Under the pieces are notes generated by a model. The model was not told where the DNA came from. It ran no database searches and saw only the letters and a list, made by a program, of their open reading frames with translations. DNA of 64,000 bases, taken from Serratia liquefaciens. Lineage in GTDB: Bacteria > Pseudomonadota > Gammaproteobacteria > Enterobacterales > Enterobacteriaceae. Made by a program: the position numbers and the translations under genes. Shown one piece after another: positions 1 through 64,000 of the stretch (within the stretch, counting starts at the first letter, position 1; every line of letters begins with the position of its first letter). The stretch lies in the NCBI RefSeq assembly GCF_027594825.1, contig NZ_CP088930.1:1921019-1985018 (forward strand), read 5' to 3'.

Positions 1-862
1 TAGGGAATGCCCCCACCGCCTGCAGCAACGGCGTGCGCAGGAACAGCAGCGTCAGTGAATAGGTCGCCGCCACGGCGGTATCGGCCCAGCCCAGGCTGTT
101 GGCCATATAGAACACCAGGCCTATCGCGCCCAGCATCATGATATTCGACCAGTTCACCGCGCTAAGATGAAAGGTATCGGCACGAATAATATGATAACGA
201 TACTCTTCGGCATCCGGCTGGTAGGCCTGGCGAAACAGCGCTTTGGCACGATCGCGGTTCAACGCCAGCTCTTTACGGCCGTCAATGGCTGACTGATAGT
301 GCTGATAGAGTTGCTCTTCGGATTCACGCACGTTGGTCAGGTGACGATAGACCCGCGATACCAGACAGCCGCTGCCAAACACCGTTACCGCGACCCAGAT
401 GGCCGTCACCGCCAGCATCTGCGGCGACAGCCAGCCCAGATAGGCCGCAGATCCCAACGTCAATATCACCCCCTGCACCAGTTCGGGCAAACGCACAAAA
501 GCCAGGGTAATATTGCGAATGTCGCTGGCCAGGCTCGCCAACAGCGCAGCACTGCCCAACTGTTCAATCCGCTCAATAGGGGTATCCAGGATCCGTTTCA
601 CCAGTTGACCCCGTAGCCGGAACACAAAGTGGTGGCCCAGGGTGGTCAGCGCCAACTGCGAACCCAGCGTCACTGCCATCAGCAATGCCAGCAACCCGAG
701 AAACTCCGGCAATACCGCCAGCGGATCGCCCGCCGCCGTCATCAGCCGCAGGTTGATAAAGGCAATGATGCCGATACCCAATGCCGCGCTGGCCATGGTC
801 AACGCCATTACCGCCACAAACGGCCAGCGATATTGGCGGTAAACCACCCGTAGCAACTCCAT
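1..862 (-). CDS. yojI: YojI-type ABC exporter (microcin/peptide efflux), N-terminal 287 residues, cut by window edge
   Basis: This reading frame runs off the left end of the window, so only the membrane half of the protein is present. It starts [15 protein letters not shown] and contains [13 protein letters not shown] and [18 protein letters not shown], which I recognise as closely matching E. coli YojI, an inner-membrane half-transporter that exports microcin J25 and related peptides. Several hydrophobic segments of the exporter fold are visible; the ATPase domain lies outside the window. The ATG at 862 follows an AAGGG stretch at a suitable distance. The gene is divergent from a LysR gene, and a Fur-like site lies between the two. 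The family is well matched; the natural substrate in this organism is unknown. Confidence 0.88.
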
Positions 863-923
863 GAAAAACCCTTACCCTGAAATATTGAGATGGCAGGCAT
901 TGTAAGCGGCCAAAAAGTGATAT

Positions 924-938
924 CAATAACAATTCTCA
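924..938. promoter_or_regulatory. Fur-box-like site between yojI and the LysR gene
   Basis: Read on the minus strand the 15 bases are TGAGAATTGTTATTG. They match the 7-1-7 Fur consensus TGATAATNATTATCA at 11 of 14 defined positions. The site is about 60 bases upstream of the yojI start and about 80 bases upstream of the LysR start, so it could couple either gene to iron. This is a motif match only. Confidence 0.45.
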
Positions 939-1015
939 TATTGTCGTCGACGATTGATTCCTGCCCGAGAGGATTTACACTGGCTGGAGATCTGGGACAA
1001 GGAAAACCAAGACTG

Positions 1016-1936
1016 ATGCTGCCTACACATGAATATGCCAACGATTTGATCCTGTTCGCCTTAATTGTTGATTGCGGTTCTTTCAGCAAAGCCGCGGAAA
1101 CGGCCGGTATCACCAGTTCGGTGGTCAGCAAGCGTATTGGACGCCTGGAGAAATCCCTAGGTGCACGCCTGCTTTATCGCACCACACGCAGCCTGACGCT
1201 GACGGAAAATGGCCGCAGCCTGTATCGCCAGGCCAAAGAGATCAGCGCCAAAATTCAGGATGCGCTGAACCTCGTCAGCGAAAACAGCGACGAATTGACC
1301 GGCGTTATCCGCATGTCGGTGCCGACCATTTCGGGCGAGCTGCTGCTCAGCGAGAGCGTGGCGGAATTCTGTGCGCGGCATCCGAACCTGAAGGTGGAGA
1401 TGCGGCTGGAGAATCGCTTTGCCGATCTGGTCAACGAAGGGATAGATCTGGCGATCCGCACCGGCACCCTGCCAGATTCAAGCCTCATCGCACGCCACAT
1501 TCTTGACTCCCGTTGGGTGATAGTCTGCTCGCCCGGTTACCTGCAGCAGCACGCCGAACCCCATTCGGCCGACGACCTGCTCAAACATAACTGCCTGACC
1601 TATACCTATCAGGAAAGTGGTACCGACAACTGGCTGATGAAGCCACCGGGCGGCAGCGAGATTTATGAGCTGCAGGTCAAAGGCAATTTGTCCGCCAATA
1701 ACGCGCGGGCCATCCGCAAGGCGGCGATCGGCGGTTATGGCATCGCCATGGTGCCACGTTGCATGGTGTTCGAGGATTTGCAGGAAGGCACGCTGGTAGA
1801 AGTTTTGTCCGGCCACTGTGGCAAGGTATTAGGCGTTTATGCGGTCTACCCTTATACCCGCAATTTACCGCTAAAAACCCGGTTACTGATCGAACATATC
1901 ATCGCGGACTATCAAAATATCAGCCATTATTTTTGA
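1016..1936 (+). CDS. LysR-family transcriptional regulator upstream of lldPD
   Basis: A 306-residue LysR regulator. The N-terminal winged helix-turn-helix is visible at about residues 5-65 (FALIVDCGSFSKAAETAGITSSVVSKRIGRLE), followed by the substrate-binding-like effector domain from about residue 90 (VIRMSVPTISGELL). The open frame extends upstream to 890, but the ATG at 1016 gives the usual LysR length and N-terminus. It is on the same strand as the L-lactate permease and dehydrogenase genes, 336 bases away. No GntR-type lldR gene is present, so this protein is a plausible lactate-operon regulator; that link is inferred from position. It is also divergent from yojI. Confidence 0.85.
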   Translation: MLPTHEYANDLILFALIVDCGSFSKAAETAGITSSVVSKRIGRLEKSLGARLLYRTTRSLTLTENGRSLYRQAKEISAKIQDALNLVSENSDELTGVIRMSVPTISGELLLSESVAEFCARHPNLKVEMRLENRFADLVNEGIDLAIRTGTLPDSSLIARHILDSRWVIVCSPGYLQQHAEPHSADDLLKHNCLTYTYQESGTDNWLMKPPGGSEIYELQVKGNLSANNARAIRKAAIGGYGIAMVPRCMVFEDLQEGTLVEVLSGHCGKVLGVYAVYPYTRNLPLKTRLLIEHIIADYQNISHYF

Positions 1937-2272
1937 GGCCGATCACAATATCCTTCCTTTCAGCCGCAGGATGCCGGCGCGGGATTACAGCATTTTTAGA
2001 TATAATCTATGGTGAATTAACGCCTAATTAATGTGATCCATCCCCATCTCCGCTTTAATTAAATAACCAATTCCTTGATTTTTAAATCAATATTCCTTAC
2101 CCCTTCATGTACCAATAATCCCATTTTGTAATCATCACGCTGACGCTTTTCGATGTTAAAAAATTGCCGTATAGCACCGCCTCCAATGTTGTGATTAGAA
2201 TAAAAATGTTGCGGCAATTAACCATTTAGCTACATCTCCGCGAAAATAAAAATAATAACCGAAGAGGATCTT
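1937..2272 (+). promoter_or_regulatory. Upstream region of lldP with an inverted repeat
   Basis: This 336-base AT-rich gap contains no convincing gene. It holds the inverted repeat TTGATTT-TT-AAATCAA at 2075-2090, a plausible operator for a LysR-type dimer, and an AGAGGA ribosome-binding site just before the lldP ATG. I could not fix the -10 and -35 elements with confidence. Confidence 0.5.
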
Positions 2273-3856
2273 ATGTCCCTTTTTTTCAGCGTTGCGCCCA
2301 TCGTCCTGCTGATTTGGATGATGACCAAACGGAATGGCGTTCCCTCTTACCTCGCTCTGCCGCTGACGGCTATCGTCGTATATGCCGTGCAGCTACTGTG
2401 GTTCGACAATGCTCCCCTGCTGTTGCATGCCAATATCGTCACTGCGCTGGTGGCGGTCTTAACCCCTATCACCATCATCGCCGGTGCGATTTTGCTGAAC
2501 AAACTGATGCAGATCAGCGGGGCGGAAAACGTGGTACGCCGCTGGTTGGAGAATATCAGCCCCAATCCCGTGGCACAGTTGATGATCATCGGTTGGGCAT
2601 TCGCGTTCATGATAGAAGGCGCCAGCGGCTTCGGCACGCCGGCGGCTATCGCGGCCCCCATTCTGGTGGGGCTGGGCTTTAACCCACTGCGGGTCGCCCT
2701 GCTGACGTTGGTGATGAACTCGGTGCCCGTCTCCTTCGGCGCCGTGGGCACCCCCACCTGGTTTGGCTTTGCCAATCTGGGCCTGTCGGACGCCAGCATG
2801 TTGGAAATTGGGCGCCAGACCGCGCTGATCCATTTTGTCGCCGGGTTCGTGATCCCGCTGCTGGCATTGCGTTTTATCGTTTCCTGGTGGGACATTCGCC
2901 GCAATTTGCCTTTTATTCTGCTTAGCGTCCTGAGCTGTACCCTGCCCTATCTGCTGCTGGCCCAGGTGAATTATGAGTTTCCGGCGCTGGTCGGCGGCGC
3001 CATTGGCCTGGCGGTGTCGGTGTTGCTGGCCCGCGCCGGCATCGGCCTGGCTCGCGTAGAAAAACAACAGGAAAACGCCCAGCCGGTGCCCTTTATGCAG
3101 GTGCTCAAAGCCATGACGCCGACCCTGCTGCTGATTGCTATCCTGATAGTGACCCGCATCCACCAATTGGGCATCAAAGCGCTGCTCAACAGCACGGCAC
3201 CGCTGTGGCAAGGGAACCTCGGCTGGCTGGGTGAGCTGCGCGTCAGCGACGCCCTGATTATCGAGCTGCAACGGGTGCTCGGCACCTCGGCCGCCGCCAG
3301 CTACAAGACGCTGTACGTGCCCGCGCTGATCCCCTTTCTGCTGGTAGTGCTGCTGTGCATTCCGCTGTTTCGGCTGAACCGTCACCAGGTCAAACAGATG
3401 TTCAGCGAAACCGGTCAACGGATAGCCAGGCCCTTTATCGCCCTGTTGGGTGCCCTGGTGATGGTCAACCTGATGATGCAGGGGGAAAACGACGCGCCGG
3501 TGATCCTGATTGGTAAAGCGCTGGCGGCGCTGACGGGGGAAAGCTGGCTGCTGTTCTCTTCTTTCCTGGGCGCGCTGGGGTCGTTCTTCTCTGGCTCGAA
3601 TACCGTTTCCAACCTGACGTTCGGCGGCATCCAACAATCGATCGCCCTGAGCAGCGGGCTAAACGTCAACCTGACGCTGGCGCTGCAATCCGTCGGGGGC
3701 GCCATGGGCAATATGGTGTGCCTGAACAATATTATCGCCGTCTGTTCGATCCTCGGGATCGGCAACGCCGAAGGAAAAATCATCAGAAAGACCGTGCTGC
3801 CGATGCTGGCGTACGGAGGGATCGCCGCCGTCATGGCCCAGATCCTGGCTCTCTGA
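2273..3856 (+). CDS. lldP: L-lactate permease LldP
   Basis: A 527-residue polytopic inner-membrane protein of the lactate permease family, which imports L-lactate (and usually D-lactate and glycolate) with protons. Hydrophobic helices run the whole length. Family-typical stretches include EGASGFGTPAAIAAPIL near residue 120, GAVGTPTWFG near 160 and GSFFSGSNTVSNLTFG near 440. It is slightly shorter than E. coli LldP (551). It is followed after 34 bases by lldD on the same strand, so the pair forms a lactate uptake and oxidation operon. The E. coli order is lldP-lldR-lldD; here the internal GntR gene is absent. Confidence 0.95.
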   Translation: MSLFFSVAPIVLLIWMMTKRNGVPSYLALPLTAIVVYAVQLLWFDNAPLLLHANIVTALVAVLTPITIIAGAILLNKLMQISGAENVVRRWLENISPNPVAQLMIIGWAFAFMIEGASGFGTPAAIAAPILVGLGFNPLRVALLTLVMNSVPVSFGAVGTPTWFGFANLGLSDASMLEIGRQTALIHFVAGFVIPLLALRFIVSWWDIRRNLPFILLSVLSCTLPYLLLAQVNYEFPALVGGAIGLAVSVLLARAGIGLARVEKQQENAQPVPFMQVLKAMTPTLLLIAILIVTRIHQLGIKALLNSTAPLWQGNLGWLGELRVSDALIIELQRVLGTSAAASYKTLYVPALIPFLLVVLLCIPLFRLNRHQVKQMFSETGQRIARPFIALLGALVMVNLMMQGENDAPVILIGKALAALTGESWLLFSSFLGALGSFFSGSNTVSNLTFGGIQQSIALSSGLNVNLTLALQSVGGAMGNMVCLNNIIAVCSILGIGNAEGKIIRKTVLPMLAYGGIAAVMAQILAL

Positions 3857-3890
3857 TCCAAAGCACGTTATCGAAAGAAGGTAAAAAAAC

Positions 3891-5033
3891 ATGATCATCT
3901 CCGCCTCAACCGACTATCGGGCTGCCGCGCAAGCCAAGCTTCCGCCCTTTTTGTTCCACTATATTGACGGCGGGGCCTACGCGGAGCATACGCTCAAGCG
4001 CAATACCGAAGATCTGGCCGATATCGCCCTGCGCCAGCGCGTGCTGCGCAATATGTCAGACCTGAGTCTGGAAACCCACCTGTTCGGCGAAAAGCTGGCG
4101 ATGCCGGTGATACTGGGTCCGGTCGGGTTAACCGGCATGTATGCCCGTCGCGGCGAAGTACAGGCGGCTCGGGCCGCGGCGCAGAAAGGCATTCCCTTTA
4201 CGCTGTCTACGGTTTCGGTATGCCCGATTGAGGAAGTCGCGCCGGCCATCGATCGGCCCATGTGGTTCCAGCTGTACGTGCTGAAGGACCGTGGCTTTAT
4301 GCGTAATGCGCTCGAGCGTGCCAAAGCGGCCGGGGTGAAAACGCTGGTGTTCACCGTTGATATGCCGGTCCCCGGCGCGCGCTATCGCGACGCCCATTCC
4401 GGTATGAGCGGCCCCAACGCTTCCCTGCGCCGCGTGCTGCAGGCGTTTACTCACCCGCAATGGGCCTGGGACGTTGGCCTGCTGGGGAAACCGCACGATC
4501 TGGGCAATGTGTCAGCCTATCGCGGTAAACCGACCAGTCTCGAAGACTATATCGGCTGGCTGGGGGCCAACTTCGATCCTTCCATCTCCTGGAAAGATCT
4601 GGAGTGGATCCGCGAATTCTGGGAAGGGCCGATGATCATTAAAGGCATTCTGGATCCCGAAGACGCCAAGGATGCGGTGCGATTCGGTGCCGACGGCATC
4701 ATCGTCTCCAACCACGGCGGCCGTCAGTTGGACGGCGTGCTCTCGACCGCACGCGCCATGCCGGCGATCGCCGATGCGGTAAAAGGCGACATTACGTTGC
4801 TGGCCGACTCCGGCATCCGCAGCGGATTGGACGTGGTGCGAATGATCGCTCTGGGGGCTGACAGCGTACTGCTGGGGCGCGCCTTCGTTTACGCGCTGGC
4901 CGCCGCCGGTCAGGCCGGTGTCGCTAACCTGCTGGAGCTGTTGGATAAAGAAATGCGCGTTGCCATGACGCTGACCGGAGCCAAAACCATTGCTGAAATT
5001 GGCGCCGGCTCTTTGGTCCACGGACGCGGCTGA
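3891..5033 (+). CDS. lldD: L-lactate dehydrogenase (quinone-linked, FMN) LldD
   Basis: A 380-residue FMN-dependent alpha-hydroxyacid dehydrogenase that oxidises L-lactate to pyruvate and feeds electrons to the quinone pool at the inner membrane. The active-site motif [10 protein letters not shown] carries the catalytic His at residue 275, the same position as in E. coli LldD. The FMN-binding features [13 protein letters not shown] and [13 protein letters not shown] are also present. The C-terminus ends about 16 residues earlier than in E. coli, after a conserved LTGAK segment, which should leave the barrel intact. An AAGAAGG ribosome-binding site precedes the ATG. It is co-oriented with lldP. 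Confidence 0.95.
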
Positions 5034-5042
5034 CACCCTCCC

Positions 5043-5065
5043 CTGGCGGTTCCTGAAGCCGCCAG
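5043..5065 (+). terminator. Hairpin after lldD
   Basis: The arms CTGGCGG and CCGCCAG form a 7-bp stem with a 9-base loop, starting 9 bases after the lldD stop. No T-run follows, so it may be a weak terminator or an mRNA-end stabiliser rather than a classic intrinsic terminator. Confidence 0.4.
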
Positions 5066-5261
5066 CATCATGGCCGTTGCACCCACCGTGGCGACGGCGC
5101 TCTCACCAGCCATGAGCCGTAGTTGCCCGTTGTCACCTGCGGTCTAAACGGGCAACGCCACTCATAAATCGCCCCATGCTAACTTATGCCGATTCAGTCT
5201 GATGATTGTCGGATAACGGGTGCATGATGGTGGCCTGGCCCTTTCTTTTAAGGCATCACCG

Positions 5262-5693
5262 ATGACGACAAAACTCACCGAAGCCGGTTTTTGGCGCAAG
5301 ACCGCGGACTCTTCAACGTTGAAGGAGCCGAGGGTTTTGATCCGGGTCTATGTCGGCGAAGGCGAAATAGACCGCACCATCGCCTTTTATGAACAGCTGC
5401 AGGGAGTGCAGGCAGACATGCGTTTTGATTTTCCTCAACACAGCCTGGTGTTGGCAGCCGTCGGCCCCTTTTTGATCCTGGAAGGGTCGCCAGAGAATTT
5501 GCAGCCCTTCCGCTCTACCGTCGGCACGCTGTTGGTCGATGATATTTATCCCTATCATCAACGCCTGCTGGACGCCGGAGCAGAAATATTTTTCGGTCCG
5601 GTGGAAGTCCCGACCGGTGCCTGTTTCAATGCCCGCCTGCCCGACGGTACGGTGCTGGAATATGTTCACCACCGACCGCGCGACGGCGAGTAA
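5262..5693 (+). CDS. VOC (glyoxalase/bleomycin-resistance fold) protein
   Basis: The protein has the vicinal-oxygen-chelate half-barrel pattern: RVYVGEGEIDRTIAFYEQLQG, then FLILEGSPE, GTLLVDDIYPYHQRLLDAGA, and a C-terminal LPDGTVLEYVHHRP. Such proteins are lyases, dioxygenases or resistance proteins; the substrate cannot be read from sequence. The start is uncertain. The ATG at 5262 (143 residues) is used here, the frame is open back to 5220, and a TTG at 5338 lies 10 bases after an AAGGAG, which would begin almost exactly at the VOC domain. It converges with the LysR gene at 5786. Confidence 0.7.
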   Translation: MTTKLTEAGFWRKTADSSTLKEPRVLIRVYVGEGEIDRTIAFYEQLQGVQADMRFDFPQHSLVLAAVGPFLILEGSPENLQPFRSTVGTLLVDDIYPYHQRLLDAGAEIFFGPVEVPTGACFNARLPDGTVLEYVHHRPRDGE

Positions 5694-5785
5694 AGCCGCC
5701 TGGTTACTCTCGCCGCAAAAAGAAATGCTTGATGGTTTGCCGCAGCCATTGATGCGCGGCACCGCACAAGAGCCCAATGTGCCGT

Positions 5786-6730
5786 TCAGCCGGCGGTAAA
5801 CCCTTCGGCAAAGGCGCCACGCAAATAACGGCTGAACTCCGTCACTGCTCGCGATACCTGGGGCGCATAGGGGCGCACCACATAAAGACTGTCGGCAAAA
5901 GCGCCTATCGGCCGCCAGGCCGGCAGTACCTCAATCAATCGACCGTCCGCCAACGCCTGCTGCGCACTGAAGTCCGGCAGCAAGGCAATACCCAACCCTT
6001 CTGCCGCCGCATCGCGTATCGATTCGCTGTTATTGGTGGCAAAAGGGCCGCTGACCGGCACGCGGATCTTTTCTGCCTTGCCCTGCTGCGCATGTTTAGC
6101 CACGAAACTCCAGCCCGGTTGTTCGGTGCCGCGGGGGTAGTAAAGGCACTGATGCCGTTGCAGATCCGCCGGTGACGTCGGCATACCGTGGCGTGTTACG
6201 TAGTCTGCCGACGCCACCGTCAGGGTTTCGGTTGAGCACAACCGCCAGGCGACATGGGTGTCGGGCAGGCTGTCACTGTGACGGATCGCCAAATCAAAAC
6301 CCTCGGTAGCCAGGGATACCAGCCGATCCGAAACCTCAAGCTGCACCCGCACCTCAGGATTAGCGCGGAGAAAGCCGGTAATGCGCGGCACCAGTTGCTG
6401 GCGGGCAAAAGCCACCGGCGCCGTGACCCGCACCGAACCGCGCAGCGGCCCGGCAGAATCGCAAATGCCGGAAAAGCTCTGCTTAATCTGCTCGAAAGGC
6501 TGGCGCAGCTCCTCGACCAGCCTCGATCCGGCCTCGGTCAGCCTGACGCTGCGGGTGGTCCTCTGCACCAACGGTACCCCGGCCAGCATTTCAATCTCTT
6601 TGATTTTTTGGCTCATGGCCGCTTTGCTGACATCCAACCGCTCCGCCGCCCGGGTATAACTGCCCTGCTCGGCCAACACGGTAAGCCAATGCAAATGGGT
6701 CCACAGAGTTTCTATTTTGGGATTTTTCAT
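5786..6730 (-). CDS. LysR-family regulator divergent from a tautomerase gene
   Basis: A 314-residue LysR protein with the HTH at about residues 12-70 (WLTVLAEQGSYTRAAERLDVS, then KAAMSQKIKEIEMLAG) and an effector-binding domain from about residue 95 (GSVRVTAPVAFARQQLVPRI). It is transcribed away from the tautomerase gene at 6879 across a 148-base gap. This is the classical LysR/target arrangement, so control of that gene is likely but inferred. Its ATG at 6730 gives normal family length. Confidence 0.88.
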   Translation of the reverse strand: MKNPKIETLWTHLHWLTVLAEQGSYTRAAERLDVSKAAMSQKIKEIEMLAGVPLVQRTTRSVRLTEAGSRLVEELRQPFEQIKQSFSGICDSAGPLRGSVRVTAPVAFARQQLVPRITGFLRANPEVRVQLEVSDRLVSLATEGFDLAIRHSDSLPDTHVAWRLCSTETLTVASADYVTRHGMPTSPADLQRHQCLYYPRGTEQPGWSFVAKHAQQGKAEKIRVPVSGPFATNNSESIRDAAAEGLGIALLPDFSAQQALADGRLIEVLPAWRPIGAFADSLYVVRPYAPQVSRAVTEFSRYLRGAFAEGFTAG

Positions 6731-6878
6731 CGTCGACTGTTCATTTATATAAACAATGAGTTCAAGTATAGCGCTTCTTCCCGTTCCGGTGCTTGGCTAA
6801 GATACATGCTCAAAGGCGATGTCAAAACGCTGCCCTGCGTACAGAAAAAACCATTAACTCACTGACAGGATTATTACT

Positions 6879-7268
6879 ATGCCATTACTTATCTTTGATG
6901 TTATCGAAGGCCGCAGCGACGCCGAACTGCAACAATTGCTTGATGCAGCCCACCGTGCCGTCCTCAGCGCCTTTGAGGTTCCCACTCGCGATCGCTACCA
7001 GATTGTTCATGAAAACAAGGCTAAGCACATGGTGATTGAAGATACCGGCCTTAACCTGACCCGTACCCGAGATCTGGTGGTGGTTCGGGTGATTACCAGC
7101 CCGCGAGCCGAAGAGCAAAAACAACGGTTTTATGCCGAGCTTTGCCGTGAGCTGAAAGAAAGCTGCGGGATTGAAGGCGATGACTTAATGGTGTCCATTA
7201 CCACCAACAGCAAGGGTGACTGGAGCTTCGGCAAGGGCGTGGCACAATACCTGACTGGCGATCTTTAA
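6879..7268 (+). CDS. Tautomerase-family protein (Tautomerase_2 type)
   Basis: A 129-residue protein starting MPLLIFDVIEGRSD. After removal of Met it would expose the catalytic N-terminal proline used by the tautomerase superfamily. The central VHENKAKHMVIEDTGLNLTRT and the C-terminal VSITTNSKGDWSFGKG resemble the malonate-semialdehyde-decarboxylase-like tautomerases often found beside a LysR gene. Members act on keto-enol or unsaturated acid substrates; the specific reaction here is unknown. It is preceded by a divergent LysR gene, and a hairpin follows the stop. Confidence 0.82.
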   Translation: MPLLIFDVIEGRSDAELQQLLDAAHRAVLSAFEVPTRDRYQIVHENKAKHMVIEDTGLNLTRTRDLVVVRVITSPRAEEQKQRFYAELCRELKESCGIEGDDLMVSITTNSKGDWSFGKGVAQYLTGDL

Positions 7269-7275
7269 CTTCCGA

Positions 7276-7303
7276 GCCCCAGGCCTGGGTTATCACCTGG
7301 GGC
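7276..7303. terminator. Hairpin between convergent genes
   Basis: GCCCCAGG and CCTGGGGC form a perfect 8-bp stem with a 12-base loop. It lies between the stop of the tautomerase gene and the stop of the ABC transporter gene, so it could end both transcripts. No strong T-run is seen on either side. Confidence 0.45.
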
Positions 7304-7310
7304 AATACTT

Positions 7311-9077
7311 TCAGGACTGCTGCTCTTCGCTATATTGGTTTTGCCACATTGCAGCATAGCGGCCGTTGGCAGCCAGCAAGGCGTCATGCCGCCCACGCTC
7401 AACGATCTCACCGGCCTCCAGCACGATGATTTCATCGGCATCCACCACCGTCGACAGACGGTGCGCGATCACCAATGTGGTATGGTCGCGGCTCACCTCA
7501 CGCAGATGCGCCTGAATTTCGCGCTCGGTCTGGGTATCCAGCGCACTGGTTGCCTCGTCGAACACCAGGATCGCCGGATTTTTCAGGATAGTGCGAGCAA
7601 TCGCCACCCGTTGCTTTTCCCCACCCGACAGCTTGAGCCCGCGCTCGCCCACCCGTGTTTCATACCCATCGGGCAGGCTGACGATAAACTCGTGAATATG
7701 CGCCAACCGAGCCGCGCGCTCGATCTCTTCCTGACTCGAACCGGTTTTGCCGTAACCGATGTTGTAGCCTAACGTATCGTTGAACAACACGGTGTCCTGC
7801 GGCACGATGCCGATGGCCGCGCGCAGGCTGGCCTGCTTCAGGCCGCGGATATCCTGGCCGTCAATCGAGACGGCACCGCCGTTCACGTCGTAGAAACGAA
7901 ACAGCAGCCGGGATAGCGTGGATTTACCGGCCCCCGAAGCGCCGACGACTGCCACCGTGTTGCCGGCCGGAATGGTGAAACTGACGTTTTTCAGGATCGG
8001 CCGACGCTCATCATAGCCAAAGCTGACCGAGTCAAAACTCACCTCACCTGCGCGCAATTGCAACGCTGTCGCATCTGGCCTGTCGACAATTTCCTGCTCT
8101 TCCTGCAGCAGATCGAACATGTTCTCCATGTCGATCAGCGCCTGCCTGACTTCGGCATAAATAAACCCGAAGAAATTCAGCGGCTGATAAAGCTGCAGCA
8201 GATAGGCATTCACCAACACAAAGTCACCGACCGTCATCCGCCCCTGCACAATGCCCTGCGCTGCCATCGCCATCATCACGATCAATCCGATGGAAATAAT
8301 GGCCGTTTGCCCGAGGTTGATGGCGGTAAAACTGAACTGGTTTTTGATGGCGGCATATTCATACAGGCGGCGCGACATATTGAACCGATCGGCCTCAAAA
8401 TCCTCGTTACCGAAGTATTTGACCGTCTCGTAATTCAGCAGGCTGTCGAGCGATTTGCTGTTGGTATCGGCGTTGGCCCGGTTGAGCTCACGCCTGAAAC
8501 GGGTTCGCCAACTGACGGCCATCACGGTGAACAGGATATAGCAGCCCACCGTCACCAAAATCGCCAGCGCAAACCAGCCGTTTAACAGATGCCACATGAT
8601 CACCGAAACCAGGGTGATTTCGAACAGGATAGGAAAAATGGAGAACAGCAGCCGCGAAAGCACCGTCGCCACCGCCTGAGTGCCGCGTTCGATCGACAGC
8701 GACAGCCCGCCGGTCTGCCGCTCCAGGTGAAAACGCAGGCTCAGCGCATGCAACTGTCTAAATACGCGCAATCCCAGCAAGCGGGTCGCATTCTGGCTAA
8801 CGTGCACGAACATCACGTTACGCAACTCTTCAAATAACGCGCCCCCGACGCGCGCCACACCATAGGCCAGGATCAAACCAATGGGGATCGCCAGCATTTG
8901 GGCGGTTTCACCGCTCAAGGCATCGACCATGGCTTTATAAGCCAGCGGCACCAGCGTGATACTGACCTTGGAAACCACCATAAAAACAAAGGCGATCACC
9001 AGGTAATAACGCAGCCTGGGGTTATCTTTAGGCCACAGGTAGGGCAGCAGAAACTTCAATAAGCGGGAACGGTCCAT
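7311..9077 (-). CDS. Atm1/HMT1-type ABC exporter (membrane domain fused to ATPase)
   Basis: A 588-residue half-transporter with about six membrane helices followed by an ATPase. The RQTGGLSLSIERGTQAV and LLNYETVKYFGNEDFEADRF stretches are typical of the Atm1/ABCB7 group, which moves glutathione-linked species and metal-thiol complexes out of the cytosol. ATPase motifs are complete: Walker A GASGAGKS, Q-loop VPQDTVLFND, signature LSGGEKQRV, Walker B ILVFDEATSALD and switch IAHRLST. It probably acts as a homodimer in heavy-metal or electrophile detoxification, as in related bacterial exporters. Length is usual for the family. Confidence 0.9.
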   Translation of the reverse strand: MDRSRLLKFLLPYLWPKDNPRLRYYLVIAFVFMVVSKVSITLVPLAYKAMVDALSGETAQMLAIPIGLILAYGVARVGGALFEELRNVMFVHVSQNATRLLGLRVFRQLHALSLRFHLERQTGGLSLSIERGTQAVATVLSRLLFSIFPILFEITLVSVIMWHLLNGWFALAILVTVGCYILFTVMAVSWRTRFRRELNRANADTNSKSLDSLLNYETVKYFGNEDFEADRFNMSRRLYEYAAIKNQFSFTAINLGQTAIISIGLIVMMAMAAQGIVQGRMTVGDFVLVNAYLLQLYQPLNFFGFIYAEVRQALIDMENMFDLLQEEQEIVDRPDATALQLRAGEVSFDSVSFGYDERRPILKNVSFTIPAGNTVAVVGASGAGKSTLSRLLFRFYDVNGGAVSIDGQDIRGLKQASLRAAIGIVPQDTVLFNDTLGYNIGYGKTGSSQEEIERAARLAHIHEFIVSLPDGYETRVGERGLKLSGGEKQRVAIARTILKNPAILVFDEATSALDTQTEREIQAHLREVSRDHTTLVIAHRLSTVVDADEIIVLEAGEIVERGRHDALLAANGRYAAMWQNQYSEEQQS

Positions 9078-9352
9078 ATCAGGTATCTATTGTCTCAGTC
9101 AGCAGAGCGGCGTGGTTTTTTATATTCTGGCACGTATGCCATGAAAAACCTTCGGTAATTCGCTCTTTTACCTCCTGGCAGTCTGGACAGCAGTGGTTAC
9201 CCCCAGCAAGCAACGGCGTGGCTTTTACACCCTTGTTTACTCATGAGCGGGCCGGTGAAACGCCGATAACTGACCTGATTCACAAGCCCGAATGATCGAA
9301 AGCAAGACAAGGGCCCCATGGCATTGAACTGCCCTGGAAGCCCACACGGATT

Positions 9353-10030
9353 TTATTTCTGAGAGTCCAACGTCTCGTGATGAGTGATGACGTCCTGAGC
9401 CTTATTGTAACTCTCGATAAGCAATTGATAGGATGGGAAAATCAAGGTGTAAACCTCGGCCCACTGCGCTGCATCTTCTCGATTCCACGTTTGTTGAATT
9501 TCTGATGCCACGGCCCCGGTATCCATCGGTACCGCACCGGCTTGAACCACCCGGGCCAGCGTAATTTCTTGCGCCATTTTTGAGTAGGTGCCGGACGCAT
9601 CAACCACGACAAACACCTGATAACCATCGGCAATCGCGCTAATGGCCGGGAATGCCATACAAACGCTGGTAATGGTGCCGGCAATAATCAGCTGCTTTTT
9701 CCCGGTGGCCTTTACCGCCTGTACGAAATCGGCATTGTCCCAGGCATTAATCTGCCCGGTGCGTGCCACATATTGCGCATGCGGTGCGTTTGCATGGATT
9801 TCTGGGATCAGTGGCCCGTTTGGCCCCTGTGGCACCGAGGCCGTGGTAATGACCGGCATATTGGCCAGGGTGGCAATTTTGGCCAGTGCTGTCGCATGGC
9901 GACGCAGATCGGGCATCGGCATATCGCCGATGGTTTGAAATAAACCGCTTTGATGATCAATTAACAACATCACGGCATCGGCCGGATTAATCACCGGACG
10001 CTGGTTATTAAAATTGGCTGGAACGCTCAT
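9353..10030 (-). CDS. Isochorismatase-fold (YcaC-like) cysteine hydrolase, paralogue 1
   Basis: A 225-residue cysteine-hydrolase-fold protein. The likely catalytic residues are Asp in LLIDHQSGLF and Cys in GTITSVCMAFPA, with the family cis-peptide region between them. It shares NGPLIPE and INAWDNADFVQAVKATGKKQLIIAG with the YcaC gene immediately upstream on the same strand, so the two are tandem paralogues 46 bases apart, probably one operon. YcaC-like enzymes are hydrolases of unsettled substrate. The C-terminal part diverges from YcaC, suggesting a different specificity. Confidence 0.85.
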   Translation of the reverse strand: MSVPANFNNQRPVINPADAVMLLIDHQSGLFQTIGDMPMPDLRRHATALAKIATLANMPVITTASVPQGPNGPLIPEIHANAPHAQYVARTGQINAWDNADFVQAVKATGKKQLIIAGTITSVCMAFPAISAIADGYQVFVVVDASGTYSKMAQEITLARVVQAGAVPMDTGAVASEIQQTWNREDAAQWAEVYTLIFPSYQLLIESYNKAQDVITHHETLDSQK

Positions 10031-10076
10031 AGATCCTCACTTAATCATCCTGAAACGTCTAGTGGTCGGAGAGTGG

Positions 10077-10703
10077 CTACTTTCCTGAGGTCAAAAGGCT
10101 AAAACTGGTCATTAAGTTCCGGTAATCGGGAATATGATTGGAGAACAAAGCCCCCAGCCCTTCAATGTCGTTGCGCCAGTCGCGGTGAAGCTCGCAGGCT
10201 GCGCCGAACCAACTCAGCAGTTGAGCGCCCGCACTTGACATGCGATCCCAGGCTGCATCACGCGTGATTGGATTAAAGGTTCCGGAGGCGTCAGTGATCA
10301 CAAACACTTCATACCCCTCTTCTAACGCCGATAACGCAGGGAATGCCACGCAAACCTCGGTCACCACCCCGGCAATGATTAACTGCTTGCGGCCGGTTGC
10401 CTTTACTGCTTTGACAAAATCATCGTTATCCCAGGCGTTGATATTGCCTGGGCGCGCGATATAGGGTGCATCGGGGAAGGTTTGTTTCAACTCAGGAACC
10501 AAAGGACCGTTAGGGCCATTTTCGAAGCTGGTGGTTAACACCGTGGGCAAGTTGAAATACTTGGCTAAATCCGCCAAGGCTAACACGTTGTTTTTAAATT
10601 TATCCGGGTCCTGATCCCGCACTAAAGATAATAATCCGGTCTGATGATCAACTAACAGTACCGCAGCCTGTTCCTTATCCAACCTATTGTATTTAAAAGT
10701 CAT
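10077..10703 (-). CDS. ycaC: YcaC hydrolase
   Basis: A 208-residue protein very close to E. coli YcaC along its whole length: LDKEQAAVLLVDHQTGLLS, PDKFKNNVLALADLAKYFNL, GVVTEVCVAFPALSAL and SNHIPDYRNLMTS. It belongs to the isochorismatase superfamily and forms octameric rings in E. coli; its physiological substrate is unsettled. The catalytic Cys is in VTEVCVAF and the Asp in LLVDHQTG. It is the first gene of a two-gene set with the paralogue at 9353 and is divergent from a LysR gene at 10865. Confidence 0.92.
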   Translation of the reverse strand: MTFKYNRLDKEQAAVLLVDHQTGLLSLVRDQDPDKFKNNVLALADLAKYFNLPTVLTTSFENGPNGPLVPELKQTFPDAPYIARPGNINAWDNDDFVKAVKATGRKQLIIAGVVTEVCVAFPALSALEEGYEVFVITDASGTFNPITRDAAWDRMSSAGAQLLSWFGAACELHRDWRNDIEGLGALFSNHIPDYRNLMTSFSLLTSGK

Positions 10704-10864
10704 TTACAATTCCTTTTATCATCAATTTCCGATTGTTAGCGGCCTTCCATCGATATAGCATCCATCAATGAATGAAGGCGTCATATTTAACCTAGCAATG
10801 AATCAAACCGGCAAACAGTTCGATTATTGGAAATCAGTGTTTCACCAATGGGAAGGTAGTATTT

Positions 10865-11761
10865 ATGATAGATTTCAATGAAATGTTTATGTTTGCCAAG
10901 GTCATTGAATGCGGTGGCTTTCTTGCCGCAAGTAAGAAATTTGGTATACCTAAGTCCACGCTCTCCAGAAAAATATCCGCACTTGAGCAACGCCTTAATG
11001 TCAGGCTGATACAACGATCAACCCGAAACATCATGATCACCGAAATAGGAAAAGAATATTACCAACATTGTGTGCAAATGATCGCCGCAGCAGAAAAAGC
11101 CGAAAGCCTGATCAATAACAAAAGCGATCAACCCACGGGAAAAATAAGAATGACTTGCCCCAACATTCTTATGGATCTCGGTCTGTCAAAAACCTTGGCG
11201 AGATTTATGCTGAAATACCCTGACGTGTTACTTCATGTGAAAATATTTAATCGTGACGTGGATATCATTGCAGAAGGGTACGACATTTCATTTCAATGTA
11301 TGGGGAAAGGATCCAAAAGCAGCAACCTGGTCATGCGGCGAATTGCCTCTGTTTCCCCCTCTTTTATGCTGAATCCCTCAGGCCGGGTTAAGCCAAACCA
11401 AATAAAAAAACCGACAGACCTGTACGGAATGCCCACCGTTGGCTGGTTGTCCTCCCACCTTCAATCGGCATGGACATTCAGTAAAGAAGGCAGGGAAGTC
11501 AAGATAAGCAACGAATCCTGCCTGGTTTGCGACGACATCAGATTAATCAAAGAGGCCATCCTCAGCGGAAGAGGTATCGGCTGCCTGCCACTGGAGCTAG
11601 TCCGTCAGGAAATGCTCGATGGCACCCTGACAACGCTGCTGAATGATTGGCAGTTGGAACCGCGAAAAATTGTCGCGCTTTATCCGTCACGTCAGGGGCT
11701 GCCGCCCGCCGTCAGGGCATTGATTGATTTTATCGTCGAGGATTTTTCGCTGGGAGTGTGA
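10865..11761 (+). CDS. LysR-family regulator divergent from ycaC
   Basis: A 298-residue LysR protein: HTH at about residues 5-62 (FAKVIECGGFLAASKKFGI, then PKSTLSRKISALEQRLN) and effector domain from about residue 90 (GKIRMTCPNILMDLGLSKTL). It is divergent from ycaC with a 161-base gap, so it probably controls the two YcaC-type genes. The gene is visibly more AT-rich than its neighbours. The ATG is preceded by GAAGG at a fair distance. Confidence 0.87.
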   Translation: MIDFNEMFMFAKVIECGGFLAASKKFGIPKSTLSRKISALEQRLNVRLIQRSTRNIMITEIGKEYYQHCVQMIAAAEKAESLINNKSDQPTGKIRMTCPNILMDLGLSKTLARFMLKYPDVLLHVKIFNRDVDIIAEGYDISFQCMGKGSKSSNLVMRRIASVSPSFMLNPSGRVKPNQIKKPTDLYGMPTVGWLSSHLQSAWTFSKEGREVKISNESCLVCDDIRLIKEAILSGRGIGCLPLELVRQEMLDGTLTTLLNDWQLEPRKIVALYPSRQGLPPAVRALIDFIVEDFSLGV

Positions 11762-11889
11762 CGGTTCCAAAAGACTTATCCGATAAGAAACAACGATTAC
11801 GCACAATTATCCTCCCGCGTTCGGCGGCAGGTATTATAATTACCAGGGAAAAACAATACAGGATATCCAAACAGTTAAGGAGATGCGTC

Positions 11890-12459
11890 ATGTTAAATAT
11901 GGGTCCACGTCGCTCGCTGATTATCGATGAACAAAGCTTAAAGAAACAACGTACCCCGCTGTTAATCATCTCAATATTGCTCTTATTAGGCGGCATTTTT
12001 TGCCTGTTCAGCCCCTTCGCTTCCGGTGCCGCGCTCAGTATGGTCATGGGCATTTTCTTGCTGCTGAGTGGTTTCGGTCTCATTTTCGGCATGTTGGCTA
12101 ACCGAGTGCAAAATACCTGGCCGCTGATCGGCGGTATTTTGCTGGGGGTGGCTTATCTTATTATCGGCTACGTGTTTATCACCAACCCGGCGGTAGGCAT
12201 TTTCGCCATGGCGGTCTATCTTGCCGTGTTGTTCGCTCTGGGCGGCATTGTTCGACTGATAGCCGGCTATAAGCTCCGTGAAGTCAGCGGCAGCTGGCTG
12301 CAATACGTGATTGGTATTTTGGATCTGATCATTGCCTGGATGCTGTTCAGTGCCGATCCAATGACCTCCGTGGTGTTGGTCACCACCATTGTCGGTATTG
12401 AAATGCTGTTCAGCTCCTTTGGCCTGTTCCAGGTAGCCCGACAGTTGAAACGCTCGTGA
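11890..12459 (+). CDS. hdeD: HdeD-family acid-resistance membrane protein
   Basis: A 189-residue inner-membrane protein with about six hydrophobic segments. It matches E. coli HdeD in overall length and in GIFCLFSPFASG and GSWLQYVIGILDLIIAWM. HdeD helps survival at high cell density in acid. The frame is open back to 11758, but the ATG at 11890 sits 7 bases after AAGGAG and gives the family length. The periplasmic chaperones hdeA and hdeB are not adjacent. A hairpin with a T-run follows the stop. Confidence 0.85.
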   Translation: MLNMGPRRSLIIDEQSLKKQRTPLLIISILLLLGGIFCLFSPFASGAALSMVMGIFLLLSGFGLIFGMLANRVQNTWPLIGGILLGVAYLIIGYVFITNPAVGIFAMAVYLAVLFALGGIVRLIAGYKLREVSGSWLQYVIGILDLIIAWMLFSADPMTSVVLVTTIVGIEMLFSSFGLFQVARQLKRS

Positions 12460-12465
12460 TCTCAG

Positions 12466-12489
12466 GCGGGGCCGCTCGGCTCCGCTTTT
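12466..12489 (+). terminator. Intrinsic terminator after hdeD
   Basis: GCGG-g-GCC and GGC-t-CCGC pair with one mismatch around a 4-base loop, followed directly by TTTT. It begins 7 bases after the hdeD stop. Confidence 0.65.
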
Positions 12490-12613
12490 CCGTTACGCTG
12501 CCGACAATTACCCCGATACATCGGCGGCCAAGTGCCTTAATATTAATCAGGTTGCACGCAAAGCAGGTTCAGTTACTTCCCCTGACGAAAGATTGAAATG
12601 AGATGATAACGCT

Positions 12614-13546
12614 ATGGAATTCAAGGACTATTATACCATTTTAGGGGTCAAACCATCAGATGACCTCAAGGCGATAAAAACCGCCTACCGCCGGTTGGCG
12701 CGAAAGTATCATCCTGATGTCAGTACGGAAAAAAATGCCGAGGCGCAGTTTAAAGAAGTGGCCGAAGCCTACGAGGTGCTGAAAGACGACGAGCGCCGCG
12801 CTGAATATGATCAACTCCGCCAACATCGCAATGACCCTAACTTCGGCCGCCAAACCCAGCATGCTCACGCAAATGCAAATAATGCCGAAGATTTTTCCGA
12901 TATCTTTTCCTCCATGTTCGGCGAACATGCGCGCGGCCAGCGTCAGCGCCAAAGCAGGGCCATACGCGGGCAAGATATTGAAATGGAAGTGGCCGTATTC
13001 CTGGAAGAAACGGTGGCCGAACAAGCTCGCACTATCCGCTATAGCCTGCCGGTCTATAACGCCTTTGGCATGGTGGAGCAGGAGATCCCCAAAACCCTTA
13101 ATGTGAAGATCCCTGCCGGCGTAGGCGATGGCGAACGCATTCGCCTTAAGGGCCAGGGCGGACCGGGCAGTGACGGCGGCGCAAACGGCGATCTCTACCT
13201 TATCATCCGCATTGCTCCGCACCCATTATTCGACGTGGTAGGCCACGATCTGGAAATTGTGCTGCCGATTTCCCCCTGGGAAGCTGCACTCGGTGCCAAG
13301 GTGCCGGTTCCTACTCTGAAAGACAGCATTTTGTTGACCATCCCTGCCGGCAGCCAAACCGGGCAGCGCCTGCGCGTTAAGGGAAAAGGCTTGGTCGGCA
13401 AAAAGGAAACCGGCGATTTGTATGCCGTGATCAAGGTCATGATGCCGCCGAAGCCGGACGAAAAGAGTGCTGCGCTGTGGCAACAGCTGGCGGAAACCCA
13501 GGCGAGCTTTGATCCGCGCAAAGAGTGGAGTAAGCAAAATGGCTAA
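12614..13546 (+). CDS. cbpA: Curved DNA-binding protein CbpA (DnaJ-type co-chaperone)
   Basis: A 310-residue DnaJ paralogue. The J domain occupies residues 1-70 with the HPD motif at 33-35 (KYHPDVS) that stimulates DnaK. A Gly-poor linker rich in His, Asn and Gln follows, then two C-terminal substrate-binding domains from about residue 120 ([32 protein letters not shown] and [21 protein letters not shown]). The DnaJ zinc-finger cysteines are absent, as expected for CbpA. It acts as a DnaK co-chaperone and nucleoid-binding protein in stationary phase. The stop overlaps the cbpM start by 8 bases. Confidence 0.95.
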
Positions 13547-13844
13547 CCTAAAAGTAACTTTCACCATTACCGAGTTTTGTCTGCATACCGGTGTGACTGA
13601 GGATGAGCTAACGGAGATTGTCGGCTTGGGCGTTATAGAGCCGCGCAACCCGGCAACGGAAGAGTGGATCTTTGACGATCGCGCCTTGATCACTTTCCAT
13701 CGCGCTCAGCAATTGCACCATGAACTGGCGCTGGACTGGCCGGGCATTGCTGTCACCCTGACATTGCTCGAAGAGATTGAGCAGTTACGTAAAGAGAACA
13801 GCCAGTTGCACCAACGGCTGGCGCGGTTCGTCACCAAAGCCTGA
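13539..13844 (+). CDS. cbpM: CbpA modulator CbpM
   Basis: A 101-residue protein of the CbpM family, which binds the CbpA J domain and inhibits both its co-chaperone and DNA-binding activity. The MerR-like core is visible ([20 protein letters not shown] and [16 protein letters not shown]), followed by a C-terminal helix rich in Leu, Glu and Gln. The chosen ATG at 13539 gives the usual length and overlaps the end of cbpA, so the two are translationally coupled. The cbpA-cbpM order is as in E. coli. Confidence 0.93.
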
Positions 13845-14808
13845 TAGGGTGCAAACGGCCCATAACATCGTTCCCCTTTCCGCTCAGAAAAAGGAATTTC
13901 GCCGTAATATTTCCCCTGAGCGGATGGACACCAATGAAAATAGGCTTTAAATACAGAAAAATAAGGCCTCGCGGGTATTTCATAAGCACTGTTAATAAAG
14001 ACATGTCATTAAAAACAGTATTGACACTGTTTGATAAACCCGTAGATTGGTAATCAACAGCAGCGTAATGATAGCAGCTGTTAATAGTAGAAGTGTTAAG
14101 TAAGTTGTTATTAATTTATTTTGCGATAAAGGCCACGAAGTTTTTTTAGTATGGGCCATCGATGCTGAGAAAAGTTACAGTCTTGTTCGATGAAGCTTTA
14201 AGGCCACGTCATAAGTACCGACAATCGCAGGGTGTGTACCAAAACGCGATGATGTAAGGCCATGATAGAACTGTTTTTTGTTTGCGATCAATGAGTAAGA
14301 CAGTGAAAGCAGATCGCAATAGAAGTGAGGCTATGCATCAAAGAATAGATATCGCGAGGGGAGATGTACGAGTTGAGATGCCATACCTGTACTATTTAGG
14401 TTGGCGCTGAGTTTAAACTGATAAATATAGGGGAGGTTTTTGTTAACCCAATATTATCTATGATTAACCTGTACATTTAGTGTAGAACTTCAGCAGTAAA
14501 AAATTAAGCCTATTAATGTTAAATTTGAAGTCAATAGTACCTTAAAAGCCCTGGCTTCAACGGTCAGGGCTTTTATCATTGATACCAACCCTAAGCGTAT
14601 TAATCGGCAATTTCCTCCCCGGCAGTACCCCCCAGGCAGACCACAACAACAAGCTCATTTATCGCTCTTTTTGACGGTGTTTTTTACCACTTTCCCGCAC
14701 TTACCGTTAGGATTTTTACCTAAAAATGCAGTTTAAATTCAACGTCGTTAGGATTCATCTTAAAATGCGACCAGGGATATTTATGGATCTTGATGCTCAG
14801 GGAATGAA
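13845..14808. other. 964-base gene-poor region
   Basis: I find no convincing protein gene here. A 39-codon frame at 14291-14410 lacks a ribosome-binding site and is not called. The motif TAAGGCCACG or a close variant appears at 14128, 14199 and 14255. A strong terminator-like hairpin stands at 14544-14574 with no gene in front of it, so a small RNA on the plus strand is possible. The length is unusual for this gene-dense stretch. Confidence 0.5.
14544..14574 (+). terminator. Terminator-like hairpin without an assigned gene
   Basis: AAAAGCCCTG and CAGGGCTTTT form a perfect 10-bp stem around an 11-base loop. The stem ends in T residues in either direction. No gene lies within 690 bases upstream on the plus strand, so it may end a non-coding transcript. 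Confidence 0.55.
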
Positions 14809-14937
14809 ATGGATGACAAACAGCGTAAGCAGGGTTATCGGGTAGAGTATGGTGAAGAATGGAAGCCTGAAAAAACCTCTAAGTGGTTTTGGATTGTGCT
14901 GATCGCCATTCTGGGGATTTTAATTGTCGTTTCCTAA
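14809..14937 (+). CDS. Small single-pass membrane protein, 42 residues
   Basis: The frame encodes a charged N-terminal half (MDDKQRKQGYRVEYGEEW) and one hydrophobic segment at about residues 27-42 (WFWIVLIAILGILIVVS). An AGGGA lies 5 bases before the ATG. The charged head with a C-terminal membrane helix is typical of short regulatory membrane proteins. I do not recognise the family. It stands alone, with a gene-poor region before it and the convergent antitoxin gene after it. Expression is unproven, but the ribosome-binding site, codon quality and clean topology favour a real gene. Confidence 0.6.
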   Translation: MDDKQRKQGYRVEYGEEWKPEKTSKWFWIVLIAILGILIVVS

Positions 14938-15046
14938 AAATAGCAACCAAGAAGGTTTTCTGTATAAAGTCAGTGATATGTCTCAGCGGTCGAAACCGCT
15001 GAGCAGAGTGCGAAAGTATTCATTTTATTATAGAGAAATGAATAGC

Positions 15047-15352
15047 CTAACTGCGATTATCGGTATTCAACATATTCCCTAGTTTTTCTGATTTATATTG
15101 AGAATAGTTACGCTGGGTTTCAGGATATTCCAGCTGGGACAGAATATCATTATAAGCCTGGTAGCAAGGTTGTTCGCGGTTAGCGCTACTGCCATTGAGC
15201 AGTTCTTCCGGCATGGCTCCCTCTTTCACTATGCGGCCAAGGAACATCCGAATGCCTTCAGAAACGGTCATGCCCATCTCTTTGAATACCGCTTCTGCGC
15301 GTTGTTTTAAGTTCGTGTCAATTCGCGCCTGAACAATGCTATCGCGTGTCAT
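15047..15352 (-). CDS. RelB/DinJ-family antitoxin without a partner toxin
   Basis: A 101-residue protein with the RelB/DinJ ribbon-helix-helix N-terminus (SIVQARIDTNLKQRAEAVFK, then EMGMTVSEGIRMFLGRIVKEGAMP), which dimerises and binds its own promoter. The C-terminal toxin-neutralising tail is long and polar. In type II modules the toxin gene normally follows directly. Here the 110 bases downstream on the same strand hold no frame, and the opposite strand carries a small membrane protein gene. It is therefore an orphan antitoxin, a module remnant, or a stand-alone regulator. Confidence 0.85.
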   Translation of the reverse strand: MTRDSIVQARIDTNLKQRAEAVFKEMGMTVSEGIRMFLGRIVKEGAMPEELLNGSSANREQPCYQAYNDILSQLEYPETQRNYSQYKSEKLGNMLNTDNRS

Positions 15353-15360
15353 AAAACCCT

Positions 15361-15389
15361 CCTGGTGACATTTATTTCATCCTGTCAGG
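15361..15389 (-). promoter_or_regulatory. Inverted repeat upstream of the antitoxin gene
   Basis: TGACA (15366-15370) and TGTCA (15383-15387) form an inverted repeat framed by CCTG and CAGG, just upstream of the antitoxin start. It is suitably placed for autoregulation by the ribbon-helix-helix dimer. This is based on symmetry only. Confidence 0.4.
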
Positions 15390-15556
15390 GTATTATTGCG
15401 CTGGAGATAGCGGATAAAAATGAGAATTCAGCTCGGCGCCGCAACGCGATTGACGGTTATAGTGAGAGCAATAACCACACCTCTCGTAAGGTAAAGATGA
15501 CATAACCGGGAGTGCGCGTTTAAATGCTCTGTTATTACCTCATCATCATGCTCGAA

Positions 15557-15916
15557 CTAACGCAGATGGATTAAACAGTCATTCAAAGAAAATATCATTA
15601 ATTCTATTAATTTCAAACCGCTATAGATTTTATCAGGGTGCATATCTTCCAACCTTCGGTTCTCGAAGGCCAAACAGGCCGCCGCAATCTCTTTCGCACA
15701 GATGGTTTGCGCAGAGCCTTTTAATCGATGAACCGTTTTGGCAACCCCAACCCGATCGCCCTGCTTTGCCAAGGTTTGGGCCAGGGCAATTTCCTTTATA
15801 TTTTCTTCGTTAGCTTTATAAAGTAGCGTTTTAATAAAAGAAATGTCGTTGCCAGCAACCTGAAAAAGTCGGTTGATATCCACATGTGCAGATAATGACA
15901 GCTGAAAGTCATCCAT
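15557..15916 (-). CDS. Stand-alone histidine phosphotransfer (HPt) protein
   Basis: A 119-residue helical protein with a complete HPt signature: VHRLKGSAQ with the phospho-accepting His at residue 63, followed by the spaced Ala and Glu of the second helix. It lies 47 bases downstream of the LuxR-type response regulator on the same strand and near the divergent hybrid sensor kinase. HPt proteins relay phosphate from a receiver domain to a response regulator. Since the sensor's own C-terminal HPt appears degenerate, this protein probably supplies the relay step. In E. coli EvgS and Bordetella BvgS the HPt is fused to the sensor. Confidence 0.85.
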   Translation of the reverse strand: MDDFQLSLSAHVDINRLFQVAGNDISFIKTLLYKANEENIKEIALAQTLAKQGDRVGVAKTVHRLKGSAQTICAKEIAAACLAFENRRLEDMHPDKIYSGLKLIELMIFSLNDCLIHLR

Positions 15917-15963
15917 TACATTCTTCCCTATATTGTTTTTTGCGTATTTTTCGCCCAGGTTAT

Positions 15964-16590
15964 TTAATCCAAATTATTTTTCATGCAAAACTCATAGGTT
16001 TCCATCATGCTATTAAGGTCCAACTTGGCCATAACTCTTCTTTTATAGGTCCCTACCGTCTTATCACTTATATTCATCTGCAAACCAATATCGACCAATC
16101 GCATGCCTTTTGCCAAATAACGTAATACCTGCAACTCTTTTGCCGAAAGCGAAGCAATTGCATTTTTTTGGTTATCTTCATCGGGCTGCAAAATTTGTTG
16201 TCTTGCCTGTTTTAAAGGGAAATAGCCATAGCCAGCGCTAATTGCCACCACAGCGCTGTGAAGATCGCATAGGTTATTTGCCTTACTGATAAAACCATCG
16301 GCTCCGGCGCTTACGCAATTTTTAATATAGTAAGGTTCATCTTTTCCCGACAACATCAGGATACCCCCGCTAAACTGGCGCTTGCGCAAACGCTGAACCA
16401 GCTCAATACCGCTGATAGAGTGAATGTCGATATCAACGATAACCAGGTCCGGCTTGTGTTTTTCAATTAATGATAGCGCCTCAAAACCATCACCCGTTTC
16501 ACTAATTACCTTGAGGCCTTCTTTTTCCAACAACACTTTAATGGCAAAACGTGTGACAGGATGGTCGTCAACAACCAAAACACTCTTCAT
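15964..16590 (-). CDS. EvgA/BvgA-like LuxR-family response regulator
   Basis: A 208-residue NarL/FixJ-type regulator. The receiver (residues 1-120) has the acidic pair Asp8-Asp9, phospho-acceptor Asp53 (LVIVDIDIHS), Ser81 and Lys103. The LuxR-type HTH occupies about residues 145-205 (SLSAKELQVLRYLAKGM, then ISDKTVGTYKRRVMAKLDL). Its length and architecture equal EvgA and BvgA. It heads a two-gene unit with the HPt gene and diverges from the hybrid sensor at 17264 across 673 bases. Targets are not visible from the sequence. Confidence 0.9.
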   Translation of the reverse strand: MKSVLVVDDHPVTRFAIKVLLEKEGLKVISETGDGFEALSLIEKHKPDLVIVDIDIHSISGIELVQRLRKRQFSGGILMLSGKDEPYYIKNCVSAGADGFISKANNLCDLHSAVVAISAGYGYFPLKQARQQILQPDEDNQKNAIASLSAKELQVLRYLAKGMRLVDIGLQMNISDKTVGTYKRRVMAKLDLNSMMETYEFCMKNNLD

Positions 16591-17263
16591 CGGTCACTAC
16601 CTCATTATTTTTGTCGATTTACTGCTGCCCTGGAAAGCTCAAAAAGATGATAATGAATAATCAAAACCTGGCTCAATGATACGTTGTTCACAATCGCATG
16701 AATGGCTAAGATTATTTTATATTAAGCCATAAAAACCATTAATCGTAGCAATGAATCATACTATACCCTCATGATCACCACCATAGAGGACTCTCACTTA
16801 CCTTCTGTTTTTATTGATGTTACCTGCCATAACCGCTCATTATTTGTTGTTAAACAGATCATATCATTATTGCGAATTTCGCGCCTATGCCGTTGGGAAA
16901 AGTACATTCACCCGCCACGGAATATGTGTAAGGGAAACATTACACAATATAACGCAAATGATTACAAAAAAATCAGGATTCCCTTACAAAATTGAAAGCG
17001 TGTTCCGATAGGTTAAAAGAAAGCGTCTCTATAACCTATCTCAACGCCTTCCAGCCATAATGTCTATACCTCTATTTGGAAATATCCCTACAGTATTCGT
17101 AACTTATTAAGGCTCAACAGCTTTGGCACATAACCTTTTCCTGATTTTAAAATTATCAATTAGTGCTAATTTACACTTGGTTGACCTAAAAATTAATACC
17201 AGCCCATTCCACATGAAACAACTGCAGATCAATGAGTAGTTTTTAAACAAGGTATAAGCCGAT
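16591..17263. other. 673-base divergent intergenic region of the phosphorelay
   Basis: This is an AT-rich spacer between the response regulator and the sensor kinase. Short frames exist on both strands but none has a convincing start or composition. It should contain both promoters. I looked for an EvgA-type TTCTTAC inverted repeat and did not find a clear one. Its length and AT content are compatible with H-NS control, which is inference. Confidence 0.45.
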
Positions 17264-20200
17264 ATGTTCTTTATAACGCTTAAAAATAATTTAGTCGGCC
17301 TTATATGCTGGTTCGCATTAACCCTCTTTACCCTGGTCATGCCGGCACTTCACGCCGCAGAGTTGACAATGGAAGAAAAAGAGTGGATCAGATCTCACCC
17401 GGAATTGCGGGTTGGCACCTATGAAGGCGGATTGCCTCCACTGGAAGATAAGGTTAAAAACCAATTAACCGGTTTTGCGCCGGACGTACTCAACGAAGTC
17501 GCCAGTCGATTAAAATTAACGCTAAAGGTTAAAGAGTATCAAAATCGTCTCGATATGATGCAGGCGCTGAGGCACGGCGAAATCGATGTGGTCATGAATA
17601 TGTCCCCCACGTTCTCAGGTGCCAAATATCTGCGCTACAGCCAGCCTTACGGCGAGAACGATCTGATTATTGTCAGCGCCCGCGACAATCGCCACATTCT
17701 GGATCATTCAGACCTCGCCAAGGCATCGGTTGCCGTAGTCAACGGTTCGCCCGAAGCCGAGCTGATCCCGGAGGTTTATCCCGCCATCAGGCTGCATGAA
17801 TTCGTCAACCAGACCGCAGCTCTGCTCAGCGTCGAGCAAGGCGAAACCGATGCATTCATCGGCAATCGCTACACTATCCGCTACCATATTGCCCTTAACA
17901 AAAGCGAAGCTTTCAGAACTGTGGGCAATGCCTATTTACCACTGCAAACGCTAAGATTCGCCTTTCCACGGGAAAACCCGTTACTGGCCAACGCATTCGA
18001 TGTGGCCATTACCGACATTGGCTGGCGTGAACAACAGGCGTTATTTGAAAAATGGGTCGCTCCCTTCCCTGCCCGATTGCCAAAAACGGAACGCATCAAC
18101 CTTTCTCCCGATCAGATTACTTTACTGAATCAATTGCCACACCTGCAGGTCAGCAACCTGGAATCCTATCCGCCGTTCTCTTTTCGCAATCAGCATGGTG
18201 AACCCAGCGGCCTGGTCGAAGACTATTTCGATCTGATACGCCGCCAGCTGCAGCTTAAATCTGAACGTGTCAGGGTTCGTTCACTGAATGAATTAATGAA
18301 AATGATCAAGGAAGGCGAAATCGATCTGGTCCCCGGTTTGCCGCCAACCGCAGAGCGCATGCAGTTTTTAGCCTTCAGTCAACCTTACGCACGCTTTCCG
18401 CTGATGATCGCTACGCGCAAAGAAACCAGCAATATCGAAGGTATCGAAAGCCTTGGCAAGGCGCGGGTAGCGATATCCGAGGACGCAGAGCCCATCCCAA
18501 CGCTACTGCGTAAAAACCCGGAGCTGACTCTGATTCATACCGATACTGCAGAACAAGGTCTGCAGCTGTTGGCCGACCGCCAGGTAGATGCCTACATCGG
18601 CAATCTGGTGGTCACCGATCGCATTATTACCGAGCAATACCCCAACATATTAAAGGTCGCGGCACCGACCGGTTACTATGCCGAACTGGCGGTGGCGGTC
18701 ACCAAAAAGTACGCCTATGTCATCCCGCTGATCAACCAGGCTCTGGCAAATATCAGCACCGATCGCAAAGAGCAGATCCGCAGCGCCTGGTTCCCGATCA
18801 CGTTCCAGGAAGACGTCGATCTTCTGGTTATCATCAGGAAAATCCTGCCCGCCATATTGGCCGTCGGCTTGATCATGGCACTGCTTATCATCGCCTATTG
18901 GCGTTTGCGTAAGGAAACCAGCCGCAGGATCCGCGCCCAGATGACCTTAGCAGACCAGCTCAGCTTCCAGCATGCTCTGTTGGAAACCATCCCGTTCCCG
19001 GTATTGGGCAAGGACCACCACGATCGTTATATCGCGGTCAACAGCGCCTTTGAGAAACTGACCGGTCATGCATCCGCGCATATGCTGGGTAAAACGCCAG
19101 AAGAATGCGGCTACATCGATGCCATCGTCTCGCTGGAGCGCGAGCCGGAAAACCGCGCGGCTCTGTCGGCCGAGGAAGGCATCCACCGTCCACTGCGCTA
19201 TGCCAATGCCAAAGGGGAAATGCGGGAGGGGTTGTTCTGGCTCAAACCCTTCTTCAGCGTTGACGGGGGGCCTGGCGGCAGCGTTACCGTATTGGTCGAC
19301 GTCACGGATATCCGCCGTTCTGAAGAACGAGCGTTAATCTCAGAAGCCCTGCTGACCGACGTGACCGAATCGCTGCCGGTTACCGTGTTTCAAGTCTGCC
19401 TTTCGGTAAATGGCGATATACATTTTACCTACGTGGCGGGTGCCGCAGAAGCCACCTTCGGCTTATCTGCCGAAACCATGATGGCGGATCATGAAAGCTT
19501 CCAGCAACGGGTGAATGCCGAAGATATGTCCATGCTGCAAGAGAATTTGGTTCGCATGCAGGGCACGCTGGCCCCCTTCCAGAACGAATTCCGCATGCAG
19601 GTCAAAAACAATCAGTGCTGGATCCGTGTCAATTCAGGCAAGGGTAAACGTGAGAGCAACGGGGATGTGCTATGGGGCGGTTATTTTGAAGATATCACTC
19701 AATCCCGCCACCAGGAACGCATGCTGCTCGAAGCAAAAACCAAGGCGGAGGCCGCAGCCCGTGCAAAAGCGACTTTCCTGGCGACCATGAGCCATGAGAT
19801 ACGCACCCCGGTACACGGCATTCTTGGCTGGCTGGAGCTGCTAGAAAGAACCCGACTGGACGATGAACAAAACAGAATGCTGGTTACTGTACAAAGTTCT
19901 GCGCAGCATTTGACCCAGGTGATTGACGATATTCTTGATTTCTCCAAGCTGGAGGCGGGCCAGGTCTCGCTGGAAAACCTGGCGATGGATATCCGAGTAT
20001 TCCTGTCGGAAATGATGCAAACCCTGAACCTGCAAGCGTTGAAAAAGAGCCTGTCACTGCATCTGTATCTGGATAGCAGAGTCGCCCAAAAGCTGTTGTT
20101 CGACCCGGTCAGGCTGCGCCAAATTTTAATGAACTTCCTCAGTAACTCGCTGAAATTTACCCATGCGGGCAACATTACGCTGCGGTTGGTTTTACTCGGC

Positions 20201-21616
20201 GAACAGAAAGGCCGGCAGTTTTTGCGCTTCAGCGTGGTTGATACCGGTATCGGCATCCCTGCGGATATGCAGCAACAATTGTTCCAACCTTTTCAACAGG
20301 CAGAGGCTTCCACCACCCGCCGTTTTGGCGGCACCGGCTTAGGGTTGGCTATTTCCAAAGGCCTGGCGCAGCAGATGAACGGAAAACTCACCATGCTCAG
20401 TGAGCCGGGCGAAGGCACCACCCTCAGTTTCGATGTCCACTTCGACGTCTACACACCGTCAGCCGCGTTGCCGGAGCTGTTGGGTACTCGAGCTACCCTT
20501 TGGTGCGATGACGCCGTTATCGGCCAGAACCTGCGGGAAATGCTGTTGGCATTAGGCGTTACCGTTGCCTGCCTGTCAGGTACGCAGACGCCGTCGCTTA
20601 TCATAACCGGCTGCGATTTGCTGTTTATAGAGGAAACCATGCTGTCCAATCTTGCGATACCAGCCGCCGTCAGGGACAACATGATCGTATTGACTGAAAA
20701 ACCGCTGCCGGACAATTCGACCGATCCGCATATCCTCAACGTCACGCCATTATCGTGGGAGAGGGTTAAAAAAATCTGCACCACTTTGTTAATCGAGCAA
20801 AAAAAACAGGCCGTCAACGTCTATGAACCCACAGTAGAAGAGGCGCCAGATATCACCCAGAACCGCGAACATGCCCTGGCTAACGGCAGCCTGATATTGG
20901 TCGCCGAAGACCACCCTATCAGCCGGGAACTGATCAAACATCAGTTGCAAATCCTGGGCTATTGCTTCGATATCGTTGAGGATGGCCAACAGGCTTTGCA
21001 GGCAATAGAAACTACCCGCTATGGCCTGGCGATTGTCGACTGCCATATGCCCTATATAGATGGTCTGGAATTAAGTCGCCTGATCCGCAAGAAAGAGGCA
21101 GCGACGAACAGCGCAAGACTGAAAATTGTCGCACTCACGGCGGGCGTACTGGAAGAACAAGAAGATCAGTGCCTTGCTGCCGGCATGGACGCTTATTTAA
21201 CAAAACCTATTGATATTAAAGGGCTGAGGGACATTCTCACCCGATTTATCACGCCAAGAACAGTTGCTTCAACGACGTTCGGTGCAACCAACCCAAATCA
21301 TTTTTTCACTATAGGCATGGCCTCGTTGAATAAGCGTTATGGCTCAGAAGAAAAGGCCAGAGTGGTCATGGGTATGATGCTGGGCAATCTGGAGCATGGG
21401 CTGCATCAGTTGGCCGCCAGCCGCTCTGCCGCACAACAAGCGCTGATTGTGCGCCACCTGGCATTGGATCTGGGGGCGCTTAATTGCCATATACTGGCCA
21501 CGCAGGCGACAAGGCTGGAAACACGGCTAAATCAGGGGAAAATTAATCTCACCGGCGATCTGCAGGGTTTCAAGCAGGCTATTGCACAGTTGATCCTGCA
21601 GTTGCACATGCTGTAG
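17264..21616 (+). CDS. EvgS/BvgS-like hybrid sensor histidine kinase with degenerate HPt domain
   Basis: A 1450-residue unorthodox kinase. It has a signal or anchor segment at 1-33, two periplasmic venus-flytrap domains at about 40-265 and 285-510, a membrane helix at about 525-547, and two PAS-like domains at about 560-690 and 700-820. The HisKA domain carries phospho-acceptor His844 (MSHEIRTP). The ATPase shows VDTGIGIP and GGTGLGLAIS. A pseudo-receiver lies at about 1066-1170, and a true receiver has Asp1259 (VDCHMPYIDG) and a TKP lysine. The last 110 residues align with HPt domains, but HRLKG is replaced by RHLAL at 1397-1401: Arg sits at the catalytic position, His1398 is shifted by one, and Lys-Gly is lost. 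The adjacent HPt gene probably compensates. The signal is unknown; solute-binding domains suggest a small ligand or pH. Confidence 0.9.
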   Translation: MFFITLKNNLVGLICWFALTLFTLVMPALHAAELTMEEKEWIRSHPELRVGTYEGGLPPLEDKVKNQLTGFAPDVLNEVASRLKLTLKVKEYQNRLDMMQALRHGEIDVVMNMSPTFSGAKYLRYSQPYGENDLIIVSARDNRHILDHSDLAKASVAVVNGSPEAELIPEVYPAIRLHEFVNQTAALLSVEQGETDAFIGNRYTIRYHIALNKSEAFRTVGNAYLPLQTLRFAFPRENPLLANAFDVAITDIGWREQQALFEKWVAPFPARLPKTERINLSPDQITLLNQLPHLQVSNLESYPPFSFRNQHGEPSGLVEDYFDLIRRQLQLKSERVRVRSLNELMKMIKEGEIDLVPGLPPTAERMQFLAFSQPYARFPLMIATRKETSNIEGIESLGKARVAISEDAEPIPTLLRKNPELTLIHTDTAEQGLQLLADRQVDAYIGNLVVTDRIITEQYPNILKVAAPTGYYAELAVAVTKKYAYVIPLINQALANISTDRKEQIRSAWFPITFQEDVDLLVIIRKILPAILAVGLIMALLIIAYWRLRKETSRRIRAQMTLADQLSFQHALLETIPFPVLGKDHHDRYIAVNSAFEKLTGHASAHMLGKTPEECGYIDAIVSLEREPENRAALSAEEGIHRPLRYANAKGEMREGLFWLKPFFSVDGGPGGSVTVLVDVTDIRRSEERALISEALLTDVTESLPVTVFQVCLSVNGDIHFTYVAGAAEATFGLSAETMMADHESFQQRVNAEDMSMLQENLVRMQGTLAPFQNEFRMQVKNNQCWIRVNSGKGKRESNGDVLWGGYFEDITQSRHQERMLLEAKTKAEAAARAKATFLATMSHEIRTPVHGILGWLELLERTRLDDEQNRMLVTVQSSAQHLTQVIDDILDFSKLEAGQVSLENLAMDIRVFLSEMMQTLNLQALKKSLSLHLYLDSRVAQKLLFDPVRLRQILMNFLSNSLKFTHAGNITLRLVLLGEQKGRQFLRFSVVDTGIGIPADMQQQLFQPFQQAEASTTRRFGGTGLGLAISKGLAQQMNGKLTMLSEPGEGTTLSFDVHFDVYTPSAALPELLGTRATLWCDDAVIGQNLREMLLALGVTVACLSGTQTPSLIITGCDLLFIEETMLSNLAIPAAVRDNMIVLTEKPLPDNSTDPHILNVTPLSWERVKKICTTLLIEQKKQAVNVYEPTVEEAPDITQNREHALANGSLILVAEDHPISRELIKHQLQILGYCFDIVEDGQQALQAIETTRYGLAIVDCHMPYIDGLELSRLIRKKEAATNSARLKIVALTAGVLEEQEDQCLAAGMDAYLTKPIDIKGLRDILTRFITPRTVASTTFGATNPNHFFTIGMASLNKRYGSEEKARVVMGMMLGNLEHGLHQLAASRSAAQQALIVRHLALDLGALNCHILATQATRLETRLNQGKINLTGDLQGFKQAIAQLILQLHML

Positions 21617-21671
21617 CAGCAAAACAAAAAATAGCTCGGCGCTGCCGATGCAACTTTTGGTCAAGGCATCA

Positions 21672-21707
21672 AGGAAGTTAATCATTGGTTGATTACTTCC
21701 TTTTATT
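21672..21707 (+). terminator. Intrinsic terminator after the sensor kinase
   Basis: AGGAAGT plus AATCA pairs with TGATT plus ACTTCCT, with a single bulged T, around a short TTGG-type loop. A TTTTATTT tail follows. It lies 55 bases after the sensor stop. Confidence 0.7.
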
Positions 21708-22070
21708 TATCGCCCACCAAGAAAAAAGAAAAACAAATCATTTATAGCGCCAATTAAATTAACAATTAAAACAACAGCATAAACGTTACGCTTAATTTAA
21801 TGCCCCATTAAACAACATGCTTACTCAAACCCATAAAATAGTCATCAGCCCAGCAACAAAAATAAAAAAACAAATAAATTCAATTAATTAAACCACAAAG
21901 CGACCAACAAAAAAACAATTCAAAAAACATATGTTTTTTATTTTATCAAAAAACATATAACCATAGCATCAGTGATGCAATTGTGATAAATCAGGTCATG
22001 ATAAATCACCCACAAAAACAAATAACGATAAAAAACTCACTCTAATTTAATTTCATACAGGTCAGATAAA
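21708..22070 (+). promoter_or_regulatory. AT-rich upstream region of the MFS gene with a long palindrome
   Basis: This gap contains no gene. It carries the perfect 18-base palindrome AAAAAACATATGTTTTTT at 21922-21939 and a second half-copy AAAAAACATAT at 21948-21958, 26 bases later. The pair looks like a tandem operator for the transporter/dehydrogenase operon. The factor that binds is unknown, and no regulator gene is directly adjacent. Confidence 0.5.
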
Positions 22071-23384
22071 ATGGATAATAACCTTCATCATTCAACCGTA
22101 AAGAAAATGAACTTAAGACTTATTCCATTCATCATGCTGCTTTATTTAATTGCATATATAGATCGCGCTAATATTTCCGTAGCCGCATTACAAATGAATG
22201 CCGATTTGGCATTAACCGCAGAAATGTATGGCATTGCGGCAGGCATATTCTTCGTTTCCTATATCCTGTTTGAAATTCCCAGTAATATTATTCTCACCCG
22301 CGTAGGGGCGAAAATCTGGATCGCCCGAATAATGGTCACCTGGGGCATCATTGCCATGGGCATGAGCCTGGTGCAAACGCCGCTGCAGCTCTATATCATG
22401 CGCTTTCTGCTTGGGGTGGCGGAGGCTGGTTTTACCCCCGGGATTATTTATTACCTTTCCTGCTGGTATCCTCGCAGCGATCGCGCCCGCGCCATGTCGA
22501 TGTTTTATATCGGCGCAGCGCTCGCCTCACTCATTGGCTTACCGATTTCCGGCGCTATTCTGCAGATGAATGATGTGCTGAATATCGCCGGCTGGCGCTG
22601 GTTATTCCTGTTGGAAGGTGCTCCGGCGGTGTTGTTGGGCATCACAGTCTATTTCTACCTGGACAACAAACCGGAAGACGCCAAATGGCTGGAGCCCCAA
22701 CAGCGCGCCTGGTTGGCAGGCGTACTCACGCAAGAAGCCAGGCAAACACCAGCGCAGCAAGAGCATCATTGGCAAGCCGCCTTCAAAAACCGCAAAGTAT
22801 GGCTGCTGAGCCTTATGTGGTTATTACAAGCCTTCGGCACCATCGGCATCGGCTTGTTCCTGCCATTGATCATCAAAGGCGTGGTCAGCGAGCAAAGCAA
22901 TTTCATCATTACCTTACTTTCCGCCGTCCCGTTTTTGTTCGCCTGTCTGTTTATGTACTTTAACGGCCACTATTCCGACACCCACCGAGCCCGCGCCTTA
23001 CCCCTGGGGCTACCGCTAATCCTTTCCGGACTGTTGCTACTGGGGGCCATATTCACCACCAATCTGGCATTGGCCTATGTTCTATTGGTATTCACCATTG
23101 CGTTGAACTGGGCAATCATCCCCATTTTCTGGGCTGTGACGACGGAAACGGTGTCCGGCGTAGCGGCAGCGGCTTCCATTGCGCTGATCAATGCCGTGGC
23201 CAATATCGTTGGGCTGGCGCTACCACCGGTTATTGGCCGAATTAAAGATATGACCAACAGCTATGATGCCGCCTTAATTATGGTGGCAATTGCCTTGGTA
23301 TTAGGGGGAATTATCGGTTTGCAAATTGGGCGCCGGAAGCACATCACCAAACTGCCAATACACCAAGATACGGTAGGACACTAA
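22071..23384 (+). CDS. MFS transporter, anion:cation symporter type
   Basis: A 437-residue major facilitator with about twelve membrane helices. The first loop motif is AYIDRANISVAALQMNADL, and the later GVAEAGFTPGIIYYLSCWYPRSDRARAMSMF pattern (split across residues 115-146) is typical of the ACS family, which imports organic acids such as sugar acids, phthalate or tartrate with protons. The 2-hydroxyacid dehydrogenase gene starts 10 bases after its stop, so the likely cargo is a hydroxy- or keto-acid. That assignment is inference from the operon. Confidence 0.88.
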   Translation: MDNNLHHSTVKKMNLRLIPFIMLLYLIAYIDRANISVAALQMNADLALTAEMYGIAAGIFFVSYILFEIPSNIILTRVGAKIWIARIMVTWGIIAMGMSLVQTPLQLYIMRFLLGVAEAGFTPGIIYYLSCWYPRSDRARAMSMFYIGAALASLIGLPISGAILQMNDVLNIAGWRWLFLLEGAPAVLLGITVYFYLDNKPEDAKWLEPQQRAWLAGVLTQEARQTPAQQEHHWQAAFKNRKVWLLSLMWLLQAFGTIGIGLFLPLIIKGVVSEQSNFIITLLSAVPFLFACLFMYFNGHYSDTHRARALPLGLPLILSGLLLLGAIFTTNLALAYVLLVFTIALNWAIIPIFWAVTTETVSGVAAAASIALINAVANIVGLALPPVIGRIKDMTNSYDAALIMVAIALVLGGIIGLQIGRRKHITKLPIHQDTVGH

Positions 23385-23393
23385 GGAGAAAGT

Positions 23394-24332
23394 ATGGAAA
23401 ACGTTATTTTGCAGATAGCACCGGTGCCTATGCAATTGACCCAGCGCCTGCACCAACACTTCACCTTATTCAATTACGCCCAACTCACCACAGAGCAACA
23501 GGCTGAACTGATACCTCAGGTTCGCGTTTTATTAATCAACGGTGAAACTCCATTAGACGACACTGCTATGGCGCGCTATCCCAACCTGCAATTGATCGCC
23601 GTTTTTGGCGTGGGATATGAACGGGTGGATGCTCAAGCCGCCTACAAACGTAATATTCAGATCAGCAATACGCCAAACGTACTGACCGACGACGTTGCCG
23701 ATTTAGCCTTTGGATTGATGCTAGCCTGCTCCCGCCAAATTGTCGGCGCGCAGCGCTTTATCGAACGCGGTGACTGGGCCAGCCAAAGCTACCCCTGGAC
23801 AAACAAGGTCAGCGGTAGCCGGCTCGGCATTCTCGGCCTGGGCCGTATTGGCCGGGCTATCGCCCAGCGTGCTTCAGCGTTCAATATGTCGGTGTATTAT
23901 TACAGCCGTACGCGGCACGCAGACTTTGCGGAAGAGTACTGTGCAACACCACAAGCACTGGCGACACACTGCGATTTCCTGGTGGTGTGCACCCCAGGGG
24001 GAGAGAACAGCCGAGCCCTGGTCAATGCCGCGGTATTACAGGCTCTGGGCCCCGCGGGGATTTTAATCAATATCGCCCGCGGCTCGGTCGTTGATGAGGT
24101 TGCTTTGGTGCACGCCATTGAACATAAGTTGATTGCCGGTGCGGGGTTGGACGTGTTCTGCGATGAACCGAACGTGCCAGCAACGCTGCTGCAACGCGAT
24201 AATGTGGTGATCACTCCTCACATGGGCAGTGCCACGCAGAGCACCCGCAAGGCAATGTCGGATCTGGTTTACGAAAACATTAGTGCCTACTTTTCCGGCC
24301 AGCCCTTGCTTACTCCAACAAATAAACCTTAA
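23394..24332 (+). CDS. NAD(P)-dependent 2-hydroxyacid dehydrogenase
   Basis: A 312-residue D-isomer-specific 2-hydroxyacid dehydrogenase. The nucleotide-binding fold shows GILGLGRIGRAIAQR, with the catalytic Arg in NIARGSVVD, the Glu in DVFCDEPNVP and the His in ITPHMGSAT. Enzymes of this group interconvert 2-hydroxy and 2-keto acids such as glyoxylate, hydroxypyruvate or sugar-acid derivatives. It is cotranscribed with the MFS transporter, with an AAGGAG ribosome-binding site inside the 9-base gap. Together they form a two-gene uptake and redox unit for an unknown acid. Confidence 0.9.
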   Translation: MENVILQIAPVPMQLTQRLHQHFTLFNYAQLTTEQQAELIPQVRVLLINGETPLDDTAMARYPNLQLIAVFGVGYERVDAQAAYKRNIQISNTPNVLTDDVADLAFGLMLACSRQIVGAQRFIERGDWASQSYPWTNKVSGSRLGILGLGRIGRAIAQRASAFNMSVYYYSRTRHADFAEEYCATPQALATHCDFLVVCTPGGENSRALVNAAVLQALGPAGILINIARGSVVDEVALVHAIEHKLIAGAGLDVFCDEPNVPATLLQRDNVVITPHMGSATQSTRKAMSDLVYENISAYFSGQPLLTPTNKP

Positions 24333-24927
24333 TTTTCGACAATAGCGCCACCTAGGGGGAATCACTCCAGCAGCTCCAACGAGAGGTGTGATTCACTTGT
24401 TTGACGGGGGCAACACGGGTGGCGATCTCCGGCATAGCAGCTTCAGTTCTAATACACGATCGGAATTATTCCTGTGTAACTCCAAAGGAATACCCTCCCG
24501 AATTGTACAAGCTGACTGAACTCAGGTATGCCATTGATAATGCAAGGTTACATGGCCTAACCTAAGGAAATTAAATATTACCATAACAAATAATAATTAC
24601 CTGAGTGAGTAAAAACAAAGTACAAACAAATAAAAAATAAACAATCAATGTTTTAATTTTAAATTAACACAATAAAAAACCATCTTTGTAATACAACAAG
24701 TCAACTTACGAGAATGAGCACCAATAATCATAACGTATGAAGTTTAAAATTCTGTTTTATTGATTTAGCTCAAAATTATATCCATATCTAACATGATTAA
24801 CGATATGATCATCCAACAAAAGCATGGATCAAGCTTATCATTCATACCAATATTCAATCGATTTAATCGATGATAGTCCAGCGTAAATATTGGAATCTGA
24901 GTATCTTTTTAAGGGAAGGAACCACTT
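24333..24927. other. 595-base AT-rich non-coding region
   Basis: No gene is supported. Just after the dehydrogenase the arms GAATCAC (24359-24365) and GTGATTC (24388-24394) could form a loose hairpin. Upstream of the LuxR-type gene ATCGAT-TTA-ATCGAT at 24857-24871 is a perfect inverted repeat, a possible operator. The remainder is long runs of A and T, typical of horizontally acquired, H-NS-bound DNA. Confidence 0.45.
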
Positions 24928-25557
24928 ATGCTCAAAGAATCAATAACCGTATTTTTATCGGATAAAAATCGCTACTTCATGCATGGCATCCAGCAGGCAC
25001 TGGAGATCTACTTCCACTCAAAAAATGTGAATGTGCGCTTCACCGAAAACACCTTCGAATACCGGACGGCCGACATCATCTTTCTGGCAGCCAATCCAAG
25101 CGAAAGCACCCTGCCTCATTATCTGTATTCGCAAGCGAAGGCGTGCTGCCCATTGGTTTTCTTGATTGAGGAAGAACGAGGTTCAACGCCGGTTGCCAAC
25201 AGCGCCAGCCGAAAGAAATTCACTTATATCTCGCGCAATAAAAGTGTCGAGGCTCTATTTGAAACCGTTGAGCGCGTTGTTTTCTCCAAAATTATTAAAA
25301 ATAAAAGAAATCGCTGTGATTTTAATAACGCATCCCGATTCGCCAGGTTCTCTACCAGAGAGTATGAAGTCATTCATTATCTTTCTTTAGGCCTGCCCAA
25401 CATTTCGATTTCACGAAAACTGAATCTCAGTGAAAAGACCATCAGCCAGCATAAACGTAACGCAATGCGAAAGCTGAATTTCAAACGCAATGCCGAACTG
25501 CATTTTTGGTTGTTGTGTGGCGGTTTAAAGGACGTTGGACGACATGTTCTGATGTAA
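24928..25557 (+). CDS. LuxR-type regulator with a pseudo-receiver domain
   Basis: A 209-residue protein. The C-terminal LuxR HTH is clear at about 140-200 (FSTREYEVIHYLSLGLP, then LNLSEKTISQHKRNAMRKL). The N-terminal half has a receiver-like pattern but lacks the phospho-acceptor Asp: the expected strand reads ADIIFLAANPSES. It is therefore probably not controlled by phosphorylation, resembling RcsA-like or fimbrial LuxR regulators. AAGGAA precedes the ATG at normal spacing. Its target is unknown; the membrane-anchored protein gene 190 bases downstream is one candidate. Confidence 0.82.
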   Translation: MLKESITVFLSDKNRYFMHGIQQALEIYFHSKNVNVRFTENTFEYRTADIIFLAANPSESTLPHYLYSQAKACCPLVFLIEEERGSTPVANSASRKKFTYISRNKSVEALFETVERVVFSKIIKNKRNRCDFNNASRFARFSTREYEVIHYLSLGLPNISISRKLNLSEKTISQHKRNAMRKLNFKRNAELHFWLLCGGLKDVGRHVLM

Positions 25558-25746
25558 CCCTCTCACAGGGAAATTCATCCTTATTTTCAAGCGTCTTTTC
25601 TTCAAAAGCAGACTAACGATGGAAATAAATGCGTTTTTCTCTATTCGGTTTACAGCGTGCCTTATCAGGATTGTCGATTGCCCGACCAACAATAAATTAC
25701 GGGTAATCGATAACTCAGCAACTGCGCACCGAAAGGAAACCGCAAA

Positions 25747-26226
25747 ATGATACTAAACCGCGCAACCCTGCTTGGTTTACTCAGCATGCTGCTATTGCTA
25801 CTGGCGCTGCTGCCATCACTTTTGAGGATGATCGACATTTCCAATATCCCTGCTATTTTGCACTCCATGCAAGATGGCAAACTGTCGCCTAATAACCCTC
25901 ATAGCGGGGATACAAATGAACCGACCAGCGGAAAACATCAAGAGCCCTTAACCGACGAGGGTAACCTAACACAGCATGCCGAGGTCAAAATCAAGCGGGG
26001 AGATACCGGAGTCAGGCCAGTGTCCAAGCTACGCATAAAATCGCTTACGCAAGGGAGCAAAATCCCAAGGATGAATCTGGCAGATTTGCAAAAAAGCGAT
26101 TCTGACTTACCGACTGAAAGCGCCTTGGCCAAATTCAATTTTCAAACTCTCCAGCAGGAAGTAAAAAAATTTATCCGCAGAAAGATATTGTCACGCAGAA
26201 AGCTAGCGGGTTCGAATTTAGAGTAA
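25747..26226 (+). CDS. Membrane-anchored protein of unknown function
   Basis: A 159-residue protein that I do not recognise. It has one N-terminal hydrophobic segment at about 8-28 (LLGLLSMLLLLLALLPSLL) and a polar, low-complexity remainder rich in Lys, Ser and Asp, ending in a basic tail (FIRRKILSRRKL). AAAGGA precedes the ATG. It lies between the LuxR-type regulator and the left end of the integrative element; the stop is 24 bases before the duplicated tRNA end. It is thus the chromosomal gene that originally followed the tRNA-Gly, or part of an older insertion. Confidence 0.55.
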   Translation: MILNRATLLGLLSMLLLLLALLPSLLRMIDISNIPAILHSMQDGKLSPNNPHSGDTNEPTSGKHQEPLTDEGNLTQHAEVKIKRGDTGVRPVSKLRIKSLTQGSKIPRMNLADLQKSDSDLPTESALAKFNFQTLQQEVKKFIRRKILSRRKLAGSNLE

Positions 26227-26249
26227 ATGAAGATGCTGCCAGAAGGGTG

Positions 26250-26274
26250 TTTGGAGCGGTGAAGGGAATCGAAC
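26250..26274. repeat. Left attachment site (duplicated tRNA-Gly 3' end)
   Basis: These 25 bases match 29903-29928 except for one G missing from the GCGGG run. They correspond to part of the T arm, the acceptor stem and the CCA end of tRNA-Gly, with no further tRNA sequence beyond them. Identity stops abruptly on the inner side, as expected for a site-specific recombination core. Confidence 0.88.
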
Positions 26275-26307
26275 ATAGGTACTTTCCGAACTGCCGGTAA
26301 GTGCCTA

Positions 26308-26350
26308 ATCCCATTGCTGATGCGGTGAATACTACATCAGAGAATGGGAT
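26308..26350 (+). promoter_or_regulatory. Long hairpin directly before the integrase start
   Basis: ATCCCATT (26308-26315) pairs with AATGGGAT (26343-26350), and TGATG (26318-26322) with CATCA (26335-26339), around a 12-base loop. The right arm ends 6 bases before the integrase ATG and covers the only purine-rich stretch available as a ribosome-binding site. It could limit integrase translation, or be a recombinase or excisionase arm site. Confidence 0.5.
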
Positions 26351-26356
26351 AACGCT

Positions 26357-27550
26357 ATGGGTAACAGTGCGAGAAATCAGTACCTGTACAGACACGAATC
26401 CGGTATTTGGATGTTTCAAATAGCAGTGCCTCAGCATATGCGACATTTAACAAATGGCCGGAGGCTGTTCAGGAAAAGCACTGGTCAACGTGACGTCCAG
26501 AAAGCCCGAACAGTGCGCGACCGATTAGTTGTTGAATGGAACCACGTAAAAGAAAAACACGCTGTTGATACCGAAACTATTACGTTAAATCGCGCCATCA
26601 ACGCGGTACAGCAACTAGGACAAGTATCGGCAGTGACTTCCGGTGACCGGGTAATGCTTCAAGCCGTTACTTCCGAATACCTAGCTGAATACAAAAAAAC
26701 ACGCAGCCTCAGCACCATCAGTAAACACACTCTAGCGGTACGGCTCCTGCTCGAACATTTAACCGTTGCTGATACCGAGATAACCGGCATCACCCGCACA
26801 TCGGTGACGCAGTTCATCCGTGCTCTAAAACCCAAGAAATCCGCCCAGACAATCCAGAACTACCTGTCCGGCCTGAACTCGGTGTACGAGTACGCCCGCC
26901 GCTGTTATGACGGAATCCCCGCCGCGTCACCATTCATAGGGCACCGACTTGAGGCGAAGCGGACTGTTAGCAGTTACCAGCCGTTCACGCAGGCAGAGAT
27001 TACAACCCTTCTCGGTAATGCCGAGGAAAAACTTCACGACGTTATTTTTATTGGCCTGTACTCAGGAATGCGTCTGAATGAAATTGCCTCTCTCGGTGTT
27101 GATGACGTGCCGGAAATCAACGGTGTGCAGTGCTTCCGTATTCAGGCAGCCAAAACAAAAGCAGGCGTTCGATTGGTGCCTATTCACTCTGCTTTGGTAG
27201 ACATCATCCAGAAGTACAAACGTTTGAATGCTCAGGGGCAGCACGGGCGGTACTTGCTGCCTAAAGCAAACGCCATCAAGAGAGCAGATGCCAAGCGTGG
27301 ACCGTGGTTCAGTCAGCAATTTACCCGCCTACGGAATAAGGTGCTGCCGAACGCTACAGATCGGCAGTGCTTCCACAGCCTACGGGGAATGTTTATCACC
27401 AGTTTGGACAGGCACAACATAGACGACAGCAGGATAGCCGCGCTTGTAGGCCACACACAGAAGACAATGGCGAAACAGGTTTATAGTCAAGGAGTTGAAC
27501 TTGAAGAGTTAAGTAAGATCATAGAGTTAGTGAATTATCAGGGCTTGTAG
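26357..27550 (+). CDS. Tyrosine recombinase (integrase)
   Basis: A 397-residue site-specific integrase. The N-terminal part (1-110) resembles the DUF6538-type arm-binding region (RHESGIWMFQIAVPQHMRH), followed by a SAM-like core-binding domain at about 110-200 and a catalytic domain. The catalytic set is complete: Arg239 (SGMRLNE), His340 and Arg343 (HSLRG), His366 (VGHTQ) and nucleophile Tyr376 (VYSQG). It should integrate and excise the element at tRNA-Gly. No adjacent excisionase gene is recognisable. A strong hairpin lies just before its ATG. Confidence 0.93.
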   Translation: MGNSARNQYLYRHESGIWMFQIAVPQHMRHLTNGRRLFRKSTGQRDVQKARTVRDRLVVEWNHVKEKHAVDTETITLNRAINAVQQLGQVSAVTSGDRVMLQAVTSEYLAEYKKTRSLSTISKHTLAVRLLLEHLTVADTEITGITRTSVTQFIRALKPKKSAQTIQNYLSGLNSVYEYARRCYDGIPAASPFIGHRLEAKRTVSSYQPFTQAEITTLLGNAEEKLHDVIFIGLYSGMRLNEIASLGVDDVPEINGVQCFRIQAAKTKAGVRLVPIHSALVDIIQKYKRLNAQGQHGRYLLPKANAIKRADAKRGPWFSQQFTRLRNKVLPNATDRQCFHSLRGMFITSLDRHNIDDSRIAALVGHTQKTMAKQVYSQGVELEELSKIIELVNYQGL

Positions 27551-27715
27551 TTCAGCATTCAGTAATGCACTGAAAATCTTACATAGCTTTACCCACATTC
27601 TTCTTGATCTTATTGCTGGGTAGATATACAGTTAACACAACATGTAGTGTTAGTATTTAAATAAATGCACTACATGCAAGTGATTCGTACCCTAAACAAC
27701 GATAAGGTCATAGAA

Positions 27716-27961
27716 ATGGCAAATAGCAAACAAACCTCTAAATCAGTAGCCTCAACGGCTGCGCAAACACTGAACAACCCTAACGCTTCAGCAATTCAAA
27801 AAAGCTTGGCTGGTTCGGCCTTGGCTCAATCAGGTACAAGCAAACAGACTGGCGCTTCAATGGAATCAAAGGCTTCAGCAGCTTTAGATAATCCTCGTTC
27901 CGCAGCTCTTACACGTACCCTTGCCGGAACTGTTGTTTCACAGTCAGACAAGAAACGCTAA
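27716..27961 (+). CDS. Small alanine/serine-rich protein with two-fold internal repeat
   Basis: An 81-residue polar protein starting MANSKQTSKSVASTAAQTL. It contains two copies of a pattern A-x-x-x-L-x-NP-x-(A)S-A-x(4)-SLAGS-x-x-x-QS, at about residues 12-44 and 52-80 (NNPNASAIQKSLAGSALAQS, then DNPRSAALTRTLAGTVVSQS). No membrane segment or catalytic motif is visible. AAGG lies 8 bases before the ATG; an upstream in-frame ATG at 27665 is less likely. A textbook terminator follows the stop. I have seen similar small proteins in enterobacterial elements but cannot assign a function. Confidence 0.72.
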   Translation: MANSKQTSKSVASTAAQTLNNPNASAIQKSLAGSALAQSGTSKQTGASMESKASAALDNPRSAALTRTLAGTVVSQSDKKR

Positions 27962-27975
27962 GTAATACATACTCT

Positions 27976-28000
27976 AAGGGCGGCTTTCGTCGCCCTTTCC
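27976..28000 (+). terminator. Intrinsic terminator after the repeat-protein gene
   Basis: AAGGGCGGC and GTCGCCCTT pair over 9 bp (one G-T) around a TTTC loop, starting 15 bases after the stop. The tail is TTTCC, short but plausible. Confidence 0.7.
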
Positions 28001-28334
28001 CTGCCTCTATGCCTGATACCCCTCGCCCAACACATTAAGCGGCGCTCCTAATCATACCTGACAAACCAGTCACCTCAGCACGACTAACATCACCAACTGA
28101 TCGGTTGTTGGTACTGGTTATACAATCAGAGAGGGTATGCTCAGATTTGAGCAGTCATACACAGCAGTTCGGCGGGTTCACCCTGCACGATACTCTGCGT
28201 CTCGCTGAGAACCTCTCAAAGTAGAATCAGGCGCTGGTATTGAAGGGAGAGTGATACCCCTCCCTTTATCTTCACGTATGTCGAAAGGGGTATGGGGGAC
28301 AATGAGGGCTGTCAGGGTGCAGGGAGGCTCTCTC
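28001..28334. other. Non-coding stretch of the element with short inverted repeats
   Basis: No gene is supported. Small inverted repeats occur: ACCAAC/GTTGGT around 28091-28112 and a nested GTATG, TGCTCA / TGAGCA, CATAC structure at 28135-28160. They could be recombinase or excisionase accessory sites, or RNA structure. I cannot choose between these. Confidence 0.35.
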
Positions 28335-28496
28335 ATGAGCACAACAAAAATTGACCGCAGTACACATCGGTACTGGAAATTAACTGCTGAAATAATGTTC
28401 GCAGTGTGCATCGTTATTACAATGCTATTCAAAATAGATTATTTATTTGTGCATGCCTTCGCAAATTGTTTCCCTAGGGTTGTTATATGTAGGTAG
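28335..28496 (+). CDS. Short putative membrane protein, 53 residues
   Basis: The frame starts MSTTKIDRSTHRYWKLTAEI with a hydrophobic stretch at about 18-35 (IMFAVCIVITMLF), and has GGAGG 7 bases before the ATG. Its last 58 bases overlap the 3' end of the DUF4393 gene on the other strand, and the C-terminus looks arbitrary. It may be a truncated remnant of a larger gene lost when the element was assembled. The good ribosome-binding site is the main argument for calling it. Confidence 0.35.
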   Translation: MSTTKIDRSTHRYWKLTAEIMFAVCIVITMLFKIDYLFVHAFANCFPRVVICR

Positions 28497-29272
28497 GATT
28501 TATCATACTTAAACTTAAGACCTCTGCTTTCTATTTCTTTCTTGAAACCATTGAGAAAATCAGATGACAATAAGTCATTGTAGTGTTCTTCAATAACATA
28601 GTATTGCCCATTAGGAATCTCACACAATCCTAATCGGCATAAATTATTTAAGTATGCGGGGGTTAGGTGAGGGTTATCGCAACCAGCCTTTATTCCTATA
28701 TGAGAGTAATTCTCATAGACATTGTTCGTACCCGCAGACTTACCATTCCCTTCTGATTGCATAGTAACTATCGGAAAAACAACTCCTGAGTCAAGAAATA
28801 AATTTATTATTTTTGCTTCATCAGGCGTTAATTGTTTAATTATTTCCACAAAAGCCGGGTGAGCATTCTCTATCGTATCTTTATTCATTGCTGTGGCCAA
28901 TAAATTGGCATACATTTCGCTTAATGATTCTTCATGTCCTGTATAGCGTAACGCTTCAATAGCAGGGCCTGCAACATTAGGCTTTGGTGTGATAATGTTT
29001 TCTGGTGGAACATTTTCTAGTTTTCTGGCAACTTTGGTGGCGGTAAACTCTTTTATTTGGTCATAGCCCCATACCAAAGCACTAACTGGAGCCAATGCAA
29101 CGTTTACTAATTTTGCAACGGTACCTAAAGCCTTACCCACCTCTTGTGCCGCAGGCTGTATAGCATCTTGGTAGATTGGTACCTCTTTGGTGACCGCTGC
29201 CACAGCATGAACAATATCAGTGACTTGACTGGTTTTTGTTTGCGAGTTCTCTTCAGACATAAAACTACCCAT
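28439..29272 (-). CDS. DUF4393 (Abi-alpha-like) protein, possible abortive-infection factor
   Basis: A 277-residue protein (273 if the second Met at 29260 is used) of the DUF4393 family as I recognise it: an N-terminal Ala/Val-rich helical region at about 15-85 (LGTVAKLVNVALAPVSALVWGYDQIKEF), then EALRYTGHEESLSEMYANLLATAMN and QLTPDEAKIINLFL, ending in a mixed alpha/beta part. The family is also listed as Abi_alpha because a member was linked to abortive phage infection; the mechanism is unknown. It is the only sizeable cargo of the tRNA-Gly element, on the strand opposite to the integrase. The hydrophobic N-terminal patch suggests membrane association. The defence role is inference. Confidence 0.72.
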   Translation of the reverse strand: MGSFMSEENSQTKTSQVTDIVHAVAAVTKEVPIYQDAIQPAAQEVGKALGTVAKLVNVALAPVSALVWGYDQIKEFTATKVARKLENVPPENIITPKPNVAGPAIEALRYTGHEESLSEMYANLLATAMNKDTIENAHPAFVEIIKQLTPDEAKIINLFLDSGVVFPIVTMQSEGNGKSAGTNNVYENYSHIGIKAGCDNPHLTPAYLNNLCRLGLCEIPNGQYYVIEEHYNDLLSSDFLNGFKKEIESRGLKFKYDKSYLHITTLGKQFAKACTNK

Positions 29273-29902
29273 CGTATATTTATCTTCGACATTACCTTAT
29301 ATCCTTTTGAGTTATTTAAATCAATAGATTCATATTAGATAGTAGTATTTATGAAGAGTCGATACTCGTTGGTATATATAATAGAAATTCTTGATTGAAC
29401 TGGTGAATGCATGTGGGTGATATTATTTTCAATAACTACGCCAGTTGATGGTTGAATTTGAATAATACCGGCCATAAAGCCCCGGTTAGTGATACCTAAG
29501 CAGCGGAGCGTCAGCGACATCATCAGATTATCATAGCGCATCATCGTTATCAGGTCGCCCGTGCATCCTAAGGAACCGTGGGCCAGCCGGAGATAGAGCC
29601 GGGTCTTTCGCTACCGGTGCGTATCACTTTAGCCTGTTTATCCCTGTAAAGGGGCATCGGGGCTGAATGCTGCGATGAACTATGTTTTGGGAGAGTTTAG
29701 AGCCGATGGCACGGCATGCTGTTCTTGTTAAGCTATCGCGGTAAGACAGTAGAACGACCGCAAGCGGTTTGATATGCTCCCAGAACCATACACCACGCTA
29801 CAACAGCGATGGGCAATTCCTAGAGATACCTTTGTCGGAACCTGGACATTCAATCACTTCTGAATTTTATGATTTCTAACGAGAAGGTACAAAAAGAAAG
29901 GC
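29273..29902. other. Right end of the element, 630 bases without a firm gene
   Basis: A 69-codon minus-strand frame at 29335-29544 (MMRYDNLMMSLTLRCLGITN...) has prophage-like flavour but no clear ribosome-binding site, so it is not called. From about 29500 the base composition becomes more GC-rich than in the DUF4393 gene, suggesting a mosaic. No repeats or RNA genes are recognised before the attachment site. Confidence 0.4.
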
Positions 29903-29928
29903 TTTGGAGCGGGTGAAGGGAATCGAAC
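29903..29928. repeat. Right attachment site inside tRNA-Gly
   Basis: These 26 bases include the 3' end of the intact tRNA-Gly gene (acceptor stem, part of the T arm, encoded CCA) plus two flanking T residues. They are the partner of the copy at 26250-26274. Confidence 0.88.
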
Positions 29929-29978
29929 CCTCGTATGCAGCTTGGGAAGCTGCCGTTCTACCATTGAACTACACCCGC
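29905..29978 (-). tRNA. glyU: tRNA-Gly, anticodon CCC
   Basis: The 74-base gene folds as a complete cloverleaf. The acceptor stem pairs GCGGGTG with CACCCGC, the D arm holds GTTCAATGGTAGAAC, the anticodon loop reads TTCCCAA (anticodon CCC), the T arm holds GGGTTCGATTCCC, and CCA is encoded. It closely resembles E. coli glyU. It stands upstream of nothing on its own strand except the integrative element, and is just beyond the lysS terminator. Its 3' end is the integration target of the element. Confidence 0.95.
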
Positions 29979-30095
29979 ATCGGTGTGCGGCGATCATTAT
30001 AACCGGTTATCCCCGGCGGGCAAGCGGAGATAGCGCGTAACTGCTGGTGTTTTAAGCAGTTAGCATGCGCAACCTTCCTGTCCGATCCAACAAGC

Positions 30096-30127
30096 AAAAA
30101 AAACCGGCGCAGTTGCCTGCACCGGTT
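30096..30127 (-). terminator. Intrinsic terminator after lysS
   Basis: On the minus strand AACCGG-x-GCA is closed by TGC-x-CCGGTT with one mismatch, followed by a run of eight T residues. It lies about 20 bases after the lysS stop. Confidence 0.85.
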
Positions 30128-30147
30128 GATATCTGCTCTACGAAACG

Positions 30148-31665
30148 TTATTTCTGCGGGCGCATGGCCGGGAACAGGATCACGTCACGGATGGTGTGGC
30201 TGTTGGTGAACAGCATCACCATACGGTCAATACCGATACCCAGGCCGGCCGTTGGCGGTAAGCCGTGCTCCAGCGCAGTGACGTAGTCTTCGTCATAGAA
30301 CATCGCTTCGTCATCACCGGCGTCTTTCGCATTAGCCTGGTCAGCGAAACGCTGCGCCTGGTCTTCTGCGTCATTCAGCTCGGAGAAGCCGTTACCGATT
30401 TCACGGCCGCCGATAAAGAACTCGAAGCGGTCGGTAATTTCCGGGTTGTTATCATTACGACGCGCCAGCGGGGACACTTCCGCTGGGTATTCGGTAATGA
30501 AGGTCGGCTGAATCAGATGACTTTCCGCCACTTCTTCGAAGATCTCGGTCACTACGCGACCCAGGCCCCAGCTCTTCTCAACCTTGATGCCGATGGATTC
30601 AGCGATAGCTACCGCTTTACCCATGTCAGCCAGATCGGCCAGATCGGTTTCCGGACGGTATTTCTTGATCGCCTCGGTCATGGTCAGCTTTTCAAACGGC
30701 TTGCCGAAGTCGAACACTTCATCACCGTACTGCACCTGAGAGTTGCCCAAAACTTTCTCGGTCAGGGTACGGAACAGGGACTCGGTCAGTTCAATCAGAT
30801 CTTTGTAATCCGCGTAAGCCATATAGAGTTCCATCATGGTGAACTCTGGGTTATGACGCGGAGAAACGCCTTCGTTACGGAAGTTACGGTTGATCTCGAA
30901 CACGCGCTCGAAGCCGCCTACCACCAAACGCTTCAGGTACAGTTCTGGCGCGATACGCAGGTACATATCGATGTCCAGCGCGTTGTGATGAGTCACGAAC
31001 GGACGTGCGGAAGCCCCACCAGGGATCACCTGCATCATAGGGGTTTCGACTTCCATGAAGCCACGTTCCACCATGAAGTTACGCATCGCTGCCATGATCT
31101 GGGAACGCACCTGGAAGGTCTTGCGCGATTCGTCGTTGGCGATCAGATCCAGATAACGCTGACGGTAACGGGTTTCCTGATCCGCCAGGCCATGGAACTT
31201 GTCCGGCAGCGGGCGCAGGGCCTTGGTCAGCAGACGCAGTTCGGTGCAGTGGATGGACAGCTCACCGGTCTTGGTCTTGAACAGCTTACCGCGTGCGCCA
31301 ACGATATCGCCCAGGTCCCACTTCTTGAATTGTTCGTTGTAAACGCCTTCCGCCAGATCGTCACGTGCAACGTACAGCTGGATACGGCCGCCAACGTCCT
31401 GCAGCGTGACAAATGACGCTTTACCCATGATACGGCGCGTCATCATACGGCCGGCTACTGTGACTTCTACGCCCAGCGCTTCCAGCTCTTCGTTGTCTTT
31501 TTCGCCGTAAGCTGCGTGCAGCTTGTCTGACGTGGTGTCGCGACGAAAATCATTCGGGAACGCAATGCCGTTCTCGCGCAGCGCAGCCAGTTTCTCACGG
31601 CGTGACTGCAACTCGTTATTGAGATCCAGCGCCTGATCGGCGCCTTGTGGTTGTTGCTCAGACAT
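30148..31665 (-). CDS. lysS: Lysyl-tRNA synthetase (class II)
   Basis: A 505-residue class II aminoacyl-tRNA synthetase that charges tRNA-Lys. The N-terminal OB-fold anticodon-binding domain spans about 65-145 ([19 protein letters not shown]). Catalytic motif 2 is [20 protein letters not shown] and motif 3 [13 protein letters not shown] near the C-terminus. Length matches E. coli LysS exactly. It starts 9 bases after the prfB stop, the conserved enterobacterial prfB-lysS order, and ends at a strong terminator. Confidence 0.97.
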
Positions 31666-31674
31666 TTCTGTTCC

Positions 31675-32773
31675 TTATAACCCGGCTTTCAAACTTGCCT
31701 CAATGAATTTATCCAGGTCGCCATCTAATACGGCCTGCGTGTTGCGCGTTTCAACGTTAGTGCGCAAATCCTTGATGCGGGAATCATCCAGCACGTATGA
31801 ACGGATTTGGCTGCCCCAACCGATGTCCGACTTGTTGTCTTCCATCATCTGTTTATCAGCATTTTTCTTTTGCATCTCAAACTCGTACAGCTTGGCTCGC
31901 AGCTGCTTGAAGGCTTGATCCTTGTTCTTATGCTGAGAACGGTCGTTCTGGCACTGCACTACGATGTTGGTCGGCAAGTGGGTAATACGCACCGCCGACT
32001 CGGTTTTGTTTACGTGCTGACCACCCGCACCGGAAGCGCGATACACGTCGATACGCAGATCCGCCGGATTGATTTCAATATCAATATCGTCTTCCACTTC
32101 CGGGTAGATAAACACCGAACTGAAGGAGGTATGACGACGGCCACCGGAGTCGAACGGGCTCTTGCGCACCAGGCGATGCACGCCGGTTTCAGTACGCAAC
32201 CAGCCAAACGCATAGTCGCCGATAATCTTGATGGTGGCGGATTTCAGCCCCGCGACGTCGCCGTCGGACTCTTCAATCACTTCCGTTTTAAAGCCTTTGG
32301 CTTCGGCCCAGCGCAGGTACATGCGCAGCAACATGCTGGCCCAGTCTTGCGCTTCAGTACCGCCGGAGCCTGCCTGGATGTCCAGGTAGCAATCAGCACT
32401 GTCGTATTCACCAGAGAACATACGACGAAATTCTAGTTGCTCCAGCTTGGCAGACAGTTGATCAAGCTCAATGACGGCTTCGTTAAAGGTTTCTTCATCG
32501 TCGGCTTCAATCGCCAATTCCAGCAGGCCGGTGACATCTTCACCACCTTGCTCCAGTTGGTCGATGGTTTCAACGATGGCTTCGAGCGCCGCGCGCTCTT
32601 TACCCAGCGCTTGCGCACGCTCGGGTTCGTTCCAGACGTCAGGCTGTTCCAGCTCCGCGTTGACTTCTTCTAGGCGTTCTTTCTTGGCATCATAGTCAAA
32701 GATACCCCCTAAGAACGGCAGTCCGCTCGGACAGGTCCTGAATACGGTTTTTTACCGGATTAATTTCAAACAT
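31675..32773 (-). CDS. prfB: Peptide chain release factor 2 with programmed +1 frameshift
   Basis: RF2 (365 residues) recognises UGA and UAA stop codons. The gene starts at 32773 ([14 protein letters not shown]), and codon 26 is an in-frame TGA at 32696-32698. The frameshift signal is intact: the CTT slip codon at 32699-32701 and the SD-like AGGGGG at 32705-32710. Low RF2 thus causes the +1 shift that completes the protein, an autoregulatory loop. The SPF stop-codon motif (KSPFDSGG) and GGQ motif ([14 protein letters not shown]) are present. The residue before SGAGGQ is Ala, unlike the Thr246 of E. coli K-12. It is followed by lysS after 9 bases. Confidence 0.97.
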
Positions 32774-32895
32774 GGTTTTTAGCGTTCTTTTTCGTTAGAT
32801 GTCGTCGATGGCGAAATGCCATTAGAACCGGCAATTCTATCGGATCCAGGCGTCAGTTTATAGCGAGTTGCTCAGTTTTTGTGGGCAAGAAATGT

Positions 32896-32924
32896 AGCCG
32901 GGGCAAGGCAAGCCAGCCCCGGCT
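32896..32924 (-). terminator. Hairpin between recJ and prfB
   Basis: AGCCGGGGC and GCCCCGGCT form a perfect 9-bp GC-rich stem with an 11-base loop, 15 bases after the recJ stop. There is no T-run on the minus strand, so it may pause or stabilise rather than fully terminate, leaving some read-through into prfB. Confidence 0.5.
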
Positions 32925-32939
32925 TAATGGCAGTGCGAA

Positions 32940-34673
32940 TCAACGCGGCCAGAGATGCTGAATCAACAACTGCACGTTGCGGTTGCCGCGAAACTCATTG
33001 ACGTCAAGCTTGTAAGCCAGTTCAACCTCACGCACGCTGCTGTCGGGCCACAGCGTGGTGTCCACGTTAAAGGCGATACCGTCAAGCAACGGGCCGCCGC
33101 CAAGCGGCTCGACCATCAGCTTCAGGTGCTTCTCGCCCACCAGCCGCTGCTGCAGAATGCGAAACTTGCCGTCAAAGGTCGGTTCCGGGAAGGCCTGTCC
33201 CCAGGGGCCGCCCTCACGCAACAGCTCGGCGGTTTCCAGCGAAAGCTCTTGCAGGGCCAGCTCACCGTCAGACCAGATAACCCCTTCCAGCATCGCCGGA
33301 TCGAGCCATTCTCCAACCAGATCGCCAAAGCGCTGGCGAAACTCGTCGAATTTGGCCTCTTCCAACGACAGTCCGGCCGCCATGGCGTGGCCACCGAACT
33401 TCATCATCAGCCCGGGATTGAGCGTATCCAGCCGCTCCAGCGCATCGCGCATGTGCAGACCGGCTATCGAACGGCCGGAGCCTTTCAAAATGCCCTCACC
33501 CGCCGGCGCGAACGCGATCACCGGACGGTGGAAGCGTTCCTTGATGCGCGAAGCCAGGATCCCCACCACGCCCTGATGCCATTCCGGATGATACATCGCC
33601 AGCCCGTATGGCAAGGCGGTGCTGCTGCGTTCCAGTTGGTCGCACAGCTGCAAGGCTTCAACCTGCATGCCTTGCTCAATCTCGCGCCGCGTCAGGTTGA
33701 GTGCATCGAGATCGTTAGCCAGCATGCGTGCCTGCGCAATGTCGTCACTCAGCAGCAGCGCCACGCCAATCGACATATCGTCCAGCCGTCCGGCAGCATT
33801 GAGCCGCGGGCCCAAGGCAAAACCGAGATCGTTGGCCGCCAGTTGGCGCGCGTCGCGGTTAGCCACTTCCAGCAGCGCACGAATGCCCGGTCGGCACTTG
33901 CCGGCGCGAATACGGTTCAGGCCCTGGTAAACCAAAATGCGGTTGTTGGCGTCGAGCGGCACCACGTCGGCAACCGTACCGAGCGCCACCAGATCCAACA
34001 GTTCCGCCAGGTTTGGCATCGCCAGTGCCCGCTGTTCAAACCAGCCGCTGTCCCGCAGCCGGGCACGCAGCGCCAGCATCAGGTAGAAAGCCACCCCGAC
34101 GCCGGCCAGGGATTTGGACGGAAACTCGCAGCCGCGCAGGTTCGGGTTGACGATCGCCTCCGCTGCCGGCAGGGTTTCCCCCGGCAGGTGGTGGTCGGTC
34201 ACCAGCACCTGTATGCCTTTGGCGTGTGCCACATCGACGCCCGCGTGGGAAGAGATGCCGTTATCCACGGTCAGGATCAGCTCGGCACCGCGCGTCGCCG
34301 CTTGCTCCACCACTTCGGGGCTCAGGCCGTAGCCGTCCTCAAAGCGATTCGGTACCAGATAGTCGACGGCACTGCCGCCCATGCTGCGTAGCGCCAGCAC
34401 CGTCAAGGCGGTACTGGTGGCGCCATCGGCGTCGAAATCCCCCACCACCATAATGCGGCGATGATCGGCCAATGCCTGTTGCAGGATCCCCACGGCGGTA
34501 TCAATGCCGTCCAACTGCTGCCAGGGCAACATGCCTTTGACGCTGCGTTCCAGTTCCTGCTCCGCCTTCACGCCGCGCAGCGCGTATAAACGGCGCAGTA
34601 GCGGATGCAGGCTGGCAGGCAGATGGCTGCCGTCCGCCGTTTCACGGCGGCGAAGTTGTGTTTTGATGCTCAC
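32940..34673 (-). CDS. recJ: Single-stranded-DNA exonuclease RecJ
   Basis: A 577-residue 5'-3' single-strand exonuclease of the DHH family, acting in RecF-pathway recombination, mismatch repair and base-excision repair. Metal-binding motifs are visible: GDFDADGATS near residue 80, LTVDNGISS, and VTDHHLPG near 160. The DHHA1 region GGHAMAAGLSLEE lies near 420, followed by the OB-fold C-terminal domain. Length equals the E. coli protein. It is six bases downstream of dsbC in the conserved xerD-dsbC-recJ operon. Confidence 0.97.
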   Translation of the reverse strand: MSIKTQLRRRETADGSHLPASLHPLLRRLYALRGVKAEQELERSVKGMLPWQQLDGIDTAVGILQQALADHRRIMVVGDFDADGATSTALTVLALRSMGGSAVDYLVPNRFEDGYGLSPEVVEQAATRGAELILTVDNGISSHAGVDVAHAKGIQVLVTDHHLPGETLPAAEAIVNPNLRGCEFPSKSLAGVGVAFYLMLALRARLRDSGWFEQRALAMPNLAELLDLVALGTVADVVPLDANNRILVYQGLNRIRAGKCRPGIRALLEVANRDARQLAANDLGFALGPRLNAAGRLDDMSIGVALLLSDDIAQARMLANDLDALNLTRREIEQGMQVEALQLCDQLERSSTALPYGLAMYHPEWHQGVVGILASRIKERFHRPVIAFAPAGEGILKGSGRSIAGLHMRDALERLDTLNPGLMMKFGGHAMAAGLSLEEAKFDEFRQRFGDLVGEWLDPAMLEGVIWSDGELALQELSLETAELLREGGPWGQAFPEPTFDGKFRILQQRLVGEKHLKLMVEPLGGGPLLDGIAFNVDTTLWPDSSVREVELAYKLDVNEFRGNRNVQLLIQHLWPR

Positions 34674-34679
34674 CGGCGA

Positions 34680-35396
34680 TTAACCACCGGTTTTAGTTGC
34701 GGTCTGATGCGCGTCCAGCATGGCGGCCATCTCTTTCGGTCCCTGATAACCCGGGATCATCATGCCGTTTTCCAAAATGATCGCCGGGGTACCCTGAATG
34801 CCGAACTGCACGCCGAGCGCGTAGTGTTTGCTGATGTCGGTTTTACAGGTTGCCGGGGATACTGCGTCGCCTTTCATTGCCTGGTCGAAAGCTTTGGCTT
34901 TATCAGCGGTACACCAGATGGACTGCATGTCTTTTTCGGCCTGGGAATTCAACCCCTGACGCGGGAACGCCAGATAGCGGACGGTAATGCCCAGATCGTT
35001 ATACTCTTTCATCTGCTCGTGAAGCTTGTGGCAATAGCCGCAGGTGATGTCGGTAAACACGGTGATCACGTGCTTTTGCTTCGGCGCTTTGTAGACGATC
35101 ATCTGATCTTTCAGCGCTTCCAGCTTCCCGGTCAGCAGTTGATTGGTGACGTTGACCGGCTCTTTGCCACTGACGTCGTACAGCGGGCCTTGCAGAATGT
35201 GTTTGCCGTCTTCGCTCACGTAGAGCACGCCGTTATCGGTCAGCACGGTTTTCAGGCCGCTCACCGGTGAAGGCTGCACGTCCGCCTGCTGAATGCCCAG
35301 GCTGCCAAGCGCTTTTTGAATTGCCGCATCGTCGGCATGGGCCGCGCCGGTCACTGAAGCCACCAGCAGAGAGAGCAGCATTAAACCTTTCTTCAT
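34680..35396 (-). CDS. dsbC: Periplasmic disulfide isomerase DsbC
   Basis: A 238-residue periplasmic protein that reshuffles incorrect disulfides and is kept reduced by DsbD. The signal peptide is MKKGLMLLSLLVASVTGAAHA, cleaved after AHA. The N-terminal dimerisation domain precedes a thioredoxin-fold domain with the CGYCHK active site, and a second cysteine pair is visible further on (WCTADK and ATCKTD). The family cis-Pro region is GIQGTPAIIL. Gene order xerD-dsbC-recJ is conserved. Confidence 0.97.
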   Translation of the reverse strand: MKKGLMLLSLLVASVTGAAHADDAAIQKALGSLGIQQADVQPSPVSGLKTVLTDNGVLYVSEDGKHILQGPLYDVSGKEPVNVTNQLLTGKLEALKDQMIVYKAPKQKHVITVFTDITCGYCHKLHEQMKEYNDLGITVRYLAFPRQGLNSQAEKDMQSIWCTADKAKAFDQAMKGDAVSPATCKTDISKHYALGVQFGIQGTPAIILENGMMIPGYQGPKEMAAMLDAHQTATKTGG

Positions 35397-35423
35397 TCTT
35401 CCAATCCTTTTGAACCCGGCGTG

Positions 35424-36323
35424 TCAGGCACGCGGGTGGTGCTGTTGATGTAGCTGTTTAAGCCTTTCGGTCGCTACATGCGTATAAATTTGCGTGGTCG
35501 AGAGATCGCTATGCCCCAGCAACATCTGTACGACACGGAGATCCGCCCCATGGTTCAGCAAATGGGTGGCAAATGCGTGACGCAACACGTGCGGCGACAG
35601 CCTCTCGCTGTCTATGCCCGCTAGGATCGCATAGTGTTTGATACGATGCCAGAACGTCTGTCGGGTCATTTGCTGGCAACGATTACTGGGGAACAACACG
35701 TCCAGCGCCTGGCCGTTGACCATCCACGGGCGGCCGTGTTCCAGATAATTTTCGATCCAGTACACCGCCTCTTCACCCAGCGGCACCAGCCGTTCCTTGT
35801 TGCCTTTGCCTATCACCCGTACCACGCCCTGGCGCAGACTGACGTCGCTGATGGTCAGCCCGACCAGTTCGGAGACCCGCAACCCGGTGGCGTACAACAC
35901 TTCCAGCATCGCCTTGTCACGCAGCTCCAGAGGCTGATCGACACAGGGCGCCTGCAGCAACGCATCGACCTGCGCTTCGCTGAGATCTTTCGGCAGCCGC
36001 TGCGGCAGCTTAGGTGAGGCAAGCAGCGCGGTGGGATCGTCGGTGCGCATATTTTCACGGTACAAATATTGGAACAGGCGGCGCATCGCGCTCAGCAAAC
36101 GCGCGGAGCTGGTAGCTTTGTAGCCGCCCTCGACCCGTTTGGCGAGAAACGCCTGCAGATCCAGCGCCTGCGCCTTTACCAGCGAAATATTTTGTTGGTT
36201 CAGCCAGGCGACCAGCGCCTGCAGATCCAGCCGGTAAGAGGCCAGCGTATTCTCTGCCAGATTGCGTTCGAGCCACAGCGCATCCAGGAATTGCTCAATC
36301 AACGCATGATCTTGCTGTTGCAC
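35424..36323 (-). CDS. xerD: Site-specific recombinase XerD
   Basis: A 299-residue tyrosine recombinase that, with XerC and FtsK, resolves chromosome dimers at dif. The core-binding domain spans 1-105. Catalytic residues are in ATGLRVSEL (Arg), [12 protein letters not shown] (Lys), [12 protein letters not shown] (His and Arg), [10 protein letters not shown] (His) and IYTHV (Tyr). Its size matches E. coli XerD. It heads the xerD-dsbC-recJ operon and is divergent from fldB with a 107-base gap. Confidence 0.97.
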
Positions 36324-36430
36324 GCGGTCCTCTCTTTGTTACGTTTATGCCACAGGCATTATGCCTTAAACCGGTACAAATCGGGTATACTCGACGCAAT
36401 TCTACCTACGGCAATATAAACGGTTTACAC

Positions 36431-36949
36431 ATGAAGATTGGTCTGTTTTACGGCTCCAGCACCTGCTACACCGAGATGGCGGCAGAAAAAATCCGTGAGA
36501 TTCTGGGTGAAGACCTGGTCGACCTGCACAACCTGAAAGACGTCTCCCCCAAGCTGATGGAAGAGTACTCCATCCTGATCCTCGGTATCCCCACCTGGGA
36601 CTTCGGTGAGCTGCAGGAAGATTGGGAAGCGATTTGGCCGCAGCTGACAACGCTGGATTTGAAAGGGAAAATCGTTGCCATGTATGGCATGGGCGATCAG
36701 CTCGGTTATGGTGAATGGTTCCTCGATGCGCTCGGCATGCTGCACGATCATATCGCCCCGCTCGGCGTACAGTTTATCGGCTTCTGGCCCATCGACGGCT
36801 TCGAATTCACCAGCCCCAAACCGCTCAGCGCCGATGGCAAACACTTTGTCGGCCTGGCGCTGGATGATGTGAACCAATACGACATGAGCGAAGACCGTAT
36901 GCAACAGTGGTGCGAACAGATCCTGCTGGAGATGGACCCCCTGCTGTAA
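36431..36949 (+). CDS. fldB: Flavodoxin B
   Basis: A 172-residue long-chain flavodoxin. The FMN phosphate loop is [14 protein letters not shown] at residues 8-21, and the isoalloxazine-binding loops are around [14 protein letters not shown] and [13 protein letters not shown]. It carries one electron to reductive enzymes and is SoxRS-induced in E. coli. The frame is open back to 36347, but the ATG at 36431 ([10 protein letters not shown]) gives the family start. It is divergent from xerD, as in other enterobacteria, and converges with creD across a hairpin. Confidence 0.96.
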
Positions 36950-36956
36950 TGCATCA

Positions 36957-36974
36957 GGGCGCGGTTACGCGCCC
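36957..36974. terminator. Hairpin between fldB and creD
   Basis: GGGCGCG and CGCGCCC form a perfect 7-bp stem with a GTTA loop, 7 bases after the fldB stop. It could serve both convergent transcripts; there is no long T-run. Confidence 0.5.
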
Positions 36975-36984
36975 AATCTCCTGC

Positions 36985-38349
36985 TTATTTCCATAACCGG
37001 AAACGTTTTTCCTCTTCTCCTGCTGGCGTCTCGCCGCTCAAACGTGCCGGATCGGCCACCTGATACCAGTCCAGCTTGCGCGTCAGCAGCATAATCCCCG
37101 CCAAAATCGCAAACAGCAGCCCCGCGCCCAGCACCAACGCGTTATCTTCCGACTGCAACAGCAGGTACAGCACGCCATACAGCATCAGTAGGCTGGCGGC
37201 GAACAACGCACCACGTAACCGGCCACGCAGAACGGCACTGAGGTAAAAAGCAATCAATCCGCTGCAGGCGATACTGGCCAGCAGATAAGCGGTGGCGAAA
37301 CCGAAATGCTCGGAGAACGCCAACAGGATCAGATAGAACAGCACCAGCGCCGCACCGACCAGCAGATATTGAATCGGATGCACCCGCAGGCCGGTCAGGG
37401 TTTCGAACAGGAAGAACGCCATAAACGTCAGGCCGATAAACAGCACCGCATATTTCACCGCGCGTTCGGTCAGTTGGTAATGATCCACCGGTTCAATCAG
37501 GCTGGTAGTGAAAGCCGGCAATTTGTCCTCGTCGAGGATCCCGTCATCGTAATGGAAGGCGCTGTTGATATTGTTAGCGAACCAGGTGCTGCGCCAGCGG
37601 GCGCTAAAGCCTTTCTCCGTTACTTTGCGTTCGTCCGGCAGGAAGTTGCCGAGGAAGTTCGGGTGCGGCCAGTTACTCTGCAGCGTCAATTCGCTGCTGC
37701 GCCCAAGCGGCACCAATGACAGGCTGCTGGTGCCCGCCAGCGTAAGGGTGAAATCGGCATCCAATCCGGTTTTCTGCAGCGAAGCCAATGTTAGCGGGGC
37801 ATGGATCCCCTGCGGCAGCACGTTAACCTGCGTGCCCGGTTCGAAGGTCGTCTGCGACTGCGCGCTGATAAGCGGCGAGATACTCTTGATCCCGCGTGAA
37901 TCGCTCAACGACACCAGCAGGAAAGGCTGGCCAATCACGACATTGCTGCGTTGCAGGTCGCTCAGATCCGGCTGACCGAATTTCACCTGAAACTTTAGCG
38001 GCCCCTGGTACACCTGCGTTTGGTAAATTCCCAGCTTGCGCACTTCCACGTTCGGCTTGCCGTTCACCTGCAGGTTTTCCGGCAGCAGATAGCGATGATG
38101 CCTGACCATTTGCACCACTTTCTGCCCCTTATCGTCGGTCTTTTCCTCCCTCTCGGTGTAAGGAATGACAATCAACGGCCCCAAAATCCGCTGTGCGCGG
38201 CTGGTGCTTTCGCTTACCTGCCCCACCACGCTCTGGCGGTAACCGCTGCGTTCTTCAATCACATTCATTAACTGCGTCACCGGGATGATCATCAAAATCA
38301 TCAATCCCAGTAGGGTAGCTATCTTCCAAAACAGTACCGATTTCATCAT
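36985..38349 (-). CDS. creD: Inner-membrane protein CreD
   Basis: A 454-residue member of the CreD family. It has an N-terminal membrane anchor (about 8-27), a large extracytoplasmic domain (about 30-300, including RHHRYLLPENLQVNG and GTSSLSLVPLGRSSELTLQS), and four to six helices in the C-terminal third (FIGLTFMAFFLFETLTGLRVHPIQYLLVG region). CreD is strongly induced by CreBC and its overproduction affects colicin and beta-lactam responses. A perfect CreB box lies 68-83 bases upstream of its start, just before the creC stop. The gene is last in the cre string. Confidence 0.94.
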   Translation of the reverse strand: MMKSVLFWKIATLLGLMILMIIPVTQLMNVIEERSGYRQSVVGQVSESTSRAQRILGPLIVIPYTEREEKTDDKGQKVVQMVRHHRYLLPENLQVNGKPNVEVRKLGIYQTQVYQGPLKFQVKFGQPDLSDLQRSNVVIGQPFLLVSLSDSRGIKSISPLISAQSQTTFEPGTQVNVLPQGIHAPLTLASLQKTGLDADFTLTLAGTSSLSLVPLGRSSELTLQSNWPHPNFLGNFLPDERKVTEKGFSARWRSTWFANNINSAFHYDDGILDEDKLPAFTTSLIEPVDHYQLTERAVKYAVLFIGLTFMAFFLFETLTGLRVHPIQYLLVGAALVLFYLILLAFSEHFGFATAYLLASIACSGLIAFYLSAVLRGRLRGALFAASLLMLYGVLYLLLQSEDNALVLGAGLLFAILAGIMLLTRKLDWYQVADPARLSGETPAGEEEKRFRLWK

Positions 38350-38416
38350 CGCTGCGCGCTCCTTGTAGGTAATGGCGCCACGATAATGGCCTTCGGTGAA
38401 AGCAGGATGTGGTTAT

Positions 38417-38432
38417 GTGAAGGGAAGGTGAA
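38417..38432 (-). promoter_or_regulatory. CreB-binding site (cre-tag) before creD
   Basis: On the minus strand the sequence is TTCACCTTCCCTTCAC, an exact TTCAC-N6-TTCAC direct repeat, the known CreB recognition sequence. It lies between the creC stop and the creD start, so creD can be induced separately by phosphorylated CreB. Confidence 0.88.
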
Positions 38433-38433
38433 G

Positions 38434-39852
38434 TCAGAGAGATAAGGTGAAAATAGCCGCCACGCCGTGCGGTTGGCGATTGTGCAGCCGGACCGATCCC
38501 CGGTGCAAGCGCGCCACTTCCTGCACAAAACTCAGTCCCAGTCCGCTGCTTTTCGGTTTGTCGGCCCGGGCCAGCGAATAGAAACGCTCAAACACTTTGT
38601 CCAACGCGTAATCCGGGATACCGCTGCCGTCATCGCTGACGGTGATTCGGTAGTGATTATCATGACGTTCGCCGTGCACGCTGATAGTGCCGCCCGAGGG
38701 GGTGAAATCCAGCGCATTATCGAGCAGATTGGTTAACGCCTGACCGATCAGCAGCGCGTCGCCGGTCAGGGTAGCCTCTTCCATCCCGTCTATCTGCAAT
38801 AAAATACCGCGCCGTACCGCCTGCGCCTCCTTGCCCGCGACCGCCTGACGCACCAAAGCCGCCATCGCGATGGGTGCCGACTCCAGCCCAGGACGGCTTT
38901 CCAGCCGCGCCTGAACCAGCAGCTTGTCCACCAATTGCTGAATGCGCGCGCTCTGTTGTTCGATATTGGTCAGAAAGCGCTGAGCGGTTGCCGGAGGTGG
39001 GAACTCCTGCAGTAGCTCCGCCGCACCGCGGATCGCCGCCAAGGGGCTTTTCAACTCGTGGGTCAGAGTGTGCACATACTGTTCGATGTAGGCCTTGCCT
39101 TCCAGCTTCACTCGCATGCTTTCGAGCGCCTGCGCCAGTTGTGTCAGCTCATGGCCGCCCATTTCTGGCAGCGGCACGCTTTCGCCTTGCGCGACGCCAT
39201 CGGCGTAACGCACCAATCGACCAATCGAACGGTTGATCCACCAGACAAAACCCAGACCAATCAGCAAGGCAATGCCCAGCAGCAGCGCCCCTGCCCACAG
39301 AATGCGTCGTTCGCTGCGTTTGATCACCGGGGCCATGGTGCTGTTGGGTTTTCCGACGCTGAGCACGCCGATTATCTTGCCTTGATCCAGCACCGGCGCG
39401 GCGACATACATCACCGAGCTGTTTTCATCCTGCGGATCACTTCGCGTACTTCGGGCGCCGTACTGGCCGCGCAGCGTCAGGTACACGTCATTCCAGCGAG
39501 AATAATCCTGACCAAGTGCCTTGCCACTGGAATCAAAAATGACTTTACCGAGCCGATCGGTGAGATAAACGTGATATTCGCTGCGATCTTTGCGAATACC
39601 GGCAATATTGGCGCCAATGGGCCGTTGATTGAGTTGAGCGAATGCCTGCGCCAGTTGGCCGTGCACCACGTCAGTACGCTGCATATCCAGACGCGCGATT
39701 TGCGCCAGCAGGTTGGCGGTATCCACCAGCGTGCCTTCGGTTGCGCGCCGCACGCCAGGCTTCACTTCCTGCACGAAAATACTCAGCACGAAATAGCCCG
39801 CGACCGCCACAATCAGGAAATACCCCAGCAGCAGGCGCAGGCCTATTCTCAT
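38434..39852 (-). CDS. creC: Sensor histidine kinase CreC
   Basis: A 472-residue inner-membrane kinase. One N-terminal helix (about 8-28), a periplasmic Cache-like sensing domain (about 30-180) and a second helix (about 184-203) lead to HAMP. The HisKA phospho-acceptor is His265 (LTHELKSPLAAIRG), the same position as in E. coli CreC, followed by an ATPase domain (VSDDGSGIPD and GLGLSFVQEV). It phosphorylates CreB in response to carbon source and penicillin-binding-protein inhibition. Its ATG overlaps the creB stop by four bases. Confidence 0.94.
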   Translation of the reverse strand: MRIGLRLLLGYFLIVAVAGYFVLSIFVQEVKPGVRRATEGTLVDTANLLAQIARLDMQRTDVVHGQLAQAFAQLNQRPIGANIAGIRKDRSEYHVYLTDRLGKVIFDSSGKALGQDYSRWNDVYLTLRGQYGARSTRSDPQDENSSVMYVAAPVLDQGKIIGVLSVGKPNSTMAPVIKRSERRILWAGALLLGIALLIGLGFVWWINRSIGRLVRYADGVAQGESVPLPEMGGHELTQLAQALESMRVKLEGKAYIEQYVHTLTHELKSPLAAIRGAAELLQEFPPPATAQRFLTNIEQQSARIQQLVDKLLVQARLESRPGLESAPIAMAALVRQAVAGKEAQAVRRGILLQIDGMEEATLTGDALLIGQALTNLLDNALDFTPSGGTISVHGERHDNHYRITVSDDGSGIPDYALDKVFERFYSLARADKPKSSGLGLSFVQEVARLHRGSVRLHNRQPHGVAAIFTLSL

Positions 39853-40544
39853 GGTTGGCGGCTCACGCTATAGCCCAGGCCACGATGCGTATGGATGGGC
39901 GGTTCACCCGGGTCGATGGTCCGCAGCTTGGCGCGCAGCGTTTTGATATGGGTGTCGACCGTACGGTCCAGGCTCTCTTCCGCCTGGGCCCAAACGCTGT
40001 CCATCAATTGCTGACGTGAAAACACCCTGCCAGGGGCCAGCAACAAGGTTTTTAACAGCAGGAATTCATAGCGGGTCAGAGGTAACGGCTGCTGATGGTA
40101 ATAAATGGTCGCCGCCGGTTCATCCAGCCCAAAAGGGCCGAAGCTATAGAGCGTGGGCTGCTGCAAGCGCTGTTGTTTTTGTAAACGACGTAAAATGGTG
40201 CGAACGCGGGCGCTGACCTCACGCGGAGAAAAAGGCTTGGCGACGTAGTCGTCGGCACCGATTTCCAGCCCGATCAGGCGATCGAGCTCGTCGCTGCGAG
40301 CCGTAAGAAAAAGAACGGGTAAATCCGCCGCCTGCGACAGCAGACGGCGGCACAGTTCAAAACCGTTGATATCCGGCAAACCGACATCGAGGATAGCCAA
40401 CGCGGGCGCCCCTTGCGCCAAAGCTTGCAAGGCCGGTTCGCCACGTTCGAACCAGCGCACCTGAAAACCTTCACTCTCCAGGGTATAAATCAGCGTATCG
40501 GCAATGCTGGGTTCATCCTCCACCAGCCACAGCGTCGGCTTCAT
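39849..40544 (-). CDS. creB: Response regulator CreB (OmpR family)
   Basis: A 231-residue regulator with receiver residues Glu9-Asp10, phospho-acceptor Asp53 (LAILDVGLPD) and the conserved Lys in VAKPFSPREV. The winged-helix DNA-binding domain covers about 130-230 (LTRYEFLLLKTLLLAPGRVF, then DRTVDTHIKTLRAKL). CreB binds TTCAC-N6-TTCAC repeats. Its ATG shares one base with the stop of ygfX, so the cre genes are translationally coupled to sdhE-ygfX here. In E. coli creABCD is at a different locus with creA first; no creA is present here. Confidence 0.94.
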   Translation of the reverse strand: MKPTLWLVEDEPSIADTLIYTLESEGFQVRWFERGEPALQALAQGAPALAILDVGLPDINGFELCRRLLSQAADLPVLFLTARSDELDRLIGLEIGADDYVAKPFSPREVSARVRTILRRLQKQQRLQQPTLYSFGPFGLDEPAATIYYHQQPLPLTRYEFLLLKTLLLAPGRVFSRQQLMDSVWAQAEESLDRTVDTHIKTLRAKLRTIDPGEPPIHTHRGLGYSVSRQP

Positions 40545-40966
40545 CAGGGTTCCTCGTCATCGCTGGCCGGCGGATACAACAGCCGTTGGCGCAAATGCCG
40601 CCATTCGGCCTTGACCATGCTGTCGGAGGCCAACCACAAGCGACGACGCTTTTTATCCTGCATTGATTGCAACGTCAGCAGAATACCGAAACGCAGCATC
40701 CAGGGTTGCTTGACCAACTGCCATTCCTGCCCTTGCCAGCCCACACGCTGGTTCTCCAGCAGGCGCAACTCCCCCTGACGCGACGCAATGCGTTTTTGGC
40801 TACGAATACATTCAAACACCACCAGCGTCAGCAACACCAGCCAAATTGGCCCGTAGCCTTCCGGCCAGGGTGAAATCAGGATCAGCAGGATCAGAACGCC
40901 ATGCGTCAACAGCGAAAGTAACTGGGTGCGCCAGGAAATACGAACATCACATCGCCACTGGGCCAC
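40544..40966 (-). CDS. cptA: YgfX/CptA inner-membrane protein
   Basis: A 140-residue protein of the YgfX (CptA) family with two adjacent N-terminal membrane helices (about 13-50: [19 protein letters not shown], then [16 protein letters not shown]) and a cytoplasmic C-terminal part ([20 protein letters not shown]). In E. coli it was reported as the toxin-like partner of the SdhE homologue, affecting FtsZ and MreB; in Serratia the pair influences pigment production. Its start overlaps the end of sdhE by 20 bases, and its stop overlaps the creB start. Confidence 0.92.
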
Positions 40967-41213
40967 GGTCTTTATTTCGCGTCTGGATCAGTGTCACCAT
41001 TCTCTGCAGTTCACTGTCCTGCGGAGCGCCATGATTCATCAGCCAGTTGAACAAATCGGGATCGTCACTCTCAAGCAGGCGGATAAACAGCGCTTTGTCC
41101 GTGTCATTCAACCGATCGTACTCATATTCGAAGAACGGCATGATCGAGATGTCCAGCTCACGCATGCCACGGCGACAAGCCCAGTGAATACGTGCTTTGT
41201 TATTAATATCCAT
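40947..41213 (-). CDS. sdhE: FAD assembly factor SdhE
   Basis: An 88-residue protein of the SdhE/YgfY (SDH5) family that promotes covalent flavinylation of succinate dehydrogenase and fumarate reductase. The essential RGxxE motif is present at residues 15-19 (CRRGMRELD), followed by the conserved [22 protein letters not shown] and [10 protein letters not shown] stretches. It begins the sdhE-ygfX-creB-creC-creD string and is divergent from ygfZ, another factor that uses a folate-linked route to help Fe-S enzymes. Confidence 0.96.
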
Positions 41214-41535
41214 GTTGTTATGACTAACCTCTTTTCAGCGTGGCAACGCCATCGCAGGGTTCAACCGACACACTGTATGGCAACACCGGCGCGATATAAT
41301 TCCATCAGCCAAAGATCTGTCTGCAAGGGTAACCTTCGGCCGCAAGCCTATAGAGTAACAATTTGACATACTCGCCGGGAAGGACGTTCTCTGCCTAAAG
41401 CGTAATTAAGCGCTAAATGTCAAAAAAAGCGCTGCCGGCGCGACAAGCGTGAATAACAGTTTGCAAAGCCCGCCGCCTCTTTTACCATGGAGCCAACACA
41501 CCTTCAGGTAAGCTAACGTTAAGCAGGATCTTACT
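41214..41535. promoter_or_regulatory. Divergent promoter region of sdhE and ygfZ
   Basis: This 322-base gap holds no gene. It must contain both divergent promoters. AGCGCT appears twice near 41412-41440, but no clear operator or riboswitch is visible. Confidence 0.4.
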
Positions 41536-42522
41536 ATGGCGTATAAAATTCCATTTCCACCCCGTCAACCTTCCGCCTCTTCCCATCTGCCCCTGACCTT
41601 AATCTCGCTGGAAGATTGGGCACTGGTGACGCTGAACGGGCCCGACACGGTGAAATACCTTCAGGGCCAGGTAACCGCCGACATCGAAGCGCTGGCGGCT
41701 GACCAACACGTGCTGTGCGGCCACTGCGACGCCAAAGGCAAAATGTGGAGCAACCTGCGTCTGTTCCATCGTGGTGAAGGCTTTGCCTATCTGGAACGCC
41801 GCAGCGTGCTGGACAGCCAACTGGCTGAAATCAAAAAATATGCGGTGTTTTCCAAACTCACCATCGCCGCCGATAACGAAGCGGTGCTGCTGGGCGTAGC
41901 CGGTTTTCAGGCGCGTGCGGCGCTGACGGGCATTTTCAACAGCCTGCCGGACGCGGAACATCCGGTGGTGCAGGACGGTGAAACTACTCTGCTGCACTTC
42001 ACTTTACCGGCGGAACGTTTCCTGTTGGTCACCACCGCAGCGGTAGCCGAACAGCTGGTCGCCAGGCTGCACGAACAGGCGGAACTCAACGACAGCCAGC
42101 AGTGGCTGACGCTGGATATCGAAGCCGGTTATCCGGTCATTGACGCCGCCAACAGCGGGCAGCTAATTCCGCAAGCCACCAATCTACAGGCACTGGAAGG
42201 CATCAGCTTTAGCAAAGGTTGCTATACCGGTCAGGAGATGGTGGCGCGCGCCAAATTCCGCGGTGCCAACAAGCGGGCGCTGTACTGGCTGGAAGGCAAA
42301 GCCGGGCGGGTGCCACAGCCGGCCGAGGATCTGGAACTGCAACTGGGTGAAAACTGGCGTCGTACCGGCACGGTGTTGAGCGCCGCCAAGCTGGCTGACG
42401 GCACGCTGTGGGTACAGGTGGTACTGAATAACGATCTGGAAGCCGACAGCAAGCTGCGGGTGCGCGACGATGCCACCAGCCAACTGGCGATCAAACCGCT
42501 ACCGTATTCACTGGAAGCCTAG
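41536..42522 (+). CDS. ygfZ: tRNA-modifying / Fe-S maintenance protein YgfZ
   Basis: A 328-residue folate-binding protein related in fold to GcvT. It supports Fe-S enzymes such as MiaB. The family signature KGCYTGQE is present with Cys229 ([19 protein letters not shown]). The N-terminal [18 protein letters not shown] and middle [15 protein letters not shown] stretches match the family. Length equals the E. coli protein (326). It is divergent from sdhE and converges with a DUF2165 gene across a perfect hairpin. Confidence 0.95.
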
Positions 42523-42543
42523 AGTACCTCCCGGCTTTATCTG

Positions 42544-42565
42544 GGGGCGCAACCTGTTGCGCCCC
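42544..42565. terminator. Bidirectional hairpin between ygfZ and the DUF2165 gene
   Basis: GGGGCGCAAC and GTTGCGCCCC are perfect inverted repeats separated by CT, giving a very stable stem. It starts 22 bases after the ygfZ stop and 15 bases after the DUF2165 stop on the other strand. Confidence 0.65.
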
Positions 42566-42579
42566 TGCTGACATATCCG

Positions 42580-43077
42580 TTACTCGTCTAACTCCCCATC
42601 GCGTTGCACCAGGTAAATCAGCACCAGAATAATGGTGACAAAGAACCGGAAGGCATCCGGCACGCCGTTCCATTGTTTAGACATCCACATGCCGAACCAC
42701 TCTCCCCCCACCGACATAAAGCCCACCTGCCAGGTCAGAAAACCGAGCGTCAGGCCGACCACCGCCAGCTTTTTCTTTCTGTTGAAAGCCACGGCGGGCA
42801 GTTTCAGGCCGCACAGCAGGCGCAAACCGCCCACCCAGCACAGCAGTGCCGTCAGGCTTTCCAGGATAATAATGCCGATATAGCCGGCGTGATGCAGCCA
42901 GGGAGATTGTATGGAACGGTAGGTGATGGTGGCGTCAGGGAAAATGGTGTCCATCATAAAGACATGGCGCACAAAGGCGAAGTTGGAACCGTAATCCGTA
43001 ATATTACCGAAAGCCACCAGGGTGGCGAACAGCGCAATCGCGCACACCAGCAGCGCTTTGGATAAGCGAATAATCAT
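42580..43077 (-). CDS. DUF2165-family small integral membrane protein
   Basis: A 165-residue protein with four predicted membrane helices: about 7-28, 63-85 (HHAGYIGIIILESLTALLCW), 105-128 and 140-158. The stretch FGNITDYGSNFAFVRHVFMMDTIFP (residues 23-47) and the WQVGFMSVGGEWFGMWMS segment are typical of DUF2165. No biochemical function is known. It lies downstream of trhA on the same strand with a 164-base gap, so it probably has its own promoter. Confidence 0.82.
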   Translation of the reverse strand: MIIRLSKALLVCAIALFATLVAFGNITDYGSNFAFVRHVFMMDTIFPDATITYRSIQSPWLHHAGYIGIIILESLTALLCWVGGLRLLCGLKLPAVAFNRKKKLAVVGLTLGFLTWQVGFMSVGGEWFGMWMSKQWNGVPDAFRFFVTIILVLIYLVQRDGELDE

Positions 43078-43241
43078 ATTGATGAGTCCTGAAAGATTAA
43101 CGTAAACACCGAAGGTGCAAAGTCGGGCTCAGGAATAAACAGAAAAATGGGCTTGCTGGATACCCGAAAGAAACAAGCGCCTCTTTTTTAACTTAAAAGA
43201 AACGCTTAATCAACATGATACTAACGCTGTAGGGGTACCCG

Positions 43242-43916
43242 TCAGACGTACAGATAAATCGCCATAAAGTGACACAGGCTACCGCCGAGCACAAAGCCAT
43301 GCCAGATAGCATGACCAAAGCGGAATCGCTTCGAGGCGTAGAAAATCACCCCCAGGGTGTAAACCACGCCGCCGACCGCCAGCAGCGTCACGCCACCTAA
43401 TGCCAGACGCGTCGCCAACTGGTAAATCACAATCAGCGACAGCCAGCCCATGGTCAGATAGGTCACCAGCGACAGCGCTTCAAAACGGTGGGCGAACGCC
43501 AGTTTGAACAGCACGCCCAGCAGCGCCAGGCCCCAGATGACCGCCATCAGCCCCTTGGCCAAGGGTGAGTTCAACCCCACCAACAGAAACGGCGTGTAGG
43601 TACCGGCAATCAAAAGGTAAATGGCGCAGTGGTCAAACTTTTTCAGCCAATGCTTGGCCTTTTGATGGGGGATCGCATGGTACAACGTGGAGGCGAGGAA
43701 CAGCAGGATCATGCTGCCGCCATAAAGACTGTAGCTGGTAATGGCCGTGACGTCGGCACCGCTGTCGACCGCCTGCACCAGTAGCAATACCAGGCCGACG
43801 ATACCCAAAACCAACCCGATGCCGTGGCTGATGCTGTTGGCTATCTCCTCCGCCCACGGATAGGCCGCAGCGGCAATTTTTTCGGTACCAGCTTTCACTA
43901 CGCCCGTTTTTCCCAT
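43242..43916 (-). CDS. trhA: TrhA/YqfA, haemolysin III (PAQR) family membrane protein
   Basis: A 224-residue protein with seven membrane helices. It begins with the family-typical [20 protein letters not shown], then [32 protein letters not shown] (residues about 82-113) and a C-terminal [16 protein letters not shown]. The conserved His, Asp and Ser residues of the PAQR superfamily are present. In E. coli YqfA influences membrane energetics. It sits near ygfZ in many enterobacteria, as here. Two copies of a 13-base motif lie in its promoter region. Confidence 0.92.
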
Positions 43917-43988
43917 AACGCAAAACCCCTCAAAATGCGCAACACTGTTCGAAATTACCGCAAAGCAGCTTAACTGAGAATAATTTCA

Positions 43989-44029
43989 GTGTACACGTGT
44001 ACGCTAAAATAAAACTGTGTGCGCGTGTA
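43989..44029. promoter_or_regulatory. Tandem 13-base operator-like motifs between trhA and the HD gene
   Basis: GTGTACACGTGTA at 43989-44001 and GTGTGCGCGTGTA at 44017-44029 match at 11 of 13 positions and start 28 bases apart. The first contains the perfect palindrome GTACACGTGTAC. The spacing puts both on nearly the same helix face, as for cooperative dimers. The binding factor is unknown. Either divergent gene could be controlled. Confidence 0.5.
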
Positions 44030-44099
44030 ACCATCGAAATCCCCCGCTCGCTGGTCTACAATCGATCCGCTTCAACCCATCTACCTTGAGGTTTACACC

Positions 44100-44708
44100 A
44101 TGTCATCCGCTGTACCCGCGTTAGATTTCGGCTCCATGACCCAGGTCATCCAGTTCCTGATGGAAATCGACAAGTTGAAAAGCGTGCAACGCCGCACCAA
44201 GGTGCTGGGCACCCAACGCCAGGAAAACTCCGCCGAACACAGTTGGCACTTCGCCGTGGGCGCCATGAGCCTGGCGCCTTATGCCGGTGAAGGCGTAGAT
44301 ATTCAGCGAGTGATCCAGATGGCGCTGCTGCATGACATCGTTGAGATCGATGCCGGTGACGTACTGGTGTACGATCTGGCCGCCCGTGCAGCGATCCACG
44401 ATCAAGAGGTTGCCGCGGCACGGCGTCTGTTCGGTATGCTGCCGGACGCTCAACGCGAGTATTTCACCGCTTTGTGGCAGGAATATGAAGATGGCGAGAG
44501 CGCCGACGCACGCTTTGCGCTGGTGCTGGACCGCACCATGCCGATGCTGATGAACCTGCATAATGAAGGCCAAAGCTGGGTCGAAAACGGCATCAGCCTG
44601 GAACAGGTATTGTCACGCAATACGATGATTGAAGAAGTTTACCCTGAGCTGTGGAAACACCTGCTGCACCACCTGCAGGAAGCCCAGCGCAAGGGCTGGT
44701 TGAAGTAA
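44100..44708 (+). CDS. HD-domain hydrolase (HDDC2/YfbR-like)
   Basis: A 202-residue HD-superfamily protein. Metal ligands are in ENSAEHSWHFA (His), LLHDIVEIDAGD (His-Asp) and LVLDRTMPML (Asp). Related enzymes remove phosphate from deoxynucleoside 5'-monophosphates, so a nucleotidase role is likely but not proven. It is divergent from trhA and converges with the MHS transporter over a hairpin. Confidence 0.85.
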   Translation: MSSAVPALDFGSMTQVIQFLMEIDKLKSVQRRTKVLGTQRQENSAEHSWHFAVGAMSLAPYAGEGVDIQRVIQMALLHDIVEIDAGDVLVYDLAARAAIHDQEVAAARRLFGMLPDAQREYFTALWQEYEDGESADARFALVLDRTMPMLMNLHNEGQSWVENGISLEQVLSRNTMIEEVYPELWKHLLHHLQEAQRKGWLK

Positions 44709-44718
44709 CTCTCCGCAG

Positions 44719-44741
44719 GCCGGGTGCCTCCCTCACCCGGC
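44719..44741. terminator. Hairpin between the HD gene and the MHS transporter gene
   Basis: GCCGGGTG and CACCCGGC form a perfect 8-bp stem with a 7-base loop between the two convergent stops. It could end both messages. Confidence 0.55.
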
Positions 44742-44748
44742 AAACCAG

Positions 44749-46074
44749 TCACAGCGGCTTGTGTGCCGTTTCCTTTGCGGCAATCACCGCCCACAGCGTG
44801 ATCAGCAACGCCACCACCACGTAGGCCGAGATCGCCAGCGTGCTGTCGTAGGACTTGAACAGTGAAGCGATAATCAGCGGCGCAAACCCACCGCCGATAA
44901 TACCGGCCAGCGTGTAGGCCAACGACGATCCGGCATAGCGCACCCTTGTCGGAAACTGTTCGGTGATAAATGCCGCCTGCGGGCCGTACATCGCCGCATG
45001 GATCAACAAACCGACCACCACCGCCAGGCAGATCAGCACCGGCTGGCTGCTGTCGAGCAGCACGAAGAACACAAACGCCCATACCATCGCCGCCAGCGCT
45101 CCGCCGATATACACCGGCCTGCGGCCAAAACGGTCGGACAATGCGCCAAACATGGGGACGGTAATCGCATTGCCGATCGCCCCCAGCATGGTGGCGGTCA
45201 GCGCCAGCGGGCGCGGCAGGTTCAACACCGTGGTGACGTAGGTCAGCGTAAAGACCACCACCAGCGCATAGAGCACGTCGGAACCGATACGTGAACCGCC
45301 GGCAATCAGCAGCGGACGCCGATGCTGGGTGAAAACCTCACGGATTGGCGCATGAGTAACGTCCTTAGAGGCTTCCAGCTTCAGAAACGCCGGCGTTTCC
45401 CCTACCCCACGACGCAGCCACAGGCCAAACACCACCAGCACCAGGCTCAGCAGGAAGGGGATACGCCAGCCCCACTGTTGGAAATCTTCTGCCGACATCG
45501 CCACCGTCACCAGCGTGATCAGGCCAGTACCAATCAGCGTGCCGCAGGAAGGACCGACCTGCGCAAAGGAGGCATTGCGCCCCCGCTGGTGCGGTTTGCC
45601 GTGCTCCATCGACAGCAGTACCGCGCCGGCCCATTCGCCTCCCAATGCAATCCCCTGAATAAAGCGCAGCGTCACCAACAGCAGCGGGCTCCAGATGCCC
45701 CAGCTGGCGTAACCGGGCAACAGTCCCATCAGCGCAGTTGTCACCCCCATGATCACCAGCGTCGTCACCAGCACAAAGCGCCGCCCCAGCACGTCGCCGA
45801 GATGGCCGAACACGATGCCGCCAATCGGCCGGGAAACGTAACCGACCGCATAGGTGGAAAACGCCAGAATGGTACCCACCAGCGGGTCGAAAGACGGGAA
45901 AAATACGTGATTGAAAATCAGCGCCGCCATGATGTTGTAAACGGTGAAATCGTACCATTCCAGCGCGGTGCCGATAGAACTGGCGGCCGCCAGCCTGCCG
46001 GTTTTCGGTGGGTGAGCGGCAGCGTCGGCAGCGGACAGGTTCAGGGTCGGCGTTTCGGTGGTTGAAGTGCTCAT
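44749..46074 (-). CDS. MFS transporter, metabolite:H+ symporter (MHS) family
   Basis: A 441-residue major facilitator of the MHS group (ProP, KgtP, ShiA relatives). It starts with a polar tail, then ASSIGTALEWYDFTVYNIMAA, the loop motif RPIGGIVFGHLGDVLGRR, and GIALGGEWAGAVLLSMEHG. It should import a carboxylate or zwitterion with protons. Its ATG overlaps the stop of the preceding small gene by four bases, so it is the last gene of the amidase operon and probably imports the operon's substrate. Confidence 0.88.
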   Translation of the reverse strand: MSTSTTETPTLNLSAADAAAHPPKTGRLAAASSIGTALEWYDFTVYNIMAALIFNHVFFPSFDPLVGTILAFSTYAVGYVSRPIGGIVFGHLGDVLGRRFVLVTTLVIMGVTTALMGLLPGYASWGIWSPLLLVTLRFIQGIALGGEWAGAVLLSMEHGKPHQRGRNASFAQVGPSCGTLIGTGLITLVTVAMSAEDFQQWGWRIPFLLSLVLVVFGLWLRRGVGETPAFLKLEASKDVTHAPIREVFTQHRRPLLIAGGSRIGSDVLYALVVVFTLTYVTTVLNLPRPLALTATMLGAIGNAITVPMFGALSDRFGRRPVYIGGALAAMVWAFVFFVLLDSSQPVLICLAVVVGLLIHAAMYGPQAAFITEQFPTRVRYAGSSLAYTLAGIIGGGFAPLIIASLFKSYDSTLAISAYVVVALLITLWAVIAAKETAHKPL

Positions 46075-46724
46075 GATGACAGCTCCTGAGTGGTCAGTTG
46101 CCAGCCCAGGGCATAATGCAGGGCTTCGGCTGCGGGGATTTCCAGTTGGCGGCAGGCAAGCTCGCTCAGCCGCCGGCCAGCTTCGGCGCTGCTGCTTTCG
46201 ATCAGTAGCATCGGCAACAGATGACGATTTTCACGCGACTCTTTCGGCAACGGCGAACTGAGCTCCGCGTCCGGCGACAGCAGGCTACTGCGAACAAAGC
46301 CCGGCTGCTCGGCCAGCAGCCCCCCCAAATGGCTGATGCTGGCTTTCAATACCTCCGGTTGCGCCGGTGCGAGGTTAACGATAGCCAGGTAACTGCCGCA
46401 GCCCTGACCTGTCACCGCTTCCACCGCACACACCCGGCGCATCGGGTCACGCATTTTATCGAGGCTCGCCACCGACCAGGGCGTTTGCTGGGTAAACGCA
46501 GCGCGGTAGGCCGCTGAGGTAAAACTGGCCAATGATTCGGTTTTGTACAGGCCGAGATATTTACGCCCGCCGTGCAGCGCCTGATAACGGGTGCCCGACA
46601 AAAAACCAGGCACCCGCACTCGCTCTTCCACGTGCTCGCGGTCGTACCACTGATTGAAATCCGCCTCATCCTGCGTGGCGATATCTGTTGCGACAAACAG
46701 CATTCCGTTCGGGGAACCGGTCAT
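46071..46724 (-). CDS. Protein of a DUF4286-like dimeric alpha-beta barrel type, unknown function
   Basis: A 217-residue protein. NQWYDREHVEERVRVPGFLSGTRY and RKYLGLYKTESLASFTS have the pattern of ferredoxin-like dimeric alpha/beta barrels (EthD or DUF4286 type) that recur in aromatic and amide catabolic operons. The second half looks like a weaker repeat of the same fold (SYLAIVNLAP and HLLPMLLIESSS). No catalytic residues can be assigned. It is translationally coupled to the MHS transporter and lies 30 bases after the amidase gene. Confidence 0.6.
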   Translation of the reverse strand: MTGSPNGMLFVATDIATQDEADFNQWYDREHVEERVRVPGFLSGTRYQALHGGRKYLGLYKTESLASFTSAAYRAAFTQQTPWSVASLDKMRDPMRRVCAVEAVTGQGCGSYLAIVNLAPAQPEVLKASISHLGGLLAEQPGFVRSSLLSPDAELSSPLPKESRENRHLLPMLLIESSSAEAGRRLSELACRQLEIPAAEALHYALGWQLTTQELSS

Positions 46725-46754
46725 GGTGACTCTCCTGTTAGCTCAAAGTAAAAA

Positions 46755-48104
46755 TCACGCGCCGGCGAGGCAACGTTCGATTGCCAGCGCCCAACCCAGC
46801 AGCGCTTCGTCATGCAAAGGCAGTGCGGCCACCATCAGGCCAACCGGTGCCGCATCGGCCTGCTGGCACGGCAGTGACAATGCGCAGCCGTCGAGGAAAT
46901 TGATTACCGAGGGATTGCGCAGCACGGCACCATTGATACGGAAATAGGCTTCTTCATCCGCTTCCAACTCGGCAAGGGTCGGGGCAACGAAAGGCACCGT
47001 CGGCATCAGCAACGCAGCGAACCCTTGCACTTCGGCACTCACCCGCCGTTGCCAATCGGCGCGCAACGACCGTAATTGCAGCAGGTTGTTCTCATCCAAC
47101 GTTTTGCCGCGACGAATGCGCGACAGCACCCGGGGGTCATAAGCATCGGCATGTTCGGCAATCAACGCCCGGTGCCAGTGCCAGGACTCCAGCGCGGTAA
47201 ATCCACCGTCGGCATTGATCGCCGCCAGTTCGGCGAACTCTCGGCAGGGAATAAATTCAATCTGCGCTCCGGCCTGCGCCAGGCGCTGCAAGCCAAGGTG
47301 AAACGCGGTGGTGACCTCAGGGTCCAGGCCATCCAGCACCAGGGTTTGCGGTACGGCGAAGCGTGCCTGACTCAAATTTTTCTGCTGAGGCCGTAGTGGC
47401 CGATCGGCAATTGCCGTATCCAGCGCCAGGCAACCGGCCACGTCATGAGCAATCACGCCTATCGAATCCAGCGAAGGGGAAAGTGGCAGCAGGCCGCCGC
47501 TGCTAATGCGGCTGGCGGTGGGCTTATAGCCGGTCAGGCCGCAGAAGGCCGCCGGGATCCGCACCGAACCGCCGGTATCGCTGCCTATCGAACCGAAACA
47601 CATGCCGTCGCTCACCGCCACTGCTGCCCCCGAGGACGAACCGCCGGGAATACGACGTGCGCTGCGATCCCAGGGATTGGCGGGCGTGCCGTAGTGGGGA
47701 TTGATCCCCAGCCCGGAATAGGCAAATTCGGTCATGTTGGTTTTGCCCATCACCACCGCGCCCGCCTGCAACAAACGCGCCACCACGGCAGCATGAGCAC
47801 TAGCCGCTGGCGCACCGGCCAGTACGCGTGACCCGGCCGCGGTGGCTTCCCCTGCGACATCAAACAGGTCTTTGACCGACACCGGTACACCGTCCAGCGC
47901 CGACAGAGGGTTGCCCGCAGCTCGCCGCCGATCGGCCGCCAGTGCCTGCTCCTGAGCCCATTGGGCATACACATGGGTAAAGGTGCGCTGCCCCTCTCCC
48001 TGCTCGTTCACGATTTGCGACAATGCGTCAGCGGTCAACCGCGCGGCGGTAAATTCCCCCTGAGCCAGCCCGGAAACGGCCTGAGTTAACGTCAACTGTT
48101 TCAT
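46755..48104 (-). CDS. Amidase-signature-family hydrolase
   Basis: A 449-residue amidase. The Ser-cis-Ser-Lys catalytic set is visible: Lys in VSVKDLFDVAG, the Gly/Ser-rich motif GGSSSGAAVAVSDG, and the nucleophile Ser in GSDTGGSVRIPAAFCG. Such enzymes cleave a carboxamide to acid and ammonia, as AtzE-, AtzF- or indoleacetamide-type hydrolases do. The substrate is not readable. Its start overlaps the stop of the DUF2848 gene by one base, and a transporter follows, indicating a compact catabolic operon. Confidence 0.9.
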   Translation of the reverse strand: MKQLTLTQAVSGLAQGEFTAARLTADALSQIVNEQGEGQRTFTHVYAQWAQEQALAADRRRAAGNPLSALDGVPVSVKDLFDVAGEATAAGSRVLAGAPAASAHAAVVARLLQAGAVVMGKTNMTEFAYSGLGINPHYGTPANPWDRSARRIPGGSSSGAAVAVSDGMCFGSIGSDTGGSVRIPAAFCGLTGYKPTASRISSGGLLPLSPSLDSIGVIAHDVAGCLALDTAIADRPLRPQQKNLSQARFAVPQTLVLDGLDPEVTTAFHLGLQRLAQAGAQIEFIPCREFAELAAINADGGFTALESWHWHRALIAEHADAYDPRVLSRIRRGKTLDENNLLQLRSLRADWQRRVSAEVQGFAALLMPTVPFVAPTLAELEADEEAYFRINGAVLRNPSVINFLDGCALSLPCQQADAAPVGLMVAALPLHDEALLGWALAIERCLAGA

Positions 48105-48817
48105 CAGGCCACCACCGGCAGCTCAATGCTGCTATAGCTATGGCTGATGGTGCGCCCCAGCACCTCATCCACCAATTCCATACGGAATTCGGTCGCTGGC
48201 CGGATGCCGCCAATCGCCGCCACCGTACCGCAGGCCATCGCCAGGCCGTCCTTCGGCTGTGGCACCGTCAACCCGCCTTCCGGCAGTTGTTGGCCGCTCA
48301 GGTAACGATCCAGCAGATCGCCCGGAGTACGCAGGCTGGCAAGACGGCCCTGCTGATAAAGCTGGAACTCGCCGTTCTCCTTGATCCACGAGCGCAGGAT
48401 CAACGAATCCCAGTGCGCACTCACCTCACGCAACGGCCAGGCGGCAAGAGCCACCGGCTTGACGCAGAGCTGTTTGGACAGGGCCACGCTGTGCGCCTCC
48501 AACTGACGATCGGTATGATCCGAAGCCAGCGAAACATACCATTCACCCTGATGTGTGAAGATCAGTGGTTCCGCTTCGCCGGAGCTGGCATTGCCGATAA
48601 CTTCGATGCGTTCGCTCTGGCTGAGCTGGTTAACCGCCACCCGATAAAACAGAGGGATTGCACTGGGTTGGGGCACACCGAGCTCGGCCAGCTCCCTGAT
48701 ATGGTGCAGGATCGCTTCGCGATCCCGGCCGGTCCAGCCGGCAATCACCAGGTGATCGATCTCGACATCCAGCACCCCAGTGCCGCTGGATTCGGGTAAA
48801 GTAAAGGTCAGTCTCAT
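48104..48817 (-). CDS. DUF2848-family protein
   Basis: A 237-residue protein of DUF2848, which resembles the fumarylacetoacetate hydrolase group (HLVIAGWTGRDREAILHHIREL and GRTISHSYSSIELPVVA are characteristic; ASDHTDRQLE may hold metal ligands). No reaction is established. It is the first gene of the operon with the amidase, the small unknown protein and the MHS transporter. The promoter region carries nested inverted repeats and is shared with a divergent GntR gene. Confidence 0.82.
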   Translation of the reverse strand: MRLTFTLPESSGTGVLDVEIDHLVIAGWTGRDREAILHHIRELAELGVPQPSAIPLFYRVAVNQLSQSERIEVIGNASSGEAEPLIFTHQGEWYVSLASDHTDRQLEAHSVALSKQLCVKPVALAAWPLREVSAHWDSLILRSWIKENGEFQLYQQGRLASLRTPGDLLDRYLSGQQLPEGGLTVPQPKDGLAMACGTVAAIGGIRPATEFRMELVDEVLGRTISHSYSSIELPVVA

Positions 48818-48831
48818 GGCGTTTGTGCCTC

Positions 48832-48877
48832 TTTGGTTAAAATACTGTGAAATTTCACTATATCTTTAGTTACCAAA
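48832..48877. promoter_or_regulatory. Operator-like nested inverted repeats before the amidase operon
   Basis: The perfect palindrome GTGAAATTTCAC (48847-48858) sits nearly at the centre of a wider TTTGGT (48832-48837) / ACCAAA (48872-48877) inverted repeat. The region separates the DUF2848 start from the divergent GntR gene, the usual position for a GntR/FadR-type operator. Confidence 0.55.
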
Positions 48878-48946
48878 TAAGCGATTTCCGTGCCATGTTT
48901 TTGTGTACTATGTCTAAAAACTTTCGTCTTGCAGGAGCAGAACGTG

Positions 48947-49624
48947 ATGACCCTTGACGCAGAGAGCCCGGAACTCCCGACGGCAGAGGAAGCCGGGCTG
49001 TCACTGAATGAACTGGCCTACCGACGCTTTAAGCAGGCGCTGGTGACGTTGAGTTATAAACCTGGTGAATATCTCAATACCGCTCAGGTGATGAGCGAGC
49101 TGGACATGGGCAGAACGCCGATCAACCAGGCGATCCACCGACTGGCCAATGAAGGATTACTGCAGGTGATCCCGCGTAAAGGGGTGATGGTTGCGCCGCT
49201 TTCGATGGACGATGCGCTGGAATTGATTGAAGTGCGTTTGGCCAATGAAATGCTGTGTATGCGGTTGGCGAGCAAAAGAATTACGGCCCCCCAGATCGCC
49301 GAGCTTACGGAACTCAATCAACAAATCGAAGCCGCCAGTCAGCAACGCGATCGGGTAAAAATGATGACGCTGGATCATCAGTTCCACCAGCAGCTGGCAC
49401 AGATCGCCGGCAATAATATGTTGGCGGACATTCTGAGCGTACTGCACGCCAGAGCACAACGCTTCTGGGCCAGCACGCTGTCACGCGAAGGCCATATGCG
49501 CGAAGTGATAGAGGAACATCGGGCGATTATCGCCGCACTGGCCGCGCAGGACGATGACGCAGCCGCCAATGCGGCGCAGGCGCACATACTTTCATTCCGC
49601 AGTGCCCTGCTGCATGAGGGATAA
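48947..49624 (+). CDS. GntR-family (FadR/FCD type) regulator of the amidase operon
   Basis: A 225-residue regulator. The winged HTH spans about 18-85 (NELAYRRFKQALVTLSYKPG, then MGRTPINQAIHRLANEGLLQVIPRKG). The helical FCD ligand-binding domain follows (LDHQFHQQLAQIAGNNML and VIEEHRAIIAALAAQDDDA), with His residues suited to metal binding. AGGAG lies 9 bases before the ATG at 48947; a GTG at 48944 is an alternative, and the frame is open to 48890. It is divergent from the DUF2848-amidase operon, which it probably represses until a ligand binds. Confidence 0.88.
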   Translation: MTLDAESPELPTAEEAGLSLNELAYRRFKQALVTLSYKPGEYLNTAQVMSELDMGRTPINQAIHRLANEGLLQVIPRKGVMVAPLSMDDALELIEVRLANEMLCMRLASKRITAPQIAELTELNQQIEAASQQRDRVKMMTLDHQFHQQLAQIAGNNMLADILSVLHARAQRFWASTLSREGHMREVIEEHRAIIAALAAQDDDAAANAAQAHILSFRSALLHEG

Positions 49625-49631
49625 GCCGCCG

Positions 49632-50378
49632 TCAGCGGCCGCCGGCGGCCTCAATAAAGCTGCCGGTGATGTAAGAAGCGGCATCGGACAGTAACCAGAC
49701 AATGGCTTCCGCCACCTCTTCCGGGGTGCCGCCACGCTGCATCGGCAGGCTGCTTTTTACCCGATCAACGCGTCCAGGTTCGCCGCCGCTGGCATGCATT
49801 TCGGTATAAATCAGCCCCGGTCGCACGGCGTTGACGCGAATGCCCTGCGCTGCCACCTCCAGCGCCAGTCCGGTGGTGAGCGTATCTACCGCCCCTTTAG
49901 AAGCGGCATAGTCGATATATTCCCCAGGAGCACCGATACGCGCGGCCGCGGAGGAGACATTGACGATCGCTCCGCCCTGCCCGCCATGACGCTTCGCCAT
50001 GCGCTTCACCGTCTCGCGGCAACAGAGAAAATAGCCGGTAACGTTGGTAGACAATACCTTGTTGATACGCTCGGCGGTCAGTTGCTCAATCCCCGTCTGC
50101 TGAAACAAGATGCCGGCGTTATTGACCAGCGCACTTATCGGGCCGAGGCCGGCATCCAACGCATTAAACATCGCCACCACCTGATTTTCATCGGCCACAT
50201 CCGCTTTTAGCGCCAGCGCCCGGCCGCCCATCGCTTCGATTTCCGCCACCACCTGCGCTGCTGCCGCTTCATTTTTCAGATAGTTAACGCCGACCGCATA
50301 CCCCTTACGGGCCAACAGCAGCGCCGTGGCGCGACCAATACCGCGGCTGGCGCCGGTGACCAATGCAACTTTCGTCAT
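49632..50378 (-). CDS. ygfF: Short-chain dehydrogenase YgfF
   Basis: A 248-residue SDR enzyme closely resembling E. coli YgfF. The cofactor motif is TGASRGIGRATALLLA, then NNAGILF, and the catalytic YxxxK in YIDYAASKGA with Ser in VNVSSAAAR. The substrate is not known. Its start is 25 bases after the mipA-family stop on the same strand, so it may be read from the MipA operon. It converges with the GntR gene with a gap of only 7 bases. In E. coli ygfF is also close to the gcv operon. Confidence 0.92.
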   Translation of the reverse strand: MTKVALVTGASRGIGRATALLLARKGYAVGVNYLKNEAAAAQVVAEIEAMGGRALALKADVADENQVVAMFNALDAGLGPISALVNNAGILFQQTGIEQLTAERINKVLSTNVTGYFLCCRETVKRMAKRHGGQGGAIVNVSSAAARIGAPGEYIDYAASKGAVDTLTTGLALEVAAQGIRVNAVRPGLIYTEMHASGGEPGRVDRVKSSLPMQRGGTPEEVAEAIVWLLSDAASYITGSFIEAAGGR

Positions 50379-50403
50379 GTCGTTCCTTTCTCTGGTTGGG
50401 AAA

Positions 50404-51216
50404 TCAGAAACTGTAGCTGGCGCTCAGGAAGACGATGCCGGCCGTTTTTTTCTCGACGATGGGGCTTTTGGCCGCATCCCCCAGCAGAGTATAGAGACTT
50501 ACGCCCCCCTGAAAGGCAATTTCCGGCGTTAGTGCGTAATTCAGCACGCCGGTGAGGGTGGCTTGTTTAAAGCCGCTGCCCGGTCGGTAAGCGGTGAATG
50601 AAGTTTGCTGTGCCTGCTGCTGCGTCACGCCAAAATAACCACGCTGGTAACCCTTATTGGCCCAGGTGGTGCTCAAATCGGTTGAAAACGTCAATGCCTC
50701 GCTCAGCGGATAAACTGCCGCGATACCCAGATCGACATAGGCGGTATGCCCGAGATCCTCATCCCCATAGCGGCGCGCTTTGGTGGCCTGCATCCCCTTG
50801 ACGTAAGTGCGAAAAGGGTCAAATTTATAGCTCAGCTCAATGCCGGCTTCCAGGGCTCCCTTCAGATCGCCCATGCCTTTTAGCCGCTTATTGTGGCCTC
50901 GCAGCGTTTTCAGCTCTTCATCACGCCCGGCGTCATAGCCGGCCAGCAGGGCAATGCCGAAGGGCCCCGATAACGGCAACTGCCAGCGGGCACCGTTTTG
51001 CAAACCCAGGCTGAAGTCACCCCAGGCAGACTTCTCGTAACCGGCCTCAATATCGTACAGCGGCACGGCACTGTAGTCGGCAGCTCCCTGATAGTCCGGC
51101 ACCACGGCCATGCCGCCGCTGAATTTCAATGACGCCTCTGCGCCATCTTGCGTAAACCCCTGCAGAGGGAATAACACCAATAACGTCGCCGCAGAATAAC
51201 CCAGGGTATTTTTCAC
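50404..51216 (-). CDS. MipA/OmpV-family outer-membrane protein
   Basis: A 270-residue protein with a signal peptide (MKNTLGYSAATLLVLFPLQGFTQ would be cut near residue 22) and repeated amphipathic beta strands ending in the outer-membrane signature ASYSF with a terminal Phe. MipA-type proteins scaffold murein hydrolases and synthases or act as small barrels; induction by two-component systems is common. It lies in an operon after a small secreted protein and before ygfF, divergent from an OmpR-type two-component system that probably controls it. Confidence 0.88.
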   Translation of the reverse strand: MKNTLGYSAATLLVLFPLQGFTQDGAEASLKFSGGMAVVPDYQGAADYSAVPLYDIEAGYEKSAWGDFSLGLQNGARWQLPLSGPFGIALLAGYDAGRDEELKTLRGHNKRLKGMGDLKGALEAGIELSYKFDPFRTYVKGMQATKARRYGDEDLGHTAYVDLGIAAVYPLSEALTFSTDLSTTWANKGYQRGYFGVTQQQAQQTSFTAYRPGSGFKQATLTGVLNYALTPEIAFQGGVSLYTLLGDAAKSPIVEKKTAGIVFLSASYSF

Positions 51217-51244
51217 CGTATCTGCCTTATTATTTAATAAAGGT

Positions 51245-51463
51245 TTAAAGCGCCACCAGGCGCCGCAATTGTTTTTTAATACGTGGCTTTAAGCTTTTAC
51301 AAAAATCCGATGACTCCGTATGCTGAATAACAGACAGAGTGGGTAAAAATGATTCGCCATGATCCCCACCTTGCGCATCGACGTGGAAAGACAGCATGGC
51401 CAATACCAACAATAAAATTGCGCCTAAGCGGGCAGCCTTCATTGAAAGATTGTCGATACGCAT
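51245..51463 (-). CDS. Small secreted or membrane-anchored protein, 72 residues
   Basis: It starts MRIDNLSMKAARLGAILLLVLAMLSF (residues 1-26), a signal-peptide-like segment probably cleaved after VDA, followed by a polar mature part with one Cys (SSDFCKSLKPRIKKQLRRL). AGGTGAG precedes the ATG. I do not recognise the family. It is the first gene of the operon with the MipA-family gene (28-base gap) and the closest gene to the four-TTAA operator, suggesting a periplasmic role tied to the adjacent two-component system. Confidence 0.6.
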   Translation of the reverse strand: MRIDNLSMKAARLGAILLLVLAMLSFHVDAQGGDHGESFLPTLSVIQHTESSDFCKSLKPRIKKQLRRLVAL

Positions 51464-51523
51464 TTTTTCTCACCTGAATGATTTATTCAGGGCTGAGCGT
51501 ACTTGAAAGAGGACGGTCTTCCC

Positions 51524-51560
51524 TTAACGTCAAATTAATCCCAGATTAAGGTTTGCTTAA
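51524..51560. promoter_or_regulatory. Four TTAA motifs at exact 11-base spacing (OmpR-family operator)
   Basis: TTAA occurs at 51524, 51535, 51546 and 51557. The repeating unit is (C/A)TTAA-N6, close to the PmrA-type direct repeat YTTAAK-N5-YTTAAK. Eleven-base spacing is the usual phase for tandem OmpR-family dimers. The array is 61 bases upstream of the small secreted protein and 92 bases upstream of the response regulator, so both operons could be controlled. Confidence 0.7.
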
Positions 51561-51651
51561 GAAGGGGTGAACAAACAGGAGCGCGTCGTTGTCTTCCCCC
51601 TGCGGTTGTAGTTATATAGCCGCCAGCGCCGTGACATAAACCGGATACCCC

Positions 51652-52320
51652 GTGAACATATTGCTTGTGGAAGACGATCTGCAATTGGGCAAAGCCCTGT
51701 GCCGAGCTTTAGAGTTGGCAGGGTTCGATTTGTGCTGGGTGCGGTTAGTCCATGATGCACAACATAAATTATCTGAAGGCAGCTTCGATTTAATGCTGCT
51801 GGATCTCACCCTGCCCGACGGCGATGGCTTGAAAAAGCTGATTGAATGGCGCGCTGCGGGCCAAAATATTCCGATTATTATTCTGACCGCCCGTGACCGC
51901 ATAGAAAGCCTGGTCAATAGCCTGGATTCCGGTGCAGATGACTTTCTGGCAAAGCCTTTTGCCCTGCCTGAGCTGATCTCCCGCGTGAAGGCGGTAAACC
52001 GGCGCATGGCGGGGTTTGCCTCCCAAACCTGGAGCCTGGGCAACCTGTATCTGGATCCCATGAACCACCAGGTCACGCTGGACGACGAACTGCTGCTGCT
52101 GTCGAAAAAAGAGTACCGCCTGTTGCACGAACTGATGCGTTGCGCCGGTACCGTGGTGCGCAAGGCGGCCCTGGAACAGCGCCTATTCGGCAATGGCGAT
52201 AATGTAGAAAGTAATTCTCTTGAGGTGCACATGCATAATCTGCGGCGAAAAATTGGCAAGGAGAGAATTATTACCGTACGCGGCATAGGTTATTTATTGA
52301 AAAAAGAGTCTCAGGGATGA
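51652..52320 (+). CDS. OmpR-family response regulator (PmrA/QseB-like)
   Basis: A 222-residue regulator. The receiver has Glu7-Asp8-Asp9, phospho-acceptor Asp51 (LMLLDLTLPDGDG) and the Lys in LAKPFALPEL. The winged-helix domain spans about 125-220 (LSKKEYRLLHELMRCAGTVV, then NSLEVHMHNLRRKIG). It is similar in form to PmrA and QseB. Its stop overlaps the kinase start by four bases. The upstream TTAA array probably binds it, giving autoregulation and control of the divergent MipA operon. Confidence 0.92.
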   Translation: MNILLVEDDLQLGKALCRALELAGFDLCWVRLVHDAQHKLSEGSFDLMLLDLTLPDGDGLKKLIEWRAAGQNIPIIILTARDRIESLVNSLDSGADDFLAKPFALPELISRVKAVNRRMAGFASQTWSLGNLYLDPMNHQVTLDDELLLLSKKEYRLLHELMRCAGTVVRKAALEQRLFGNGDNVESNSLEVHMHNLRRKIGKERIITVRGIGYLLKKESQG

Positions 52321-53723
52321 TTAGCTTCAAATCCTTTTTCATGCGAACCATCGTTTTCCAGGTGATGGCCATACTGGTACTCTGGGGAATATTGCTGGGT
52401 TGGGTCAAATACCTTTATTACCCGGATGCTGAAAAGTATCTGGATAATCAGCAGCGTATTGTTGCACAAGGCATCGCCAACATTCTCGACAAGACTGACG
52501 TTACCAACAATAATTATTCCGACATCATTAAAGATATCGAAACAATGTACATCGATTCGATTAAAAACGGGATGGAAGACGAAATAGATTATCGTCCGCT
52601 GTTTGTCGTTTTCGATCGTAATAATCAGATGCTTTATGCCTCTCCCGCTCAAGATAAACCTTTGGTTTTGCCCCCGTCGGTGCTGTCCGGCACCATCAGC
52701 TACGCCAACGTGAAGTGGCATATCGCCGGCAGCTGGAGCGAAAAGCAGAAGTTTCGGGTGATCGTCGGCGAATCTTTCGACAACCGCACCACCATTTTCG
52801 GCAATCCGGCGGAAAGCACCGCAATCCCTTTGCTGGTGATCCTGGCGGCGATCATCGTCACGCTGCTGATCACCGCCTATTTCAGCCTGCGGCCGCTGCG
52901 GCAAATTGCCAGAACCATCTCTGACCGCAAGCCAGGCAACTTATCGCCGATCAATGTACGGGCGCAGTACCAGGAAATTCGGCCTGTCGTGCTGGAAATC
53001 AATAAGCTGATGACGCGTATCGACGCCGCCAACCAGCGTGAAAAACGCTTTATGGCGGACGCGGCCCACGAACTGCGCACCCCGATCGCCGCCGTGCTGG
53101 CACAGCTGCACCTGCTGACTCAGGTGGCGGATAAAACCGAACGGCAGGAAATCATTGGGGACATGCAGCTGGGGCTGGATCGCGCCGCATCGCTGTCGCG
53201 CCAGCTGATTGATCTGGCCAAGCTGGAGTCGGAAGACTTTCCGCTGAAGATTGAGGCGGTAGATATCTACGCTGAAATCAGCAAATGCATTGCCCAGCAC
53301 GTACCCTATGCGATGGAAAAGAACGTTGAGCTTTCGCTGGAAGGCAGTGAAAACGTGATTATCGATACCGATCGTCATTCGCTGATCACCATCTTTACCA
53401 ACCTGCTGGAAAACGCCATCAAATACGCCCCGCCCGGCGGCAGGATCGAAGCCAATATCCGCTCGTTGTCCCCCCTGGGCTGCTATATTACCCTGCGTGA
53501 CAATGGCCCTGGCGTTAGCCGGGAATACCAAAAGCGCCTGTTCGAGCGTTTTTACCGCGTGCCTGGCGTTCAGCAGACAGGCAGCGGTCTGGGACTGGCC
53601 ATTGCCAAAAACCTGGCCGATAAGATCGGTGCGCAGCTACGGATCACCGAAGGGCTTGATGAACGCGGCATCGGATTTGTCATCGACCTGCCGGAAAATT
53701 ACCTGATACCGACGGAGAACTAA
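52317..53723 (+). CDS. Sensor histidine kinase (QseC/PmrB-like)
   Basis: A 468-residue kinase. The first membrane helix is at about 9-32, a periplasmic sensing domain at about 33-160, and a second helix at about 163-185 (AIPLLVILAAIIVTLLITAY). HAMP follows, then HisKA with phospho-acceptor His251 (ADAAHELRTPIAAVLAQ), then the ATPase (LLENAIKYAPPGG, RDNGPGV and GSGLGLAIAKNL). It is the partner of the overlapping response regulator. The signal is unknown; the MipA-type envelope target suggests cell-envelope sensing. Confidence 0.92.
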   Translation: MISFKSFFMRTIVFQVMAILVLWGILLGWVKYLYYPDAEKYLDNQQRIVAQGIANILDKTDVTNNNYSDIIKDIETMYIDSIKNGMEDEIDYRPLFVVFDRNNQMLYASPAQDKPLVLPPSVLSGTISYANVKWHIAGSWSEKQKFRVIVGESFDNRTTIFGNPAESTAIPLLVILAAIIVTLLITAYFSLRPLRQIARTISDRKPGNLSPINVRAQYQEIRPVVLEINKLMTRIDAANQREKRFMADAAHELRTPIAAVLAQLHLLTQVADKTERQEIIGDMQLGLDRAASLSRQLIDLAKLESEDFPLKIEAVDIYAEISKCIAQHVPYAMEKNVELSLEGSENVIIDTDRHSLITIFTNLLENAIKYAPPGGRIEANIRSLSPLGCYITLRDNGPGVSREYQKRLFERFYRVPGVQQTGSGLGLAIAKNLADKIGAQLRITEGLDERGIGFVIDLPENYLIPTEN

Positions 53724-53729
53724 CCCGCC

Positions 53730-54260
53730 ATGACCGTCCCCATTTTGCTGCAGCAACACCAGCTTGATGCCCTGTGGCAGATCGACCGCAGTGAAATTAT
53801 CGATACCCTCTATCGTCTGCAAGACGGAGAGCTGCGGCCTTATGCCGACTATTACGATGTACGCGGCTGGGATCCGCACGATCGGGAAACCTATACGCCG
53901 ATCCATGAACAATGCTTTGCCCGCGGTGGCTCGTTTTTCGCTCTGTCAGATCAAGATAAAATTGTTGCCGCGGCGGTGGTAGATACCTTGCCGCGCGGCC
54001 CGCAACAGGACTTGCTCCAACTGCTTTTTTTCTACGTCGGTGCCGCCCAGCGCGGTAAAGGACTGGGTAAGATCCTGTTCAACCACTGTCTGCAGCAGGC
54101 TGCAAAAGAGGGCGCGCTGGGGTTGTACGTATCTTCTATCCCCAATAAAAACACCGTGGATTTCTACCTGTCGCAGGGCTGCCGCTTGATTGATCAGCCT
54201 GATGACGAGCTGTTCGCCCGCGAGCCGGAAGATATCCACCTGGTTTGCTATTGCCGGTAG
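53730..54260 (+). CDS. GNAT-family acetyltransferase
   Basis: A 176-residue GNAT protein. Acetyl-CoA-binding motif A is FFYVGAAQRGKGLGKILFNHCLQ (central residues 109-131), followed by GLYVSSIPNKNTVDFYLSQGC. Its acceptor is unknown. It starts 6 bases after the kinase stop, so it is the third gene of the two-component operon, which hints at an envelope or stress-linked modification. Its stop is only 4 bases from the convergent quinone-oxidoreductase-like gene. Confidence 0.87.
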   Translation: MTVPILLQQHQLDALWQIDRSEIIDTLYRLQDGELRPYADYYDVRGWDPHDRETYTPIHEQCFARGGSFFALSDQDKIVAAAVVDTLPRGPQQDLLQLLFFYVGAAQRGKGLGKILFNHCLQQAAKEGALGLYVSSIPNKNTVDFYLSQGCRLIDQPDDELFAREPEDIHLVCYCR

Positions 54261-54264
54261 CCGC

Positions 54265-55230
54265 CTATTGGGCAATTCGGATCACCGAACGCACGTCGCT
54301 TTTCTTGTTCAGATCCCAGACTTCGGCGATCTCTGATAAGCCATGCTCCTGAGTTTCAACCGAAATTTGCCCTGCTGCCGCCAAGACCAGGATTTCACTG
54401 GCATACCTTTGCATCTCGGCTATCGGCGGGAAGTTGCCGGTGCCGCTGCCCATGATCTGCAGTTGATTGCTGCGCAGCACCGCCGCCGGCAGGCGGATAT
54501 CCGGCCCGGCCATCGACCCGACGTTCACCAAACGTATGCCGCGCCCACCGGCGTAGGAAGACAGATCATGGTTGCTAAGCGTCGCAAGCAAGGCTTCGGT
54601 CGCGGCACCCCAGATATAGTCGACAATCACCTGATAGCCATGCGGCCCCGCTGCGGCGGCGAAAGCCTGCGTCAATGCAGCCCCTTCCAGCCCAAGATCG
54701 ACCGTAGCATCAACGTCCAGCGCATCCAGCACGCTCTGACGGCGACCGGCGGCGACAATTCGCCCCGCTCCCGCCTGACGTGCGGCCGCTACCGCCAGCT
54801 TACCTGAGGTCCCGGTAGCCCCGATAATCAGCACCGTTTCACCCGCCTGCAACTCGGCACGCCAGTGCAGTGGCAACCAGGCAGCGAATGCCGGGTTAAT
54901 CAATGCGGCGGCCGTCGCGTCATCCACACCTTTCGGTACCGGTACCGTCCAGGAGGCGAGAGTTCGTTCTGCCAGCGCACCGTGCGGTTGCCGGAAGGAG
55001 GCAAAATAGACCCGTTGACCGTCCGGCGCATAGCCAACGCCATCGGTGCCGGGTACGATCGGCAAGCTTTTCGGGCTTGAGTAATGCGTTCCGGCTACTA
55101 TGGCGCGATCCAATTGCTTGATGCCCGCCACGCTCACCGCGATTAGCGTTTCCCCTTCCCGCGCTACCGGCTCATCCACATTACCGAGTACCGGGGCCTG
55201 CCCCAATGCGTTTACGGTTGCTGCTCTCAT
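54265..55230 (-). CDS. Zinc-independent medium-chain dehydrogenase/quinone oxidoreductase-like enzyme
   Basis: A 321-residue MDR-superfamily protein. The N-terminal GroES-like domain (APVLGNVDEPVAREGETLIAVSVAGIKQLDR, about 12-43) and the Rossmann motif GATGTSGKLAVAAARQAGA (about 151-169) are clear. Structural-zinc cysteines are absent, pointing to an NADPH:quinone reductase or enone reductase type. Substrate unknown. It stands alone on its strand, upstream of nothing obvious, between the GNAT gene and the autotransporter terminator. Confidence 0.85.
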   Translation of the reverse strand: MRAATVNALGQAPVLGNVDEPVAREGETLIAVSVAGIKQLDRAIVAGTHYSSPKSLPIVPGTDGVGYAPDGQRVYFASFRQPHGALAERTLASWTVPVPKGVDDATAAALINPAFAAWLPLHWRAELQAGETVLIIGATGTSGKLAVAAARQAGAGRIVAAGRRQSVLDALDVDATVDLGLEGAALTQAFAAAAGPHGYQVIVDYIWGAATEALLATLSNHDLSSYAGGRGIRLVNVGSMAGPDIRLPAAVLRSNQLQIMGSGTGNFPPIAEMQRYASEILVLAAAGQISVETQEHGLSEIAEVWDLNKKSDVRSVIRIAQ

Positions 55231-55271
55231 TTTGGATCCTCATGTCATTTAGGTTGCCCTGCTGCGACAAT

Positions 55272-55302
55272 AAAAAAGGGACAGGGCATCATGCCGTGTC
55301 CC
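55272..55302 (-). terminator. Intrinsic terminator after the autotransporter gene
   Basis: On the minus strand GGGACA-x-GGCAT pairs with ATGCC-x-TGTCCC across single mismatches, followed by TTTTTTA. It lies 64 bases after the autotransporter stop. Confidence 0.75.
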
Positions 55303-55365
55303 CTGATAATACATCTAGCCGAAAAGTGTTATTGATATTCGCTCAGCGGTAATCCGATTAAAAAA

Positions 55366-58300
55366 TCAGAAACGCCAGGTCACGGCAACGTTGCCCTCTA
55401 ACGAATGGCTGCCCTTGCGTAACAGTTCACTGGAAACGCCGGCGCCCAAAGAGACGGCCTGGTTTAGCTGATACTGCACACCGGCCTGCGCGGCCAACGC
55501 ATCGCGCCCGGCCAAGGTGCTTTCGCTATCAAAAGCTGAGGCGTTATAGCCCACAAACTGAGCACGCTGACTCAGCTTGTTGTTTAACAACTCATGTTGC
55601 CAGCCAAGGCGCAGAGTGGCGGACAGCGCCTGTGAGCCCTGCAATGGCTGCCGATACAGCGCTTCCACACCCAGCGTGCTTTGCAGCGAATCGGCATAAC
55701 GTCCCTTAATCTGCAGCGACGGCGCGTTACCCAAACCGGACTCCTGGATCGTGCGATGGGTGGTCGCGGTATAGTCCAGCGCTGCCACCGGGCCGAGGCT
55801 AAATGCCTCGGTTAACGCAAAATGATAGCCACCGCCCAAGGTTAGTGAACCGTTCCAGGCCGTCCAGTCGCTCTTGCGGGTGCCGCTTATGCCGGCCACA
55901 TCAAACTGGCGCTTCATCTGATTTTCCTCCGCCCCTAGGCGTCCCAGACCATAGGCAAACGGCCCAACCATGGCATCCTGTGCGTAGTTGAACTGCAAGC
56001 CAACATCAAAGGAGGTGCTGTGCGTGCGCGCTCGATCGGCGCTTTTGGCGTTGACCGTTTGCCCGCCGACCGCCGCGTGGAAACCGGTGGTCAGGCCCGG
56101 TACCAGCCAGTTACGTTTCTCGGCACCGAACAACACGCCATAACGCGATGCGTTGTAACCGGCGATTGTGCCCGTATTGTTTTGCCAGTTACCGCCGCCG
56201 TACGGCAGGGCAAAACTGATCCAATCTTGCTCGTCGCTCGTTGGTGCCAACGTCAAATTGCGCTCCGGTGCGGTCAAGGCACGGGTTAACTGGCGTTCGC
56301 GGTCGAATGAGGTCTGAATCAGGCTGTTATAAGCCGACGGCTCCAGCTGCGCCAACGCGCTGTTCACCTGTCGGCCTTCGGGGCTGGAGAAATCCAGCGC
56401 GGTCAGTAACGGCCGCAGGTCGTTTCCCGCCGTCGCCGCAGCCCGGGCTAACGCCAGACCCACATTTCGTTCATTCGCATTCTGTGCATATTGGCTGTAG
56501 GCCGATACGCCACGGCTCGCGCTGATTTGGTATTGTCCGGCTGCCAACGGAGTAACATGGAAGCTCAGCGTCGGTGATGCCGTCTGAACGCCGAGCTGCT
56601 CGAATTCACCGCTGACCTGGCCCAATCGCAACAGAGAAGCGCTGTTCATCTGCCAGCCTGAGGCATACCAGCCTTTTACCGGCATCAACGTCAGGGTTCC
56701 GCTTAAGCTGGATTTACCGCTAATTTGTACCCGATCGCCCTGCCCTTGGCCGTCGAACATCAATTGCAAGTGCCCCTGTGGCCCCTGGGAATAATTACCG
56801 TCGATCGACAACTGGCCAAAGGGCCCCCCGGCGGTAAGCAAGCCGTTATTGGTGAACAGCCCGGCATCCGACAGCGCGTAGCGGCTATTACCCGCCAATT
56901 GGGCACCCGGCTGGATATCCACGCTATAGACCTGATGGTTACCGTTCAGGGTGGTTTTCCCGCCTTCGGCCACCAGCGCCAGGTTTTCCTTACCCCGAAT
57001 GTTGCCGTTATAGGTGAAATCAAAACCGTTATCCGCCACCGCAGTGACCTGCCCCTGCGCATCTGGCTGCAGGCCGAAGGTCAAGCGAGTCAGACGTGCC
57101 TGATTATTTCCATCCCGTTGTGCATAATCGGAAATGATATCGCCCTGAATGTCAGCGCCGCGCATCACGTTAATGGCACCGGCCAATGCATTCACTGACT
57201 GGTAGATAGCCGCTTTGGCTCCTTTTAACGAGCCGGTAATATCGAAATTGGACACCAGCGGCGCAGCCCGATATTGGGACAGATCGACGCCCGCCCACTG
57301 CCAGATATACGAACCACGGTATTCAGTTTCGTTACCCAGCAGGTTGTTGCCGAAATCCAGCCTTGCGGCGACGCCTTCTTTACCGTTCGCTTCCAGGCTG
57401 CCGCGTTGAAGGATATTGTGGCTATCGCCGTATGCCACCAATAAACCGGTGCCGTAATCGCCGTTAGCCTGAACCCGGACGCCGGGTGCAATGCTGAGCG
57501 TATTCCCCGCGCCATCTATCCTGATACCCGCAGCGGCAACGCCATCCGCCATGATGTCGGCGCGCTGTTCGACCCGGTTGTTACTGCCGTAGATGTGCAA
57601 CCCGACTCCCCGTGCTGCGGTATTGGCCTGGCCGTCGAGATACGCAGTGCCAGCCGCGTTGCGTGCAAAATATCCCTGATGGTTGATTACTTCCAGGCCG
57701 CTGCCGTAAATCGAGCGGCCAAAGAAGTTACGGCGATCGATGTCATACCCCATGTCCTGCAGCAGCGCTAACTCAGTTTCCATCATGGTGGTGTAATTAC
57801 GGTAGTTTTGATGGCTCATCAGGCTGCGATCGAGCTCAATGTGCGACATGTAATCATCGTCCAGATCGCCCAGCACATCGAGAATACGTACCGGGACACC
57901 CGGCATGGCACCGTCCAACACCTCTTTGACGTGGCTGCCGGCGAAATAGCCGCGATCTTTGCGCACATCAAAGGCAGAAGGATCGTCCGGCCCCTCACAC
58001 TTATTGCACAAGATAGCCTGCCCCGGCTGCGCCGGATTGCCATTGTCATCAAACAGGTGCGAACTCCAGCTGCCAAACGTCGGGCCAAATTGGGTCACAC
58101 CATCCGTTACACCGGCTGTGGCGCTAATCCCCAAGGCATGGGCTATTTCATGAAAAAGGGTGACTTCCAGATCGGTACGGTGATCGGTGGGGATCAGTGC
58201 CGGCGAAGCCTGGCCAGGGGTAAAATCCATTTTCCCGATCCTGACGACGGCGTGGGCACCGTTGTCCAACTCGCCGGCATCCTGGCCCTGCAACACCGCC

Positions 58301-58653
58301 TGAAGCTGGGTCAGGCTAAATTCCGCATCGCTGACGTCAGGGCTCAACGCACCGGCCCCCTCATCGTCATAGGTGCCGATGTTAATCACGCCCGGCAATC
58401 GGCCCGGCGCAGGCTTGATAATATCGGCCCAGCGTTGCGCGGCGCTGATCACCTGAGCCTTTTGCGCATCATCCAATGCCCAAGAGGCATGCTGGGGGAC
58501 CCCCTCCTCATTAAAGTAGCTGTCGTCGGCCGGACCGTAGAAATTCAGTTTAAACACCGTTTGACCGCTGTTATTTCGAACCTCGTAGCTCTCGACCGCC
58601 TGCGCGGAACAGAGAGGTAAAGCCGCAATGATTGCGATAGCCAACCTTTTCAT
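55366..58653 (-). CDS. Type V autotransporter with a metzincin-like metalloprotease passenger
   Basis: A 1095-residue secreted protein. A signal peptide (MKRLAIAIIAALPLCSAQA) is followed by a protease-like region at about 30-290 with HEIAHALG (His168, Glu169, His172), a third candidate ligand His271 and a Met-turn SLMSH (Met279). The 99-residue spacing between the second and third His recalls leishmanolysin-type enzymes. ILCNKCEG carries a Cys pair. A beta-helix-like repeat region spans about 330-760 (IRIDGAGNTLSIAPGVRVQA), and the C-terminal beta-barrel about 830-1095, ending NVAVTWRF. AAGGAG precedes the ATG at 58653; an in-frame ATG 11 codons earlier is less likely. It should be exported to the cell surface; its substrate is unknown. 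Confidence 0.87.
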   Translation of the reverse strand: MKRLAIAIIAALPLCSAQAVESYEVRNNSGQTVFKLNFYGPADDSYFNEEGVPQHASWALDDAQKAQVISAAQRWADIIKPAPGRLPGVINIGTYDDEGAGALSPDVSDAEFSLTQLQAVLQGQDAGELDNGAHAVVRIGKMDFTPGQASPALIPTDHRTDLEVTLFHEIAHALGISATAGVTDGVTQFGPTFGSWSSHLFDDNGNPAQPGQAILCNKCEGPDDPSAFDVRKDRGYFAGSHVKEVLDGAMPGVPVRILDVLGDLDDDYMSHIELDRSLMSHQNYRNYTTMMETELALLQDMGYDIDRRNFFGRSIYGSGLEVINHQGYFARNAAGTAYLDGQANTAARGVGLHIYGSNNRVEQRADIMADGVAAAGIRIDGAGNTLSIAPGVRVQANGDYGTGLLVAYGDSHNILQRGSLEANGKEGVAARLDFGNNLLGNETEYRGSYIWQWAGVDLSQYRAAPLVSNFDITGSLKGAKAAIYQSVNALAGAINVMRGADIQGDIISDYAQRDGNNQARLTRLTFGLQPDAQGQVTAVADNGFDFTYNGNIRGKENLALVAEGGKTTLNGNHQVYSVDIQPGAQLAGNSRYALSDAGLFTNNGLLTAGGPFGQLSIDGNYSQGPQGHLQLMFDGQGQGDRVQISGKSSLSGTLTLMPVKGWYASGWQMNSASLLRLGQVSGEFEQLGVQTASPTLSFHVTPLAAGQYQISASRGVSAYSQYAQNANERNVGLALARAAATAGNDLRPLLTALDFSSPEGRQVNSALAQLEPSAYNSLIQTSFDRERQLTRALTAPERNLTLAPTSDEQDWISFALPYGGGNWQNNTGTIAGYNASRYGVLFGAEKRNWLVPGLTTGFHAAVGGQTVNAKSADRARTHSTSFDVGLQFNYAQDAMVGPFAYGLGRLGAEENQMKRQFDVAGISGTRKSDWTAWNGSLTLGGGYHFALTEAFSLGPVAALDYTATTHRTIQESGLGNAPSLQIKGRYADSLQSTLGVEALYRQPLQGSQALSATLRLGWQHELLNNKLSQRAQFVGYNASAFDSESTLAGRDALAAQAGVQYQLNQAVSLGAGVSSELLRKGSHSLEGNVAVTWRF

Positions 58654-58836
58654 CGTGCACTCCTTGTCAATGGATCGTCCCTGCAAAATAGTTTGCTGAT
58701 GACAATTTAGACGTGTGGATGTAAACGCAAATTAAACCGGAGAGAGTCTTAAAAAATAAGGGAGGCAAAGCGCGGGGAAATAAAAAATTGCTAATTAATC
58801 AAATGAATCAGTAAGAAAACTCTCAGAGATTAGCCA

Positions 58837-58865
58837 TAAAAAAAGCAGCGCATAATGCGCTGCTT
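58837..58865 (-). terminator. Intrinsic terminator after gcvP
   Basis: AAGCAGCGCA and TGCGCTGCTT form a perfect 10-bp stem with a three-base loop, followed on the minus strand by eight T residues. It begins about 27 bases after the gcvP stop and ends the gcvTHP operon. Confidence 0.92.
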
Positions 58866-58891
58866 CAAAAGGTAAACCTGCACGAATAAGC

Positions 58892-61771
58892 TTATTCGTA
58901 GTCGCTCATTGGCACGCAGGAACAGAACAGGTTACGATCGCCGTACACGTCATCCAGACGCTTCACGCTCGGCCAGTATTTGTTCTCACGCACGCCGGCA
59001 ATCGGGAACACCGCCAGCTCACGGCTGTAGGCATGCTGCCAGTCGCTGACCAGCTCCGCCTGCACGTGGGGCGCGTTCACCAGCGGGTTATCTTCCAATG
59101 GCCATTCGCCTTTTGCCACCCGATCAATCTCGCCGCGGATCGCCAGCATCGCATCGATAAAGCGATCCAGCTCGACCTTGCTTTCCGACTCGGTTGGCTC
59201 AACCATCAGCGTACCCGCCACCGGGAACGACATGGTCGGCGCATGGAAGCCGTAGTCGATCAGACGTTTGGCGATGTCCATTTCGCTGATGCCGGTTTCT
59301 TCCTTCAGCGGACGAATATCGAGAATACATTCATGCGCTACGCGGTGATCGCGACCGGTATACAGCACTGGGTAAGCGTCCTTCAAACGGGTCGCAATGT
59401 AGTTGGCATTAAGGATTGCCACCTGGCTGGCCTGCTTCAAGCCTTCCGCACCCATCATGCGGATGTACATCCAGCTGATTGGCAGGATAGAAGCGCTGCC
59501 GAACGGCGCAGCGGAGACTGCGCCCTGCTGGGTGGTCACACCGTCGATCTGCACCACGCTATGGCCTGGAACGAACGGGGCAAGGTGGGATTTCACGCCG
59601 ATAGGGCCCATGCCTGGGCCACCGCCGCCGTGAGGGATACAGAAGGTTTTATGCAGGTTAAGGTGCGAAACGTCCGCCCCGATATAACCCGGGGTGGTGA
59701 TCCCCACCTGAGCATTCATGTTGGCGCCGTCGAGATAGACCTGGCCACCGAACTGATGAACGATCTGGCACACTTCACGAATAGTTTCTTCGTACACGCC
59801 GTGGGTCGACGGGTAGGTCACCATGATGCAGGACAGTTCTTCACCCGCCTGTTCTGCCTTGACGCGCAGATCATGCAGATCGATGTTGCCGTTCTTGTCG
59901 CAGGCCACCACCACCACGCTCATGCCCGCCATTTGCGCGGAAGCGGGGTTGGTGCCGTGCGCAGAGCTTGGGATCAGGCAAATATGACGGCCCGCTTCAT
60001 TGCGGCTTTCATGGTAACGACGGATCGCCAGCAAACCGGCGTATTCGCCCTGAGCACCGGAGTTAGGCTGCATGCAAACTGCGTCATAACCGGTCAGTTG
60101 CACTAACCACTGCGACAGTTGGCCGATCATTTGCTGGTAACCTGCCGCCTGCTCTGGCGGACAGAATGGGTGCAGTTCGGAGAATTCAGGCCAGGTAATC
60201 GGGATCATTTCCGCCGCGGCATTGAGCTTCATGGTGCAGGAGCCCAGCGGGATCATCGCCTGGTTGAGCGCCAGATCCTTGCGTTCCAGACGGTGCATGT
60301 AGCGCATCATCTCGGTTTCGCTGTGATAACGATTAAATACCGGGTGAGTCAGGATCGGATCCTTGCGCAGCATGGCAGCCGGGATCGACTGGCTGTTTTT
60401 GCTCACGGCAGCGTCCAGCGCGTCGATGTCCAGACCATGGTCGTCGCCCGCCAGCAAGGCAAACAGCGTCTGTACGTCTTCACGGGAGGTGGCTTCGTCC
60501 AGCGTAATGCCCACGGCACCGTGAATGTCGGTACGCAAGTTGATGCCGAAGCTCAATGCACGTTCCAGTACGGCAGCCTTGTCCTTCACTTCGACCGTCA
60601 GGGTGTCGAACCATGTTTTATGGCGCAATGTCAGCCCGGCTTGTTGCAGCCCGGCGGCCAGAATGTCGGTCAGACGATGGATGCGCCCGGCGATGCGTTG
60701 CAGGCCCTGCGGGCCATGGTACACCGCATACAGGCTGGCAATGTTGGCCAGCAGTACCTGCGAGGTACAGATATTCGAGTTGGCTTTTTCGCGGCGGATA
60801 TGTTGTTCACGGGTTTGCATCGCCATGCGCAGCGCGGTGTTGCCTGCGGCATCGCGGGAAACGCCAATGATACGGCCCGGCATCGAGCGTTTGAACTCGT
60901 CGCGACAGGCAAAGAAGGCAGCATGTGGCCCGCCGTAGCCCATCGGCACGCCGAAGCGCTGTGCAGAACCGAACACCACATCGGCGCCCTGTTTGCCCGG
61001 TGCGGTCAGCAGCACCAACGCCATAATGTCGGCCGCCACGCTGGTGCCGATTTTACGGTTCTTCAATTCGGCCAGCAGCGCGCTGTAGTCGTGCAGTTCA
61101 CCGGTGGTGCCTACCTGTTGCAGCAGCACGCCGAACACGCCTTGCAGCTCCAGCACTTTCTCGGCTTTATCCACGATCACTTCGAAACCGAAGGTTTCGG
61201 CGCGGGTACGCACCACGTCCAGCGTCTGAGGATGTACGTCATCAGCCACGAAGAAGCGGTTGGCGTCTTTCAGCTTGCTGGCGCGTTTGGCCAGCGCCAT
61301 CGCTTCGGCCGCCGCAGTGGCTTCGTCCAACAGCGAGGCGGATGCCAGATCCAAACCGGTCAAATCCAGGGTCAGGGTTTGGAAGTTCAACAGCGCCTCA
61401 AGACGGCCCTGCGACACTTCCGGCTGATACGGGGTATAAGCGGTGTACCAACCTGGGTTTTCCAGCATGTTGCGCAGGATCACTGGCGGCGTCAGCACCG
61501 CGCTGTAACCCATACCGATATAGGATTTGTAGCGCTGATTCTGCGAGGCAATCGCCTTCAGTTCGGCCAGCGCCTGATGTTCAGTTGCCGCATCGCCCAC
61601 CGGCGGCGGCGCAGGCAGTTGAATGTCTGCCGGCACAATCTGTTGGATCAGCGCGCTGAGCGAGCGTGCGCCCACCGCTTCCAGCAACTGCTGCTGTTGT
61701 TCTGCAGAAGAGCCGATGTGGCGTTCGATGAACGCTTCGCTGTGTTCAAGTTGGCTGAGTGTCTGAGTCAT
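58892..61771 (-). CDS. gcvP: Glycine dehydrogenase (decarboxylating), P protein
   Basis: A 959-residue PLP enzyme that decarboxylates glycine and transfers the aminomethyl group to the lipoyl arm of GcvH. The PLP-binding Lys is residue 708 in [18 protein letters not shown]. The N-terminal [16 protein letters not shown] and [20 protein letters not shown] stretches match the family. Length is within two residues of E. coli GcvP. It is the last gene of gcvT-gcvH-gcvP, separated from gcvH by a hairpin-bearing gap of 86 bases. Confidence 0.98.
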
Positions 61772-61821
61772 TGCTACAAATTCCTGAATTCTGGCGTGGT
61801 ACGGGATATAGCCTGAACTAA

Positions 61822-61850
61822 AACGCCCCGGCCGAAAGGCCTGGGGCGTT
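61822..61850 (-). promoter_or_regulatory. Intercistronic hairpin between gcvH and gcvP
   Basis: AACGCCCC and GGGGCGTT close an inner GGCC-GAAA-GGCC hairpin with one bulge. On the minus strand TTTTAG follows. This is terminator-like and could lower gcvP expression relative to gcvT and gcvH, or protect the upstream messenger end. Confidence 0.55.
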
Positions 61851-61857
61851 GCATGGA

Positions 61858-62244
61858 TTACTCGTCGATAGAAGCCTGATAAGCAGCGGCGTCCAGCAGG
61901 CTCGCCAGCTCGCCTTCGTCTGAGGCTTTAATCTGGAACAGGAAGCCGTCACCGTAAGGTTCGCTGTTGACCAGCTCCGGGGAGCCTTCCAACTCGCTAT
62001 TCACCGCCACGATTTCGCCGCTGATTGGCGCGTAAATGTCCGATGCCGCCTTGACGGATTCCGCCACGGCGCAATCTTCACCGGCGGCGACTTTGCGGCC
62101 CACTTCTGGCAGATCGACAAACACCATATCGCCCAGCAGTTCCTGCGCGTGTTCGGTGATACCTACGGTGTAAACGCCGTTACCTTCTGAACGAACCCAC
62201 TCGTGGGAGGATGCGTATTTCAATTCTGTTGGCACATTGCTCAT
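61858..62244 (-). CDS. gcvH: Glycine cleavage system H protein
   Basis: A 128-residue lipoyl carrier protein that shuttles the aminomethyl group between GcvP, GcvT and lipoamide dehydrogenase. The lipoyl-accepting Lys is residue 65 in [18 protein letters not shown]. The rest ([31 protein letters not shown]) matches the family along its full length. It lies 44 bases after gcvT and before gcvP in the standard operon. Confidence 0.98.
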
Positions 62245-62288
62245 CGCCAGCTACTCCTTCGAAGAAATAAAGAATCAATAAACAAAAA

Positions 62289-63386
62289 TTAATTAATCAG
62301 TGACTTACCGGCACGCACAAAGCCAGGTTTGGTGACCCTGACCGGCATTTCGCGGTTGCGGATCTGTACGATGGCCTGTTCGCCGATACCGGCAGGAACG
62401 CGGGCCAGGGCGATGCTGAAGCCCAGGGTCGGTGAAAATGAACCGCTGGTGATCACCCCTTCATGCGTCTGACCCGCCGCATCGGTGAAACGTACCGGCA
62501 GCTCATTACGTAATACGCCTTTTTCCGTCATGATCAAGCCGACCAGTTGTTCAGTGCCCTGCTCACGCTGTTTTTCCAGCGCGTCACGACCGATGAACTG
62601 ACGATCCTCCGGCTGCCAGGCGATGGTCCAGCCCATGTTGGCGGCCAGCGGCGAAATACCTTCATCCATCTCCTGACCATACAGGTTCATGCCCGCTTCC
62701 AGACGCAGCGTGTCACGCGCACCCAGCCCGGCCGGCTTAACGCCCGCCGCCAGCAGTTGCTGCCAGAAATCTGCCGCCTGCTCTTTCGGCAGAGCGATTT
62801 CATAACCTGCTTCGCCGGTATAACCGGTGGTGGCAATAAACAGATCCCCTGCCTGCACGCCGAAGAACGGCTTCATGCCTTCCACCGCGTTTTTTTGTTC
62901 CGGGGTAAACAAGGTGGCGGCACGCTCTTTGGCCTGTGGGCCCTGCACTGCAATCAGCGCCAGATCGTCACGCACCGTCAGCGTTACGCCATACGGCGCT
63001 GCATGCTCTTCGATCCAGGCCAGGTCTTTATCACGTGTGGCGGAGTTCACCACCAGGCGGAAATAGTCTTCAGTAAAGAAGTAAACGATCAGGTCGTCAA
63101 TCACGCCGCCGGACGCATTCAGCATGCCGGTGTACAGCGCTTTGCCAGGTTGGGTAAGTTTGGCGACATCGTTCGCCAGCAGGTAACGCAGAAACTCGCG
63201 GGTACGGGCACCGCGCAGATCCACAATGGTCATATGGGAGACGTCGAACATACCGGCATCCTGACGCACGGCGTGGTGCTCATCGATCTGGGAGCCATAA
63301 TGCAGCGGCATCATCCAGCCATGAAAATCTACCATGCGCGCACCGCACGCCACGTGCTGGTCGTACAGTGGGGTTTGCTTTGCCAT
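62289..63386 (-). CDS. gcvT: Aminomethyltransferase (glycine cleavage T protein)
   Basis: A 365-residue tetrahydrofolate-dependent enzyme that releases ammonia and forms 5,10-methylene-THF. The start [20 protein letters not shown] gives the family length (E. coli 364), though the frame is open back to 63566. Typical segments include [30 protein letters not shown] and [18 protein letters not shown]. It heads gcvTHP; the long leader before it fits known GcvA/GcvR, Lrp and PurR control in enterobacteria. Confidence 0.97.
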
Positions 63387-63847
63387 CTTTTCCCTCATTC
63401 CACTCAGAAGCTGAAGATAGGGTGCTGCTACGCAATACGTCAGATTATGGCTCGTGGCCGGATTGCGTGGCGCACTGACTGCCCAACAGAAACGCTGCGT
63501 CGAAATTGACAAAAACGGCGGCAAATCGCCGCGACGCAAACGATACCTTTGCCCTGACGTTATCACCGAACGACCACATTAACCATAAGTTAAAATAGGC
63601 TTGGCGGCGTTCTGCGCCAGTAAAAAGCCGGGCTAGTGTGCAGAGTTTTAAACTGGAAAACTGCGCTTTAAGGCACAAAACCAACAATTAGAGCACCAAA
63701 AATCCGAAGTTATATAACAAACCCACGGCCAGAGACGGAATTTCGACTTTTGATAACCGGTAATGGAATTAGAAAAAGTAATGAGAAAAACAGCCTGAAA
63801 TTAGATTATTTCAAATGAAGGGTTATATAAGGAAAAGCTATGGGCAT

Positions 63848-63867
63848 AAGGCGCAGATCTGCGCCTT
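63848..63867. repeat. Perfect 20-base palindrome downstream of ubiI
   Basis: AAGGCGCAGA is followed directly by its reverse complement TCTGCGCCTT. It could form a cruciform or a second terminator stem behind the ubiI terminator, on either strand. Confidence 0.6.
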
Positions 63868-63890
63868 TGGAGAACGGTAACGCTACGGGG

Positions 63891-63925
63891 AAAAAGAAAG
63901 AGAGACCCGGCAGAAGGATCTCTCT
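63891..63925 (-). terminator. Intrinsic terminator after ubiI
   Basis: On the minus strand AGAGAGATCC pairs with GGGTCTCTCT (one G-T pair) around a 7-base loop, followed by TTCTTTTT. It starts 10 bases after the ubiI stop. Confidence 0.8.
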
Positions 63926-63935
63926 CAGGCCGTTA

Positions 63936-64000
63936 TCAGGCCAGCCATTCCGGCAGATCGTTCAGGCCCATGGCCTGACGCACCAGCTTCGGCTTGACGC
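63936..64000 (-). CDS. ubiI: UbiI (VisC), C-terminal 21 residues, cut by window edge
   Basis: Only the last codons are present. They read VKPKLVRQAMGLNDLPEWLA, which matches the end of UbiI (2-octaprenylphenol hydroxylase, formerly VisC), an FAD monooxygenase of ubiquinone synthesis. The gene order ubiI-gcvT-gcvH-gcvP is the normal enterobacterial one, which supports the call despite the short fragment. Confidence 0.85.
   Translation of the reverse strand, partial: VKPKLVRQAMGLNDLPEWLA

Follow-up and report, generated by a model that had tools for sequence, protein, structure and literature searches.

A small integrative element with a candidate abortive-infection gene and a conserved structured block at the tRNA-Gly(CCC) gene of Serratia liquefaciens

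Comparison with described islands and satellites

The integrase-only defence islands of E. coli combine an integrase and a defence gene at a tRNA site without known transfer genes, and their authors suggest, in the accessible part of the report, that they are uncharacterised satellites (PMC10121019). The tmRNA-integrated islands I23, I44 and I55 of Pseudomonas are moved by a jumbo phage and possess, as far as the accessible text describes them, a tyrosine integrase, direct repeats and defence cargo without autonomous transfer genes (PMC12595487). PICMI satellites of Vibrionaceae are very small satellite-like elements with defence cargo, for which the accessible description names int, AlpA, a primase and fis as the site (PMC10803314).

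All of these traits that concern integrase, cargo and missing transfer genes are found again in a small element of Serratia liquefaciens, located within a stretch of 64,000 nucleotides that was analysed as a whole (the window). I23, I44 and I55 are, however, far larger (the smallest below 20 kb, the largest above 70 kb) and have a tmRNA site and AlpA, none of which applies to the window element (PMC12595487). It also differs from the PICMIs in its site, which is tRNA-Gly and not fis, and no AlpA regulator or primase family was found among its ORFs scanned. Unlike the E. coli integrase-only islands as presented in the accessible text (PMC10121019), it is tied to capsid-encoding relatives by its integrase type and a structured end block.

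Layout and integration of the element

The target gene, tRNA-Gly(CCC) (29905–29978, minus strand), is intact, and its 3' end is found a second time at 26250–26274 (no strand assigned), where 25 of 25 bases equal the 26-mer at 29903–29928 minus one G of its GGG run. The initial annotation had described this duplication of 25 of 26 bases and we saw it again; it lies above chance, as the best repeats reached only 16–20 bases when the window was shuffled 20 times within 1-kb blocks. Together with the proximal att copy inside the tRNA gene (29905–29928, no strand assigned) the distal copy forms a direct repeat of the tRNA 3' end, as expected for a site-specific tRNA integrative element, and it encloses an intact tyrosine integrase, a small repeat protein, an Abi_alpha/DUF4393 gene and the structured non-coding block. 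Domain and profile matches thus confirmed the gene content proposed earlier, and the proposed lack of replication and transfer genes also stood, as neither these nor capsid families were matched among the element ORFs scanned (Pfam, PHROGs, NCBIfam). A lambda-E-like capsid gene is absent from the element, the small ORF at 28251–28496 was searched against Pfam, PADLOC, PHROGs and NCBIfam, and the non-coding stretch 27962–28340 showed no match beyond chance in the loci compared.

The integrase (26357–27550, plus strand, 397 aa) contains DUF6538, SAM-like and Phage_integrase domains (Pfam PF00589, PF02899, PF20172). Its reading frame is open and complete and keeps the key conserved residues R239, K266/K268, H340, R343, H366 and Y376, which are invariant or nearly so across 22 aligned relatives and which we take to be the catalytic residues. 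A position of the integrase away from the intact tRNA had been called less common, but within its own family this is the usual arrangement, since a copy of the tRNA-Gly(CCC) end precedes the integrase by 77–113 bp in 14 of the 18 relatives scanned.

Downstream lies the small repeat protein (27716–27961, plus strand), which comprises 81 aa when counted from the second ATG of an ORF starting at 27665 and matches phrog_5079 in two stretches; a counterpart with 75% identity adjoins the integrase in the elements of E. coli 90-1 and LR-29-1. The candidate abortive-infection protein Abi_alpha (28439–29272, minus strand) matches PF14337 with an E-value of 3.8e-62 over residues 70–274, which covers most of the protein, and the PADLOC candidate model PDC-S47 with 6.3e-67. 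A sequence search of the PDB returned the uncharacterised protein 3h35 (E 1.1e-8) besides a chance-level match to RNase A. Abi-alpha from prophage 6 of Enterococcus faecalis belongs to the same Pfam family DUF4393, is of similar length (272 aa versus 277 aa here) and was, according to the accessible text, shown to abort phage infection; that assay used phage Idefix and a Gram-positive host, whereas the window copy is enterobacterial and a candidate only (PMC6356687). An anti-phage activity of the window protein would be expected from its family membership.

The tRNA-Gly site was inspected in 19 genomes of the genus. The initial annotation had asked for a comparison of this locus across Serratia. 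A host gene directly adjoins the tRNA without an insert in two of them (G011 and G025); no empty site was found within the same species. In another genome of the same species (G060) the left flank is common with the window (94%) up to the att copy and is then followed by other DNA. From the two empty sites and this other occupant it follows that the window segment is an insertion. Genome G008 has the same two element ends with different cargo, and an exact 24-nt att copy at the place of the distal copy of the window. None of the 29 further genomes sampled from the genus contains the element, so it either arrived recently or is frequently lost. The earlier proposal of a minimal mobile defence island is therefore supported in part: it holds for the integrative element at tRNA-Gly, given the att repeat, the intact integrase, the empty sites and the other occupant in G060, while its defence function is assigned by family.

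Capsid-encoding relatives

Lambda-E-like capsid proteins are encoded by relatives in Kosakonia, Enterobacter, Biostraticola and E. coli. Capsid genes are present in five of the ten relatives with an integrase N-terminus and also in the E. coli 90-1 and LR-29-1 elements, and the capsid-encoding relatives at tRNA-Gly share the att site and have integrases 45–48% identical to that of the window. The proteins recognised in E. coli 90-1 were limited to E-like and D-like ones. Capsid-forming PICIs are likewise satellite-like and encode capsids, a likeness that extends to the larger relatives only and not to the window element; cf-PICIs also encode terminase and portal. Because its relatives encode lambda-E-like capsid proteins, the sequences suggest that the window element comes from a satellite-like family and is one of its members without a capsid. 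It counts against this view that no capsid genes occur in any Serratia member examined and that R1, our model of the structured block, was found in some capsid-encoding relatives only; four loci (L104, L105, L112 and L113) gave no R1 match above 12 bits, where the sequence covered may miss the tRNA end.

Taken together, we regard the locus as probably a minimal, roughly 3.65-kb integrative element, inserted at tRNA-Gly(CCC) by its own recombinase, with Abi_alpha as cargo and belonging to a family with capsid-encoding satellite-like members. Judging from the site and the integrase family, its tyrosine recombinase would insert it at the tRNA 3' end, and as the element would supply a copy of this end the tRNA would stay intact, while the cargo would abort phage infection. 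By sequence, the family has this integrase type and att site in common, a part of it also shares the structured end block, and its larger members encode capsid proteins and resemble phage satellites; the small member has lost, or never had, capsid genes. The element would probably move when packaging is supplied by a phage or a larger relative, and the end block would function in this cycle in cis or as an RNA. Such a putative mobilisation of the window element by a helper phage, for which no helper is known, gains indirect support from the larger elements with this integrase type, which partly have the same end block and encode lambda-like capsid proteins. Speaking against the overall reading are the lack of any match to the block among phage records and the base missing from the distal att copy.

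The locus could instead be a dead remnant, namely an immobile element derived by deletion from a larger satellite with capsid genes and retained since Abi_alpha protects its host. The missing base in the distal att copy, which may hamper excision, is in line with this, as are the 13–15 kb spanned by relatives such as E. coli 90-1, the broken integrase of G008 and the lack of a left att copy in any remnant element of G028. We consider it rather unlikely, as the window integrase has a complete open reading frame that retains the key residues and as Abi_alpha and the repeat protein occur in none of the 29 further genomes sampled from the genus.

The structured end block

Beside the tRNA lies a conserved structured non-coding block of about 220 nt (29472–29690, no strand assigned; R1 is written on the plus strand), a feature absent from the initial annotation and separated from the tRNA by a 214-nt spacer (29691–29904, no strand assigned). 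It shows strong compensatory base changes, and on three of five measures none of 500 shuffles reached its covariation, on a fourth 1 of 500 did so, and the fifth was not above shuffles. The block probably contains a pseudoknot. As to its strand, GU outnumber AC cells by 25 to 20, covarying consensus folds were obtained from both strands, and the fold of the window copy compared to shuffles gave z-scores of −1.31 on the plus and 0.04 on the minus strand.

The block is matched, often partially, in 808 of 5,426 complete E. coli genomes and in 6 of the 394 genomes of the order sample, one of them weakly (G184, 31.5 bits). No spread beyond Enterobacterales was seen, as only the window's own genome matched among the 369 genomes of the class sample; stricter filters were applied to both samples, by which weak matches are lost. 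A known phage packaging site was rejected as its identity, as there was no match in 50,697 phage records. Searches for an Rfam family returned only the tRNA in the window, and for an E. coli copy the tRNA plus sub-threshold chance matches. A second copy at the other element end was also rejected (only chance matches of 11–15 nt, 12 loci), as was a coding origin, since no common ORF was noticed over the block and alignment gaps are of any length. As far as an open-access literature search shows, the block and the capsid family might be undescribed in print.

One tentative reading takes the block as a so far undescribed structured RNA with a pseudoknot, or as folded ssDNA, that would serve capsid-encoding satellites at tRNA-Gly, -Leu and -Thr as a shared mobility or packaging signal and would be kept by capsid-less defence elements so that phages or larger relatives can move them. 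The distance between block and tRNA-Gly, -Leu or -Thr is nearly fixed at 203–239 nt in 16 of 25 loci, which would suit a recombination-complex DNA site, that is an attP arm bound by integrase or accessory proteins with the pairing reflecting DNA inverted repeats. This we find somewhat less probable still, because the block is common to tRNA-Gly, -Leu and -Thr elements with differing integrases (the tRNA-Leu integrase is 36% identical to that of the window) and also occurs on plasmids without a tRNA; long crossing helices are, to our knowledge, not typical of arm sites. Just as doubtful is a structured 5' leader that would control the cargo defence gene, perhaps by minus-strand read-through from the promoter of the tRNA, and would have no part in mobility. 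In the window, G008, G028, LR-29-1, PM4-5 and ECOD1 the cargo gene beside the block does point away from it, with a start about 30–200 nt off, but in MS 115-1, pKp5-1, E. coli 3502 and VREC0864 the gene closest to the block is oriented towards it, E. coli GE3 has no annotated gene between the small recombinase gene and the block, and on the minus strand the window copy folds no better than shuffles. If the shared mobility or packaging signal proved true, capsid-less defence-carrying elements such as that of the window would be satellites of satellites.

Many defence genes reside in integrase-only islands, and how these islands move is, in the accessible parts of two reports, an open question (PMC10121019, PMC11389934). 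The window element joins such an island to larger capsid-encoding elements via integrase, att site and structured block, and the block offers a specific stretch for deletion tests. Any function of the block would apply widely, because it has matches, often partial, in these 808 E. coli genomes.

Occupation of the tRNA-Gly(CCC) site

The target gene of the element is the tRNA-Gly(CCC) gene at 29905-29978 on the minus strand, and a distal copy of its 3' end, with one G missing, is located at 26250-26274. The repeat comprises 25 matching bases compared to 16-20 in 20 shuffles of the window, confirming the duplication described in the initial annotation. Between the two att copies we found, as also described there, a complete tyrosine recombinase (the integrase, 397 aa and intact, 26357-27550, +), an 81 aa repeat protein of family phrog_5079 (27716-27961, +) and an Abi_alpha/DUF4393 protein (28439-29272, -; PF14337 E 3.8e-62, PADLOC PDC-S47 6.3e-67). 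In line with the claimed absence of replication and transfer genes, none of the element ORFs scanned matched such families. The 3' end of Abi_alpha is overlapped by a small ORF at 28251-28496 (+), which shows no family match in Pfam, PADLOC, PHROGs or NCBIfam and possibly represents a gene truncated where the cargo joins. The genome containing the window (G000) is a single contig of 5.35 Mb, and the nearest named integrases belong to Serratia, namely Serratia sp. BIGb0163 (92%) and S. ficaria (87%), consistent with the genus named in the initial annotation.

Each of the 30 genomes sampled from the genus (G000 included) contains the region from the tRNA to lysS. We inspected 20 such regions from 19 genomes other than G000, and 12 of these regions carry a desulfurase gene. 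Empty sites, for which a search in related Serratia had been proposed, are seen in genomes G011 and G025, where this gene ends less than about 100 bp from the tRNA with nothing recognisable between; none was seen in the same species among the 19 genomes of the genus inspected. In genome G008 the same desulfurase precedes, in this order, an exact 24-nt att copy, a left part that shares the first 534 bp of the window element at 95% and has a broken integrase, different cargo, the right end as in the window element, and the tRNA. In G060, which belongs to the same species, identity over the left flank (24740 to 26275) is 94%, and about 6 kb is inserted further left. On the tRNA side homology starts at 29903, and other DNA lies between the two flanks. 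This DNA carries a different integrase (396 aa) adjoining the tRNA (L074:10934 onwards, L075:1-10932); its two sides lie on different contigs, so it may not be continuous across the site. Neither the Abi_alpha nor the repeat protein is matched in the 29 sampled genomes other than G000. The tRNA-Gly locus is an integration site with varying occupants, the window element being one of them. In genomes G015 and G026 (L090, tRNA at 13206; L091, tRNA at 13589) the 3' end of the tRNA is directly preceded by runs of a 5-base repeat (TTTGG, TTGGA).

Integrase family and capsid-encoding relatives

In 14 of 18 chosen relatives, G008 among them, that were scanned for the att core upstream of the integrase, a copy of the tRNA-Gly(CCC) end (at most 2 mismatches of 24) lies 77-113 bp before the integrase match. 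These 14 include all ten relatives that have an N-terminus and an integrase identity of 45-48% (L110 in pieces); the four without the copy are L111, whose integrase is without its N-terminus, and the 35-36% relatives L114-L116, two of which carry a different, tRNA-like sequence at that place. No tRNA gene was found at the integrase-side att copy in L103-L110, L112 and L113. The tRNA of the elements in E. coli strains 90-1, LR-29-1, Eco_24-2013 and G3X16-2 is located at the end opposite the integrase. As the att copy precedes the integrase in 14/18 and the tRNA lies at the other end, an integrase-distal tRNA is the usual layout among these relatives and not a less common one as initially suggested.

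The elements at tRNA-Gly in 90-1 and LR-29-1 are larger (about 13 and 15 kb, the latter with an internal IS) and encode an integrase of this type and a phrog_5079 protein that are 46% and 75% identical, respectively, to those of the window. One 90-1 protein matches phrog_29, a major head family, at E 5.7e-10 and PF03864 at E 3.7e-4, the latter below its cutoff. The protein next to it weakly resembles protein D, which decorates the lambda head (PF02924, E 2.8e-4, likewise below the cutoff), and a third protein shows a weak match to phage replication initiation proteins. The capsid protein is present in five of the ten relatives with 45-48% integrase identity, from Kosakonia (L103), Enterobacter (L104), Biostraticola (L105) and two viral contigs (L112, L113); it was not found in L106-L110, with the sequence of L107-L110 ending less than 3 kb from the integrase. 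The 90-1 capsid protein has no match in 50,697 phage records (tblastn, 1e-5), and none of the Serratia members examined carries capsid genes. The 266-aa cargo protein of G008 is 41% identical to the product of one of two near-tRNA genes in LR-29-1, a further link to the larger relatives. Among tRNA-integrated E. coli elements, three loci encode a lambda-E-like major capsid protein (L099:16190-17569, L100:3599-5006, L101:8801-9832), mostly with a small D-like neighbour and with no terminase or portal annotated.

A conserved structured block beside the tRNA

A blastn search of E. coli with the element yielded integrase-side pieces and, in addition, a match in non-coding sequence at 29464-29795, within which a stretch at 29472-29690 (the end block) has no match in Rfam. 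An alignment of the copies found in Serratia, in E. coli (at tRNA-Gly, -Leu and -Thr), in Enterobacter and on a Klebsiella plasmid shows base-pair compensation. A covariance model built on 11 closely related copies (effective number 1.68) gave 26 matches in 52 sources, including the 11 training copies, two weak matches and three places counted twice through two overlapping loci. For 21 distinct sequences, in an alignment fitted to the structure itself and thus favouring the result, paired cells (93.2% vs 84.7% shuffled), double-change cells (74 vs 25.6) and the covariation score (0.249 vs 0.125) were reached in 0/500 shuffles and the number of pairs with a double change (15 vs 10.4) in 1/500; when the partners were slid, at most 0.061 was reached, and further pair types were not above shuffles (463/500 as high). 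A helix that crosses the main stem, and would thus form a pseudoknot, was examined through arm swaps between 18 of the 21 sequences with relatedness uncorrected, giving a mean of -14.4 kcal/mol with own arms vs -7.6 with arms of dissimilar sequences, a total reached in 0/20,000 permutations; for single sequences another sequence's arm is often equally good. Single-sequence folding is unexceptional (z -1.31 on +, 0.04 on -), consensus folds covary on both strands (14/39 and 13/42 pairs with double changes), and the counts of GU vs AC (25 vs 20) show no clear preference for either strand.

A tRNA lies within 400 nt of the block in 17 of 25 loci with a match. In 16 of these, not all independent as L125, L129, L130 and L139 are near-identical, the distance is 203-239 nt in one orientation (14 tRNA-Gly, one tRNA-Leu, one tRNA-Thr), the exception being a truncated copy in L111 at 12 nt. 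The other eight show no tRNA in the stretch covered: two copies on plasmids (L096, L127), one on an island in strain MS 115-1 (L128), one followed by an IS (L095), one followed by the att copy of the next element (L109), and L106, L143 and the weakly matching L144. In L109 (9428-9889) the block directly precedes another element's att copy and integrase, like a tandem array, and on two E. coli plasmids it follows a relBE toxin-antitoxin pair (L127:9405-10233, L150:2905-3631). L144:7783-7967 and 6454-6602 are weak model matches (31.5 and 15 bits) in a 2-Mb genome (G184) from another family of the order. Among 5,426 E. coli genomes, 808 match the block query; identity is 60-80% for 742 of 813 records and, among the matches listed, 37 of 60 span only 29% of the query.

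Cargo and possible transfer

In ten loci (L076, L098, L124, L125, L128-L131, L139, L146) a gene for a small serine or tyrosine recombinase is found about 0.5-2 kb inward of the block, in most cases separated from it by cargo; the window element has none. At L076:12342-12896, L125:11201-11752, L098:3519-4079 and L124:11029-11607 such genes, for serine (Resolvase domain, about 183 aa) or tyrosine (about 186-192 aa) recombinases, adjoin the block-side cargo and may form a cargo exchange or inversion module. Comparison of 17 cargo-region genes with PADLOC, made without statistical control for enrichment, gave clear defence matches for five: the window Abi_alpha (PDC-S47), a G028 gene (PDC-S31), two E. 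coli genes (PD-T7-4) and an MS 115-1 gene beyond the recombinase gene (PDC-S60). The remaining 12 have no clear PADLOC defence match, the G008 gene matching Csn2 weakly. PD-T7-4 came from a functional selection (PMC9519451).

Judged from the anatomy, the integrase would recombine the tRNA end with the element's own copy, thereby restoring the tRNA; as the distal att copy lacks one base, the window copy may no longer excise. Abi_alpha would abort infection, by analogy to an Enterococcus protein described in PMC6356687 as acting in abortive infection via early lysis. Transfer would depend on another element, and packaging by a phage is our best guess, since relatives encode capsid proteins. By inference, the conserved end block would be an obvious candidate for a component of this transfer that acts in cis or as RNA.
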